From Straminergon stramineum (lineage: Eukaryota > Streptophyta > Bryopsida > Hypnales > Calliergonaceae): DNA of 64,000 bases. The translations under genes and the position numbers were made by a program. The notes beneath the pieces were generated by a model, which made no database searches, was not told the DNA's origin, and saw only the letters and a program-made list of their open reading frames with translations. Location of the stretch: NCBI GenBank assembly GCA_963920665.1, contig OY987266.1:13335001-13399000 (forward strand), written 5' to 3'. This document shows positions 1 through 64,000 of the stretch, one piece after another (position 1 is the first letter of the stretch; every line of letters begins with the position of its first letter).

Positions 1-1725
1 GGGGTTGCTCTAGGGTTAGCACAATGACAAGACAAAAAAGGTGGCCAAAGGGACCCACCAAAGTAAATGCATGCAAGTGCCAATAACACAGTAAGGTAAA
101 AAAAACCTCCAAGCTCAAGCTTGGGAGGGTTAGTACTACACACATTCAAATTGCAAGGGACCCACAAAGACCTCACAAGCTTGGAAGAAACAACAACAAT
201 GGCCAAAAGTGCCCAAAAACACTATTGCAAGGTTTGTGGCTAAAAACATTATAATTCCAACATAGATTGAACCCAACAAACCCAATTATACAGAAAAGGG
301 GGTGGTGAGAGAGGAAAAGGGGTGCCCTTCTATACTCTTTCTTGGGCACCTACCTCCTCTCGTTCATCTAAGTTAACCTTATCTTCTTGGATTTTTTTCC
401 AAACTCAAGCTTTTCATTCTATGCTGGCTCGCTAAGCTAACTTTTGGAGATTAATTCCAAATCGCAAACGAATTGCGCCATTGGCTTTAGAAGGCCATTT
501 CAAGATTGAAGGAATTCCCCTCCCCCTTTTCTATCTTAAAAATCACAACAAAACCTAGCGTCAACTTAACGCCAAAATTGGGAAAAATTCCAACTTTGGG
601 AGGTTGAATTTTCCAGCAAAAGTAACTAGCCTAGGCTTCTAAGTAGATGTGGGGGAGTGAGAAAAGACCTATCTTGAGCCCCATTCTGCTTTTTTATGCT
701 CCCGCTCTGCCAGTCAACTCTGCCGTGGACTTTAAATTCCGTTAATTGTGAAGGAATTTTGCCAATTTGGGTATTTTTGACTATCGGAATGTCTTGAAAC
801 TTGTGGCGGTAGCTTATTTACATAGAAGAAGATATACTAATTTTTAGTGGGAATTTACCACCACCTGGGGAATTTCTAGGAATTTCCCATCCCAGGTTTG
901 GGTAGTTGACCGTCCGAAAAGACATCTTCTAACTATCAGAAAATTCCGAAACTTTTCGTGGAACCTCCCATGGGATCCCACAACACATGTATAGTCTCAT
1001 ATTTTTACTCTACACATTGTCCTAGGGGGGACAAAATTCACCCCCTCGATTAATTATCAGTGGCCAGGGAATCTTTGACACTGGGGAGAATCTTGGCAAG
1101 CCAACTTTGCCGTTACTTCCCGAGCATGGCCTTAACCCCAAGTCACTATCCTTGGACTTGAGATTCCTCCATGGTTCCGCCTTAGTATTTTTAACATTTG
1201 CAAGCTAACAATTGGGATTTTGCTATTTCATCGATGAAATGGGGAAACTAGAACCTATCTCCAAGAACTGATTCCTATAGCTTACCAAGGTTCCCTCAAC
1301 CAATTCTAGTCAAGAGATGTCCTCCCTATGTGAATTTTTGAGCATGATACACCCATCACTTGTATTTGAACAATTTGTCATGATTAGTTGGCCAGTTGGG
1401 TTCTAACCTATTTACAACTCATGGTTGGGCCATTCTAGCTATAATATTCTAAAGTGAGACTAGACCTAAAGGATCTTCAAAATCTTTACATTCAACATGG
1501 TTTGATCAAATGTGTTTCTTTTCTAATGGATAATAGTTCTTCAATGTATCTAATAATTCATTAGTATGAAAAGCATGTTTTTCTTTCAATTTTGAAAAGA
1601 TGGTGGAGTAATCTCTTTTACAAGAGGAACCATATGGATTTGTAATGTGCAATGTGGACTCTAAAAGAGATGTCTATATAAAATAATTACAAAATTAATG
1701 CATGCAACAATATAATAGTTGAGTA
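1..1725. other. No recognisable gene
   Basis: No open frame longer than about 60 codons and no recognised motif on either strand. The first ~1.1 kb is somewhat richer in GC than the following DNA and has a purine/pyrimidine-mixed texture seen in old retroelement non-coding parts, but I see no terminal repeats, primer-binding site or protein remnant. Confidence 0.5.
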
Positions 1726-2654
1726 ATCCCTAAAGGTTTTTGACTATGCTTTCACCAAAAACACTCAAAAATTGCCAAATCTAGTATAAGTACCAAATTT
1801 TAGAAAAAAATATTCTTGGGCACATGTAACCATAGGATATTTTATTACGTTGGTTTAAAAAGATATGGTAAAAATTTCAGAAATTTTCACCACATGGATT
1901 GCAAGATATTTAGCATTTAGATTGATAGAAATCCTTTTTTTGGCATGGCTTGCAAAAAATTGGTCAGTAGCACTTCACAAGGTCACATTTGTATGAAAAA
2001 ATGTTCATATTGTTGGGGCTTCTTTGGATTCATTTTCCAAAGCAAGTTGGCTACATGCTTGAAAATTTCAAATCATTTGGAATTGTACAACATATAGGAA
2101 AAAACATAGTAAGTAGAAAGAAGTAGGGAATGATTCAAAATACAAAATTGTTATGGAATTGAAAAATGTTGATCTCTATGGTTGTAATGTAATGTTGTAA
2201 TAAAAAAAATCTACATCCTATGATTTTATTTTATTTTTATAATGAAAATTAAGTTAATTAAAGGACTTCAAAGTTTATTTTAGAGTAGAGGATCCATAAC
2301 TACTTGTAAACTAAAACTTCTCATAACTTTCATCTCACTGATCAAAATGGAATGATTCAAAGATTTATGTATAGAGAGAGAGAGATAGAAAATCAATTTC
2401 AAATTGTTGTTCCTAAAAAAAGTGATTTTCTCTAATCTATCTAGATTGCTTAGTAGAGGAAAAAACTACATATTATATAGGAAATTTTTAACCATGTAGT
2501 CAATAGTTATGAAAATTGTTGGACCTTAAAGAAAACCTTGTCCTTATTTTGAAGAATTTTTTTGAAGAAATTAAATAAAAATTCCATTTGTAGTGAGTTA
2601 CCCAAAATCGCTATGTTGCCAAAACACGCAACTTGGTCCTTCAAGGATTAATGC
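1726..2654 (+). repeat. Dispersed ~0.9-kb TTAA-ended repeat, copy 1
   Basis: This stretch aligns by eye over most of its length with 52620-53566 in the same orientation, and more weakly with 35560-36431, with 32981-33835 (inverted) and with 63560-64000. Shared landmarks are CATGGATTGCAAGATA near 1895, ACATCCTATGATTTTATTTT near 2212 and ATAACTTTCATCTCA near 2324. The left end reads TAATCCCTAAAGG and the right end CCTTCAAGGATTAA, a degenerate inverted pair. No coding capacity is seen, so it is a non-autonomous element. Confidence 0.7.
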
Positions 2655-3091
2655 AATTAATCAAATGTGTTTGGAGAAAGATGTTCAAGTTCATCGACTA
2701 AAAAATCTTGCAATGGATGTGGAAGAGATTGTAGGACAAATTGTGAATTACAAGTTATTTGATATTCTTATAGGATCACTCAATTGACACAAGATTTGTT
2801 TGCTACAGTTGGCTCAGTATATATTTTTTCAATCAATGAATATGAATTTGACTTCATACCAGGCTTGAGGCTTGCATTGACGAAACTTTTGGGTATGAAG
2901 GCAAGTCCCAATGTCAGACTCAATCCTCTCTAATTGCACTTTGCATTTTCATATTCTTTGTATACACAAGAATCTCTCAAGTTGTGTCCAATCACTTGTC
3001 CAATCAAATTTAATTGCACAACTTCCACATTTCAAGTTGAGAACATATGTCAAATTGCATTTTAGAAATCCATTTGATGTAGGCAATATGT
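2655..3091. other. Spacer between two related repeats
   Basis: AT-rich spacer between the dispersed repeat and the palindrome. It carries a 64-codon open frame near 2593-2787 that starts inside the repeat. It matches nothing I recognise. Confidence 0.4.
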
Positions 3092-3793
3092 TTAACCCCT
3101 AAATGTAGAAGCTGCATTTTTTGGCAACATAGTGATTTTGGACAACTCACCACGAATGGAGCTTTTATTTATTTTTGTTGAAATTCTCACACAACATGTG
3201 CCCAACAAGTAGGCTTTATATCCCAATAGTTTTCATAACTTTTGACTACACGGTGAAAAAGTTATTGCATGATATGTTATTTTCATCGCTTGGTGACTGG
3301 GCAGCTCAAAAAACTTCTTTTAAAATCACTTTTTTAAGAAATAAAAATTTGAAATTGGTTCTCTAGATTTATATATATGTGGGAAGCTTTGAAACATTCC
3401 ATTTTGATTAATGAGATGAAAGTTACGAGAAGTTTTAGTTTGCGGGTAGGTATGAAATCTTTGAAAACCATACCTACCCACAAACTAAAATCGTCATAAC
3501 TTTCATCTCATTAATCAAAATGGAATGTTTCAAAGCTTCTTAGGAATTTCTTAAAAAAGTGATTTTAAAAGAATTTTTTTGAGCTGCCCGGTCGCCAAGC
3601 AATGAAAATGACTTATCATGCAATAACTTTTAACTGTGTGGTCAAAAGTTATGAAAACTATTGGGATTTAAAGCTACTTGTTGGGCACATGTTGTGTGAG
3701 AATTTCAGCAAAATAAATAAAAGCTCCATTCATAGTGAGCTGCCCAAAATCACTAAGTTGCCAAAAAATGCAATTTTTACATTTAGGGATTAA
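3092..3793. repeat. 702-bp palindromic foldback element with TTAA ends
   Basis: The left arm begins TTAACCCCTAAATGTAGAAG and the right arm ends with the inverse, CATTTAGGGATTAA. The arms are near-complementary over about 340 bp each and turn around a short unpaired spacer near 3455-3468, flanked by GGGTAGGTATG and CATACCTACCC. The right arm is clearly related to the right half of the dispersed ~0.9-kb repeat (2295-2654 and 53200-53566), so the palindrome looks like an inverted duplication of half of that element. Short open frames inside it are not coding. Confidence 0.85.
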
Positions 3794-4900
3794 TGTACGT
3801 TAATTTCCTCTAATATCTTCTTTACGAATATAAGAATGAGTCTTGATGCCCCAAATGATGGAAATCCATGATAATATTATCTCCTTGTTCATATAAAAAT
3901 ACATCGTGAGGAATGCTAGAGGATGTAAAAAAGAATACAATGTGAATATAGATGCACATGTTTGTATCTTTAGGACCAAGTAGGAACAATGCCTCATTAG
4001 CATAGCACCTCAACATCTATAAACAATAAGTTTTTGGGGAATCTTCAATGAAAAAGAATTGTATGCTACAAGTTTTGAAAAAGAATGAAATTCCCAAGTA
4101 AAAGTACACTAATTTCCAAATATTAGAGAAATTAACAATAAAATAAATTTTTTAATGTAGAACTTTGAACAATGCATCAATGATTGTCTATTTAGCAATT
4201 TTTTTCAAAATAGAAGGTATTATAGGCAATTACTATGAGAATAGTTGCAAATCAAATCCAAGTGCAAGAGTTGTAAATAGTAAACTGTCATATTCATTGT
4301 GGGAATAAGTGAGGAGTTGATAGGCACCACAAACATCTTTAAACTCCTTAGTGAGCAAACTTCATCACTATTAATTGTATGATTAGACACCTGATTGTTG
4401 GAAAGAAAGGCAGTGCATTTCTCACCACATTATAACTACATGAATTAAGGTAGAGGATACCCAAACTGTTGGGAACCTAAATCCCTTCTCCTATACCAAT
4501 AGCAACTCATTAAATTCTCTATTGGTCGGTCTTCAATTAGCATGTATTGTAACCATGACTTGATTTGAAATAGAGTTGTCTATTGTCACTAATAGTGTTC
4601 CACAACCTCCTACTAGAAAAGTGCATAAGGAATTTTTACAAAGTGATGAAATAAATCAATCTCAAAAGTTTTGGATTTTGTACCTAAAGTGAACTATATC
4701 CATCTCCCAAATATGCAAAATAGTATCCTTCCCCTAGAAAATGCAAGATGATTCAAAGATGGAAATGTCAAGTACTAGTTGCAAAGTATACATAGTTTGC
4801 CAAACTGAAATCTGAAAATGCTATAGAAGTCATAGTTCTTAACTTAGACTTGCCCAATGCCACACTTGCCTATTTTGCATCAGCTATTGTATGTTGAATA
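3794..4900. other. No recognisable gene
   Basis: AT-rich sequence with only two overlapping 64-67-codon frames on the minus strand at 3800-4016, in different phases and lacking any motif. No repeat partner was noticed elsewhere in the window. Confidence 0.4.
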
Positions 4901-5139
4901 AACTACACTAAATAGTGAAATTAGGTTGACCTACACTAATTTCCCAACATTTGACACTAAATAAATATTTACAATTTTTGTACAAGAATGCACTACTTTT
5001 GAATTAAGCATTGTTGTAATTGGGACTCATAAACCTCTAAGTGTACAAATGAAAATATTTGTAGAAATATTTGTTGACTTTTATGACTTGTAAAGTAACT
5101 TCCTTGGGGCGAGGCAATCTAATTTTACTATTTAGTGTG
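4901..5139. mobile_element. ~240-bp MITE, copy 1
   Basis: Starts AACTACACTAAATAGTGAAA and ends with the inverse (about TTTTACTATTTAGTGTG), giving terminal inverted repeats of about 25-30 bp. The interior matches 28755-28996 nearly end to end (shared TTTGACACTAA, GGGACTCAT, GTGTACAAATG). No coding capacity. The superfamily was not assigned because target duplications are unclear. Confidence 0.7.
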
Positions 5140-5394
5140 CGCAACTGATCTTCAATGAATATTCTAATTTCTGATCTGTTGTAAGCATTCATTTGTATGC
5201 ATCCATCAATGCTCTTGCAACCTTCAACTCTGCTAATGCAAGATGTTGAAAGATTAGTGTCAAATACATCCTTCTCATACCAACATATATCCACCTCCAC
5301 AACACATTCCACCTCCACACCAATCAGTGTTTCAAAACGCTTCAGCTACCCATGCTGCTGTACACTATTGTTCAGCAAAATTAACATGATGGAG

Positions 5395-6005
5395 CACCTG
5401 AAATTTCTTGACCCCTTTCTGATCACCCTCCCATTTCTGCCATGTAGACTATATTTCTTTCCAATCAGGTAGTCAAGAGTGGTGATTAATTATCGCACAA
5501 TTCCCAATGTAGTTGTGGCACATTATGATTGGCTACAGGACTGTCAATATTGCAACAAACCCTTGGTTGGAAAAAGGAAAATCTAAGGTAGGGGAACCCA
5601 ATACTAACCATTCACCTTATACCACCCAAATGTAGGATACTTGTTGATCTTAGAATGAGAATTTATGATGGAAGTACATGTCTTAACTTCACTTGTTGTG
5701 AAGTTAAGGCATGTGATCCTGTCATAGATTTGAATTCTAGAATCAATGACGGTCCTACATTTGGTTGGTATTGGGTGAGTGGTTGGTATTGGGTTCCCCT
5801 ACCTTATATGACCAATATGGGTCGAATAGAATCTTGAGCTAATAAATTCGTAGTAATTTGAGAAATAAAATTATGGAAAAATATGGAATCCTTCCCAACT
5901 CTATTTGAGTACAGAGGAAAATTTCCCCACTCAGGAATCCCACGCTCTATATATGTGTATTTGCTTAAGTGGTTGGAAATGGGTCGTATGCGTTATATAT
6001 ATCAC
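5395..6005 (+). repeat. Dispersed repeat S, copy 1 (interrupted)
   Basis: Aligns with 24400-24785 in the same orientation: shared landmarks are CCCTTTC(T/C)GATCACCCT, GTAGTTGTGGCA, ATGACCAATATGGGTC and GAAAATTTCCCCACT. This copy is longer because a 217-bp inverted-repeat element sits inside it at 5587-5803, absent from the other copy. No protein is recognised in either copy. Confidence 0.7.
5587..5803. mobile_element. 217-bp MITE nested in repeat S
   Basis: Ends are GGTAGGGGAACCCAATAC and the inverse GTATTGGGTTCCCCTACC, about 18 bp near-perfect. The related repeat at 24400-24785 runs straight from the left flank to CCTATATGACCAATATGGG, so it gives a natural unfilled site. The middle holds a hairpin with arms CTTAACTTCAC and GTGAAGTTAAG near 5682-5708. 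Flanks are CTAA and TTAT, so a 2-3-bp TA-type duplication is possible but not certain. Confidence 0.75.
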
Positions 6006-6150
6006 AAAATCCGCAAACCCATTCTTCCCATGCTTAGAATCACCAACAGTGGACTTCCAGTGCATGACCACATTTTTGTATCACCCACATGTGTTTGCCA
6101 AGCCTTGACCTTAAGAGAAGAAACTACAAGTTTCAAGCCAGTGTGATTAA

Positions 6151-8406
6151 TTAACCTCAAAATGCCTTGGGCCTTTTAGGGTTTAAAAACATCATTGTTT
6201 TTGAAGTGCTATAGGTTTGAATGTCACTAAGGTATAAATATCTCAACAATACAATCTTGTAGTGTCCGTGTTGTAGATGATGAGAATCAAATTTTGAGTC
6301 TTTTGGATACATGGATTGCATTATTATAATGTTTTAGTGTTGAAAAAGGATGTTGAAATTTTCCTAGCAACACATTTGTAGGTGAGATTTGATTTCTAAA
6401 CCTACTCAAATGAAAAAAATAAAAGCTATGAGGTGCTTGAAAACCAACATACAAACACATTGGTGAAAGAAAATATCATTCAAATGACTCATTGTGTATG
6501 CAAAATGTGTCACGACCCTCATCAAGAGGCATGCGCGGCCACCTTGGTGAGCAAGGGGGACGTTGGGGGTGACTCCCCAAGCCTTGCAAGAGATGAGGTG
6601 AGGGGGACTAAGGGTCCCGAGCGATCAGAGCCATGTAGCGCTCTGATCCGGATGAATTTGGGGGCGTGTCGCACATGCTTGGAAGCTTGTGAGAAGACAC
6701 GTCCATGGGTCCAAAGAACGCAAGAATCCGAGTGAGGAGTCAAAAGATATGGCTCCTCAAAGTTGACAGCATCCCGGCCGCGTCCCAAGGCATAGGGATG
6801 TGGGAAACAAGGTTTGGGAGGGTTCCTTGGAGCCAAATAGGGCATGCCACATATCATTGGAAAGCTGAGGAGACAAGATTTCTAGAATGATAAGACTAAT
6901 GAAGAGATGAGCTGTTAGCTAAAAGTTATGGGCATCCGAAGAGGGTGGAGTCCCGGGGAACTACACCTCCCGGGGGACTTGTACCTTTGGAGGGCCATAA
7001 CTTCCTCAATAATTGTCGTATTGGGGAAAGTGAATAGTGCACGGTGATCTACGGAAAATGTAGATCACGAAAATGAGCTCGCACTTGGGATTTGGAAATT
7101 TGAGCTAAAAGTTATCCCGATGGAAAGATCGGGAGTCTTTTAGGGGTCCGGTTTGGGGATACCACTTGGAAATGGGTGGTCTTCCAAGATGGGGTGCATC
7201 TTGGGGGTTCCTAGTGACCTGTAGTATGGGGGTGGGGGGGGGGCTGCCGAATCCCGCAGAGAGTACTATGAGGAGGGGTGGTCTCCCTCCTCACTCCCAA
7301 ATGGTGCCATGGTGAGCCTAAGTGGCCCCGAGTGGTGAGGCTAGTGTTGGAGCCTTACCACCACTTGTGTGTTACCGTGGAGTGCTTGTGCACTCCTTGA
7401 TACCGGTTGGGTGGTGTCCCACTCCACACTAGGTCATGGTGTGAGTCCTGTTTGGTGAGTCCCGATTAGTGAGTCCCGAAATGAGTTGGGTTGGGCCTAG
7501 TGGGGAGTTGGGTACCATTCAAGGGCGGTTAGCACTGGTGGGAGTAGTGCCTCACCAAGTGCTTGGACATCAATGGAAGTTCCGCCCCATGTCATCAAAT
7601 GACATGCCCGGTGTCTTGTGGAAGTTAAGTGTTGGAAGGAAAGGATTGGGAGTCACGGAGGAATGGGGAACCCCGTGACTTGGGTTGGAACCTAACATTG
7701 TGGGTGCGTGGCATGTGCAGTGTTAGGAGAGCGTAAACCTTGGTGGCACTAAAGTGAAGTGCTTGGAAAGTGAGCTTAAGGTGGTAAGTGTCACTAAGGG
7801 GCGCGACAAAATGTCTTTGAAATGTCAAAAAATAGTAAAAAGTTGCAAAAACAAATCTAAGGCTGAACCTCATTCTACTAACATGATTCTCACACACTCA
7901 TAAACTCTTGGATTGATAAATTTTGCAACTTTCCCAAAAAAAATATTAGAAACAGACACCATATGAAAAAGAAACAAGACACCAAAGTGCACATACTATA
8001 ATCCAAAAATGTCTAGATTTTGAACTTTGAATTGCTCCCAAACATTTAAAAAAACTTGGATTGACATGAAAATATTACCACAATAATTAGATTGTAAGGG
8101 GAATACAAGCCAACGGATTTGATTGAAAACAAACATTGGATGAAGGAGATACAAGCCCCCGAAGTTGCAATCATCAAATGCAATTTTGGTGAACTCAAAT
8201 TGAACCTATGAACTTCAAATGGCTCCCAAAAAATCAATAAATCTTGAGTTGATTTGAAAATTTTACCACACAAACTAGAAGAGAGCATAGATTTCACAAC
8301 AAGTTTTATTAAATTTGGACACTCAATGCAAAAGTTACAACACTTCAAATTCAACTTCCAGACTAGGTGAGGACACTTTTGATCCCATGAGGCGCTTAGG
8401 GGTTAA
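6151..8406 (-). mobile_element. TTAA-bounded element, sister of 17216-18167, interrupted by a solo LTR
   Basis: Read on the minus strand it starts TTAACCCCTAAGCGCC at 8406 and ends near TTAA at 6151-6154. Without the LTR insertion and one target copy the body is about 942 bp, against 944 bp for 17220-18163, and the two match in long stretches such as GTGTTGTAACTTTTGCAT, GGTTCAATTTGAGTTC and ACACAATGAGTCA. No coding capacity is evident; it is a non-autonomous DNA element. Confidence 0.75.
6508..7808. mobile_element. Solo LTR (1,301 bp) with 5-bp target duplication
   Basis: The block begins TGTCACGACCC and ends GGGGCGCGACA, the TG...CA ends expected of a long terminal repeat, and is flanked on both sides by the direct duplication AAATG (6503-6507 and 7809-7813). 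It is much richer in GC than the surroundings and has no internal gag/pol. The sister element at 17216-18167 carries the unfilled site, with a single CATTT near 17813. Beginnings of this kind (TGTCACG...) are common in plant LTR retrotransposons. Open frames of 60-111 codons inside it have no support as genes. It contains a G-rich run near 7228-7241. Confidence 0.92.
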
Positions 8407-8722
8407 AACTGTCTCAACAAAGGTAAACGAGACATTAGAAGCACGACAAATTTGAACCAATCCACAACTGAATGCTCTAAAACGTTGAAAAAATATTCAT
8501 TGACAATAATCAACAATTTAGTGATTATCACTTATGATGTAAACTCTCTTGTACATTGAATAGGGATATTAAGGGGACCCATACTAATTAATCAACATTC
8601 CACACTATATAAATGTCTAACTTTATTGTACATCACTAGTTATTGAAGTGTCCTAGGGATGTACATTATGTTTCAAACATCTACAATTTTCTACAATCAG
8701 TCCCTTTAATTTTTTAGTCCCC
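8407..8722. other. No recognisable feature
   Basis: About 0.3 kb of AT-rich sequence between two TTAA-bounded elements. Nothing recognised. Confidence 0.4.
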
Positions 8723-9367
8723 TTAACCCCTAAATGCCCAAAGCACCCAAATATGGTGTTTAGAAAACTTTGAAGTGAAGTAAAACCCAACCAAATTGCT
8801 ATTATTATTAGTTTATATTTTTGGAGAATTCTATTTGAAGTCTAGTTTTAGGATCAAAAAGTTGATCTTAAAAATAAAGGATTATGATTTTTCTATTGAA
8901 GATTTTGTGCCAGGATACCCAATGCAATCTTGACTTCCCATAGTGTTGTGGGCTCTTGGAAATGAGCCTCAAATACACTAGATCTAGGAGGCAAAATCAC
9001 ATTTGAAATTCATTTTAAAAAATTGTAGAATAGATTTTGAAAAACTATAAATTGATTGAGGTTGTGCATGCTAGGCCCTATAACCTCATATTTTTTTAGT
9101 GACCAACTTTTTAGAGTTGACATGCAAAAAGTGAATTGAAAAATTTTCATAGTTTTTACACCCTCATGATCAAACATTATAATCTTTCAATCTGTAAGTG
9201 ATATTGTTATGTTTTCTTTTCCTATGTGATCTCTAACATGTCTAGTTTGAATTTGTACGGTTACAATTAAAAAGAAATTGGTTCAACTTATGAAAATGTT
9301 GACTTTTTGTTCAATTTAGAGCAAATTTCACAAAGCTCCATACAGGCCTTGGGCATTTAGGGGTTAA
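8723..9367. mobile_element. TTAA-bounded element (637 bp between TTAA copies)
   Basis: The left end reads TTAACCCCTAAATGCCCAAA and the right end CTTGGGCATTTAGGGGTTAA, giving an inverted repeat of about 16 bp bordered by TTAA on both sides. The interior is AT-rich and has no coding capacity. The end structure, CCCC directly after TTAA, is the same as in the other TTAA-bounded elements of this window. Confidence 0.8.
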
Positions 9368-9764
9368 TATCCCTATTCTATGTAGAAGCTTTGTCTGAAG
9401 TGCTCCTTGTCGCTCCCAATATGGTCTTACCACAACATTAGTGTGCTCTGCAAACCCAACAAAGTCACTGACACTGAAATTTTTTTTAAAAGAAACATCC
9501 TATATACCTTATCTAAATCTGAACACATAGTGATAAGAAAAGAAAAACTTCAACCATACATTAGAAGCACATTGTTCTATAGGACACATGATTCATACAA
9601 TATCTTCCCTCTCAAATAATAGAGCCGCTACAACCAATGAAAAATTATGCTATTTCTAAGTACAAGCTAGTGATTGATATCATATAATCTTCAGAACGGT
9701 TATGTAAAAAATGTGAAAAGTCTTAAAAAGGATCATCTTAATTATGAAAAAGACGCTTTTAAAA

Positions 9765-10145
9765 TTACAAACCTTTAGATAATCCAAGTTGTTGCAAATC
9801 ATGAATAAAAGTAGAATCTTTCACATCAAACTTGGCAGCATTTGAGACCAGGAAGGGCTGCAATGCACACCTTTGCATCTTAGACCCCTGCTCTACATCA
9901 CACAAGCATTTTATGCCTTCATAATGTACATTCCAGCCATGGGAAAATAATTGGCAAGGTAAGGCTTGGAAGCATAGGAGAAATTTCTTACCAAGAGATG
10001 CGTCAGTTGTAAGTCTTAATGCATTTTCAAACTGCATACACATTATGGGAGGCGACCCCTTTCCTATCCCCCCCAACCCATATTCATTTGCAAATAACAA
10101 GTCTCCAACGTCACTTTGAATACTAGACAAAGAATTTGAGTACAA
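9765..10145 (-). CDS. Candidate exon of an unrecognised protein
   Basis: An open frame of 126 codons that looks more protein-like than its surroundings (balanced composition, several Cys and Gly). A plausible splice acceptor (TTCTTTGTCTAG) lies near its upstream end and a weak donor (AAAG/GTTTGT) near 9775. Upstream on the same strand, 11387-11539 begins with ATG and could be a first exon, but the phases do not join without a further exon. The segment just upstream of this exon (10145-10205) resembles 11226-11285, suggesting a local duplication. No family recognised; it could be a transposon remnant. Confidence 0.3.
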   Translation of the reverse strand: MYSNSLSSIQSDVGDLLFANEYGLGGIGKGSPPIMCMQFENALRLTTDASLGKKFLLCFQALPCQLFSHGWNVHYEGIKCLCDVEQGSKMQRCALQPFLVSNAAKFDVKDSTFIHDLQQLGLSKGL

Positions 10146-10384
10146 AATTCACTCAATATAGTAGACAGAGTGACAATGTTGGTCAGAATCCAATCCAAGC
10201 AAAGTAAGGTAGTCTGCTCTTAAAGCGACCTTTTTAAGGGCTGGTTGGCCTTTTCAATGGTTCTCAGATGCATGAAATTATTTTTTCTTATTTTTCACTT
10301 GAAGAAAAATTGATGTGGAATCTAACCCAAGTGGTTTCATATTTTTCGGAGCATTTTCGAATTACTTATGAATTTCTAAAGAAT

Positions 10385-10990
10385 TCTGTCATAGGTACCT
10401 ATTTATGATCGTAAGCCTTACAAAACCCACATGCATAGTCTGAAAAAAGACATGGCTTCACCAGAAACAAGCACTGTGGCATGCAAAAAGTAATAGACAG
10501 GGTTTCAAAATGCGACCTTTACTAAACTTAACTCTTAAAGGGCCAAGGCCTATTTTTTGACAAAAATCACTTGAAATTGTCATTTCTGTTGCATTCATTC
10601 AAGAAAAAGAAATTCAAATTCAAAAATCTAACCATAGGATCTTGTACTATACTTGTATGAGATCATGTGGTAAATTTTTTTTTATCAAGTTTGACTGTAC
10701 AGATTGGAAAATATTAGCATTCAAAGTTGTGGGGGAATTTTTTTTTAATTCAGATAAACATTTCAGAAATGGACCCACCTTGGCTCTTATTCCATCCACT
10801 AGCAAAGTATAAAGGAACATTTGACAAATGTTAAATTGCTCTAACATCATTGACAAAAACATTCAATGCTTAGCACATATCCATTTTACAACCTCTTAAT
10901 GTCCATTTCAGACCCTGGCTAGGGACAGTCTGAAGAAGAGGGTTGAAATTACAGCAGACTACTATAAGAGCATAGCCTACATACTAAGCT
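10385..10990 (+). repeat. Dispersed repeat, partner of 60000-60530
   Basis: Shared blocks in the same order and orientation include CCTTACAAAACCCACA, ACAAGCACT, GCATGCAAAAAGTAATA and GTCTGAAGAAGAGGGTTG. The copies are diverged and differ by indels. No protein is recognised, so this is probably an old mobile element or segmental repeat. Confidence 0.55.
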
Positions 10991-11386
10991 GATAATAGTA
11001 ACTACAGACTTCATCGCCAACATGATTAGATACATTGGGTGACACACATCAATGAATGCAAATCAGAATTTGTAAAGCATATCCTATATTGCGCATAATA
11101 AAAGCTCTTCAAAAGTAAAATTAAAGAACCCTCAGCCCACATTTCAACACTCTCACAGTTGATTACACTATCCGATGCCACTTGATTGAATACCTGAGAA
11201 AAAGGATTTGAATGGAAATTTCACTCACACAATAGCTAAGCTTAACAGAGTGACAATGTTGGCTGGAATTCAGTCTGGTGCATCCAATTCCCCACACTAG
11301 TGAAACCTCATGATTGTACCTGGCTTTAGTATTGCAAAAATTCATTCAAAATGCAAAACACAGTAGAAGAATTTACACAATGATAC

Positions 11387-11539
11387 CTTGAAAACGAGCT
11401 CTTGAATTCGGAAGCTCAGGAATGGCAATTCTAGCACCTCACAGCTAAAGTGGAAATCCCACCCATTTGATTCTATTGAAAAGACATTCACGTTCCGGTT
11501 CCTCACATTAGGAGCATAAGTTTCTCTCGACAGAGCCAT
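11387..11539 (-). CDS. Candidate first exon of an unrecognised gene
   Basis: Fifty-one codons beginning ATG GCT CTG TCG and closing at a good donor, TTCAAG/GTATCA, in phase 0. A phase-0 acceptor (CTTTTTCTCAG/GTATTC) lies downstream near 11195 and would extend the frame by a few dozen codons. The protein has no recognised domain. It may belong with the exon at 9765-10145, but I could not complete a consistent model. Confidence 0.3.
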
Positions 11540-12412
11540 AGAAATATCGTTTAATTTTCCAAAAAAAGTGAAAGTAAGTTGATAAATATAATGAAGACAA
11601 TCCTATTTACCTGATAAAAAAAATTCAAGTTCATTTGTACAAGTAACAATGCAAAAAGTGTCAACACTACTCAAATATTGATAGTCCTTTCATTTTTTAC
11701 AACCACAACATCCTTAGCTATATCCTTCAAGTCGAATTACTAGTATCTAATAGTTATCATTGTTCATCAAATCATTCTAGTAATATTTATATGATATTTA
11801 CAAATTATTCTTTACTAGTTTTTAAGATGTTGATTTATTTAGAATTATTGGTGGAGAAATCAAATTCATATGATTTTTTCAAAAATATTATGTATAATTT
11901 TTTTTTATTCATTAAAATATATATTAGAATCATTCTCTTTTCAATTTTTTTGGTAAAATTTGAAATGGAGTAGAATCTAAACTTGTCAAGTAAAATCCCC
12001 GAAGACCAATGGTTTGTAGGCAAATTGCAATTTATGTATTATAAAACATAAGTTTCAATTCTTTTCTTCGAGTTTATATCAAATGGAACAAAATGTTAAG
12101 CATCAAGTCAAAGTTGAAAGTATCCATATGATCGAATTTTCAAAACTATTTGTAGATTTCATTCAAACGAATTTTTAAGGTTTTACTTTCAAAAACTCAC
12201 CAAAAATACAATTTCTATCTTAAGCATTTGAAAATTTCTATAATTGGTCAAAATTGTAGTTTTAATTGATTTGGAAAAAAGACATGAGATTCAATAATGT
12301 GAATATCAACACTTTTTTAAATAGTAAACTTTTGAGGGTTGCTATTATGTGAGCCTAGAAACATGAGCCTATAAGCCTAGAAGACTATATATTTATGTTA
12401 TAGGTGTCTATA
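11540..12412. other. No recognisable gene
   Basis: Very AT-rich sequence. Overlapping frames of about 60 codons on both strands near 11791-12023 are low in complexity (Ile, Phe, Lys, Asn) and unconvincing. Confidence 0.45.
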
Positions 12413-13695
12413 CGCTAGAAGAAAAATGTGTCCAACACAACCAACCACTACGCAACTAGTGTCCTATACAACTATCTTGTGACTATAATCCTCTCTGTTA
12501 GCACCAAATCTAATGTAATTGTTTTATGTCATTGTTTTACAACATTAATACATTGTTTTAGTTGCAAATAAGTCAATTTGTAGTTGCAAAAAACAACTAG
12601 GAAACGACTAGGAAAAGATTGCAATTGTAAAATGACCATAGTTGTTTCCTAGTTTTGTTTTAGTTGTTTCCTAGTTGCTTTCTAGTTGTATACTAGTTGT
12701 TTTTTAGTCATTTCCTATAATACTAGAAAATTCAGCTTTTCCGTTGATTTGGTTGCATAGATTTGATTCACTTTTCTATTGATTTGGAGAGTAATTTGTT
12801 GATTAGGATAGAAATCAATAGAAAAGTGAACCAAATGAATGCAACCAAATCAACAAAAAAATTGAATTTTCTAATATTGAAGCTAGTTGTTTCCTAGTTG
12901 TTATTAAGTTGTACACTAGTTGTTTCTTAGTTGTTTTCTAGTTGTTTTCTAGTTGCTTCCAAAGTTCATTCTCATTTGTCTTATATCAATGGTCCCATGT
13001 CAATTGTAAAGAGTACCATTAGGTTGGACATATAAGACTTGCAAGTTGTTGTAGACTTGTGCAATGGATTTTGTTGATAGAATTCTAATATTTCTACAAT
13101 TTCTAGATTTTTATGGTTTGTAAATTTCTATAGAGTATAGATTTCTACAATCTATAGAGATAAACAAATATTTAAAATTCCAGAAATTTTAAAATTTGTG
13201 GAATTGTAAGGTATTCTAAACCAATGAAATCTATTAAATACCAATATTTGAATTTTTGAAATCTAGGAAGAAGGAATATCTGTATCTAGAAAAAGGTAGA
13301 TTTGAAATCTAGAAAAAAAGTAGTTCTAAAATTCAAAAATCTAGAAAGAAAGTAGATCTGAATCTTGAAAAAGGTAGATTTGAAATCTTGAAATCTTGGA
13401 AAAAATGTAGTTTTGAAATTCAAAAATCTAGAAAGAAGGTAGATATGAAATTCTGAAATCTACAAATCATTGAGATTAATATTTTTTAAATCTACAAATC
13501 TACAAGTTGCAAACAAGTGGCATATAACACATGACTTTTGCAATTGCTACACCTTATTCTTAGATTTTAGGGTGTTCACTGCAACTACAAGTCTCCAGAA
13601 TATCACTAGTCACAAACTAGTTGCAAGTGTCTTATACAATTGAAAAAACAACAGTTGCACAGTGTAGTCGCAAAACCCTTCATTTTCTTCTAGTG
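12413..13695. mobile_element. CACTA-like non-autonomous element (1,283 bp)
   Basis: The ends are CGCTAGAAGAAAAATG and, inverted at the far side, CATTTTCTTCTAGTG, a variant of the CACTA terminus. The 3-bp flanks match: ATA at 12410-12412 and ATA at 13696-13698. The first ~600 bp contains many copies of a short motif around GTTGTTTCCTAGTTG, the clustered subterminal repeats expected for CACTA elements, and 13250-13500 holds degenerate tandem units built on GGTAGATTTGAAATCT. No transposase is seen. Confidence 0.75.
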
Positions 13696-14435
13696 ATATA
13701 ATAGAAACCTTCCATGATAATAGTGTACCTTGATAGATACATGTATTGTAGGTGTTTATGTTTTAAGCACCTTCTATGGTTGTAGTATATCCACTTATAC
13801 ATATGCTCAAGGCTCATATGCTTGCATTTCCATGCTCACATACTATGACCATTGGAGGAGAATTGATTAGATGGGAAGGGTCCAATTGAAGAATGACCTC
13901 TTTGTGCACATCTCTTTGTGTAAAGTGTTGTGGAATAAAAAGTAGGTGCTTGTAGGATTTATTTGTGTTGGTTGGATTTCTTTCCCACTTCTAGAGTACA
14001 AAATTGGCATACTTTGTTTGGTGATATATTTCACATTTATAATATTTTAATATTCAAAAGGTTTAATAATTTTCAATTGAAAATTTGAAACAAAATCAAT
14101 GTTCTTGGAAAAAATGACTACCGTACTCGGAGAGCGGTTCAGCATTTTGTTGTTGAATATTTAATTTAAGTCCAAAATAAGATTCAACACTTTAAAATAT
14201 CATTTCCTGAAAATTTTGGCATTATATTCAAAAAATATTCAAAATTTTTGGCAATCATCTCACATAGTTTCAAACACCATTCAATGTTGAGTGGATGATG
14301 TTCCTAACAAGAAGACAAGATATTTGTACAAGTAGGGTGGTAGAAGGAAAAACAACCTATATGGGATATGTAAATTAGGATTAGTAGGAGCTCAACCGCT
14401 CATAGTTAAGTCAAAGTAGGAATTTTGTTTAAAAG
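13696..14435. other. No recognisable gene
   Basis: AT-rich intergenic sequence with no frame over 60 codons and no repeat partner noticed. Confidence 0.4.
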
Positions 14436-14775
14436 CTAAAATTTTAGACCTCATTTAGGTATAGTAGAATAACTTTTTTCTAAATTTTTTTTAAGTAAGT
14501 TGATAAATCAAGGTAAATTTCATCTCCAAAAATCCTTTTGAGATTTCAAGTCTCCAATCAAAAGTTATAGACAAAATTCAAAGAGGGGTTACAAGGAACA
14601 TTTTCTTTGACATTTTCAAACATCCTCTCCAAATTTTTTCCATAAGTTTCAATTGGAGGATTGAAATATCAAACAAGTTTTGAGAGATGAAAGTTATTTT
14701 TATTTCCCAACTTTTCATAGTTCAAAGGTTTTGGGAAAAGTTATTCTATTATGAAAAAATGAGGTTTGAATTGTG
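14436..14775. repeat. Foldback hairpin family H, copy 1
   Basis: The left part (TTTTAGACCTCATTTAGGTA, then CCAATCAAAAGTTATAGACA) is answered in reverse by the right part (ATTCTATTATGAAAAAATGAGG), so about 160 bp on each side can pair around a centre near ACATTTTCTTTGACATTTTC at 14600. The same layout recurs at 31335-31710 and 42232-42580. Confidence 0.7.
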
Positions 14776-15299
14776 CATTAAACACAATTCATGCGTTTTG
14801 ACAATGAGAAGTCGAGCTCTTATCTTCAAATTGTCCCATAACCTTTGAGGATTCATGATGGACAATGGATTTAATTATATAAATGATTTCTCCACACTTC
14901 ATTCTCACAAAATATGAATGAAGTATTTCCATCAATCTCCCATGAAATAAAATTTTGACACTAGATGCATGTTCAAATGATAGATTGTCAAATGACTCAA
15001 TGGATTCTTGGGTGATTGCAAGAAATACTTCATGTTTTGGGCTCAAAAACGTAGTTTTTGGCTATAGAACTAGTAGTACTACATAGGACTATCAACTTTG
15101 TGAGTCAACAAATGAATGTGCTTGCCATTCTAAAACATTGATTCAGTACTATGCAATACTATGCAATACTATGGAGAACTTCAAAAGCCAGTAGGAGCAA
15201 AAAATAGCAAAAAAGGGGTACGTGGACCTTTTTATTTTTATTAATTGAAAAAAGATTCAAAAAATTCCATAAAAAATCCATTTATCTAGAAAAAATGTA

Positions 15300-15732
15300 G
15301 CTCACATTGCACCAAAGAATTCATGAAGGAAATTTTTTCCTTCTTTGTAGTCTTCACACAAAGGAAGGTCACTTTGACCCCATGTGCAAAACTGATATGT
15401 TGCTATTTTCATGAAAACTCTTTGTTGGTCCTTGAAAAGATAGTACACCTTCAATATATCCAATTTGTGGCTTCCAATTCGCATTTTTGGGTCGAAAATA
15501 GTACTATCCTCCCTCCCAATGGCCAAAATAAACATTTGATTGGGGGCAAGTTAAAAATAGTAAAATAATTTTGAAAAATTTGAAAAAATTACAGAATGTT
15601 AGCAACTGCCGCATCTACCTTCTTTCCAAATTTCATGCCAAACAGATTAATGATGGTGAAGTTATGAGCACAAAACCACCAGTCCAATGGCAAGAAGACA
15701 AAAAATAGGACAAGTGTTTTTTGCAATCACCG
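15300..15732 (+). repeat. Truncated copy of the GATTGC-ended element family
   Basis: The right end, GGACAAGTGTTTTTTGCAATCACC, corresponds to the right end of the element at 39392-40110, and the interior (TTTTTGGGTCGAAAATAGTACTAT and surroundings) corresponds to 39860-39900 and, inverted, to 54030. I could not find the left terminus, so this copy looks truncated or rearranged. Confidence 0.5.
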
Positions 15733-17215
15733 TCTTATTATAATTTTTGGATTTTCAGCAATCCATCTCTACATTTATTTGTAGATTCATCTAATAGGTC
15801 TTAGAATTAGCAAAAAAATTTGGCACTTAAAAAAAAATTAAAGTCAAACCTTCTATTCGAGTATGGTATGGCAACCCAAAGCTTGGGAGGTTGCCAATTT
15901 TAACAATTGCAATATGGGAATAAATCATCCTCCAATGAATTGTTTGGTGCTTCATGTAGAGTTTTTAGCCAAAAGGATTGCATTTCAACTCTGAATGATT
16001 TTTCTATTGTTGTTGTGGTATCTAGTGTACCAAGAGTCATTTGAATATTTAACCTTGAAATTTATGTGAAAAAGAAAATTGCAAAATACAGTGACAAATT
16101 ATTTGGAACAATAGACAAAATTAAAGAAAGTCATTGCAAAATTGTACATACTATAGTAGCCATACCTAGATATTAACATCAATTAAAAAATAGTTCTAAA
16201 ATCAAATGTGAAAATATTATATATGTAAGAAAAAATCTTGGATTTTGATAGAAAATTTCTACTTAAAGCATATATCAAATGAATTTTCTCAACTTTAATT
16301 AAATATTCAGCATGAAGTGCAAATCTCCATAATTGGATAAGGTAGTTAGATTGGCTTTGGCTGCAATACATGTGCTATAGCTTAGAGCATCTCCACCCTT
16401 ACTCTCCAAATTTGATTTTCCAAGTGTCTGTTGTAGGACTCAAATCATTTGTCTTGTCCTTTCCACTTCCCCTGCCCTACCTTTACTCTCATTCCTAATG
16501 TGTCGAGGCATTATTCTTACACTATTCATGTAGTCAATGCCCACCACATCCTATTCATGGTGGCCTTGTCCAATGAAATAAAGAATCTAGAAGACATGTA
16601 TAGTGAATTCAAAATTCAATACCACATTCACTTTTTGGAATGGACATCTTTTTTGGCTTCTTATACAAGAGTGCAATATTACTTTTCAGCTAATCACAAC
16701 AATGAGTAGCTATAGCTTGCGAGGGTGAAAAGTACTCTTAGTCAATGAAACGGTAACTAACTACACTCAATTGCAAGTTATTGGAATAACTAATGCAATC
16801 CCACTCTCAAATTCTTGTAAAAAATGCAAAACTTCTATTCATGAAAGTGTAGAGGTGATTTGGGGTCTTATTTGCACTCTAAAAATTCTTCATTGATTCC
16901 TTTGGTGTACTAAAAATCTATGCTCACAAAATCTAGAATCCCCTTTAGACTCCCAATAAGACACAACATTAACCTATTTAGCTAAATAATAAGAACCATG
17001 CTCAAATGCTCATTTCAAACGATTCTAATTGTTGATATCTTAATTTAAGCCAATGTGTGTGATATAAAACCATTCCTTGAAGGACATCACTCATGATCTC
17101 CACATTCATCAATGATTTGCAAATGAGGGTAATGGATAACGAAATTCTATGCAGAGTGTACCATGCATATTGCCTACGATCGCCCTTCAACTATTCTAGG
17201 AGGGAAATTTTGGAT
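15733..17215. other. No recognisable gene
   Basis: AT-rich sequence. An 86-codon plus-strand frame at 16449-16709 has no motif and no splice support. Confidence 0.4.
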
Positions 17216-18167
17216 TAACCCCTCATTGCCAAAGGGGACAAAAAGTGTCCTCAAGTCCAATTCAAAGTGTTGTAACTTTTGCATACAATGTCCTAATTCA
17301 ATAAAACTTGTTGGAGAATTTGCGCTCTCCTAATTTGTGTGGTAAAATTTTTAGATCAATACAAGATGTACTAAGTTTTTGGAAGCTAATCAAAGTTCAT
17401 AGGTTCAATTTGAGTTCGCCAAACTGCATTTGATGGTTGCATCTTTGGGGGCTTATAGTTCCCTCATCCAATGTTCTTTTTCCATAAAATTTGTTGGGCT
17501 ATGTTCTTCTTGAAGTGTGGTTATTGTTATAAAATTTTCATGTCAATCCAAATTGTTTTGAATGTTTGGGAGCAATTTGAAGTTTGAAATCCTGACATTT
17601 TTGGATTACATTGAACTTTGACAACTTATTTCTTCTTCATACAATGTTCATTTTCAAAAATTCTTTTTGGAAAAGTTGCACATACAAGTGTAGTTGAAGT
17701 GGCTTAAATTTTCTATCAATCCAAGAAGTTATAGAGAAGAATTTTAGTAGGGGGTTCAATTTTTAATGTGTTTTTTGCAACTTTTCTTGCTATTTTTTGA
17801 AATTTCAAAGCCATTTTGCAAACACAATGAGTCAATTGAAAGATATTTTTTTTCATCAATGTGTTTGCATGCTGATTTTGAATTATTTTATAGTTAAAGT
17901 TTCTTCGTTTGAGTAGATTGAAAAACCGAATTTTGCCTCCAAATGTGCTTTTAGGAAAATTTCAGCATCCTTTTTCCACACTAAAACATTATAATCTTGC
18001 AGTCTATGAGGTCAAATGACACCAAATTTGATGAACGTCATCTACAACAAGTAGACTACAAGATTGTACAGTTGAGATCTCTATAACTCAGTGAAATTTG
18101 TATCTAGAACACTTTAAAAGCAATGTTGTCTTTGAACCTATTCAGGCCTTCGGCAATGAGGGTTTAA
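17216..18167 (+). mobile_element. TTAA-bounded element (944 bp between TTAA copies)
   Basis: Starts TTAACCCCTCATTGCC and ends GGCAATGAGGGTTTAA, an inverted pair of about 12-14 bp. It is the intact sister of the element at 6151-8406, in the opposite orientation and without the solo LTR. No coding capacity is visible, so mobilisation would have to be in trans. Confidence 0.8.
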
Positions 18168-18509
18168 CCAGAACAATAGATTTCAGTTATCATCGTGTAC
18201 GTATACCTGCACAGAGTTGGTACTCATCATCATACTAAATGATCCACCAGAGTGTATTCAAAGAAAGTATCACTAGCCAAGATAGAAGTAAGTTTCACCT
18301 AATACAGTGAAGCAAATATTGTGCAGGACATTAATTTGTTAAAAAGTACATAATCAGTCAAGGGTGGAACTATTGCACATAACCAATTGATATCCGCACA
18401 ATTCGAAATGATAAAATTTCAATGCGTGTCATTTGGAGGGTCCACAACAAAAGAACTAGGTCAAGACGGTTAGGCCCTCTCCAACGAGAAAGCGATACCT
18501 GTGCTGATT

Positions 18510-19200
18510 ATATGAGACAACTGGTTATTGATTCAGCAACCTTGATAACTTCAACACCTTCAACATTGAGGTCCTCGTCTACAGTGGAAGGACAGTCATC
18601 TGCCCTATGATTTTTAAAGCAAGTGAATTTTCACCTGTCTCCACTTGAAGATCTTGATGAAAGAAATGAAGAAAATTAGAAGAAATTGGAAAAAAATTCC
18701 CGCAAGGAAAAAGAAGACTGAATACCAGAGAATACCCCCGAGCAACACCCATTGGGCCTGCAATACATTTCAAAGACTTCCTTGGCTTTTCTCGAGGACC
18801 AATTGACTTTCTCAAGACCTGGCATTCCACGGTGAGCCATGACAGGAATGCGGAGCACGTGACCTCCAAGAGTGACGGACTCTTTATCCATTGCTCAGTA
18901 GAAAGAGCGATCTGGCGGACAATCCCAGCGTCACGTCGATCAGCATTAGAGCTGACGTCTCCAATAATTCATCGGGTCTTCATCGGAATGACCTTCAGAA
19001 ACTCCAAAATCAGAAATCTTCCGTTTGAGCCCCGTGCTCGACACCAAAGCGGGACCTTGCTTCAAGTAAAACTGAAAAGTCAGACCTGAAGTAGTCGGCC
19101 ACTCCAGCGGTTGCACAGCAGAACTTGTTGCGATGTTCGTACTCGAATATTGAATTATCGAACTAAGGAGTGTTTCTCTAGTACCACACCATTTACACTG
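18510..19200 (-). CDS. Possible spliced gene fragment, unrecognised
   Basis: This stretch has higher GC and more codon-like structure than its flanks. Candidate minus-strand pieces are a segment from about 19200 (after the acceptor CTTGCAG) to a TAA at 18946, a frame starting ATG GAT AAA GAG at 18891, and an acidic C-terminal-looking segment ending in TAA near 18510. I could not connect them in one frame with good splice sites and recognise no domain. It lies 0.2 kb downstream of the kinase gene on the same strand, so a 3' exon or UTR of that gene is an alternative. Confidence 0.25.
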
Positions 19201-19392
19201 CAAGATAATCAAAATCGATGAGGACACATAAAGCAATCTCCACATCAATAAATAGAAGCCAAGCGGAAAAGACATGTACAAATAATATACTCTAATGACA
19301 ACGGGACTTGTCAATGTACCCCCACAACAAAACACTACTTGAAGTCATTCACAAAAGAAGATACAACATTGAAAGACAACACGAAATCATCT

Positions 19393-21006
19393 TCATTGAA
19401 AGGTCCAGAAGGCTTGAAAAAGTTTGAGTTCAAAGGACGTACCACTCATTAATAAGCACTTCAAATGCTTCAATGACGAACAAATGCTTGCAAAAGATGG
19501 ACGATTAGTTGGTTTGGGGTCCCAACATTCTTCAATCAAAGTCTTCAATTTTGAAGGACAATACTCAGGTAAAGTAGGACGTCCACCCTTCAATACCTTC
19601 TTCTTGATATTGGTGGAAGAAGTCTCTTGTGGAAAAGGGACGTCTCCAGTCAAAATCTCAAAACAAACCATCCCAAAACTGTACACATCGGATTTCTTGG
19701 GATACTTAGGCCCTGCTTCAAGCATGCATGTACTCGGTTGCCCATCGCTGTTATGAAACTTAATAACTTCAGGAGGCATCCATCGATTTGTCCCAATATT
19801 GAAGGTTTGATTGGAATACCTGGTGCTGCTTTCCTTGATCTTGGCAAATCCAAAATCAGCCACTTTAATAAGCACATACTGAACTTCAAGATCTGGTGGC
19901 AGGATGTTTTTGACAAGAATATTGAGGGACTTCAAGTCCCGGTGCAAAATACCATTTTGATGCAGGTAATTGACACCTTCACCGATTTGGAGAATCACAT
20001 CAACAGCTTCAAAAACACTAAAGGGTGGAAAATGGGGATCGGCATCCAATCGCCTTTGCATGAAAGAATGGAGATCTTCGTCCATCAACTCCATCACGAT
20101 GGAACACTTGCGCTTGTCCATTGCACAACAAAACATCGATATGATGTTGGGATGACACAATCTTGCAAGGATCTGAGCTTCCTGCAAATAATCGGGATGT
20201 TCTGGACCATAAAACGTCTTCTTGGCAACCGGAGTTCCCAACCACATAGCCTTGTGGACGGTAGCAGAGGCACCCTTCCCCAACTGCTCGGTTTGACGAA
20301 CCATTTGAAAGATTCGTCCCAGAAAACCCCGATCATTGAAAGCACTCCAAAAAGGTGATTCTGGTGAAAGAGAGGTTGAAACTGGCTTGACTCTTTTGAG
20401 TCTTTGAAGTAAGTAGATCGCAAGATCCTTATCTTGAGCTTGTAAGGAAGGCAAATCCAATATCACTTTATCAAGTAACACATCCACATCCACACAAGCT
20501 TTTCTTTTGACAATCTCAACTTCTTCTCTGTCAATGATGTCAACTTCAGCTGCTGTTAGGGCCCTGGTTGCTCTCCATCCGGGACAAAAATAAACTCGAC
20601 AAAGCTCCAAATTGAATCCTAAGGATGAAACATACTCCGTAGTATTTGTCAATGTCATTGCAGCTTGAAGCCACTCATTTTTGCAACAACGTTGAATGAA
20701 GCTTTCAATTTTGAGAGCCGAAGCAAGCAAGAGCTTAAAGCCTTCAATGCATCTAGTCATGTCCTTAGAGGTACTGAATTCGGCAGTAACCAAGAAAAAT
20801 GTAGCGCTTTGTAGAATCACTTTGAGCTTAGCATCAAGATATCCGCACTGCTCATTGTTGAATTTCCGTGATGGCATCTCTTGCACACGTACCGAACATT
20901 CATGAGCAATATCCAAGTATGAATGAAGTTTGTCCATGCAATAGAGTATGAGATCTGCATGCAAAGAATTACGAATGAAACGCTTTAGCAATGAAGGAAA
21001 AACCAT
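19393..21006 (-). CDS. TKL-family protein kinase with helical N-terminal region
   Basis: One uninterrupted frame of 537 codons. Residues ~240-514 form a complete protein kinase of the tyrosine-kinase-like group: glycine loop GKGASATV (243-250), VAKK with the ATP-binding Lys at 263, HRDLKSLN (355-362) with catalytic Asp 357, DFG at 384-386, PPE at 411-413, DVYSFG near 440-445 and NRPSF near 501-505. All catalytic residues are present, so activity is expected. Residues 1-235 are helical and unlike a receptor ectodomain; there is no signal peptide or membrane span, so a cytosolic protein is likely. Part of this region (about 80-140) resembles the helical domain (DUF1221-like) that precedes some plant TKL kinases; that match is tentative. 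The frame stays open upstream of the ATG to a TGA at 21094-21096, so an earlier start or exon is possible. It lies directly downstream of the TIR-C48 gene on the same strand. Substrate unknown. Confidence 0.9.
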   Translation of the reverse strand: MVFPSLLKRFIRNSLHADLILYCMDKLHSYLDIAHECSVRVQEMPSRKFNNEQCGYLDAKLKVILQSATFFLVTAEFSTSKDMTRCIEGFKLLLASALKIESFIQRCCKNEWLQAAMTLTNTTEYVSSLGFNLELCRVYFCPGWRATRALTAAEVDIIDREEVEIVKRKACVDVDVLLDKVILDLPSLQAQDKDLAIYLLQRLKRVKPVSTSLSPESPFWSAFNDRGFLGRIFQMVRQTEQLGKGASATVHKAMWLGTPVAKKTFYGPEHPDYLQEAQILARLCHPNIISMFCCAMDKRKCSIVMELMDEDLHSFMQRRLDADPHFPPFSVFEAVDVILQIGEGVNYLHQNGILHRDLKSLNILVKNILPPDLEVQYVLIKVADFGFAKIKESSTRYSNQTFNIGTNRWMPPEVIKFHNSDGQPSTCMLEAGPKYPKKSDVYSFGMVCFEILTGDVPFPQETSSTNIKKKVLKGGRPTLPEYCPSKLKTLIEECWDPKPTNRPSFASICSSLKHLKCLLMSGTSFELKLFQAFWTFQ

Positions 21007-21008
21007 TC

Positions 21009-24000
21009 TTATTGGTAGGTGCCATATTGAACTAAGAGGTTTCTTCTGGGCTTCATTTGGGCTTCTATGCAGATTGGTTTGAACCTCATAGACTCATGAA
21101 ACTTCAGAGACTGATAGTACTTTGAATCCAAGGCATTCCCAATCTCCAAACTTTTCTGACCCTTTGAGGTAACACCCATCATTTGAAACCTCCTATTTTG
21201 CCAACAGTAGTTAGCTAAATCCCTTGAAATAACGAAGGAAACAAGGGAATATCCCAATAACTCAATTTGAAACCTATTACAGTCAATTACAACATCATTT
21301 CTTCATGTCCAAAGCAAATTAAAAGTGCTTGCACATGCATACCATTCCAAATCAAAGTGATGAAAACTTTACCTGTTTTTGGGACTTCTGGCAAACTGGA
21401 CGGCCCCTTGCCAACACTCGTGGAGGGCATGTCCCCTTCAACAACAAGAATGGAGGGTGAGAGCGGAGGGGCATCCCTGCCAAGAGAGAGCCATGATGAT
21501 CGTTCAGCCATGACTGTGGTGGACTTGTCAATTGAGAAGTCGTAATGGTCTAGTGACGCTGATTCAAGTGTAAAACGTTCCATGTAATACAACAAGTAAA
21601 TGCCAGAGTCATGTCCATTGTCTTCTTGGGGAACCTGAGATGTACAAACAAAAATGCTATCATACTTCTATAACTTGTAGATCTTTCGAAATTTTGAGAA
21701 GTTTACAGCATAAAAAGTGTCAAGCAATATAATGCATAAACCATCCAACATACCTTAGCTTCAACATATTTCATATGAAACAATGCTTGAAGAATGTCAG
21801 AATTTTGATGGATTTGGATCCATAAATAGAATATGAAACTAAACAAGAGACACAACAACCGTGAACAATGTCAATTAGTCACATGCTAGACATATTACGT
21901 ACATTGGACCATATAATACTATAAGTTTGATAGGGACTATTGAACAATGAACAAGTCTTCAGAGGCAATCAATCACAAGCATACTCTATCATTCCATTTG
22001 GGTCAACCATCTACTCTATGACCTCCTTTTGCAATTTAATACTCAAGAAAATGGTTCTTACATACACACTCTCAAACTTATCCAAACCTCTAGCAATTAC
22101 AACTAACTGGGAGCTTAAAACATCATTAAAAACACAAGAAACATCATCTTGGACTATGCTCAAATGTGGTAGCAATCTATTAAACTCTGCAAAAACTCAC
22201 CTCCGAATGTAACCCTCTAAGTCATCATGCTCCTCTTCCACCGAATACAAATGAAAGATACAAGGTGAGCGATAGTGCACCTCTGCCCAAAAACACTAGA
22301 ATGAGACATTCAAGCAATCCACAAATCTCTTGTACTATCATAAGCCACTATGAAGTAGAGAACTTCAAGTCTTACCAGTAGGCAATGTAGTAAGGTTGTT
22401 CAAATGATAAATGATGATGAGACTCCAATGCTCGCTGCCATTCATAATACATTCACCACAAACATGAAAGCCACATACACCGACATAAATCTATAGAATA
22501 CTATATCTACTACACCATACTAAAATTGCTCCAAATGGAAATTCCTTTGCATATGTTCTCATCGACTAAATGAAAGATAATACAATTCATCATGACACTT
22601 CAATGAGAAAATTCAATTCCATGCAATGCACAAAGAATGTGAACATTACTTTTTGTAGATAGGAATGAAAATGTAGTCCTTCGCAAACAAATTTACTCCC
22701 GGAATCCATTGCCATGCTTGCTCATAATCAATATTTGTGGATGTTTCGGTTCCAAAAGTTCTAATGAAGAAGGAACAATCGAAGAAGAAAAAGTGATCTT
22801 TGTCTTTAATAGAGAGAACATTTTTTTCCAAATACCTTCAAACAAGAAACACAATGGAAAGCAATGTGTCTCATTAGCAAGACATGTAAAGACTAGACAA
22901 CCTAGAAAATAAGATCAAAGATGCTCATCCCAAGAGTACAACTTCTTACAAGAAATACCAAAGGGCACCTTCAAATAGACAATTTTCAGACTATTCAAAT
23001 GATTCATCACTCATTCAAGTGGTACCAATAAATAGGAATACTCACTTAATATAGAAATCAATGATGCTAATACTCAAATGCCTCTTTGTTTGTAGACTTT
23101 GCAAATCCTCATCTTCAATTTTTACAAGATTTGGATCGCCATCAGGATAGGTGAGTAAGGTGGAATCCGATAGTCTAGCAAATTCAATCATTAAATCCCT
23201 TAACAATGAAAGGGGTGAAATCTCAATTGCCATGTGCTTCATCTTTCCAATACCAACCTATCAATCCAAAAATCACAAAAGTCAATCTATTAGGTCCAAT
23301 GTTCTTTCACTATCCAAGGAATAGAAGAAGTTATGGAGCAACATTGCCCTCTATTGTAGACTACTTTCAACAAGTACACATTTGGATGAAAGAATTCTAA
23401 GCAATTTCTACCTCATAATACTTCAAATGAAGAAGTAGCAACCAAGAAATCACATTAATTAAAAGTACATGCATGATACCTCATGTGAATTTCCTCGAAC
23501 ATGCAAATCCTCCCATTTGATGTTTGAAGTCAATATTTTGCAAATGTGAGACATAATTTCATTCTCATACCCTTCAACTTGCTTCCATTCAAGACCATAA
23601 GGTAAGCCATTGAACTTTGTGAGCAAATCAAGTGCATACTTCCAATCATCCACATTGATCCATCCTTTGGGATCCTCCCTTGCAAATGTCTCCCATTTGT
23701 CAAACCATCTTTGCCTTTTCTTCTCATTCTTCAACTCACTCAATGAAAGCCCACAAACTAGAGGAAATATGCCCAAATTCATACTTGATTGCCCTTCCTT
23801 CTTAGCTTCCACAAATGCATTGAGTTCAATCATGGGCCTTTTGGTCATGAAGTAATCCTCTGATATGACCACAACAAACAACTTGCATTGTTGAACAAGC
23901 TTCGATATCAAGCCCAAAAAATTCTCACCTTCAAGCAAACTTTTAGGGACCCCATCAAAAAAAGGATAGGGACAATGTTCCTCCAAGGCTTTGCATAGGT

Positions 24001-24332
24001 GACTCACAAAGTCTTTTTCAACTCCACTATGGCTAAGAAAGATCTTGGACTTGGGCTCTAAAATTGGGTTATCATTAATGGCTTCACTAGAACTGCAAGG
24101 CAACAAAATCTCTCAAAACTTGACGACACACAAATATCAAAGTGTATATAACATCTTGAAAGTACTACCAATACTTTGAATACAACTATGAAAGTGAACA
24201 AAGGTGTCCCTTTTACACTAAGATTAGGGTCTTTAGAAGAATTGATCAAAGAACCTCAAGAGTTATAGTATAACACCTAGGATCAATAGGAGTGTGTAGA
24301 CCATTCCCACCATAAAAGGTTCTACCCTTCAT
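21009..24332 (-). CDS. TIR domain fused to an inactive-looking ULP2/SENP (peptidase C48) domain
   Basis: Predicted exons in transcription order: 24332-24277 (tentative), 24092-23480, 23257-23046, 22835-22650, 22434-22376, 22282-22201, 21838-21754, 21634-21373 and 21214-21009 (tentative). All introns are GT-AG, every internal junction is in phase, and the model gives ~586 residues. Residues ~33-170 are a TIR domain (KIFLSHSG strand, FFDGVPKSLLEGENF loop, VVVISEDYF) that keeps the Glu used by NAD-cleaving TIRs (residue 108, in MIEL). Residues ~258-460 match plant ULP2 in order: YPDGDP, SIIDFYIKYL, VNLFAKDYIFIPI, EHWSLIIIY, PCIFHLYS, VPQEDNGHDSGIYLLYY. His 358 and the oxyanion Gln 434 are kept, but the catalytic Asp is Tyr 388 (codon 22247-22245) and the catalytic Cys is Ser 441 (codon 21607-21605). 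C48 enzymes remove SUMO; this copy may bind without cutting. Exon 1 and the C-terminal exon rest only on phase and splice sites. Confidence 0.85.
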
Positions 24333-24399
24333 TGCATGCCTACAAGTACAGTATTGCCATATTTCAATATTCATTCATGGTCATAAAATTTCTCATCAA

Positions 24400-24785
24400 T
24401 ATGGTGGCCGACCCCTTTCCGATCACCCTGCATTTTCACACTGTAGACTAGTTTCTTTCTATTCAAGTACTAATGAGCAGTGATTTCTTATAGCACAATT
24501 TCCAGTGTAGTTGTGGCATATTATGACAGCTATAAGACCCTCAATACTGCAACCAGCCCTTGGTCAAAAATAGGGAGGCCTATATGACCAATATGGGTCA
24601 AACAAAATCTTGAGCTATAAAATTCACAGAAATTATGTTTAGAGAAATAAAATTTTGAAAAATTATAGAACCCTTCCAAACTCTATTTCTCTACACGGGA
24701 AAATTTCCCCACTTGAGGAACCTGGGCTCCACGTATGCTTAATTGCTCAAGTGGTTGGAGATGGGTCGTATGCCTTATTCTCTCT
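24400..24785 (+). repeat. Dispersed repeat S, copy 2
   Basis: Counterpart of 5395-6005 without the 217-bp MITE. It lies just upstream of the tentative first exon of the TIR gene, so it may form part of that gene's 5' flank. No coding content recognised. Confidence 0.65.
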
Positions 24786-26773
24786 CATATTGATGATTGT
24801 AAATGCGTTGTGTGGCACTGTCATTACTGGAACGAAAAAAATTACGCTCACTCTCATGATGGCATCATGTCTCCACCCTGACTCTCATGTAAGCCATTCA
24901 GTTAAGGCTAGAGAAGACTGAAGATGCAAACTAACTAACATTGAGCCAACACATTCTCTAACAAAGAAACTTCCACCAAGCAGACTAGGCTTACTTTATT
25001 AGAGCCTTGAGTTCAGTACTCTACTCTCACAAAGATGTGAATTTGCCAGTTCTTCCCTCCAAACTTCTGCAACTGCAGATTTCAGATTTATACAACTACC
25101 GCAGTTACTCAAACTTGCCATTCAAAAGAATATCCCCATCATGGTGTTCTTATTTACTTCAGGTCAATACTTGGGCAAGCACATTGACATCCGACAACCA
25201 CATATCTCTAAACAACAAAACCAAAACTTACAGAAAAATAATTCCTCACTTGCTTGTAAGATTCCTGTCCGCAAACCTTGGATACGTGTTCAGAAGCAAC
25301 ATCATAGCACGGCATACGGATATGATTTGCGGGAGTGATGTCCACCTTTGCATTAAAATTTACTCCAAAATTAGTTCATAGCTTCATCAAATATTAATCT
25401 AAAATCAATCATTGTACAGGACCATTGCATCAGAAGTAGAAGGACCCTATCATGTCTTTGAACCCCTAAAACGACCCAACGACCTAAAATTGGGGCTTGC
25501 TTTTGTTTTTAAAGCATTTCAGTAGGCTCCATGAAGCCTTAGTTTTTGTCCAGGTTTAATTATTCTCTAAACAACACTAATAATGCTCCACTAGCTCTGG
25601 TTATACAAAATATGGCCGCATCTTAATTGTACATTTCATAACATGATTGATCATACTGGTCATTTTCAGAATAAAAATCCTTAGTCCATGAAAGAATAAC
25701 AGTATAATAAAAACTACTCTAACTTAACTTGTTATTATCCCAGACTCGAATGAGATAAATCAGATCACACGCAATTAGGTTGAGTGAAGGACGCAAGAAA
25801 CTAAGTTAGGCCCATGCCGGCAATAACACAACCGAAAAACTCACCACAACTAACAGAAATGGAGCTGCGAGGTCTAAATTGTGCTCACACCGCATCCATC
25901 AAAGAGCCGTGCTAGCTCCTCAGATCCACCTGAATGCAAATACAGACACTGGGAAGTGAACACTAGAACTGTGTCCATAAACGAGAATTTTCAAACCGAG
26001 GGATTGAACATTACAAACGAAACGCAAAAAAGATAAGCAGCATATGTCGGTCGATGTTGCTCTCCGTGCCATGAGATGCGTCAAGACAAGGTCCTGCTGC
26101 ATGACGACGCCCTAAACTCTCACCCTGACTTGCTATGTCCACTTCATCTACAACACTGTGAACTCAGGCTATGAACCTTACCTTACCTTTTGAATGTGGA
26201 CGTTGCTTGTACTGCAAGTTACACAAACCGTGAACGTCGACGCTCAGATGGTGTTCACTGGACCTTCAGAACTAGAGTCGCCAGCTTAAGAGCTTCCGCT
26301 CCTCGCAAGATATAATTGTCGGTACAAGGCATTCGTCCAGGAAACAAGCATCAACCAAAATGGAATCCGAATTCAAAAGCTTCAATTGTAAACGTGCTAA
26401 TGAAACGTAGCATAACGCTTCTCAAAGTCTCTAAGCGAAAAACGGTCCATAAATTCTACGCCATGAACTCTGTTTCAATATTGTGCATGAAACAAATAGG
26501 AAAGGAAATCTAGATCCATTTAGGTTACAATAAGCACCACTGGAAAAGGAATACTTGAACTCTTAACATGTCTTGTCAAATTCTCAAGATAAATGCTCCG
26601 GAATTAGGGACAATGGCGAATATAGAGGAACTGCACGAAGTCTTTCTGCAGCCGCAATCGCCGGCCTCTTCTCCACACACAAGTGTTCACGAATTTCGAC
26701 TCTCGGTGTCTGAAATTTCCCCAGTAATTGTACGCCCACTTCCGATGGTCGCTGGACTGGCAAACTACACACG
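24786..26773. other. Unassigned, partly GC-richer sequence
   Basis: A plus-strand frame of 124 codons (25007-25381) and minus-strand frames of about 60 codons (25920-26102 and 26584-26772) look moderately protein-like but have no recognised domain and no linked splice model. From about 25800 the GC content rises, as in a promoter or gene region, continuing to about 28.0 kb. Confidence 0.3.
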
Positions 26774-26941
26774 CTACAATTGCAGATCTTGGATCAATGC
26801 AAAGAGATTCCGAAACATCTCCTCTTGCCTCGCCATTTTCAACCCCTCTGGAATTGACATTTCACCAATTCCCGTCATAATTGCGCTTCTGTAGAGTCTC
26901 CAGTCGTCCTTCCAAATCTGCAGCATAGAACTCCCTCCCAT
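26774..26941 (-). CDS. Small open frame (55 aa) in a GC-richer region, unrecognised
   Basis: Starts ATG GGA GGG AGT in the context TTTTTAATGG and ends TAG. The product is amphipathic and rich in Met, Glu and Arg, without low-complexity runs or a membrane span. In a neighbouring phase an overlapping frame is also open for ~26 codons, so the true frame is not certain. It could be the first exon of a spliced gene or a short independent protein. No family recognised. Confidence 0.3.
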   Translation of the reverse strand: MGGSSMLQIWKDDWRLYRSAIMTGIGEMSIPEGLKMARQEEMFRNLFALIQDLQL

Positions 26942-28211
26942 TAAAAATCAAATCCGGAACTTTCTCTAATGCAAATATTCAGAATCGAACCAGAAACTGC
27001 AATCATTTTTCTTCATTTTTAAGAATGGCAAATCGATTGTGTAATCAGCACTAAACAAAGTTAGTAAATCGTCACGGGAGTTGCTAGAAGAGCTGTTCTC
27101 TCCAAAGAACTTGATTTTAGGTCTGAAAAGCAAACCCCGAAAAGCCCATCAAGAGAATAAGGATAGGAAATGCAAGCGCAACTTCGGATATAAGCGAATT
27201 GCGAATTTCGTCTAGAATATGAAGCTGGTTGCGGAAGTAAACATAATGAGAGATGCAGCAGGAAGGAGCTTAGGCTAGGAGCACAGGCAAGGAATTCATA
27301 CCACGACGCAGATATCTCAAGAGACGCAGGTTGGCAAGTGCATAAACCAGAGTGCACCATTTAGTCCACCGGCATAGCTGGCATCAATTAAATTCTGACT
27401 CTATTTATGTTTCTATGATGGCCCAAGAACATGCTTATTCTTTAGCTGTAGAGAAACTTTGTAATTGTGCAAACCTCGATGATGGTCACCCTACTCTCAT
27501 AGGGAAGACACCCAGGATTCTACCTGCGTGAACTTGGGATATGGGCCGTCTGCAGCATGAGTACTTCCACTACACGAAGAAAAAGGGAAACCCTGCGTCG
27601 GAAAACACACGAACTCCACGGCGACGAACAAACGGACATATATTGATCGGCAAAGCTTGGTGCTGTCCGATCTGTGGTGGCCGTAACCCAACTCCAAAGG
27701 TGCAAAATTGCTCCAGTTTGAACCCTAGTGCGAGGGGCCTCGCGGAGAACGACTTCGCCGAGAACGATGGTTAAGGCAAACCCTAGCGCCGTAGGGTGTT
27801 GAGGGCAGCTGGATCCATTGGGAACAAGCCAGGGAGCGTGAATGGAGCCAGGACGGGCTGCGGGCAGGACGGGCTCCAAAGTGAAGCCCTACTAACACGG
27901 CTCCTCCTAAGCTTGGTTTCAAAGGGCGGGGTGAACTGGCCCCCTCGCTCGGTCCATCCAAGTCATTCCAGGGGTGCAAGTAAAAAAAAAGTCCCCTATT
28001 TTATGCTTGATTAATTTATCTTGTACACCTCTCCTGCAGAATTTGGAGCCTCTGATTGCAAATATGAATTCAAAATTTTCAAATCATATCATCTGTGAAA
28101 AATAAAAAAAATTAGCATTTTCCCAAGGGGCCAAGCAAGGGATCAATTTATCCCAACCACTTCAAAGGGCTAAGCCACCATCTAAAATTCATCACTACTA
28201 ATTTTCATAGT
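26942..28211. other. GC-rich region, no identifiable gene
   Basis: Overlapping frames of 66-119 codons on both strands (27061-28014) are what GC-rich, stop-poor DNA would give by chance; none shows a motif. The stretch around 27930-27985 (GGGGTGAACTGG, then CCAAGTCATTCCAGGGGTGC) recurs inverted at 37372-37460, which suggests a mobile-element end. Confidence 0.4.
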
Positions 28212-28469
28212 TTAACCACAAAAATGAAGCATACAAAGTCTTCTCTAGAATTGAAAATTTGAGAAAAATCATTATTAAATGCTATTTGGAAAAATATATT
28301 GGAATTCATATAAAAGTTGTATACAATGAGTTTTAGATTCCATCTATATGGTTAGATTCACCAATGCTATCTCAAATGCTATCACCTAAGCTATCACCAA
28401 TATTGTTTTATAATTTATTTATTTTTAATTTCAAAATTCCTTCAAAATTTGATTAAAAGCAAAATATTA

Positions 28470-29405
28470 CTCCCTCTATCCCAAAATGATCTTCCTATTA
28501 GATGAAATGTTGTGGATTAAGCTTGAAAATAATAATTTTTAAAAATTGTTTTGACTTGTAAATAAAGGTCCGTATTCTCCTATTGTCCTAGAAATTTTAG
28601 GTCTAAATTAATTTTCAAAATGGAATTGTAGAGCAATGAAAAGTGAGATTTTTGAAGCATTTTGAAGGAGCACTGCTAACCAATCATTTCTTAAGTTCCC
28701 ACAGTGTCTTTAGGTCTTCCCGTAGTGGTTATGGGACAACTCACTTACCGAATCAACTACACTGAATAGTGAAATTAGGTTGCCCCTCACTAATTTCTTG
28801 ACATTTGACACTAAGTAAATATTTACAATTACTTCATGAGAATGAACTACTTTTGAATTTCATATTGCTATATTTGGGACTCATGAACCTCCATGTGTAC
28901 AAATGGAAATATTGATAGAAATATTTTTTGACTTTGATGGCTTGTAAAGTATCTTTCTTAGGATAACGCAACCTAATTTCACTATTTAGTGTAGTTACAA
29001 AAATGCAGTCAAGCTCAAGCACATGAGATTGGAATTCACAAATTCCATGGGGAGTATTTCTATAAATAGTTGTAGAACCACAACCTTCCAACCTATCACC
29101 TCCCAAGGTTAACCAGTGGAACTTGCCTTGGAGCTTCTTTTGATTTCATGCTCATTAATTTACTAATTGATTCTCTAGCATCATGTCAGCAAAGCTACCC
29201 ATATTGTGTCACGATGCTCCACCTAATTATCTATTTTTGTCAATAAAACCAAACAACCAAACTCCTCATTACAGGGAATTTTTGTATAGTCATTATGCAC
29301 ATGGAGAGGCTTCATTTTGCAAGCTCTTCCTCTACATCATAGGAGGAAGATCATTTTGGGTCAAAAAATAAAGCCAACAAGAAGATCATTTGGGGACAGA
29401 GGGAG
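28470..29405. mobile_element. Stowaway-type (Tc1/mariner) MITE-like element, 936 bp
   Basis: The ends CTCCCTCTATCCCAAAATGATC and, inverted, GATCATTTGGGGACAGAGGGAG are flanked by TA on both sides, the hallmark of Stowaway elements. The TTAA-bounded relatives at 51928-52504 and 54621-55197 run through this position uninterrupted. At 936 bp it is longer than usual because a second MITE is nested inside at 28755-28996. No transposase is visible. Confidence 0.85.
28755..28996. mobile_element. ~240-bp MITE, copy 2 (nested)
   Basis: The ends AACTACACTGAATAGTGAAA and TTTCACTATTTAGTGTAGTT are inverted repeats of about 28 bp. The interior matches 4901-5139. It sits inside the Stowaway element, so it inserted later. 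Confidence 0.8.
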
Positions 29406-29758
29406 TATCATTTTTTGAACAAATTTTTTGGAATGGATTTGAAATAAGGTTCTCTTAGCAAAGTGATTTTTTTTAATTTTGTATTCTTTAAGTCTATGGC
29501 CTTAATTTTGCAAAACCAAATTTGAAGTAGAGGCAATGCAATTTTGGCTTGGTCAACCACTTGACATACTTGCACATTTGTAATTTTAGAAAAATATGTA
29601 CTCTAGTAACATCAAATCCAACCATTAGATAGGACAACAACTTGATAAAGTATCTCTATAAATTAGGATGACTTTCATTCGAGCAATAATGAGGATGAAA
29701 CTTGAGTTTCAATTTGTTCATCGTTTAGAAAGTAGACATCAAAGCGCTTAGGGATTAA

Positions 29759-31334
29759 CCCCTAATGCCAAATCAACCATTTTATGGTGGTTGTTGAACT
29801 TCAAGAGCTACTTGGATCCCCTTGAAATATTCTTTTTGAAATATCATATTTTTCTCATGTAGTTTGTCAAGTTATCTTTCCATATCCAAATAGAAATATT
29901 GATTGGACAAAAAATTCACCTTAGGTAATTCTTCAAAGTCAACTACTCCCAAAAATGTTCATTGTAGAATGTCATACAAGAGAAACTAGCCAATCCATAT
30001 CAAGAAAAAAAAATTTATGGTGTGCATCTTAGGGATTTTCTATTATTTATAAAAGAAAATTCAAGTCGTTTTATAAAAAAAATTCATTGATATAATTTTT
30101 GTAGCAAAAAATAAAAATAAATGGAGTCAAAAAAAAATCCAATTGGTTTGACCTTTTAGAAGAATTCAAAGTAGCAATGGAAATTGGTGTGAAGGATTAT
30201 CAATTAGTTCATTTATATTTTACACATATAACACCTTTACCAATGACCTTCAAGTCAAATGCCATTGTCAAGCTAAATTTATCCCTTTCATTTATAAAAT
30301 AATATGTTGTCTATTGATGGGTTTTTTTTATAGAATTTCTAATAGAAAAATCAAACTATTGTGATTTTCTAGAGTATGAAATGTAAATAAAACTATATCA
30401 ATTACAATATAGATTAACCCCTTAAGGATGGAGACCATCCCTAGGCCTTGGTTTCCAATATTTCACATGTTCTTGGTGGTTCCTTTACATATTGGGCAAA
30501 GCATAAAATTATAAACACCTTGGCAAAGTTGTGGAAAAAATTATGAGATAAAGAAATAAAGAAATAAAAGAAATAAAAGGGTAGAAACTACGCCTATGTA
30601 AAGGATAAGTTTTACATATTCAAAGTGAAGACAAGCTCTTCTTGTAGAAGGCTTTGTATCAAGCATACACTCCTTGGAAAGTACTCATACATTTTAGGCT
30701 ATCGGCAAGAGCAATTTCCCTACATGCTCCATTGCATAGTAGAGGGTGTTTATTAGCATTCAAGTTTGTCTTGGATGCCTCAATCTACTTGCTTGAGTTT
30801 TATGACAGATTTTTTAATAAGGTAATAGGAATTTGAAAAGGAAGAAATTTCATCCAATTACATACCTACTTCTAATTCTCATGCTTGGTGCATTTGATTG
30901 AAACCTAGCAATATTCTTTGAGGATGTTGTGAACCACCATTTTTCTTCACCTTTTAGAAAATGGGAATTATAAACACAGTGTGTGAATTTACAAATCCAA
31001 AAATATTAGAATTCCAAATTAAACCATAATTATTAATTAGGGAGTTTTTCATTAGATAACAAGGAAAACATCGGGAGTTCAAGGTGAAAAACTGAAAAGT
31101 GAAATTATGAGAAAACAAAGGGAAAATACTAGGAGGGAAATAGGGGTTCTAAACTAAAATTACTTTCAACAAAATTTGATAAAGTAAACAAATTAGGCAA
31201 ACAAGAAAATGGTGACAAAATAAAATAAAAAATACAAAAAAGGAAAAAAAGGAAATTAGAATTAAATAGGAAACCAAAAAGAGAATAATCATAAACAAAA
31301 GTAAACCAAAATGAAAACAAAATACTACGGGTTG
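29759..31334. other. No recognisable gene
   Basis: AT-rich sequence opening with a TTAA-type left end (TTAACCCCTAATGCC) and containing another near 30416 (TTAACCCCTTAAGGATGG); no matching right end was found for either. No frame over 61 codons. Confidence 0.4.
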
Positions 31335-31710
31335 GAATTGTATTCAATGTAGAACTTTAGACTTAATTTCGGCATAGTAGAATAATTTTTTTCAAAAAAC
31401 TTTGAACTCCAAAAAGTTGAAAAATGAAGCTAACTTTCAAATTCAGTTTTTTTTTTGAGATTTAGAGCTTTCAATAAAAATTTATGAACAAAATTAGGAG
31501 AGGAGTTTGAAGGGACATTTTCTTTGACATTTTCAAACATCCTCTTCTAATTTTGTCTATAACTTTTCATTGGAGATTTAAAATCACAAAAAAAAATTTT
31601 GAGATTAAATTCAGATAGATTTACCAACTTTTCATAGTCCAAAGATTTTTGGAAAAAAGTATTTTACTATGCCTAAATTAGGTCTAAAGTTCTACATTGA
31701 ACACAATTCC
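31335..31710. repeat. Foldback hairpin family H, copy 2
   Basis: Begins GAATTGTATTCAATGTAGAA and ends TTCTACATTGAACACAATTC, with inverse pairing continuing inward (GGCATAGTAGAATAA against TATTTTACTATGCC) to a centre near 31520. The total is about 376 bp, and this copy has the clearest outer ends of the family. Confidence 0.75.
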
Positions 31711-31850
31711 TTTCTCTTCACAATGAGCGGTCAAGTTCTCATCTTCAAATTGTCCCATACCTTTTGAAGATTCATGCTAGACTATGGATTTCATTATAAA
31801 ACGACCTCTCCACCCCCACATCCTACAATTGTGGATCTTTCAATGATGTG

Positions 31851-32222
31851 GTTAGCATTTTTTTGGACCAAATATTGTTGTTTTCCTTGGAAAGGGAAGT
31901 AGCTGTATTGTCTAAGAAAAATTCATACTACAAGAGTATATGTGAATGAGTAAATAGGATCTTGTAAAACATCGATTGTGGTTTGCATTTGTTTTGGACC
32001 AAGTATTGTTGTTTCCCTTGGAAATGGAAGCAAACATGCTATCTAAGAAAAATTCATACTACAAAAGTATATTTGAATGAGTACATAGGATCTTGTAGAA
32101 TGTTGATTGTAGTTTGCATTTTTTTGGACCAAGTATTGTTGTTTCCTCTAGAAAAGGAGCAACTATATTGTCTAGGAAAAAATCATACTACAATAGTACA
32201 TGAGAAGGAGCAAACATGATTT
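31851..32222 (+). repeat. ~131-bp tandem repeat, about 2.8 units
   Basis: Successive units begin around GTTAGCATTT, GTTTGCATTTG and GTTTGCATTTT, with TTTTTGGACCAA at 31865, 31996 and 32126 (spacing 131 and 130). Each holds ATTGTTGTTTCC and AAATTCATACTACAA. The period is not a multiple of three, so the plus-strand frame through it is not a repeat protein. Confidence 0.8.
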
Positions 32223-32980
32223 ATTTTTATTTGGAAGAAGGTAGTGTCTTTGATTCATTTTGTATTTTTGTAACAAGCTAAGTTAAGGGTTTTGTTTTTA
32301 GTTTTCTTACAACCTAGGTCCTTGATTTTTTTCTATTTTTTGGAACAAAGCAATGTTTGAATTTATTTTGTATTTTTGTAAGAATTTACATTTTGGAATT
32401 TTTTTTCCATAACAAGTGAGGTTTTTGAATCTTTCAATTTTTTGTAACAAGTTCAATATGCACCCTCCTTCTAGGGTGTGTATTAGCAAGTGGTTCTGTC
32501 TTAGATTCTTCAATCCTTTTCCTTGAGTTTTATCATGTAGATTTGTAAATTCCAATAAGTAAAGTACATTGTTGTATAGGCTACTGTCAAAATCATTAAG
32601 CCATATTTTGCTTGGCCACTAGTACTTCCTGTGCACACGTTACTTGCAATTGATGTAGGTGCATGAGATCAAGCATGTGAGGTAGTTGAAGGGCCAATTT
32701 GATGTTCATTTTTCTTCTTCTATAGCTTGTACAATATAGTCTACGTATATAGAGCACCCATTAGCCATTTGTAGCCACAAATTTCTCGCCACACCTTATT
32801 TTCCTCAAAAACTAGTGTTGATTTTAGAATAGTGAAGCACACTTGCAAGCAATCACTGTATAAAATCCCTATCTCAAAAAGACATAGTTCACGCTTACTA
32901 AACAATGGTTATACATCATTTCCCTCAAAATATATGCTGAAATTTGCTCATGTATGTCATTTCATAACATCCTAAAGGGG

Positions 32981-33835
32981 TTAAAAAAAGTGAAGGTTTT
33001 ACCATAACTGAAGATTAGAATGACAAACATAATTTTGTAATTTGAATATGAAAAGCATTTAATTCCTAAAGTCCCATTCTTCCTACAAGGGCTAATATAG
33101 ATTTTAGATAGTCTTTTTTGTATCCTAAATTTTTGACATAATTTTTTGAAGATTTTTTTAATGTAGAAAATCATATTATCTTTTGGGGAGTATAATTTTT
33201 ATTTCAATTGGTGCCTAGGAGATAAAATTATGTAACAATAAGTTCAAAATGAGGGAGACCAAGCAACCAAAATAATCCACAACAATTTGAATGATTATTT
33301 TTTAATTTGATTCATTCTATTTGGATTAGCGATGAGAAAGTTATAGACCTTCATTGTTTGTGGGCAATTATGGAAATTTCTTAAGAAAATAAGAAGTTCA
33401 TATTGGATTCGTTTTTGCACTAAATTTTTACAATTTCAAAAGGAAAAGTTCCACAGGATTTAATTATGCTTGCTAGAACACTCCCACCATAGGGATTTGT
33501 GTGTTTCAATTCCACTTTAGAGCTATTAACAATTTAGTTTTTCCTGCAATCTTGTATTAGCTACTTAATAATATTTTCATGAATAAAAATCAAGTTTTTT
33601 CTTGGGATTTTTTTTCTTAGACTTTCAACTCAAAGCTTTGATATTAATTTTTTTTAAATCAAAATGATTAGTGCAAAAAAATTTAATTAAGAAGTTTCAA
33701 ATTCAAATAATCTAGTCAAGGAACTTGCTCAAAAACTTGCTTTCTTTACTTCCAACACTAATATCTTACAATCTACGAGGAGAGAGTTTATGAAATTTCT
33801 TCTCTACATTATTATACTAGTCTAGTGCAAGATCT
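32981..33835 (-). repeat. Dispersed ~0.9-kb repeat, inverted copy
   Basis: Reverse complement of much of 35560-36431 (for example GAGCTATTAACAATTTAG at about 33521 against CTAAATTGTTAATAGCTC at about 35942). The end is TTAA at 32981-32984 next to AAGGGG. Frames of 70-92 codons inside it are not supported. Confidence 0.6.
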
Positions 33836-35559
33836 TATGATTAGATATGCAAAATAAAGTAGTTGGTAAAGTATTTTTCTCTTTGCAATAGAGATGGCAA
33901 TTTTGAGTATTTTTTGAAGAAAAAAGCACCAAGGGACTTTCGGGGTTAAAAAAATAACATTAATGAAATATCTGAAATTTTGTGTAATTTGGATTTTAAC
34001 ACATAGACATAGAGCTTGCAAGTCTAATAATTCTTTCAATTTTTGAATATTTTTGAAATTTGAAATCAAAGTAAAATCAAAACATGTCAAGCTTCATTTA
34101 CTTAGATCATATCAAATATTAAAGTTACAATCAAGGTTGATCAATGCACATGCAAGTTTAGATGCGGAGACTTTTAGAGGTTAAACCTTGCCCAACATAG
34201 GCGAGTAGTAGTTAGAAGTACTCTTCTATATAGCAAAGACATTTATTCTTGTAAATGAAAAAATTTACATGAAATGAAAAGTTTTTCCATGTATATGATG
34301 AAGAAAAATTTAGTGAGAAAAATGCTCTTCAATACAAAAGTAGGTAAATAATCGTGTTGCTGAATGTTTTCTTAAACTTAAAATAAAATTACTCACATAG
34401 TAAAAATTCTCCATTAAATAGGCTATCAAGTACTTTGATGGTTAAAATTTTTACTACACATAGTGCCCCTATAGCTAACCCCCAATACATTGAAGTCCAC
34501 ATTTTTGAATAATGAGAAGAGTGCTTTAGGACAATCTCTTCTCGGAATAATTTCTCATTCATCACAAATGATTCTTGAATATTTAAAAGACAACCTTACT
34601 TTATAGCCAATTCAATGAAATCATGATGAATAATACATATAACCAAAGATATAAGGAAAATTTGCCAAGAACTTTAAAAAAGATTCATGCCTTGAAGGAT
34701 TAAAGATTATCCTAATATGCATAAATTAGAAATACTCCTATGATTAAACGACTCTTTCTTTCATTGGAATCATCTACTTATGCAATAAAAAATTATGTCA
34801 TGTATAGAATGACAAGTATTAATGGAGTAAAAAGTTGTCTTATATATAATATGACAAGTACGTTTTGCAAGAATAAAAGTTCCTATAGAAATATTAAAAA
34901 AATTAATGAAAGTAAAAATAAATAAAAATATTAAACTATAAAATTTTATGATTATTTAATGATTTATTTACTTAATTGTACATTTATATACCATTTAATT
35001 ATATTACTGATTTTATTGTGGTGTGAAGATTGAAGAAGGTCCTTCATTAGGAATTTTAAATGTGAGAATTTTTTGTTGAGTTGCAATTTTGGAAGAAGAT
35101 ATTAGACTATTTTGCAAAATGTTCTTCATTTTTGAATGGATGAAATCGTCAAATTTCACTCAAAGTTTTTCAAAGACGGAAGTAATTGTTATATATGGAT
35201 GAATAATTGATATCTCATTCAAAAACTAAATATTTGTGAATGGAGTGAATAGTTTATTCACCAATTTAGTTACAGTAACAAGTTCCACTTCAATTATAAA
35301 TATTCGGATAAGGTAACCACATCTAATTGTGACCATTTTCAAAAATTTGGAGGTTAGGGATTGTTTGCTGCAATTAATTGCTCATTGGGTTGTCTTGAGC
35401 AATTATGCTCTAAGAATTCCCTTTGAAAGCAAAAAATTTCATTTTCACTTCCACCTTGAAGGCAATACAATTCTAGATTATTATTGTTTTGATTGTTTGC
35501 TTGTAAAGTGTGTTTGTAGCACTTCAAATCCTAAAGTTCTAAAGCCTTTTTTCATCAAA
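33836..35559. other. No recognisable gene
   Basis: Very AT-rich. 34950-35310 resembles 40190-40530 in order (ATTTATATACCATTTAATTA, GAAGATTGAAGA, AATTATAAATATTCGGATAA), so a further dispersed repeat lies here and at 40.2-40.5 kb. No gene seen. Confidence 0.4.
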
Positions 35560-36431
35560 TCCTACTTAGAACTACCATTTCTATTGCAAAGTGCTAAAAT
35601 CTTTAGAATTTTCTTTTGCATTTGTAATTGTTGGATCTTGCACTAGATTGGTATAATCATGAATGTGTTCGAAGAAATTTCAGAAATTTTGACCAAATGA
35701 ATTGCAAGCTATTTGCATTACAAGTAAAGAACCCCCTTTTTTTTGTCACCTAGCCTACCTTGATTTTAAGGCTTTGAATCTTCTTAGTTAAAAATTTCTG
35801 CACTCCACACATTGAATAAAAAAAAATTATGTTGAAAAATTGTGTTGAAAGTCAAGGAAAAAAATGTCAAAAAAATTCATTTGATTTTCATTCTTTAAAA
35901 CACTATTAAGTAGAAGTAGATGCAAGATTGAATGAAAAACTAAATTGTTAATAGCTCTAAGATGGAATTGAAATACAATAATCCCAATGGTGAGATTGTT
36001 CTAACAAGTAAACTTCATGTGGTTTAACAATTTTTTTTGAAAAATTGTTAAAAGTTCATTATAAAAATGAGTCCTATAAGTTTTTTTTAAAAGAAGATCA
36101 TTAGATTTCCCGTAAGACAAGTCATGCTCCATAACTTTCACATCACTAATTATCTAATTCAAATTAAATAAACTAAAGCTTTCCATGTATTAAGAAAAAA
36201 AATTAAAATTATTTCAAGTTTTGGTGGATTTCTTTTGTTGCCCCATGATGTGTAAATTGTGTTTAGGATGGCATAACTTTTGCTCCCAGGCACCAATTGA
36301 AATAAAAATTATATTCATGAAAAACTAATATATTTGTTCTATCTTCAAAAATAAGACAAAAAATTGAGACAATAGGAGCCTATCCCAAATCCATTTGTCC
36401 CCTCTAGGGACTTTGGTTCTTTCCGGGTTAA
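35560..36431 (+). repeat. Dispersed ~0.9-kb repeat, copy 3
   Basis: Shares GATCTTGCACTAGATTGG, GAAATTTCAGAAATTTTGACC and ATTGCAAGCTATTTGCA with 63690-63790 and, more distantly, 1840-1930 and 52734-52820. It ends TTTCCGGGTTAA at 36431. Confidence 0.6.
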
Positions 36432-38642
36432 GTATTTTAACATATCTAGGAAATTGATTTTTGAAAGATGTAAGGTAATTGCATCCAAAATTGACACTAA
36501 TAGCAACTAAGTACTTACTATTATAAAACATAAATTATTTTTATTGGATCTCATTGGCAAGTGAGAGAGGATTCACTTTTGCATGCATTATTTGAACACC
36601 GTATGAATAAGTTATAAAATTTTAAAGTATTGCATGTATGGGCACTAAAAATCAACTCTAAGCTCTCCTACGGTTTTGCATATCTTGTTTCATTAATCTC
36701 CTCGTTGCTATAGCAGTTGTCCCTGATAATTTCCAAATGCATCCCTCCCTAAAACAGTCTCCCGAGCATGTTTGGACTTTACCACTTCACAAGCATGATA
36801 ATATTCCTAAAAATTGTAACCTTCAAAACTGAAAGGTCTACCCATATACCGGTAGTGAGGGTGTCTGTGATTTAGTGTTTACAGACCTTGAACGCATTTC
36901 ACGTAAAGTTCCTGTACTGTACAAGTTCACTAAGTATTCTCCACGCAGCTACTGTACGCAGCTACACACATACAGCTGATTCTCCTAGTGGATCTCACAA
37001 TCAGCAATAGACTGAGTCGTCTATGTAGAAGTAAGCAAATATTTATATCTACATGATTGTGCTCGTATTTGCAGGCTGCCTACAGTCTTTCTCTACGCCT
37101 TACAATAAATGTACAAAAGTAGTAACCAAACGATTCAACTGCAGGCCTTGATGTTGTTTGACGATCAATTAAAGTTTGGTTCTTCACACTTTACTTTTTG
37201 TGATATCCCTACATAGTGACGCAGCTGTTATGAAGATCGTGTTGCATCCTGTCATATTTGTTTTGACTATACTCTCTGGTTTTACAAGATGATGCAAAGA
37301 GGCAAGACAAGGGTGCCAAGAACAGATATATTGTTTGGAGTTCAAGGCTTAATTGTATCACCTGTGTTAGGTCGGGGTGAATTGGGCTTTTCTTTTTACT
37401 TGCACCCCTGGAATGACTTGGAGGGGCTGAGCAAGGGGTCAGTTCACCCCGGCCTTGTGTTAGGACTACCAGCTTCTTTATGGTTGGGTCACTTTTGTGG
37501 GCATCGATATACGTTCAGCAGCTGCGGTGGCTATCAGGTTTGTAGATTGTAGAGAATGGCAGAGTTGCAAGTTACGAAGACAGCCTGTTGGCACTTCTGT
37601 TGTTTCTGTACCGGAAGATTCAGTGTAAAACTATCTTCAGTGTTACAGTGTTATGAGGTTGTAGAGACGTCATAGTATCATAGAGAGTTTTCTTATCTAG
37701 TGCTTATGTGTTTATTACAAATAGCAATTGGGTTGACTCCTGAGCAACATCATTGTTCTGGATCCTTAACTCTCGCGAGAACGCTTGTTTCCCCCTCTCC
37801 TGCGATTAGGAGTTTGAATGCAGTTCATGCAACATTCAGAATTGTTTTCCTGATTTGTCCCGGAGCAGTGTTCCGTCTTTCTCGTGTTAATTGTGAAATG
37901 TGATCACAAACTCCAAGTAAGCTCTGAAATGAGTTCATGTGCTGGAATATGGTGTACATTTTAAGAAATTCATTAGTGTTGACCATTTCTGGAGTCTATA
38001 AATAATGCCAACAACCAGAAGACAAATTTCGGGGTTCAATTTCAAATGAAAAGTGTAATTTCAATTTACCAGTAAAATATTGGATCCAGCTTCTGACATA
38101 CAAGCACCACTACGACTTGCAACACATTGACAGTGAGCCCCAGAACTCACCAAAGGACTCCTTCGAGATTTGTAATTTTAGCACTTCCAAAGCATTCAAC
38201 AATTCTACTGACAAGCTTCGCCCTGGAACACCAGGCTGGTCACAGTAGCCTTTTTGGTACCATGTGAATCATTTACTTAATAAAAAACAAGAGAACTCAT
38301 TGGAGGTCAAACTAGTGTGCAAGATTTCCCCTTCTCACACAAAATTCCAAGGATCAAAACTTTTGCACTTAAGTTACGTAATACATGGAAGGACTCATTG
38401 TCATTCATCAAACACTTTTAGGCCGACATGTCATTGCAGGGTTAAAGTACATTCCCACTTGCTCTTCATGTGGGTATTATAATCTATTTTTGCTTCTTCA
38501 TTTATCTATTGTTCACACAGTCTCTATTTGATATTTGTTGAGCCTAAACAACAAACCATATGGCAAGTCTCTATAAGGTATTAGCAAACTATTTGTAGAC
38601 AACCTTGCAAGTTTTCGCAAGTATTTTGAAATATTGAATTAA
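36432..38642. other. Unassigned sequence
   Basis: 36.7-38.5 kb is less AT-rich and may be single-copy DNA. It contains the segment 37372-37460 related to 27930-27985, which forms its own small inverted repeat (GGTCGGGGTGAATTGGGC against GTCAGTTCACCCCGGCC). Frames of 67-87 codons here carry no recognisable domain. Confidence 0.35.
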
Positions 38643-38960
38643 TCAAAAATGAAGATTTGAAGTCACATGGCACATCATAAATCCAATTGTCTCCTCTTGT
38701 AAAAAGAGATTATTCAAGTATCTTTTCAAAATTGAAGGAAGAGCATGGTTTTTATAGTAATTAATTATTAGATACACCAAAGAATTGCCATCCATAAAGA
38801 AAACACAATTTATTAGACTTTGTTGGATGCATAGATTTTGAAGATCCTCCAAAATCCAAGACAAGTCTAGATAACAATTTGTATGAAAATGGATGGAGAA
38901 GAAAAGAACATACGGATTTGCTAATAAATTTGGAATTGATTCATACCCCAAACATTGCAA
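38643..38960 (-). pseudogene. Possible retroelement RNase H-like remnant
   Basis: A 105-codon frame with a stretch (CVFFMDGNSLVYLI then a ~25-residue gap and GFMMCHV) faintly like the plant RNase H domain near the end of LINE-type polyproteins, where a hydrophobic strand plus D-S-x-x-V is followed by a His-Val segment. The similarity is weak and key positions cannot be checked, so an unrelated frame is possible. Confidence 0.2.
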
Positions 38961-39391
38961 GATACTATTTGATATCTACAACATTAATTATTGTGCAGTA
39001 GAAAGCACATTAACCAAGATACAAGTACAAAAGATGTTAAGGCCAACATTTTTTGGCAAACTATCATCATTTCAAACTTACCAATTCAACATAATATTCA
39101 ACTTATAGTCTTACACACTGATGATTGGAAGGATTTATCCTTCAAACACGCACAAAATTTCATTCAAGAAATGAAGGATTCTACAACGAGTTGAACTTGC
39201 ACTAAAAAGGACCAATTCTTCAACCTCTAACTACCTACAAGAAGACATTGCAAAGATTCCACCTCATCCAAAAAGATTTAGACATTAAGCATTCATTATA
39301 AATAGTTAAAAGATAGTCTATATTGTTGCGTTTTCAATGTTTCAAAGATAAAGACTATTAATAAAAAAAATAATCTTTATAATAGATCTAA
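38961..39391. other. No recognisable feature
   Basis: AT-rich sequence with two overlapping plus-strand frames of 67-71 codons and no motif. Confidence 0.35.
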
Positions 39392-40110
39392 GGTGATTGC
39401 AAGAAACACCTATCGATTTTGTTGCATTTTGCTGATTTTTTTGGGAGCACTTTAAAATTAGAAAATTAATTTTTTTTAAATTGAAAAAATATGACTAATG
39501 TATATACCTTTAAGATGAAGGTACCCTTGGAAGGAATTGTGTAGAAAAATTCTCTAAGTAGGAAAATTAGAAAAGTGCTAAGTCTCAAGAAAATACATAC
39601 CTTAATGTTTTAATTAAGAAAAAATATTAAAAATAAGTAAATAAACGAAATAAAAACTGGCCATTTGCAACAACCCTATAGAGATGTTCATTCACCAAAA
39701 AACCCACCAAAATAATATTTTATATGTTACAAAATGCAAGCAAAAAGAAGCTCACTTTGTAGACTTTCATACCACAAAAAATTAACTATTTTTAAAATTC
39801 CTTCTCTCAATAGCTATAATTCTACTAGAAGACCATGTCATCTAAATTTCAGCTCAAAATCTGTTTTTTGGGTTCTAAATAGTACTATAAACCTCCAAAT
39901 TGGCAATTGTGACATTGAATCAGGGTCTATTTGGGGATAGTAAATTATTTTTGGAAATTATGAAAAAATTAGAGGACGTGTATAATAGTCATGAGTACCT
40001 TCCCTATACATCTTGAGTCATTTGGAGCCAAAACACAAAAGTTATGGGCAAAAAACTAATCAGCACGCACTATGTGATACAAAATAGGACAAGTGTTTCT
40101 TGCAATCACC
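39392..40110. mobile_element. GATTGC-ended element, copy 1 (719 bp)
   Basis: The left end GGTGATTGCAAGAAACACC and right end GTGTTTCTTGCAATCACC are an inverted repeat of about 18 bp. The interior matches 53787-54521 in reverse and 15300-15732. No coding capacity. Superfamily unassigned; the element begins GG(G)TGATTGC and I could not fix a target duplication. Confidence 0.75.
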
Positions 40111-40575
40111 CTCCAACTTTCCTCAATATCTGATTTTGTAGGTGATTCTCTAGGACCTATACATCTTTCTATTTAAATATTTAATTACTTAATCATACAT
40201 TCAATTATATAATCACTTCATTATATTATTGCTTTTATTGTCATGAGAAGATTGAAGAGGGATCTTCATCATGAATTTTAAGTGATGATTTTTTGTTGAG
40301 CTATAATTTTGGAAGAAGATCATAGACTATTTTGCAAAATATTCTTTGTTTTTAAAGGGACACAATCATCAAAATTCACTCAAATTTTTTCAAAGAGAGA
40401 AGTAATTGTCACATTTACATGAATAATTGATATCTCATTCAAAATATAAATATTTGTGAATGTAAATAGCTTTATCAATCTAATTAAAAGAACAAATTCT
40501 ACTTCAATTATAAATATTCGGATAAAGTAACCACACCTAATTGTGATAGCTTTTTGAAATTGACCCTTGCAAATT
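40111..40575. repeat. Dispersed repeat, partner of 34950-35310
   Basis: Parallel blocks in the same orientation include GAAGATTGAAGAGG, TTTTTGTTGAGCTATAATTTTGG, AATAATTGATATCTCATTCA and AATTATAAATATTCGGATAA. No coding content. Confidence 0.55.
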
Positions 40576-41707
40576 CACTACAAGAAAATGGACACATAAG
40601 TGATTGCAGAAGAATGACTTCTTGGTTGGAATGACTAAAGAATGACTTCGTCTCTCTAATTGCACTAGCATAGCTTGCTCCATAGCATCTAAGTCATCTT
40701 GCAGTTGTTGATGCAACTTAGGAATGAGGAGTTTATGATGTTGAACCTTCATCAACTGGTTTTCGTTAATAGGGTCATCGAACTTACAACATGGACTCAA
40801 AGAATTCCACTATCGAGGCCCCAATGAAACTAGTCTAAAGCACTATCATTTATGATGATAGTGCTTCACTTCAAGGTGACTACATAATGACTTCTACATC
40901 AATGCATCAATGCAATATATAGAAAAGTTTCTTTCTTATCTTTAATTTTGTCTTATCTTTTTTGTTGTTTTTATTGTTATTTACAAATTTATTGTAATCA
41001 ATTTTTTCCTTGTTCTCCTTTTGAATCTTTTATCTCTTTTTAAATTTTTGACTTCTTCATTAATTTATTTGTTTCATTACTTGAATTATTTTAATTCTTT
41101 CTATTTTTTTTTTTAATATATTTCTCTCTTTTCTACATTTCAATTTTTTTTATTTGTTCTAATTTTTTTTTCACATTCTCTTTTCTTCTTCATTTCTTCA
41201 AATCTTTTTCAATCTTTCAAATCTCTCTACTCCTTGATTATCTTTTTCATTGTTTTATTTTAAACTTTTTTTCCAGTAGAAGACTTCTTTTGTCTTTTCC
41301 TTTGAAATCATTGCATTGCTAGAGGCCTTAACTCTTTGTTGGTGTATACTATTTTCTTCCACAAGGGTCATTGTATACTTTTTTTAAACTCCTACTAGAC
41401 ATATATGCTAGTAATGACTTTTGGAAATTTGTGCCATTGCCATTATACTACTTTTGAACACTTTATATGATTCTCATTTGAATTACTAGAGGTTCCAATA
41501 AACATACACTAAGGTATCCAAACGGGGCCAACAACAATCATCAAGTCATGTTTCCCCTGTACATAAACGACAACATCGCCTCTCCGATGCTACTACAAAA
41601 TGACTTCTTGCGATTGTTGAATGACTACTCATAAATCTTAGACTACTATACACACACTTTTCTATTACTTTGGTGCTCAGTGCACTATGATTCATTGTGT
41701 GATTTTC
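40576..41707. mobile_element. CACTA-like left end with repeated subterminal motif
   Basis: Begins CACTACAAGAAAATGG at 40576. The motif AATGACTTC(T) recurs at intervals (about 40611, 40642, 40887 and 41610, plus diverged forms), as in CACTA subterminal regions. A small hairpin (AAGCACTATCAT against ATGATAGTGCTT) is at about 40838-40868, and 40930-41300 is T-rich. I found no certain right end, so the element may be truncated by the next one. Confidence 0.5.
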
Positions 41708-42005
41708 CACTACAAGAAAAAGGGGCCCTAATTAATACAAGATGAACTGATTTGTGTTGATTGTGAAAAAAATGGAATTTTGTATATTGATTTGGTCACT
41801 TCATTTCTTGACAAAAATAGCAATCAATAGAAATGTCTTGATTGTATCCAAAAACAAAATTTGCTTCATTGATTCATAATTTATTAAACATACTTCATTA
41901 AATGAAATCTAGCCCTATTAGAAGACTGTGAGTTCCCTACAATGGGGAACTCGGTGAACTATGCCACTTCAACCTGTTGATGTGGTTGGGAGGTGACCAC
42001 ATCAA

Positions 42006-42007
<2 letters not shown>

Positions 42008-42076
<69 letters not shown>
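42008..42076. repeat. (TTA)n microsatellite, about 23 units
   Basis: An uninterrupted TTA/ATT run. The leucine-only frame reported by translation here is an artefact of the repeat. Confidence 0.98.
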
Positions 42077-42077
<1 letters not shown>

Positions 42078-42231
42078 TTTCTTTGACTTCTTTTTTAATT
42101 TCAGGGCAAAAAAAAAATTATTTTTTAGTCTTTATGACGGCTAATAGCAATCAACCATTCCCTCACTATTGCGGGAACAACGTGGGGGACAAGCCTGAAA
42201 TGGCCCTCTAGAGTTGCTTAAAAACATCTAT

Positions 42232-42580
42232 TGTAAGAAGAATTTTAGACTTCATTTTGGCATATTAGAATTATTTTTTTCAAAAACTTTAAGCTAATAA
42301 AAGGTGGGAAATCAAACCAAATTTAATCTCCAAAAATCCGTTTGACATTTTGAGCCTCCAATCAAAAGTTATAGATAAATTTCAAAGAGGAGGTTTTAAT
42401 TTGTCAAAGAAAATGTCCCTCCAACTCCTCTCTAAAATTTGCCAATAACTTTTGATTGGAGGCTCTAAATATCAAACAAATTTCTGGAGATGAAATTTGG
42501 TTTGGTTTCCCACCTTTTATTAGCTTAAAGTTTTTGAAAAAATTGTTCTACTATGTTTAAATGAGGTTATTATTCTACTT
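42232..42580. repeat. Foldback hairpin family H, copy 3
   Basis: Arms such as AGCCTCCAATCAAAAGTTAT and ATAACTTTTGATTGGAGGCT are perfect inverse copies, and pairing extends outward to TTTTAGACTTCATTT. The centre is near 42400. A partial relative is at 43320-43480. Confidence 0.8.
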
Positions 42581-43180
42581 AGAGTATACTTACTAGTTTT
42601 GACTTACCTATGAGTAGTTGAGCTCTTACTCATCTTAATCAAATATATTCCATATGGTTTGTTTTACCTCCTACCACCCTCGCTACCACCCCACTTGTAC
42701 AATGAACTTCTCTTCTCTTTGAACATCACAATAAGTGGTACATATCCCATATGGGTTGCCTTACCTCCTACCACCCTTCTTCTATAAAGAACTTGTCTTC
42801 TCCCCATTAAGAACATTACGATAAGTGGCATTCTAAGTTCAAATGTTATTTGTTTCAAGTATAGTGTAAAATTCTTTAAGATTCAATTATAAGGTGTTTC
42901 TACTAAGATAATTTTGATTATTTTTTCTTGATCAATATACCCTATGGGTATGTGTTGAGGTGGAAGGTTTGTTGACATGGTAGTGCTTTTGTGGTTAGTG
43001 TTGCCTATATAACATCTTACATGGCAAATTTTTGAATAATAATAATTGGACCAAATCAACAAATAAAAAATCAACATAGATATGTTGATTATTGTCCAAA
43101 CCAAAATATACTAACCAATATATATATATGAATATATTGATTATTATGCTTGTTTGGAAAGTGTTTTTTTTCTTGTAGTG

Positions 43181-43790
43181 TGTAGACATTTGGTACAACC
43201 ATCTTTACACTTTCCTTGCATAAAGTGAAGAGATCTAGGGCAGCTACATATGCTCCTATTTTAGAGAAGTCAAAGAGGTGACCTTGATGCTATTCTTGTA
43301 CTAAACAACTATTCCTTTCTGATTCCTCTAGCAAATTTGTCTATAACTTTTGATTTGAGGCTTGAAATCTAAAATGGATTTTGAAATATGAAAGTGAGAT
43401 TGATTTTCCAACTTTTCTTAGTTTAAGTTTTTTGAAACAAGTTAATCTATTATGCCTAATTGAAGTCTGAAATAATACTTGTAACACAATATTAATTTTT
43501 GCATTCTACTTATTCCACATGCTTTATCTCACCTCCTACCACCCCACTTGTACAAAGGGCTTCTCATTTCATGTCTTCACGCTGTAAGTGGCTTTGGAAG
43601 CCATGCAACACACCCATAGAATATGGTGTATGGTGTATGGTGTATTGCTATGAAGCTTTGAATATACTCATATGCGACTACAAATGAACTACTCCCTATA
43701 CAATTGTCATTACATTCCTTTTTTAACACATTACCCCAACTTAAAAATGACAAGAAAATAATTTCCCAAGTCCTTCAGGAGTGACCTAAT
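43181..43790. other. No gene; partial relative of repeat H
   Basis: 43320-43480 carries TATAACTTTTGATTTGAGGC and CTATTATGCCTAATTGAAG, the right arm of the foldback family. A short GGTGTAT triplication lies near 43625. Confidence 0.4.
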
Positions 43791-43792
43791 TC

Positions 43793-44246
43793 CTAATCAT
43801 CAACGCCGTCTAAGTCACCCTCATCCGAAACAGCTATATCCACCCTCTTATTTCCAACACGGTCTTGGACCTTCCACACAAGATCGTCGCCTATGTCCTC
43901 GACGTCAAAAGATGCTCTTGGATACCCTAGTTTCTGACCACCAAAGGAAGGCTTCATCCCGGTCATCGTGCTCCTTACCTGGGATGCCTTCAATTCTTGT
44001 TTCAGGAAGCACTTCGTTGTCATCATCGAAAAGGTCAACCCGCTTGTCCAATTTCAAATTGTCCTTCAACATCCTGGTCTGCTTTGGCTGTGCCATTTCA
44101 TCACGAGTGCCTCCTATGGAGACAAGCTTCCTCTTCGCCGACTTCCCAGACTCCATGTAATCCACTAAAAGGTTGCACACAGATAGAGAGGCACACGTGT
44201 CGACTTCAGTGAACCATGTCGTTACGAAATCCCGTCCAACAATCAC
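43793..44246 (-). pseudogene. Unrecognised coding-like segment with probable frameshift
   Basis: Two minus-strand frames in different phases overlap: one from 44246 (113 codons) and a second (to 43793) that continues as an acidic C-terminus. Their composition suggests they were once a single reading frame joined near 43980. A basic patch (SAKRKL) and acidic tracts are present. The local GC content is higher than in the flanks. No domain recognised; an unspliced exon boundary could also explain the shift. Confidence 0.3.
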
Positions 44247-45237
44247 CTACTGAGGACTTCGACTACTGGTAGTAAGTGCATATGGGAGCACGAAAGCATT
44301 CTTAGGGGACTGCAGGCATTGCAAGAGTAGAGGGAAGTACTTCCATGGCTACTATGGAGTATTGTGATGCGTGTGGAAATGTGAAATCAGCATTGTGTGC
44401 AGAACTTTGAGGAAAGAGTAACCCTGTTAATATAATGTCTAAGTATTACACCAGCCCTCGGTCAATGCACAGTACTTCTATACTTACAACAGGAACTATG
44501 TGTCGTCGAGATTGTTGTACTTCTAGTTCTCAGTTGTTCTCAACAAACGTCCCAAGTACCCAAAGTACTCCGACACACCGAGCACGGTAGTACTCTAGTA
44601 TTACCATCATATAAGGTGGTCAACGAATATGGGTCAACCATCCAATACGACAGACGTAACGAAGAAGAAAGCACTGGGTAGTACTGCCACACAATGTGTG
44701 CCAGAACTTATAGTAATTCATGCATTGCAAAGCATGTGCTCAACATGTGGTTCTATCGGATGAGTGACTGCAATGCAAACTGAAATCAGTGGAGAATGCT
44801 CAACACGGAAGGAACACTGGGGCCCCAGTATCGGAGTGTGTACTTAGTGCTTTCTTCACATTCAGAGGACACATTGTGCTACATGCCACAGTTTTCAAGA
44901 CTTCAAAGAAGTCGGAATGTGTCACGGAACGAAAGCTTGGAATACCCGTAAACCCTAAAAATGAAACAAAATGCATTCATTCATAGTGACAGGATGACCC
45001 TGATCTGCTTTAAATGCTTTCCTAGTTGTTGGCAGGTGCTGACATTGAGATTTGGTTTGTTTGGATAGATGATGCAAAGGCAAAAGAAAGAGACAAAATC
45101 ACGAAATTAGAGGGGAAAATTTAGCTTTACTTCAATAGTTCCAACATTTTAGTCATAGAGAATTTTTTTCGTTGTACTTTCAACGGATCAATTGTAGTAA
45201 TTGCTAAATCATCGTCAATGCACCCTAAACTAAATCC
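44247..45237. other. GC-richer sequence without a convincing gene
   Basis: Intermediate GC, no frame over 65 codons. It may be intron of a gene spanning 43.8-45.6 kb on the minus strand. Confidence 0.3.
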
Positions 45238-45588
45238 CTATAGAGCCCCACTACTTCTAGCTAAAACATCTCTACTTTCTTGCATCGCATCCTCAACAAC
45301 AACCTTATAACTAACTCTGCACTTCTCACTGACAGCTGTTGTTGGTGCACCTATTACCGTCTTCGCTTGAGATGTTGTGCGAGCTACTTCCGTTAGTAAG
45401 CCTCCTTGCTCGGAAACGACAAAAAGTGAACCACCATTTGAGTGCTTGAGCTTAGCATGTTCTTCTACCAACAAGTCGGAAGTACTCCTTAGTATAGACG
45501 GGCAATAAGGGCCCACTAACTCTAAAACTGACTCTTTTTCATTCTCTGAGTCCGAGCTAGTTGGCCTACGTCTTTTTCTCCTAAACAA
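45238..45588 (-). CDS. Candidate first exon, nuclear-like basic/acidic protein
   Basis: A frame of 116 codons starting ATG TTT AGG AGA with a basic cluster (RRKRRRP, residues 3-9) that could be a nuclear localisation signal, then an acidic Ser-rich stretch. Upstream, 45600-45880 is GC-rich, as expected for a promoter/5' UTR. It may belong with 43793-44246 on the same strand. No family recognised. Confidence 0.35.
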   Translation of the reverse strand: MFRRKRRRPTSSDSENEKESVLELVGPYCPSILRSTSDLLVEEHAKLKHSNGGSLFVVSEQGGLLTEVARTTSQAKTVIGAPTTAVSEKCRVSYKVVVEDAMQESRDVLARSSGAL

Positions 45589-47019
45589 AGGAGCATCTTT
45601 CAGAACTCTAACTCACGCAATCCAGCACTTCATCCTCTTCTTTTGCCCACCGAGAAGCACAACACCGTAGCGCCTTAAAACCGCACAGAACGAAGGCGAC
45701 GAGAAGACACTTCACGTAGATCGCTAGACGGTCCTCCAATTCACGGCGCAATTGACCGACGAAGATAGATAGATCTCTCCTTCCCTCCCGATCACGACAA
45801 GCTTCGCTCGAAATGGAACCCTAGTTGGTACCCCTCACGCTAGAACCAATGGCAATGGTCATCCATCCTAGCCGAATAGATGAGAACATTCGAAACGGCC
45901 TCCAGGTACTTCATGGAAGTCGGCGGCGATAGTAAACTCTCTCTACAGTACACTACCATGTGTCTAAACTGTAGGAAATCTACATTTTTGAATCGATGGT
46001 CCTCATCAACATTGCTCCACTACCTCATAGCACATGAAGTACCTATAGGACAGATAGTCCTATGGTTGGAAAATGTGATTTTGAGCCAAAATCGTTAAGT
46101 GTTTCTTGCAATCACCCTACATAATGGTTTTGATTATTATATTGAAAAACAATTGGAAGGGGACTTGTTGGTAGTTGAAAGTGGATTTTAGATTCTCTTA
46201 GACTACATTTTAGGGACATTGTACGAATAAACTATGAATTTTTAAAGAATTGAAAAGAAGTGTATCCAAGTGCTACCTTTGGCTCAAATGAACAAAGTCT
46301 ATACATTTTGGGTAAGAATTCCAATAGGGGTTGATTTTAGAAAGGGGTCACAATTAGGTGTTACACCTCTTAGGGAAAGGATTACAATTAGTTCTTACTT
46401 TAAGTATTTAGTGACATAGGATTTGTCATAACCCAATCCACAATTATAGAATGAAGTGCATCCAAAATGGACTTAAGATCTTTAATTTCTCTATATCAAA
46501 CAACACAAGAGGTAATGAACAAGAATAAAATTTGATTGGGTTAAGAAGATCATTTGATTGCTCAATAGATAAATCTAGCTAGAATTGCAATAGCCATTAA
46601 GCTAAGTGCACACATAATCAAATTAATTAGCAAATAAGCAAACCCACTATTGTAAAATATACATTATTTTTATGGGATTTTATTGGTACATGAAAGAGGA
46701 TTCCAACTCACATTAGTATGTGTTATTTGGATAGAATAGGAATAAATTTTGAAATTTTAAAGTATTTTTTGAAGGTGTGTTACAAATCATGACCAAGCTC
46801 TTGTCTTTGGATTGTGTACATCTTGTGTCATCAATTTCTAAATTTTAGGGTTGCTTTTCGGTCCAAATGTTGGTGTTGCATTTTGAGCAGTGATGATTAT
46901 GGTTGCACATGTGTTACAAGTGGAAAGCAAGATTGATTAGTGCTTGAAAGGACATGTTGCTTGATGTACGGACTGACAAATGCTTGTCATTTGTTTCCAA
47001 ATCAAATTCTGCACCATTA
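45589..47019. other. Upstream GC-rich stretch and repeat debris
   Basis: 45.6-45.9 kb is GC-rich and could hold a minus-strand promoter. GTGTTTCTTGCAATCACCC at 46099-46117 is a right terminus of the GATTGC-ended family without a visible left partner. The rest is AT-rich with nothing recognised. Confidence 0.4.
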
Positions 47020-47905
47020 TGAGCCTCTGAGTACTAGTTTCCCTAGAGATTTTTTTAACACATTTCTCTTAATCGACTCTATTTTGGAGCATAAATCCTC
47101 AACTCTAGTACCCCTAATTTCATCAAATTTGATGTATGGGAGCGGAGAGCCAGAAGAAGGGGAAACGAATTACTGAGGCGGTGAAGCTGTGAAGCAAGTA
47201 GAACTGAAAAGTGCCGAGTGTCTCTCATGGTACAAGTTCTCAGTAATTGTATCTTCAGTTTTTGCAGCAATTTTTGAACACCAATTTCCCATCAAATTTG
47301 TTTGAGGGAACTGAACACTCCAGCAAGTCAGAAATAAAGCCAGTAAGACAGCCTCAAGGTGGCCCAGCCAATTCGCAGTTCCTTCCCTCCTTTACCTTAG
47401 ACCTCTATAAGATCTTTAATAAGCTTTCATGAGAAGCAAATTGGGTAGACTTGGTCCTTAAGTTCCATTCAATTCCCAAGTAAATCACCATGATCTCTGA
47501 GTGAAGAAAGCCTTACACTTACCACTAAACTGCTAATTAAAAAAATATTTTGTCACATACTACATTTGTTATCATGCCAAATCGAAATCCTCCAAAGTGA
47601 AATGGTTAATACAGAAAACCCAGAGTCTTAAGGGTCACATGACTAATTTAGTTCAAATCATGCCACTCTCACCCAGGATGAATTGAAGATCCGCACTACT
47701 GTTGTCCATGGCTTTCAGAAGGCGGCTGAACCTGTCACCCATGTCATCGATCACCCAGAAATGCTCGCTTAGAACAATAAAGGTAACCACAAACTGAACC
47801 ATTTCTTATGAGTCGAGTGGCAACTCTGAAGCTCCCCATTGCATTTTGAAGGAGTTGAGCTCCCCATCAGGCATACTGAAACCAACCTTTGACGAGCTGA
47901 ATCTT
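47020..47905 (-). pseudogene. Broken, coding-like sequence, unrecognised
   Basis: Two stretches read like real protein on the minus strand, each interrupted by one in-frame TAA. In 47905-47650 a frame through SMPDGELNSFKMQWG runs into TAA (about 47811) and continues in the same frame through EHFWVIDDMGDRFSRLL to a donor-like CTGG/GTGAGAG. In 47330-47025 a frame through KTEDTITENLYHERH meets TAA and continues through YIKFDEIRGTRVEDL to a TAA near 47023. Both internal stops could derive from CAA. No domain recognised. If these are exons of one gene, it is disabled. Confidence 0.35.
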
Positions 47906-48759
47906 CCGAAGTCTTCTTACCCTATAAGACTTTTCTTTCATGTTAGTCTTCAGATCAAAGCTCTCTTGTTCTTTTTTCAGTCACGAAATAATTCTAGCTG
48001 AGTGTCAATTGTCAAAGAAAAAGATTGATTGAGTAGGAGAATTTTCATGCTTGCGAGAGTTGCACACTGTATGCTAAGGTATCAGACACTCTATCACCTG
48101 CAAATTCCGCCTCTCCACACAGTCTACTCTCAACACCAACTCCAGGAATCATGCAAGCAACCTCTTATTAGAAGTTATTGCGTCTTTTGTGTGCTGTGGG
48201 TGCCCATGCAGTGGTAGAGAAGACTCTTTCTTCACAGGGTTTTGAAAGTCCATCATTCTAGGCATCATGGACCACAAGATAAATATTGTTCATTGACATA
48301 CTTTTCATGTCAAAGATTAAAGACTTGGTTTTTAATCAGTGTAGGATGTTTCAAATGATTCAGCAATAAATTTGAAGTTGCTACACCACACTAAAGTTTA
48401 AATGTGTAATGAACAAAAAATCAACTATTAATAAATAATAATCATTTTTGGTTAACGTACGGATGAAATTTCAAGATACCAACACGTTCTAGATGCTTAA
48501 TCAGAACCTCAGATCCATACCCATCCTAGTTTCAACCCATAGTGCTCTGACGTCCCAATTCCAGACAATGAACAAAAAGGTTCTAGGAGAATTTTTTACC
48601 ACAAAACTTCTCATTTATCCAAATCAATGTTTGGGACTTTTTTAAACCACACTTTGTGTATGAAGAAATTGAGATAAATAATATATATTTATAAAGATCT
48701 ATGCAAAAATATGCAAGAAAGGATTCAGGCGCTACAGGGTTAAGCATTTGAATATCACA
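47906..48759. other. No recognisable gene
   Basis: Mixed-composition sequence with a 62-codon plus-strand frame (48029-48217) lacking motifs. ...GCGCTACAGGGTTAA at 48742 resembles a right end of a TTAA-bounded element. Confidence 0.35.
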
Positions 48760-49030
48760 AATTTGACACTTTGACCAATATGACCATTATAACCATTTTC
48801 TGTATCTACTAGAAAGAACTCCTGTACATTTGCGAAGAGATAGTGAGTCAGTAAGAAAGCTGCATTCAAGATTGAGCTACAGTAAACTTTTGAAAGACGA
48901 ACTCCAAACTCTCATTTTAACGCAGGGTATGGCGCCATTCATGATAAACACGTATAATCTTGTATCAAAGAAAATAAAGGACTTGAGTGCACCTGCAGTT
49001 ACCATGGGGAGGCACACAAGTGACAAATGA
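48760..49030 (+). CDS. Candidate exon, unrecognised
   Basis: A frame that remains open from about 48762 to a TGA at 49028-49030 and looks soluble and charged (KLLKDELQTLILTQG, KKIKDLSAPAV). There is no ATG at its beginning, so it would need an upstream exon; none was identified. Could be chance. Confidence 0.22.
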
Positions 49031-50542
49031 GGCGGAAACACAGGTGAGCAGATACTAGGCAGCAGAGGCACCCATTTTGTTTATAAAAACCACTGGTACT
49101 GTAAGTGACCTTGCTTCTAATTTGAAATTGGATGGAATGCATACACATTCCGAAACCTAAGCAACACTGTAATAAAAGACCTCAAAGGTTGAAAGTTAGG
49201 GTTTAGAACCTGAAGGATCCTTGCTTCCTCCTTGCCACAAATCTTCTTGTCATGAATCTCACACATTCCTATATAAAACAGGGGAATTCAATTGCTTGGA
49301 CATACTTACGCCCAATTATTGTTGGACGTGGTGAATAACAGTAGCATATTCCTAAAGCTCCTCGAAGGTTCTTCTCGTTCTGAATTCCAGATATTTGGAG
49401 AGAAAGGAATGGAACTCGAGAAATGGAGCACTTTTGAAATTTTTGATTGATATACCAGTAGAGAAGAAAACAAAAGAATAGCTCATTGGCCAAAAGGCTT
49501 CCATGAATGAAGAGTTTGTTCAGGTAGTTCTACTAACTAATGACTCAACTACAATGTGTCTTGGCACAAATATGACAAGCCAGTAGGCATAAAAATGACT
49601 GAAACAGGCTTCTGTAGTTCAAGTGCCGAAACAAAATGAGCAAAGTGATGCAACGCGGGCTTTAACAAGTCATGAAAGCAGGTAATAATAATGCGCACGT
49701 TATGTATACTGTGACCCTGAGAGCATCTAAATATTATGTTCCATTTCTCAATCTACTGGATCGAATTGTTTATTTATGTGGGTAATTGAAGTAGGATTCG
49801 AGGCAATGAAATACATCATTGCATATATTTTTTTAACACAATGAATAAGCTTAATAAATTTCTAAATAAGTGATTAATTCATTACAACATCCTTTACATG
49901 TTGTAAGGCTCTCAAGAATAACAAGGGCTACTCTGTCCATCGTCATCAACTAACACCTCTTTGACTCTTTTATGTGTAACAGCTCTGTGACTCTTTTATG
50001 TAATTGTATTTTATACACATGGGTGTTAGAATTGGTCTTCTTTAATTTTTGGCTTCAAAGGGTATTTATCTTGGTTTAATAGTTGTAATTTGAATCAAAC
50101 AGTTAAACCTCTCGTTTATGGTGTAGAACGTTTACTTCTAGTTTGAAAATAAAACAACCTTCTATTCTAAATCCATTTGACTAACGCATACGTCCCTACT
50201 GATGTCTCCTTATCTATAATCAGTACTGTAATTTTCCGTATCCATTACAGAGGACAGTCAAGAGAATCCATAAGTCTAGACAGGATAATTGAGGAAGCAA
50301 TCAAAGTCTTCCTCTGCTGAGTTCTTTCAAATCTTGGCAAAACCTGTGGGAAGATCCAAAACTTTCCTAAATTGAAGTGCAATGTTGTCCACTCTACAAG
50401 GAACACACAGAGTATGTATCGATCAGGGCCATTACCAGACCTAGCTAGTTCGACTGAAAATCAAAGACTACGAACACCATGTAAGTTCCACATTGTGGCA
50501 GTCACTCACCTGGTGGTGACCTTGTTGCCAATTCTAGTTGAG
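49031..50542. other. No recognisable gene
   Basis: Intermediate AT content. Frames of 64-74 codons on both strands have no motif. Confidence 0.35.
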
Positions 50543-50995
50543 TTAGAAACAGACGATAGAGAGTGATCTTGAATTCGATCTTCCTTTCAGAGCCAACTCC
50601 AATGCTACTTGCATCTCCTGCCACAACATCGCAAACAATCCACTTAGAACCGTAAATCGTATATTTCCTCGTTCAGATGGACTCTCTTTAACTTGTAGTT
50701 TGTTATCAGAAATTGATCGAAGCTCATCCTTGAGACACTGCATCCGCATACATCTGCAAGCTAATCAAAACATGATCGAAGTACCATCAGTTCGTAAGCT
50801 TAGGTATCATGCACATAAGATCGATTCTTTCGAGCTAATTTTCCTGAAGCTACACCTGTAATTAAGCCCAAAGCACTCTCGATCCGGTTTTGCATTCTCC
50901 GGAATTAGAACAGCACAGCAACACTTTCCTTCGCATATTTCTGCGTCCAAACAAATCAATATGAGGTAGTGAAGAACCTGACAGAGGTAGTACAT
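50543..50995 (-). CDS. Candidate two-exon gene, small Cys-rich protein
   Basis: Exon 50995-50856 and exon 50753-50543 join in phase across a 102-bp GT-AG intron (TACAG/GTGTAG ... CTTGCAG/ATG), giving about 116 residues. The N-terminus is hydrophobic (YLILICLDA) and could be a signal peptide, followed by a Cys-rich stretch (CEGKCCCAV, then further Cys to about residue 52) and a charged, amphipathic C-terminal half. Part of the N-terminal stretch could instead be an intron, because GACGCAG resembles an acceptor. No family recognised; the phase agreement is the main support. Confidence 0.35.
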
Positions 50996-51927
50996 CGGTG
51001 GACTAACATGGGGGAGGGAAGAACTCAGTTCGCTCTCAATTTGTGGGGGATAAGCTTAAGTTAGTGATCGACAGTGAAGGACGATAGAATTTTAGAGCTC
51101 CAAGACTAGAGGTGTTAGCATGTCCGAGACGTCCATGTCCGTAAGGGACGACCCTTCTGAGTAACCAAGGACCTATTGTATGTGCTTTTAACTCGCCTAG
51201 GTCAAAACTCATAACTCATTTTGTACTTTCACTATAATTTTACTTTGTTCTGTAACAAGAAGCTCGATGCAAATGTGAGAATTAATTATCCCCTTAGCAC
51301 CCAAATCGTTTCTTGAATTTTTGTATATTTTTTGCTTATATTTTTTTAAGTACGTATTATTCACCTCAGTTTCATCATATACTGAAAAAATGTGGTTTTT
51401 TGAAAGACCAGTGTTGTTTGGATGAGTGAGAAGTTTTGTGGTCCGAAAAGTCCCTGAAACCTCAATCTACTGTATGTTCATCGTGCAGAATTGGGACATC
51501 AGAGCGCTAAGGGATTAATAAGAGTTTCGCATGTGATAGTAAGGATTTTGATCACCCTAATTTCACATATATGAAACATACTATCTGTCTCAATATTTTC
51601 ACATTAGGCTCTACTACTGAAAATCTATATTTTCAAATACATTTGGAATGCCTAAGCCATGGCAGCTCCCAAACATCCGAAGAGACCCAGCTTGAGTCTG
51701 GACGGTGTGTTCATTTGAGCTTATTAGAAAAAGATGAAGTGGAAATAAGTTGGGAAAACTCAGAGTGTTGGATTTGGAGTTGAACAGCTAAACCGACACT
51801 ATTATTTGGCTATTCTAATGATAATTGATTTTACAAAATAAAAAAACTTTCACTATTTTTGAAACCTCATAAATAATAATATTTCTTTTCTTGAATAATT
51901 ATGTGTCAAATTCACACTACTTTCTAT
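50996..51927. other. No recognisable gene
   Basis: GC-richer up to about 51200 (possible 5' flank of the preceding minus-strand candidate), then AT-rich. 51480-51520 (AGAGCGCTAAGGGATTAA) looks like an orphan right end of a TTAA-bounded element. Confidence 0.4.
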
Positions 51928-52504
51928 TTAACCCCTAAACGTCTAGATTCATCTCCAGAATTGACGATTTGAGAAAAATCATTATAAAGTTCAATTTCGA
52001 AGCTTTTTTGGGAATTAATATGAAAGTAAAAGTTGTAGAATTTGATTTGTAGATTCCATCTGTACGGTTAGATTCACCAATGCTATCACCAATCTTTTTT
52101 TACAAATTTTGAAAGAGAAATTCCAAAATTCCTTCAAAATTTGATTACAAGAAAAATATAATCATTTTTTCAGTAAAATTTGTTGGAATGGATTTGAAAT
52201 GGGGTTCTCTTGATACGGTGATTTTTTGAAATTTTTGTGTTCTTCAAATCTATGACCTCATTTTGGCAAATCATATTTTGAACTAAAGTCAATGCAATTT
52301 GACCACTTGACATCCTTGCACATTTGTAATTTTAGAAAAATATGTATACTAGTAACACCAAATCCAACCCTTGTATAGGACAACAAATTGATAACGTATC
52401 TCTACAAATTAAAATAACTTTCATCGAAGTAGTTAGGAGGATGAAACTACAGTTCGAATATGTTCATCGTCCAAAAAATGGATGTCAGAGTGCTTAGGGG
52501 TTAA
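51928..52504 (-). mobile_element. TTAA-bounded element, 577 bp
   Basis: Begins TTAACCCCTAAACGTCTAG and ends GAGTGCTTAGGGGTTAA. It is the inverted counterpart, of equal length, of 54621-55197. No coding capacity. Confidence 0.85.
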
Positions 52505-52619
52505 GAAAATCCAAATTGTTGAGTTTCAATAAACACTACATTGCCTTGTCAAAGTTGTAGTGATGGAAAAATTAGGTTCAATGAGCAATTTTTGATAATC
52601 CAAATTGTCTTGCTTGCAT

Positions 52620-53566
52620 ATCAACCCCTGTAGTTCCTAGACTATGTTTCCAATGAAAATACTCCTAAACTACCATTTTTAGTACAAGTACCAAATTTTT
52701 GAAAAAAAAGCTTTTTTCTGACACATGTCACCGTAGGATATTGTAGTATGCTGACTTGAGAGCATGTGGTAAAAAGTTCAAAAATTTCCACCCCATGGAT
52801 TGCAAGATAAAAGCATTTAAATTCTCTAAAATCATTTCTTTGGCCATGCAATAAATAGGGAAGCTACACTCCACTAGCTCACTTTTCTATGAAAAATTGT
52901 TCAAAATGGTGGTGCTTCTTTGGATTCTTTTTCCTAGACAAGTTGGCTACATGCTTGAAAATTTTCAAATCATTTAGATTGTACAACATATAGGAAAAAA
53001 TACTAAGTAGATAGTAATAGAGAATGATTCAAAATATTAAATTGTTAAGAATTTAATTATGGAATTGAGAAACGCCAATCCCAATGGTTGCAATGTTATA
53101 ATAAACAAACTACATCCTATGATTTTATTTTATTTTTAAAAATATTGAAAATTGAGTAAAATAAATGATTTTAAAGTTTATTCTAAAGTAGAGAATCCAT
53201 AACTGCCCATAAACAAAAAATCCTCATAATTTTTGACTCCTTGACCAAAATGGAATGACTCAAAGCTTTCCATGTATATATAACTTTAGAAAACCAATTT
53301 CAAATTTCAGTTTTTGAAAAAGATAATTTTTTTTCATCTCCCCGGATTGGCCATTTACCCAAAAAAATAACATATTAGGCCCTAAATTTTAACTCATATT
53401 TTCCAATGTCACTAAATTTAGTGCATATGAAAGGTATTCCTTGACCCAACCTTCTATTAAAATTTGGGCCAAAAATATGGAAATCTCTAGCCACACGTAC
53501 CTGCCCAAAATTACTATATAGCCAAAAAAACACATGTTGGTCCTTTAGAGGTTAATCAAATCATTT
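52620..53566 (+). repeat. Dispersed ~0.9-kb TTAA-ended repeat, copy 4
   Basis: Collinear with 1726-2654 (shared CATGGATTGCAAGATA, TTGGCTACATGCTTGAAAA, ACATCCTATGATTTTATTTT). The left end reads TCAACCCCTGTAG and the right end CCTTTAGAGGTTAA. Confidence 0.7.
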
Positions 53567-53786
53567 GGAGGGGTGCTATTATGTAAGCCTAGGATCATGA
53601 GCACATGAGCCCAAAAGGCTATACATCTATATTATAAGTCTTTATATTATAGAAACCTTCCAAGGCTATTATGCTCGCATTTTCATACTCATATTCTAGC
53701 ATCATTGCTTTAGAAGCAAGATATCAAGTCAAAAAGCCTATATGGCCATTGCCTCTTGGAACAAGGGCATTTATATATGTGGCAAG

Positions 53787-54521
53787 GGTGATTGCATGAA
53801 ACACTTGTCCTATTTCTTGTCCCTTTCGCCTCAAACAGATGGATTTTTGCTCATAACTTTTGTGTTGTTGGTCCCTTTGGCATGAAATTTAGAATGAAGG
53901 TACATGCAATAGTTCAAGACATTGAGTAATTTTTTCTTTTTAAATTTCAAAATTAGTTTACTATTATTAAACAAATTCATATTGGATGTCTACCTTAGCC
54001 ATTTGGGGGGGGGGGGGGGGGATTATTATTTTGGACCCAAAAATGCAAATTTGAAGCTCAAAATTGGTGTTCATGGACTTCTACTAAAGTTATATAAGTC
54101 CACAAAGAGAGTTTCTAAAAATAGTAAATTGTCCAACTTCCACATGTATTCAAAGTGCACTACCTTTGTACAAGTGTAGAGAACACAATTTGTTTTTCCC
54201 AATTGAAAGATGAAAATTCTTAAAAAGGAGCATCTTCAAGTTAGGAAAAATGGTTTTTTATTTTGAAATTTTGAGTCTCTTACTATCTTCCAAAAATCAA
54301 GTATTGTTCATTTTCTTGGTATTTTCCATTGTGGTTTTTTGGTTCATAACTTTTAGAGATAAATTCTTATATGTCTTAATTTTTAGAGGCATTGTATTCT
54401 CAATTCTATACAAATTATAGATATTTTATTTCATTTAAAAAAATATATTTCTACATGTCAAAGTATTGTAGTACTAAGGCCGATTTGAGCCAAAAATGGC
54501 AAGTGTTTCTTGCAATGATCC
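53787..54521. mobile_element. GATTGC-ended element, copy 2 (about 735 bp)
   Basis: Starts GGTGATTGCATGAAACAC and ends GTGTTTCTTGCAATGATCC, an inverted repeat of about 18 bp with a few changes. The interior is the reverse of 39392-40110. A run of 17 G lies at 54005-54021. Confidence 0.7.
54005..54021. repeat. (G)17 homopolymer
   Basis: An uninterrupted G run inside a transposable element; the length may be affected by sequencing error. Confidence 0.9.
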
Positions 54522-54620
54522 ACAAAGAAGAATGAGGTATTTTCCACCTAGTACACTACTCCAATGAGGTCTTCTACTATTGAAATTATACAAAAGATTC
54601 CAACTTAATACACATTGATT

Positions 54621-55197
54621 TTAACCCTTGAATGCTCCGACATCCAATTTTTGGACAATGAACAGATTGAATCTCAAGTTTCATCCTCCTAACTACTTGG
54701 ATGAAAGTTATTCTAATTTGTGGACATACATTATCAAGTTGTTGTCCTATCTAAGGGTTGGATTTGGTTTTACTAGAATACATATTTTTCTAAAATTACC
54801 AATGTGCAAGTATGTCAAGTGGTCATATTGCATTGACTCTAGTTCAAAATTGGATTTGAAAAAATGAGGTCATAGAGAGGAAGAACAAAAAAATTTCAAA
54901 AAATCACCATGTGGAGAGATTTTCATTTCATATCCATTCCAACAAATTTTACTCAAAAAATGATAATATTTTGTTTGTAATCAAATTTTGAAGGAATTTT
55001 GGAATTTCTCTTTCAAAATTTATCAAAAAAAAATGGTCATAGCATTGATGAATCTAACCATATAGATGGAATCTACAAATCAAAATCTACAACTTTTACT
55101 TCTATACCAATTCCAAAATATGCTTCCAAATAGCACTTTATAATGATTTTTCTTAAATTGTCAATTTTGGAGATGAATCTTGACATTTAGGGGTTAA
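54621..55197 (+). mobile_element. TTAA-bounded element, 577 bp
   Basis: Begins TTAACCCTTGAATGCTCCG and ends TTGACATTTAGGGGTTAA. Same family as 51928-52504 and 62315-62898. Landmarks: GTTTCATCCTCCTAACTAC, TATCAAGTTGTTGTCCTATC. No coding capacity. Confidence 0.85.
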
Positions 55198-55234
55198 AAG
55201 ATGTCTTCAATAGAAAAATGCAAACATACTAGTG

Positions 55235-55467
55235 GAACATAGGCGTTATGATTGTTCTATTGAGTTGGTAGCTTTGAGAGAGTACATGGATGAAAATCTC
55301 TCAAAGAATTTTGTTCAACATTCTAAGTCACGCAATCGAGCTCCTATACTATAATTTGTGAAGAAGAAAGATGAGACTTTGTACATGTATGTTGATTATT
55401 GTGGCCACACTAAGGTGACAAGAAAGTATACATATCCGTTGTCATTTCTTCAAGGATTTTTTAATTG
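55235..55467 (+). pseudogene. Ty3/gypsy reverse transcriptase fragment (degenerate)
   Basis: A single frame reads through the conserved start of a Ty3/gypsy reverse transcriptase: ALREYMDENL, RAPIL, FVKKKDETLYMYVDY, KVTRKYTYPLSF. An in-frame TAA follows RAPIL and another stop closes the frame. About 20 residues normally found before ALREY are missing. It is an isolated piece without LTRs. Confidence 0.85.
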
Positions 55468-55583
55468 AAAAAAACTAATTTATGTATCTTTTCTAGAAGT
55501 ATTGTATGGACTACAATTTTAAGGAGGAATGCCCTTATAGAAAAAGTTGGTTTATAAGTACTTCTAAAACTCCAAAGAATGCC

Positions 55584-55967
55584 TTAACCCTTAAATGACG
55601 GGCTGGTAACCGTGGAAGAAAGTGGTATGTAAACAGCATGCATGTTTCCGCTGACCGTAGTTGAATATACTGTTCATGTAGTGAACAGTGACTGGGAAAG
55701 CATGCTTCGCCTACTACCCTCATGGAAATTGAAAGAAGGGCAGTAGTGGCTCTATGACTGTCCATATGAATCTCCGTGACATTTTCTTGCAATTTGTACC
55801 ACCTAATAATGAGAATGCATTCAATGACCCTATTCTTGGACTTCCCTGATAAAGCAAAACTGTACTTTCACAAAAAAATCTGGATGAAAAAAACTTTTTT
55901 ACATCCAGTAGAGAGGTTTTCGTCATCCATCGGACACCAAACGTCCGTGTCGACCTTTAAGGGTTAA
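55584..55967. mobile_element. TTAA-bounded element, 384 bp
   Basis: Begins TTAACCCTTAAATGACG and ends CGACCTTTAAGGGTTAA, inverted over about 14 bp. The interior is richer in GC than its neighbours and distinct from the 577-bp type. No coding capacity. Confidence 0.75.
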
Positions 55968-56985
55968 AACTTGCAATTACTCTTGTCAAATTGAAGGGAT
56001 TCTTAGGAAAAAAATTTAGAAACAAGCCTGTTTAGGAAACACACTGCCAGGATTTTTTTTGTTCAAAAGAGAGGCACATTTCACACAAGGTAAAGAACCT
56101 ATTGCCACCAAGTATCAAACCCGCAACCAAACCATTGAGTTTGGGTACCTGACCACCATCACCCTACAGTTTAGGGTCATCTCAGACTATTTCTTCGAAT
56201 TTTTATTTGACTTTTATTTATTTTCTACAAGGTAGTCACTGTAGACCCCCATGGAAACAGTTATCAAGCAATCATATGTTTCATTTGTAAGTTATTTTTT
56301 TCTCTTTTCTTTTCTTTTTGTCACAGATGAAACAGAATTTCATTTCAAAGGTAAAAATACAGGACCTGCCAGCCACAGCCCACAAGTGGCCATTTGTATA
56401 TTAAGTTATTTCGTTGAAAAACAACCGACAATTGCAGTTTGACTTGTAAAAAATGAAAAGTTGGGCGTTTTCTTTTCTAGCTTGACTGTGGGCATTATTT
56501 ATGAGCATTTATTCTCATCATGCACTGCCTCAGCTGGCATGGCACTCAATAAGTTTAAGGTGAAAGAATAGGCCTACACCACAAGAACTGCAGCTGTCTC
56601 CCTGTCACGACTTCATCATTCGTCAAGTTGATTGGACCAATCAACGGTATCTGTTCAATAAGGGTTGGATTACACCAAAGATGTGAGGATTTGGAGCAAG
56701 GGACCACTCGAATTCTTAAAAAGTTGTGATTGGGAGGGAAATAGGTTGTGGTCCAAGTTGGGTGGTGGTGGGTAATCCCTACGCGGTAGAAAATAGCCTT
56801 TGCTAACAACTTGAATGCAAATGAGAAATATTAACAACAATGAAAAGTAAGGTGGGTCCTTCCAAATGTGTCACTAAGAATCACCATCGTTGTTCTAGGT
56901 ACATCTCCAAAATCAATATATACCTATGGAGAAGAAACAATTTTAGATCTTCTACCCATAAAAACTTTGGCACTTCATAACTTTT
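55968..56985. other. No recognisable gene
   Basis: Frames of 63-84 codons on both strands without motifs. Intermediate composition. Confidence 0.4.
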
Positions 56986-57161
56986 CACTAAAAGAAAACC
57001 TTATTGCCTTCAACACAATCTATATGACGTTTCTATTTACTACAATATAAAAACATCAATTTCAACGCAACATCTTCATTGAAATTGATGTTTCTATATT
57101 GTAGTAAATAGAAATGTCATGTAGATTGTGTTGAGGGCAACAAGTTTTGTTTTTTCTAGTG
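56986..57161. mobile_element. 176-bp CACTA-type foldback with TTT duplication
   Basis: Starts CACTAAAAGAAAACC and ends GTTTTTTCTAGTG. The two halves pair over about 75-80 bp each (for example TTCTATTTACTACAATAT against ATATTGTAGTAAATAGAA) around a loop of about 13 bases near 57063-57075. The flanks are TTT on both sides (56983-56985 and 57162-57164), the 3-bp duplication expected of CACTA transposition. Confidence 0.8.
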
Positions 57162-58640
57162 TTTGTACATGGTATCCAAAATGTTGAATTCTTTAGTGCA
57201 TTGAAACCTCCTTTCACTTGCCAAGAAGAAAATATAAAACTTTAACCATTCAAATAATAATAACTAGGCACAATAGCAAAAAGTGTCGGTTTGGAAGGTG
57301 TCCACCTTACAATCTAAGGGCAATGAGGGAACTCAATCCGAAGGCATGAAAAACAAATCCATAGGAGGGGAAGAAGAAATCCAACATGAAGGCTTAAAAC
57401 ACTATCATCCCAAGACAAGGATGGAAGACAACTAAGTCTGGTTTAAATTTAGTTCAAAGTTTATGACATTCTTTTTGAATAGGAAGTCCTTTTAAACTTA
57501 TATATGACTTAAATTGATAATGTTTTCTTGATTTCTACAAGCATTATTCATTCTCACCTTTCTAAAGAGGCCTAAAGGAATTCTAGAAACCACAACATCT
57601 AAAATCTTACAACCATAGATTTATCTATTTTGTTGATCTTATTATCTCTATTGTCACATAGATTTTCCAAATCTAAATGACAAAATATGAACCACTCTAG
57701 CTATTTTTTTCCCCTCTTTTCTCTTTGAAAATTGAATTTTACTTCAATGTGAAAAGAAAATAATCATTCTATGTTTTGATTCATCTTACCTCCTAAGTGG
57801 AGCTTAAAGTGAAAAAGAAACCAATGGATGCTCTAATTATTTTCTCCTATTTGTTAGTTTTGTGGTTTGCACCTTACATTGTAAATCCTTCTATTCATTT
57901 GCTATAGATATGAAAAACCCAAACCACAATTTTTTGGACAATTTTCCTAGGCAAAATCTACTAGTAAGGTTATTATATATAATTGCAACCATTTTCTAAA
58001 ATTGACCCAAATAAGTTTTTATCTAAAGTTTATAGCCTCTATTCATGAGATCTAAAGATCAATTTTGCATTCACCTACTTTTGATCAATTTGGAAACTCT
58101 TCGTTTCTTCATAGATTATCTAAAGACTGCATATTGAAAGAGCATGAGATCTCCTTTGACTCCCTACAAGATCCAATGAAATCTAAGCAAATAGTTCAAT
58201 AATAAGAACCATGCTTAAATGCTTAGTTTGTGAAGTATACTTGGGGAGTAACTTCATTATCTTGCAAAGAACTTCAATTGTAACCATCTAAACTTGTTAG
58301 TCAAAGTTAGGGTTTGCTCTTAGAACATTGAAAACCCAGATTATCCTTTCAAGTGAGAATTTGCTCAATTTTTCTTAGTGGATAAAAGCTGAAGTGATAA
58401 TGCTCATTTCAGGGGATGAATGTATATGTTTCTAAATGAGTAGATGATTGAGTTCTCATCCATATTTAGCACGTTCCATCCCTGCTTGTGGATGTTATTT
58501 TTGCACTGTATGTCTAGCAATGCCTAAACTAAATGAAAATATGGGTCCCTGGTTGAAAGATTCTCGTCCATGTGGGTTTCCACTTGTTGCTCCTCTCAAA
58601 ACTCCTCTCACACTAAGGTAGGAGGCTTGAAATCCACCCA
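57162..58640. other. No recognisable gene
   Basis: AT-rich, no frame over 60 codons and no repeat partner noticed. Confidence 0.45.
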
Positions 58641-58753
58641 GGCTCCAAAACTACCCACCTCCTCAAATGTACATTGTTTGTACATGGAGTTTTTTCATCT
58701 TTAGAGGGATGTACCAACAATGTACATTTGAGGAGGTGGGCGGTTTTAGAGCC
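58641..58753. repeat. 113-bp near-perfect hairpin, miRNA-precursor-like
   Basis: The left arm GGCTCCAAAACTACCCACCT (continuing CCTCAAATGTACATTG) pairs with the right arm CAATGTACATTTGAGGAGGT (continuing GGGCGGTTTTAGAGCC). About 45 bp of stem with four mismatches, including a perfect 23-bp block, surrounds a loop of about 25 bases. Size and structure fit a plant MIRNA-like precursor or a very short foldback element; either strand could be transcribed. Confidence 0.7.
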
Positions 58754-59999
58754 CTATACCATTTCAACTTCAAAAATTCATACCTAATTTCACAAAGCTC
58801 CAAAAGATATGAGACGCTTTGGGGTTAGATGCCAATTTCACTTTTCTTTTAAGGAAAATTTACTGAAAAATATTTCAAAATATTTCAAGAAGTTTTACCC
58901 CCCAAAATTCAGTTTCAGCTCTTAGATGGGTGCTCTATGGACCTCCTACCTTAACCATTTTCATCTCATGGTTGTGAGCTTCTTGTACTCATGTAAGTTA
59001 CTCCCGTTTTGTCCACTCATGAATTGCATAGCAGTACGGCCGGTAACCAGTCCATTCAGATTGCGTCAATCATAAATTATCTGGGGATAAGTTAGACTTG
59101 AAGGCCAATGGAGACGAAGCCTCAGTCTGTTTTGAATTGCAAGCAACTGAGTGACAGTATGATTGACACCCCGGCATTGCTGCTCCATCAGTCACACCAA
59201 TGAAAGCCTTGGTACAAGTTCTGCATCCCAGACATCATTTAGGGTCGGCTTCCTTGTGGAGTTGGGGGCTGGTGAAGCCCACCAATCAGATCAGCTCAGC
59301 GGTGGATTGGGAGTCCGTTTTTTCTAGAACTCCTATTCCACTGGTGATCAGTGGGCTTCACGGGGCTGACTTCACATGGAAGCCAGCCCTTACTTTGTTC
59401 ACCTATGAGGCAGGGGTCCCTTTTGCATTCTTGAAAAGGGGACCCCCTACAGTGAACAAAACTGTCTTACATGGCTCCTCAGCCCAACCCCAATTCTTGA
59501 ATAAACTGAAAAATCCCTTCCAGGAATCTTGCAAAGCATAATTGTACCTTTCCAACATGGGAGGACCATAGCTTGGTTGTACAATGTTGTAGTATACCAT
59601 AGTAGAATTAGCTCCCCAACATCTTTTATGGACTTCATAATGCTTGGGACTAGGGGATGGTGATTCATTGAACATTATCAGGTATAACTTCATGCCAAGC
59701 TATGGACATCCAAAATTGTCCCCAATATGGTTGTGCCCCCTACTTTGGGGCCTAATTGTATCCTCACGCATTCTAATGTAGTGAAACTATAAAGAATTGG
59801 CATTAGACAATTTGAGAGTGGAATTGGGTTGAAAAGTCACAATTTTATAACTTCAAGGAACACCACCATGTGATTTAGACACATGGCAAAAGGTTCATTC
59901 ATTATTCTACAATTTGAGGGGACATTTTTGGATGAACCATTGCAATCATGTAGTAAATTCAAAGAACCATATTAGAATCCAAATGGATGAGAATTTTGT
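58754..59999. other. Unassigned, with GC-richer block
   Basis: 59100-59700 has higher GC and opposing frames of 113 codons (plus, 59200-59541) and 96 codons (minus, 59403-59693). Neither has a recognised domain, and only one can be real at most. 58800-58830 (CGCTTTGGGGTTAG) resembles a TTAA-element end. Confidence 0.35.
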
Positions 60000-60530
60000 T
60001 GTAGGCACCTATTCTTGATCATAGGCCTTGCAAAACCCACACACAAGTAGTCTAAAAAAAGAAATAGCTTTTTAAAAAAACAAGCACTACGACATGCATA
60101 AAGTAATACACAAGGTTCCGAAATGCAACCATTACTAAATTTAAATGGAACCTAGATTCATTAGCATCCATAAGAAGGACCATTTCGAAAAATTCCAATC
60201 ACTACAAGAAAACAGTGTCCGAATCAACCCCTCCTAATCTACTAACAATGTCAAAATTGACAGTGCTCCCTTATAGTGAATGAACACCTGTCTAGTGTCC
60301 ACTTAATTCCAAATGGCCCCACCCTCATTCATATTCCATCCATGGGCAGAGTATGAACCACTATCTAACAAATCTTATTACACTCTCACATTATTGCCAT
60401 AGTCCATTCAATGGCCATCACATATCCATTTCAAAACTGCCTACTATCTATTTCATGGAGCTTCTTGTAGGGACTGTTTGAAGAAGAGGGTTGCAATAAC
60501 AACCCAACCCACTACTATATCCAAAAACTT
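60000..60530 (+). repeat. Dispersed repeat, partner of 10385-10990
   Basis: Shares CTTGCAAAACCCACA, ACAAGCACT, GCATAAAGTAATA and GTTTGAAGAAGAGGGTTG with the other copy. CACTACAAGAAAACAG at 60203 is a CACTA-type left end inserted within it; its right end was not found. Confidence 0.55.
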
Positions 60531-61958
60531 TTGCTTTTGCTTATGCTTACAGTATCCGAATATCGTGTTCTTTCGTGTGTTGGAAAGTTCCTTTTTTTTG
60601 CCACTCATCAAGAAAATATGATGAGTCTAATAATAGCAGCAACTAGGCACAGCACAGTATCCAAAAGTGGCAGTTTTGTGGGGTACACACCTCATGCGCT
60701 TCTTCCTCTTTCACTTGCCCTCCATGTCCATGGATTGAAGTTGACCAATACCGGTAAGTTTGTTTGTAGTCCAGAAACTAAATATCTTCCCTGTATCCAT
60801 CCAAGGGTGAAGGAAAGCACACACGCACTTGATGCATGAGACTGTGAGAGCAGCTGCAGAGCCTTCACTGAAGATCATGGCCCTTTTGCAGAAACCAGAG
60901 CAATGGGGATCACACAACCATGCTCTTTTCCGGCCTGCCCCCCCTTTCTCCTTCTCCTTGGCACTTTAGGGATTGCAAGTGCAGCAGAGAGTGCCCAGTG
61001 GACTAAAATTGCTCTTTAAAAGTATCAAAGTATCTCTTTGCTTTCAGTTCCCCAGCTAATAAGGAATGGATAACTTAGATAGTTTTAGAGCTGGGAGCAC
61101 CACAGAGTACGGTATCATAAGATAACTGAAGTTATCTCTCAATCCTCCTCCCTTCTCGCAGCCTCCATTCACTTGGGAAGCATCAATGTCAATGTGAGCC
61201 ACAAGGTGAAGAGCAACGCCACTCCAAAGTCCAAACCACAAGCCTTTCAAAACTGCTGTAAAAAGAAAGGATTGTTTTCAATTTCAATTACATGGAATTA
61301 GAATTTGAGAGTATATTCCATTGGATATGTCATGGTAAGTTTCTGACGCTATCAATGGTGATGAAACCAATATTCAGGATATTTTTTGGGAATTTTAGTA
61401 GCTATTTTCCTGTAATTCTCATATTGAACTAGTTTTCTAAGAATTGAGTATAATTTTTTTCTCTATTTTTTTCTTGTTTATTCTTAAGAGAAATTTTCTA
61501 GATTTTTCGACCAATTTTTTTCTGATGTTTTCCAATTATGATTAATTTTTTTTATTTTCCAATTCCACCAGCTGATAATGACAATGAACTAAACTGGCGG
61601 TCCTCACCGAACATTGGGTGAAACAATTGTTATTCAAGGTGCCTCATTAGATTCAATGACACTCAATCATTGGCGGTATGCCACGTGGCATTTACAAAAT
61701 AAAATTTAGGCATTGTTAATTGGTTTGAATTATTTATGTAACTCACAAAATTAACTTTCACTTAGTGAAGTCTGTCTAGAAAAGCAGCAGTTAACTTTGT
61801 GTCAGATGAGTGGGTTCATTTTTCCATATACCTGTAGACTAGTTTGTTCAAAATGGCAACTTTTTTGTAAAGAAATTATCAATTTGTACTTGAAGAATTT
61901 GCATATGAGTAAAAATGAGCAAGTAATCGAAGCATATTAATGAATTACTTAGTAATAT
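60531..61958. other. Unassigned; possible minus-strand exons
   Basis: A minus-strand frame from 61250 begins with a hydrophobic, signal-peptide-like segment (MKGLWFGLWSGVALHLVAH), and another (60917-60711) is Cys-rich. No in-phase splice joining was established and no family recognised. 61300-61560 is T-rich. Confidence 0.3.
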
Positions 61959-62170
61959 AGGTAGAACCTCTCTTAGTGCACACTCCCTAGGTGTATAATA
62001 TGTATTAAGAGAGTTTGTAAATGGTAGGTGGCCCATGCCTATGATTCAAGATGAAAGACATGTGGCACATGCTTCAAGACAAAAAGACAAGTGGTCCTAT
62101 GGCTTCTCTAAATGCATAAACTTCTCTTAGTGCATAGTCCTGACACCTTGCATTAAGGGAGGTTCTACCT
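61959..62170. mobile_element. 212-bp MITE
   Basis: Ends AGGTAGAACCTCTCTTAGTG and the inverse CATTAAGGGAGGTTCTACCT, about 20 bp with two mismatches. An internal TTCTCTTAGTGCATAG repeats part of the terminus. No coding capacity and no certain target duplication. Confidence 0.65.
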
Positions 62171-62314
62171 GTAATAGTAAATATGTGTCAATAAGATTAA
62201 TTTTGAAATTTGTTGTATGATTGGCTCGATCTATGTGATGGTGGATGTGTCAACTAGAGTAACTAGATGGGTGGGTTTGAAAATAATGAATGAAAAAGCT
62301 TTTTAGATGTCCAA

Positions 62315-62898
62315 TTAACCCTGGAACACTCCGACGTCCATTTTCTGGACGATGAACAAATTGAATCTCAAGTTTCATCTTCTTAACTACACGGATGAAA
62401 GTTATTATAATTTGTAGAGATACTTTATCAAGTTGTTCTATCTAAGGGTTGGGTTTGGTGTTATTAGAGTACATATTTTTCTAAAATTACCAATATGTAA
62501 GTATGTCAAGTGGTTGACCAAGCTGAAATTGCATTGACTTTAGTTCAAAATTGGATTTGCCAAAATGAGGTCATAGATTTTAAGAACACAAAAATTTCAA
62601 AAAATTACCATATCAAGAGAACCTCATTTCAAATCCATTCTAACAAATTTTACTCAAAAAATGATAATATTTTTCTTGTAATCAAATTCAGAAGGAATTT
62701 TGAAATTTCCCTTTCAAAATTTATAAAAACATATTGGTGATAGTCTTGGTGAATCTAACTATATGGATGGAATCTACAACTCTCAGCCTACAACTTCTAT
62801 TTGTACATTAATTTCAAAATATGCTTCCAAATAGCACTTGATATTGATTTTTTTCAAATTATCAATCTTGGAGATGAATTTGGACGTTCAAGGGTTAA
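62315..62898 (+). mobile_element. TTAA-bounded element, 584 bp
   Basis: Begins TTAACCCTGGAACACTCCG and ends GGACGTTCAAGGGTTAA. Collinear with 54621-55197 over its whole length. No coding capacity. Confidence 0.85.
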
Positions 62899-63559
62899 TA
62901 AGCATCTTGTCATGTAAATAAAGAAAATGAAACCGATGAAATATTTGTAGTAAAAACTCAAACAAATAGAGTTCCACCCTCTATTCTTTCTCTCTATCTT
63001 CCTACTATGCTTGCCTAACTAGTTTCTCTTCAACCTCAAACAAGTGAAAGAGAGATATAAAGGCCTTGTGTAGTAACAAATTGTTGTTTTAGGATCTAAA
63101 GAAATGTTGCAAAACATGGAGTGAACAATAAGTGATGCAATCATTGATTAGCAAATTAGTCTACTAAAATCTTAATAAAAACTATAACTTCACTATAAGC
63201 ATTTACATCCTTGTAATATCACTCATTGCAACCTCAATGATATTAATAACTAAATGTTTTTATGATTTTCTGGATGTTTCCTACATTCACACACATATAA
63301 TCAAAATTTAAAAATTCATTAGCAATGTTATTCAATCAATTATCATGTAAAAACATAAATATTATATGAAAAAATTCACAAAACTCAAGTTGGGATTTTT
63401 GAGACTGAAATTTGGTATGCTTGATTGGGATTGTATAAGAATTGAATGTTAATTATGCAAGATAGAAAAATGCCAATCGCATCCAATACTATATAAAACT
63501 CTTTGAATGTCACAATAGGATGTCTATATTATGGTTGTCAAGTATTGTACAATACTAGC
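62899..63559. other. No recognisable gene
   Basis: AT-rich, nothing recognised. Confidence 0.45.
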
Positions 63560-63640
63560 ATATGAACCCTTAAGGTCCCAAGGCCTTTTTATCATCATAA
63601 TGCACTTAAAATTGTCATTTCTATTGTAGTGAGTAAAAAT

Positions 63641-63684
<44 letters not shown>

Positions 63685-64000
63685 ATATCTAATTGTAGAA
63701 TCTTGCACTCAACTACAATTCCATAAGAATGTGTGGAAGAAATTTTGGAAACTTTGACCACATAGATTGCAAGATATTTGTGTTTAAAGCAAAGAAAACA
63801 AGGTTTTTTGCACCTTGTCTACTTGATTGTTAGTCTTTGAATCTTATTAAGTTGAGATTTTTGCATTACAAATTTGGAATTTCTAAATTTTTATGTTGAA
63901 GAATTGGGTCGAATTTTGGGGAAATAAACTCAAAAAAAACATACTCAATTTTCATTCTTAAAAAAATTGTTAAGTAGAAGTAGGTTCAATATGGAAGGAA
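63560..64000 (+). repeat. Dispersed ~0.9-kb repeat, copy 5 (cut by window end)
   Basis: Starts near ACCCTTAAGGTCCCAAGG and shares GAATCTTGCACT and TTTGACCACATAGATTGCAAGATA with the other copies. A run of 40 T sits inside it at 63643-63682. The copy runs off the window. Confidence 0.6.
63643..63682. repeat. (T)40 homopolymer
   Basis: An uninterrupted run of 40 T within a repeat copy; could be an expansion of a short T tract or a sequencing artefact. Confidence 0.9.

Follow-up and report, generated by a model that had tools for sequence, protein, structure and literature searches.

A stretch of moss DNA in which seven consecutive minus-strand exons join a plant TIR domain to a ULP2-like C48 domain raises the question of whether these exons belong to one gene, from which parents such a gene was assembled, and which of its parts could still function. 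The window referred to below is the whole stretch of 64,000 nucleotides that was analysed, from Straminergon stramineum (C4:13335001-13399000), and the genome searched comprises 326 Mb in 59 contigs. The closest proteins come from Ceratodon purpureus (Ceratodon below), in agreement with a moss host. The locus is read here, with a probability of roughly 0.58, as a three-parent chimeric gene on the minus strand, which would give one mRNA and a TIR-C48-kinase protein. The TIR-C48 fusion put forward in the preliminary description holds at the level of gene model and descent, but that account missed the kinase third, the three-parent origin, and the loss of catalytic residues.

Exon Structure of the Locus

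The seven exons originally proposed (24092-23480, 23257-23046, 22835-22650, 22434-22376, 22282-22201, 21838-21754, and 21634-21373, minus strand) were borne out, with all borders AG..GT and compatible phases, and together they give 499 codons with no stop (24092-21373). Taken as single-exon frames, the first exon was recognised by Pfam as TIR and the last as a weak C48 match below cut-off; the spliced product reached 5.5e-11 for TIR_2 and 3.7e-14 for Peptidase_C48, both above the curated cut-offs. These exons are real, but the gene is longer than had been supposed, with start codon and stop both outside the earlier limits. The whole gene model runs on the minus strand from 24332 to 19393 and comprises nine coding exons and 1038 codons in the domain order TIR, C48, kinase, the predicted splice sites of this open frame being all canonical. 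On sequence grounds, the start codon is likely that at 24332 and the stop likely that at 19395-19393. The features of the model are as follows.

24782..26640, minus strand: 5′ flank, probably including the 5′ UTR, with blocks that match DNA ahead of the TIR-NB-ARC-LRR gene L057.
24277..24332, minus strand: predicted exon 1, coding (MKGRTFYGGNGLHTPIDP), donor phase 2; in-frame ATG and conservation in relatives.
23480..24092, minus strand: exon 2, TIR domain; Pfam TIR_2 and TIR, Foldseek fold, residue columns.
23046..23257, minus strand: exon 3, about 22 nt of NB-ARC-side linker, then C48 from about 23158; L057/L058 DNA match and C48 alignment.
22650..22835, minus strand: exon 4, C48; spliced alignment, intron positions and phases common to paralogs.
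22376..22434, minus strand: exon 5, C48 with the catalytic His (codon 22430-22428); spliced alignment, residue columns.
22201..22282, minus strand: exon 6, C48 with the catalytic Asp replaced by Tyr (codon 22247-22245); spliced alignment, residue columns.
21754..21838, minus strand: exon 7, C48; spliced alignment.
21373..21634, minus strand: exon 8, end of C48 with Cys replaced by Ser (codon 21607-21605), joint 2, then first-exon sequence of a kinase gene (MAERSSWLSL...); limits of homology.
19393..20954, minus strand: exon 9, N-terminal region of about 219 residues and protein kinase domain, stop at 19395-19393; Pfam kinase 3.7e-50.

In the Pfam search of the spliced 1038-residue product, TIR, C48, and kinase all scored above cut-off, and NB-ARC and LRR gave no match. 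An independent check with a phase-aware protein-to-genome spliced aligner, using the C48 domains of Ceratodon P0011 and Physcomitrium P0018 as queries, reproduced the C48 borders from 23046 to 21634 to the base with both queries and gave only short chance exons past 21525. At the 5′ end, the ATG and donor of exon 1 are both present in L057, the donor is also found in L058 and L062, and the exon 1 block is kept upstream of all five TIR relatives compared. Other 5′ exon candidates from a donor scan, all at 25250 or above, were dropped, as conservation across the TIR relatives favours 24332-24277; N-terminal stretches of Ceratodon TIR proteins matched nothing useful in the upstream DNA. At the 3′ end, the exon 9 acceptor (20954) is of phase 1 and fits the exon 8 donor. 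Just upstream of this acceptor, the kinase frame of the related gene L040 contains stops, and the four kinase copies have no common start codon there. A terminal exon at 21273-21215 was first taken as the 3′ end and demoted once the kinase paralogs were aligned.

Elsewhere in the window, scans for tRNAs and Rfam families returned no matches, and nine of ten other ORFs searched against Pfam (from 52 of at least 90 residues) were without a match. An ORF at 9768-10148 on the minus strand matches the COMMD HN domain (3e-05) and is perhaps an exon of a COMMD-like gene. A long inverted repeat occupies 51927-55198, with arms of 578 nt, 87% alike and 2116 nt apart, and a further copy at 62315-62898; an array of 23 TTA copies is found at 42008-42076.

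The TIR Part and Its Receptor-Gene Parent

Foldseek comparison of the TIR model (mean pLDDT 66) gave the RPV1 TIR as best match (2.0e-07). Searching the genome at the DNA level revealed two close TIR relatives, at C4:12.89 and 12.93 Mb, which match the TIR exon, the following intron, and the first 22 or so nucleotides of exon 3. L057, a gene with TIR, NB-ARC, and LRR matches, shares with the window the start exon, TIR, first intron, and 5′ flank; the TIR protein identity is 69%, against 51% for the Ceratodon TIR-NB-ARC-LRR protein P0001. This homology reaches upstream to 26640, where blastn blocks of 82-85% cover 26640-26341, 25846-25394, and 25395-24782, and it ends at 23235. The start of exon 3 (VGIGKMKH, relative VVLEKMKQ) corresponds to the linker before the P-loop. 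An initial interpretation of VGIGKMK as a P-loop remnant was abandoned, because the L057 alignment (VVLEKMKQ...GMGGIGKTT) places the linker ahead of that motif. Joint 1 thereby falls between 23235, the end of the L057/L058 DNA match, and 23158, where the C48 alignment starts. The moss TIR-NB-ARC-LRR receptors continue with NB-ARC and LRR, whereas the window gene has C48 and kinase in their place. The TIR/NB-ARC intron (23479-23258) is of phase 0 in both the window and L057; phase 2 is given for this intron in TNL genes by PMC3352924. Large clusters of places matching the TIR exon of the window lie at C6:14.6-15.6 Mb and C1:39.3-42.7 Mb of the same genome (G000).

The catalytic Glu of the TIR domain is kept, by aligned position, at 23827-23825. 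Four residues before it, at 23839-23837, the window has Arg where its relatives have Trp, the first residue of the W-P-M-I-E motif of moss TIR-NB-ARC-LRR receptors. This Trp, which matters for NAD+ cleavage, was present in nine of nine distinct TIR places examined (14 rows including five repeats; about 35 places listed) and in the five solved TIR relatives with alignments displayed, out of 16 matched. A role of the TIR domain in assembly would be more likely than NAD+ cleavage, catalysis being probably weak or absent. For fern and gymnosperm TIRs, PMC11218826 describes Glu mutants that abolish cell death.

The C48 Part and Its Family

The Peptidase_C48 match (53.5 bits, cut-off 20.7) covers profile positions 1-186 of 217, and the best matches among solved structures were SENP7 and SENP2 chains, with Ulp2 lower. 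The "full" ULP2-like fold claimed earlier could not be upheld: the profile match stops at position 186, homology to C48 relatives stops near 21554-21525, at joint 2, and the catalytic domain is incomplete. In the exon then regarded as final, the last 155 or so nucleotides are kinase-gene sequence and not C48.

The C48 part extends from about 23158 to 21554 and carries the five introns of a moss C48-Myb-LRR family. Positions and phases of all five are identical to those of the window in 17 of 18 distinct family loci, L027 differing at one. The family so defined comprises 18 distinct places among the loci L003, L018, L019, L021-L023, and L025-L036, together with Ceratodon P0003 and P0011-P0017. 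A tree of 40 rows places the window C48 with the family loci and the Ceratodon C48-Myb-LRR proteins at 96/95, on a long branch (1.03), the position of long rows being uncertain. The underlying spliced alignment includes 29 loci, 13 of 42 having been omitted (those overlapping the window, the kinase loci with their neighbours, and L037 for its overlap with L018), and the tree leaves out L024, which is the same place as L003, and the poorly aligning L001, L002, and L004-L008. Over C48, the Ceratodon C48-Myb-LRR protein P0003, of the same clade and with the same introns, is 49% identical to the window. Three family loci examined (L043, L045, and L046) also contain stretches that resemble P0011 in its Myb and LRR parts. 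The C48-Myb_DNA-bind_4-LRR proteins examined on Ceratodon chromosome 4 have the order C48, Myb, LRR; in the window, a shortened C48 is followed instead by the kinase. The ULP2-like C48 family is expanded and clustered at C4:7.46-9.32 Mb and C5:16.6-16.75 Mb, and its members examined (three loci, and Ceratodon proteins by Pfam) are fused to Myb/SANT and mostly to LRRs as well. A literature search found no paper on this moss C48-Myb-LRR family.

Comparison of residue columns across the 39 other C48 rows revealed that the active site of the window is altered at two of three positions. The catalytic Cys, present in 38 rows and Ser in one (Ceratodon 4G117400), is Ser; the catalytic Asp (Asp in 32, Asn in four, Lys, Ile, and a gap in one each) is Tyr; and the catalytic His, found in 37 rows, is retained. 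P0003, P0011, and the family members of the same genome keep the catalytic Cys, in contrast to the window, in which both Cys and Asp are missing. The Ceratodon protein KC19_4G117400 (P0020), a second moss C48 with Ser at the Cys position, sits on a branch separate from the window. The assignment as a SUMO-acting domain stands as far as the profile match goes and fails at the catalytic Cys and Asp. Loss of these residues argues against SUMO cleavage, for which the domain lacks the usual chemistry; SUMO binding or a role as effector bait would be compatible with it.

The Kinase Part and Its Tandem Relatives

The downstream kinase has three relatives in tandem, at C4:13.269, 13.303, and 13.323 Mb. 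Together with the window copy (19393-21541), they make up an array of four MLKL-like kinase genes that vary in their first exons. DNA homology to these paralogs begins inside exon 8, between 21541 (L061) and 21523, with L039 aligning from 21529; taken with the end of C48 homology at 21554-21525, this puts joint 2 at about 21560-21529. A 5′ region of about 0.97 kb common to the paralogs L039 and L040 had no match in the window at E 1; judged by this comparison, the window kinase has lost that region. About 200 nt present in L039 and L061 are missing from L040, and in L061 the upstream frame is broken.

The closest solved structures to the kinase domain are 6lba (2.6e-40) and 6ka4 (5.4e-36), presumably Arabidopsis MLKLs. 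Plant MLKLs are pseudokinases, with which one aligned entry agrees: 6lba has HGDLN and GFG, in contrast to HRDLKS and DFG in the window kinase, which retains the HRD and DFG motifs. In the window kinase and in these proteins alike, some 220-250 N-terminal residues precede the kinase domain. The N-terminal region of the window kinase gave no significant match in the PDB (best E 1.3) and none in Pfam. The HeLo four-helix domain had no sequence match, and a model of the kinase ORF built without an alignment was poor (mean pLDDT 35). The plant MLKL family is described as conserved across seed plants in a review (PMC9950082), according to which Arabidopsis MLKLs act in TNL-mediated resistance; the joining of a TIR domain to an MLKL-like kinase would be sensible in this light.

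Selection and Decay

Function is best supported for the kinase part. Its omega on the window branch after duplication is 0.35 [0.21-0.57] and reached 1 in none of 400 resamplings, although part of this constrained time may precede the loss of the 5′ region; omega is 0.47 on the L039 branch and 0.48, 0.50, and 0.96 in paralog pairs. For the TIR part, the pairwise value against L057 is 0.44 [0.30-0.66]; on the window branch alone (dS 0.20), it is 0.66 [0.35-1.93] with 14.5% of 400 resamplings at or above 1, so that constraint there is not significant, and the branch of the intact sister L057 has 0.24. The C48 part gave omega values of 0.19-0.46 against seven paralogs (control paralog pairs 0.49 and 0.21), at dS values of 1.0-2.4 that are near saturation and reflect mostly the time before fusion.

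Neutral simulations were used to gauge the survival of the open frame. Runs from L018 to 49% identity accumulated a mean of 8.2 stops, with none of 300 stop-free, and 0.7% of 300 runs to 75% identity were stop-free, much of the simulated time in both predating the fusion. For the 458 codons of TIR plus C48, 33%, 6.5%, 0.5%, and 0% of 1000 runs remained stop-free at 0.02, 0.05, 0.1, and 0.2 substitutions per site, respectively. With odds that depend in this way on the age of the fusion, a very young fusion would leave room for decay, and only an older one excludes it.

Proposed Origin and Function

Descent of the parts, the open frame, the domain matches, the residue losses, and the constraint on the kinase are established at the level of sequence comparison. 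A duplicated TIR-NB-ARC-LRR gene contributed the upstream region, start codon, TIR exon, TIR/NB-ARC intron, and about 22 nt of the next exon; a gene of the C48-Myb-LRR family added five introns and most of its ULP2-like domain; and a tandemly duplicated kinase gene supplied the 3′ third. Transcription driven by the receptor gene's upstream region would give a single mRNA and, from it, a TIR-C48-kinase protein devoid of NB-ARC. Joints 1 and 2 both lie inside exons and both preserve the frame, which was counted in favour of one gene. Constraint on a kinase that lacks the 5′ region of its paralogs, together with the presence of the receptor upstream region, suggests that the latter is used, although a promoter in the retained stretch of about 570 bases (21541 to 20966) may serve the kinase instead. 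The likely output of the protein would be the kinase, with catalytic motifs and constraint kept, and the C48 part would act as a binding module only, with SUMO or a binding partner of C48 proteases as its ligand. A further proposal, tentative and somewhat doubtful, is that exon shuffling among the three parents gave a moss immune protein without NB-ARC, with TIR and a dead SUMO-protease domain as sensor or bait and an active MLKL-like kinase as output. Against a functional chimera were counted the loss of conserved residues in two domains (TIR and C48), the omega of the TIR part, and the stop odds for a young joint.

Alternative Readings

The most serious competitor, an unlikely one that still deserves weight, holds that the locus consists of two neighbours, with the kinase, translated from its own ATG (MAERSS, near 21511) or a later one, as the sole functional product and TIR-C48 as a recent stop-free relic that contributes at most a promoter or leader. 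It draws on the MAE start being kept in L039, L040, and L061 while the sequence upstream is broken or shortened in L061 and L040, and it fits the TIR constraint that falls short of significance, the losses in the C48 active site, and the TIR Arg for Trp. It has to contend, however, with 458 codons free of stops (probability 0.065, 0.005, and 0 of 1000 runs for 0.05, 0.1, and 0.2 substitutions per site, respectively), a dS of 0.20 on the TIR window branch, though the fusion may be younger, predicted splice sites all intact with both joints in frame, and the disappearance from the window of the 0.97 kb upstream of L039/L040. A different division of the locus, into a two-domain TIR-C48 protein ending in exon 21273-21215 and a kinase expressed separately, is improbable. 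An in-phase acceptor and stop are present there, and this alternative 3′ exon, which would end the protein after C48, was counted against one gene; at least part of it nevertheless aligns, in the kinase paralogs, to DNA that follows the same donor, which identifies it as kinase-gene sequence and not an old 3′ end of C48.

As to function, the chimeric protein might serve as an integrated decoy, the dead C48 mimicking a host ULP2-type protease or a SUMO-pathway surface so that engagement by an effector switches on TIR or kinase. A bait would be in keeping with the inactive active site, the parent C48 family has LRR fusions of its own, and C48 occurs as an NLR-integrated domain in three angiosperms according to PMC4759884; yet the product has no NB-ARC and so is not an NLR with an extra domain inside it, the C48 omega is low and does not indicate positive selection, and no effector is known, which makes this version rather unlikely. 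An assembly or annotation artefact, or a ULP1 domain captured by a transposon, is very improbable. A dispersed repeat (D11) does lie near the gene at 24639-24778, but the TIR and kinase segments are each diverged from every other copy found. The best matches elsewhere reach 79% (TIR part) and 85% (kinase part), and the absence of any near-identical segment at another locus speaks against misassembly. The C48 introns, being those of a host gene family, run counter to transposon capture, and no repeat pair framing C48 was found among the 20 (of 21) direct families and 25 (of 33) inverted pairs listed for repeats of at least 60 nt.

Comparison with Known Systems

The remark that no described TIR-C48 fusion was known held up in that none was found, either by a literature search working mostly from listings of papers or among proteins with precomputed Pfam annotation. 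The latter searches listed 10, 73, and 18 matches within length limits of about 285-907, 499-1587, and 560-1783 residues, the 73-match search having used words from P0003 and not from the window. Elsewhere in the genome, the listed C48 places are all more than 1 Mb from any listed TIR place, the lists being lower bounds and, for TIR, confined to close DNA relatives. The remark needs qualification in that Sarris et al. 2016 (PMC4759884) had already reported C48 as an integrated NLR domain in strawberry, soybean, and maize, the sole C48 case met with in the literature consulted, and the joining of C48 to immune receptors is therefore not itself new.

If expressed as one protein, the gene would represent a TIR-C48-kinase architecture of which no description was found, an immune-type chimera whose birth can be traced to its parents with both joints mapped, and a moss gene whose TIR, SUMO-protease fold, and kinase could be told apart in their roles by ordinary knock-outs. 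The C48-Myb-LRR families of two mosses further suggest that ULP2-like domains are used together with LRRs in this group. PMC3352924 describes TNL and PK-NBS-LRR classes in moss, and PMC11218826 integrated domains of moss NLRs. The window gene resembles the NLR-integrated C48 domains of PMC4759884 in combining C48 with immune-receptor sequence, and differs in that NB-ARC is present there and absent here. The TX or TIR-X proteins of PMC11218826 likewise have a TIR domain without a complete NB-ARC-LRR, the X in the window gene being C48 and a kinase.
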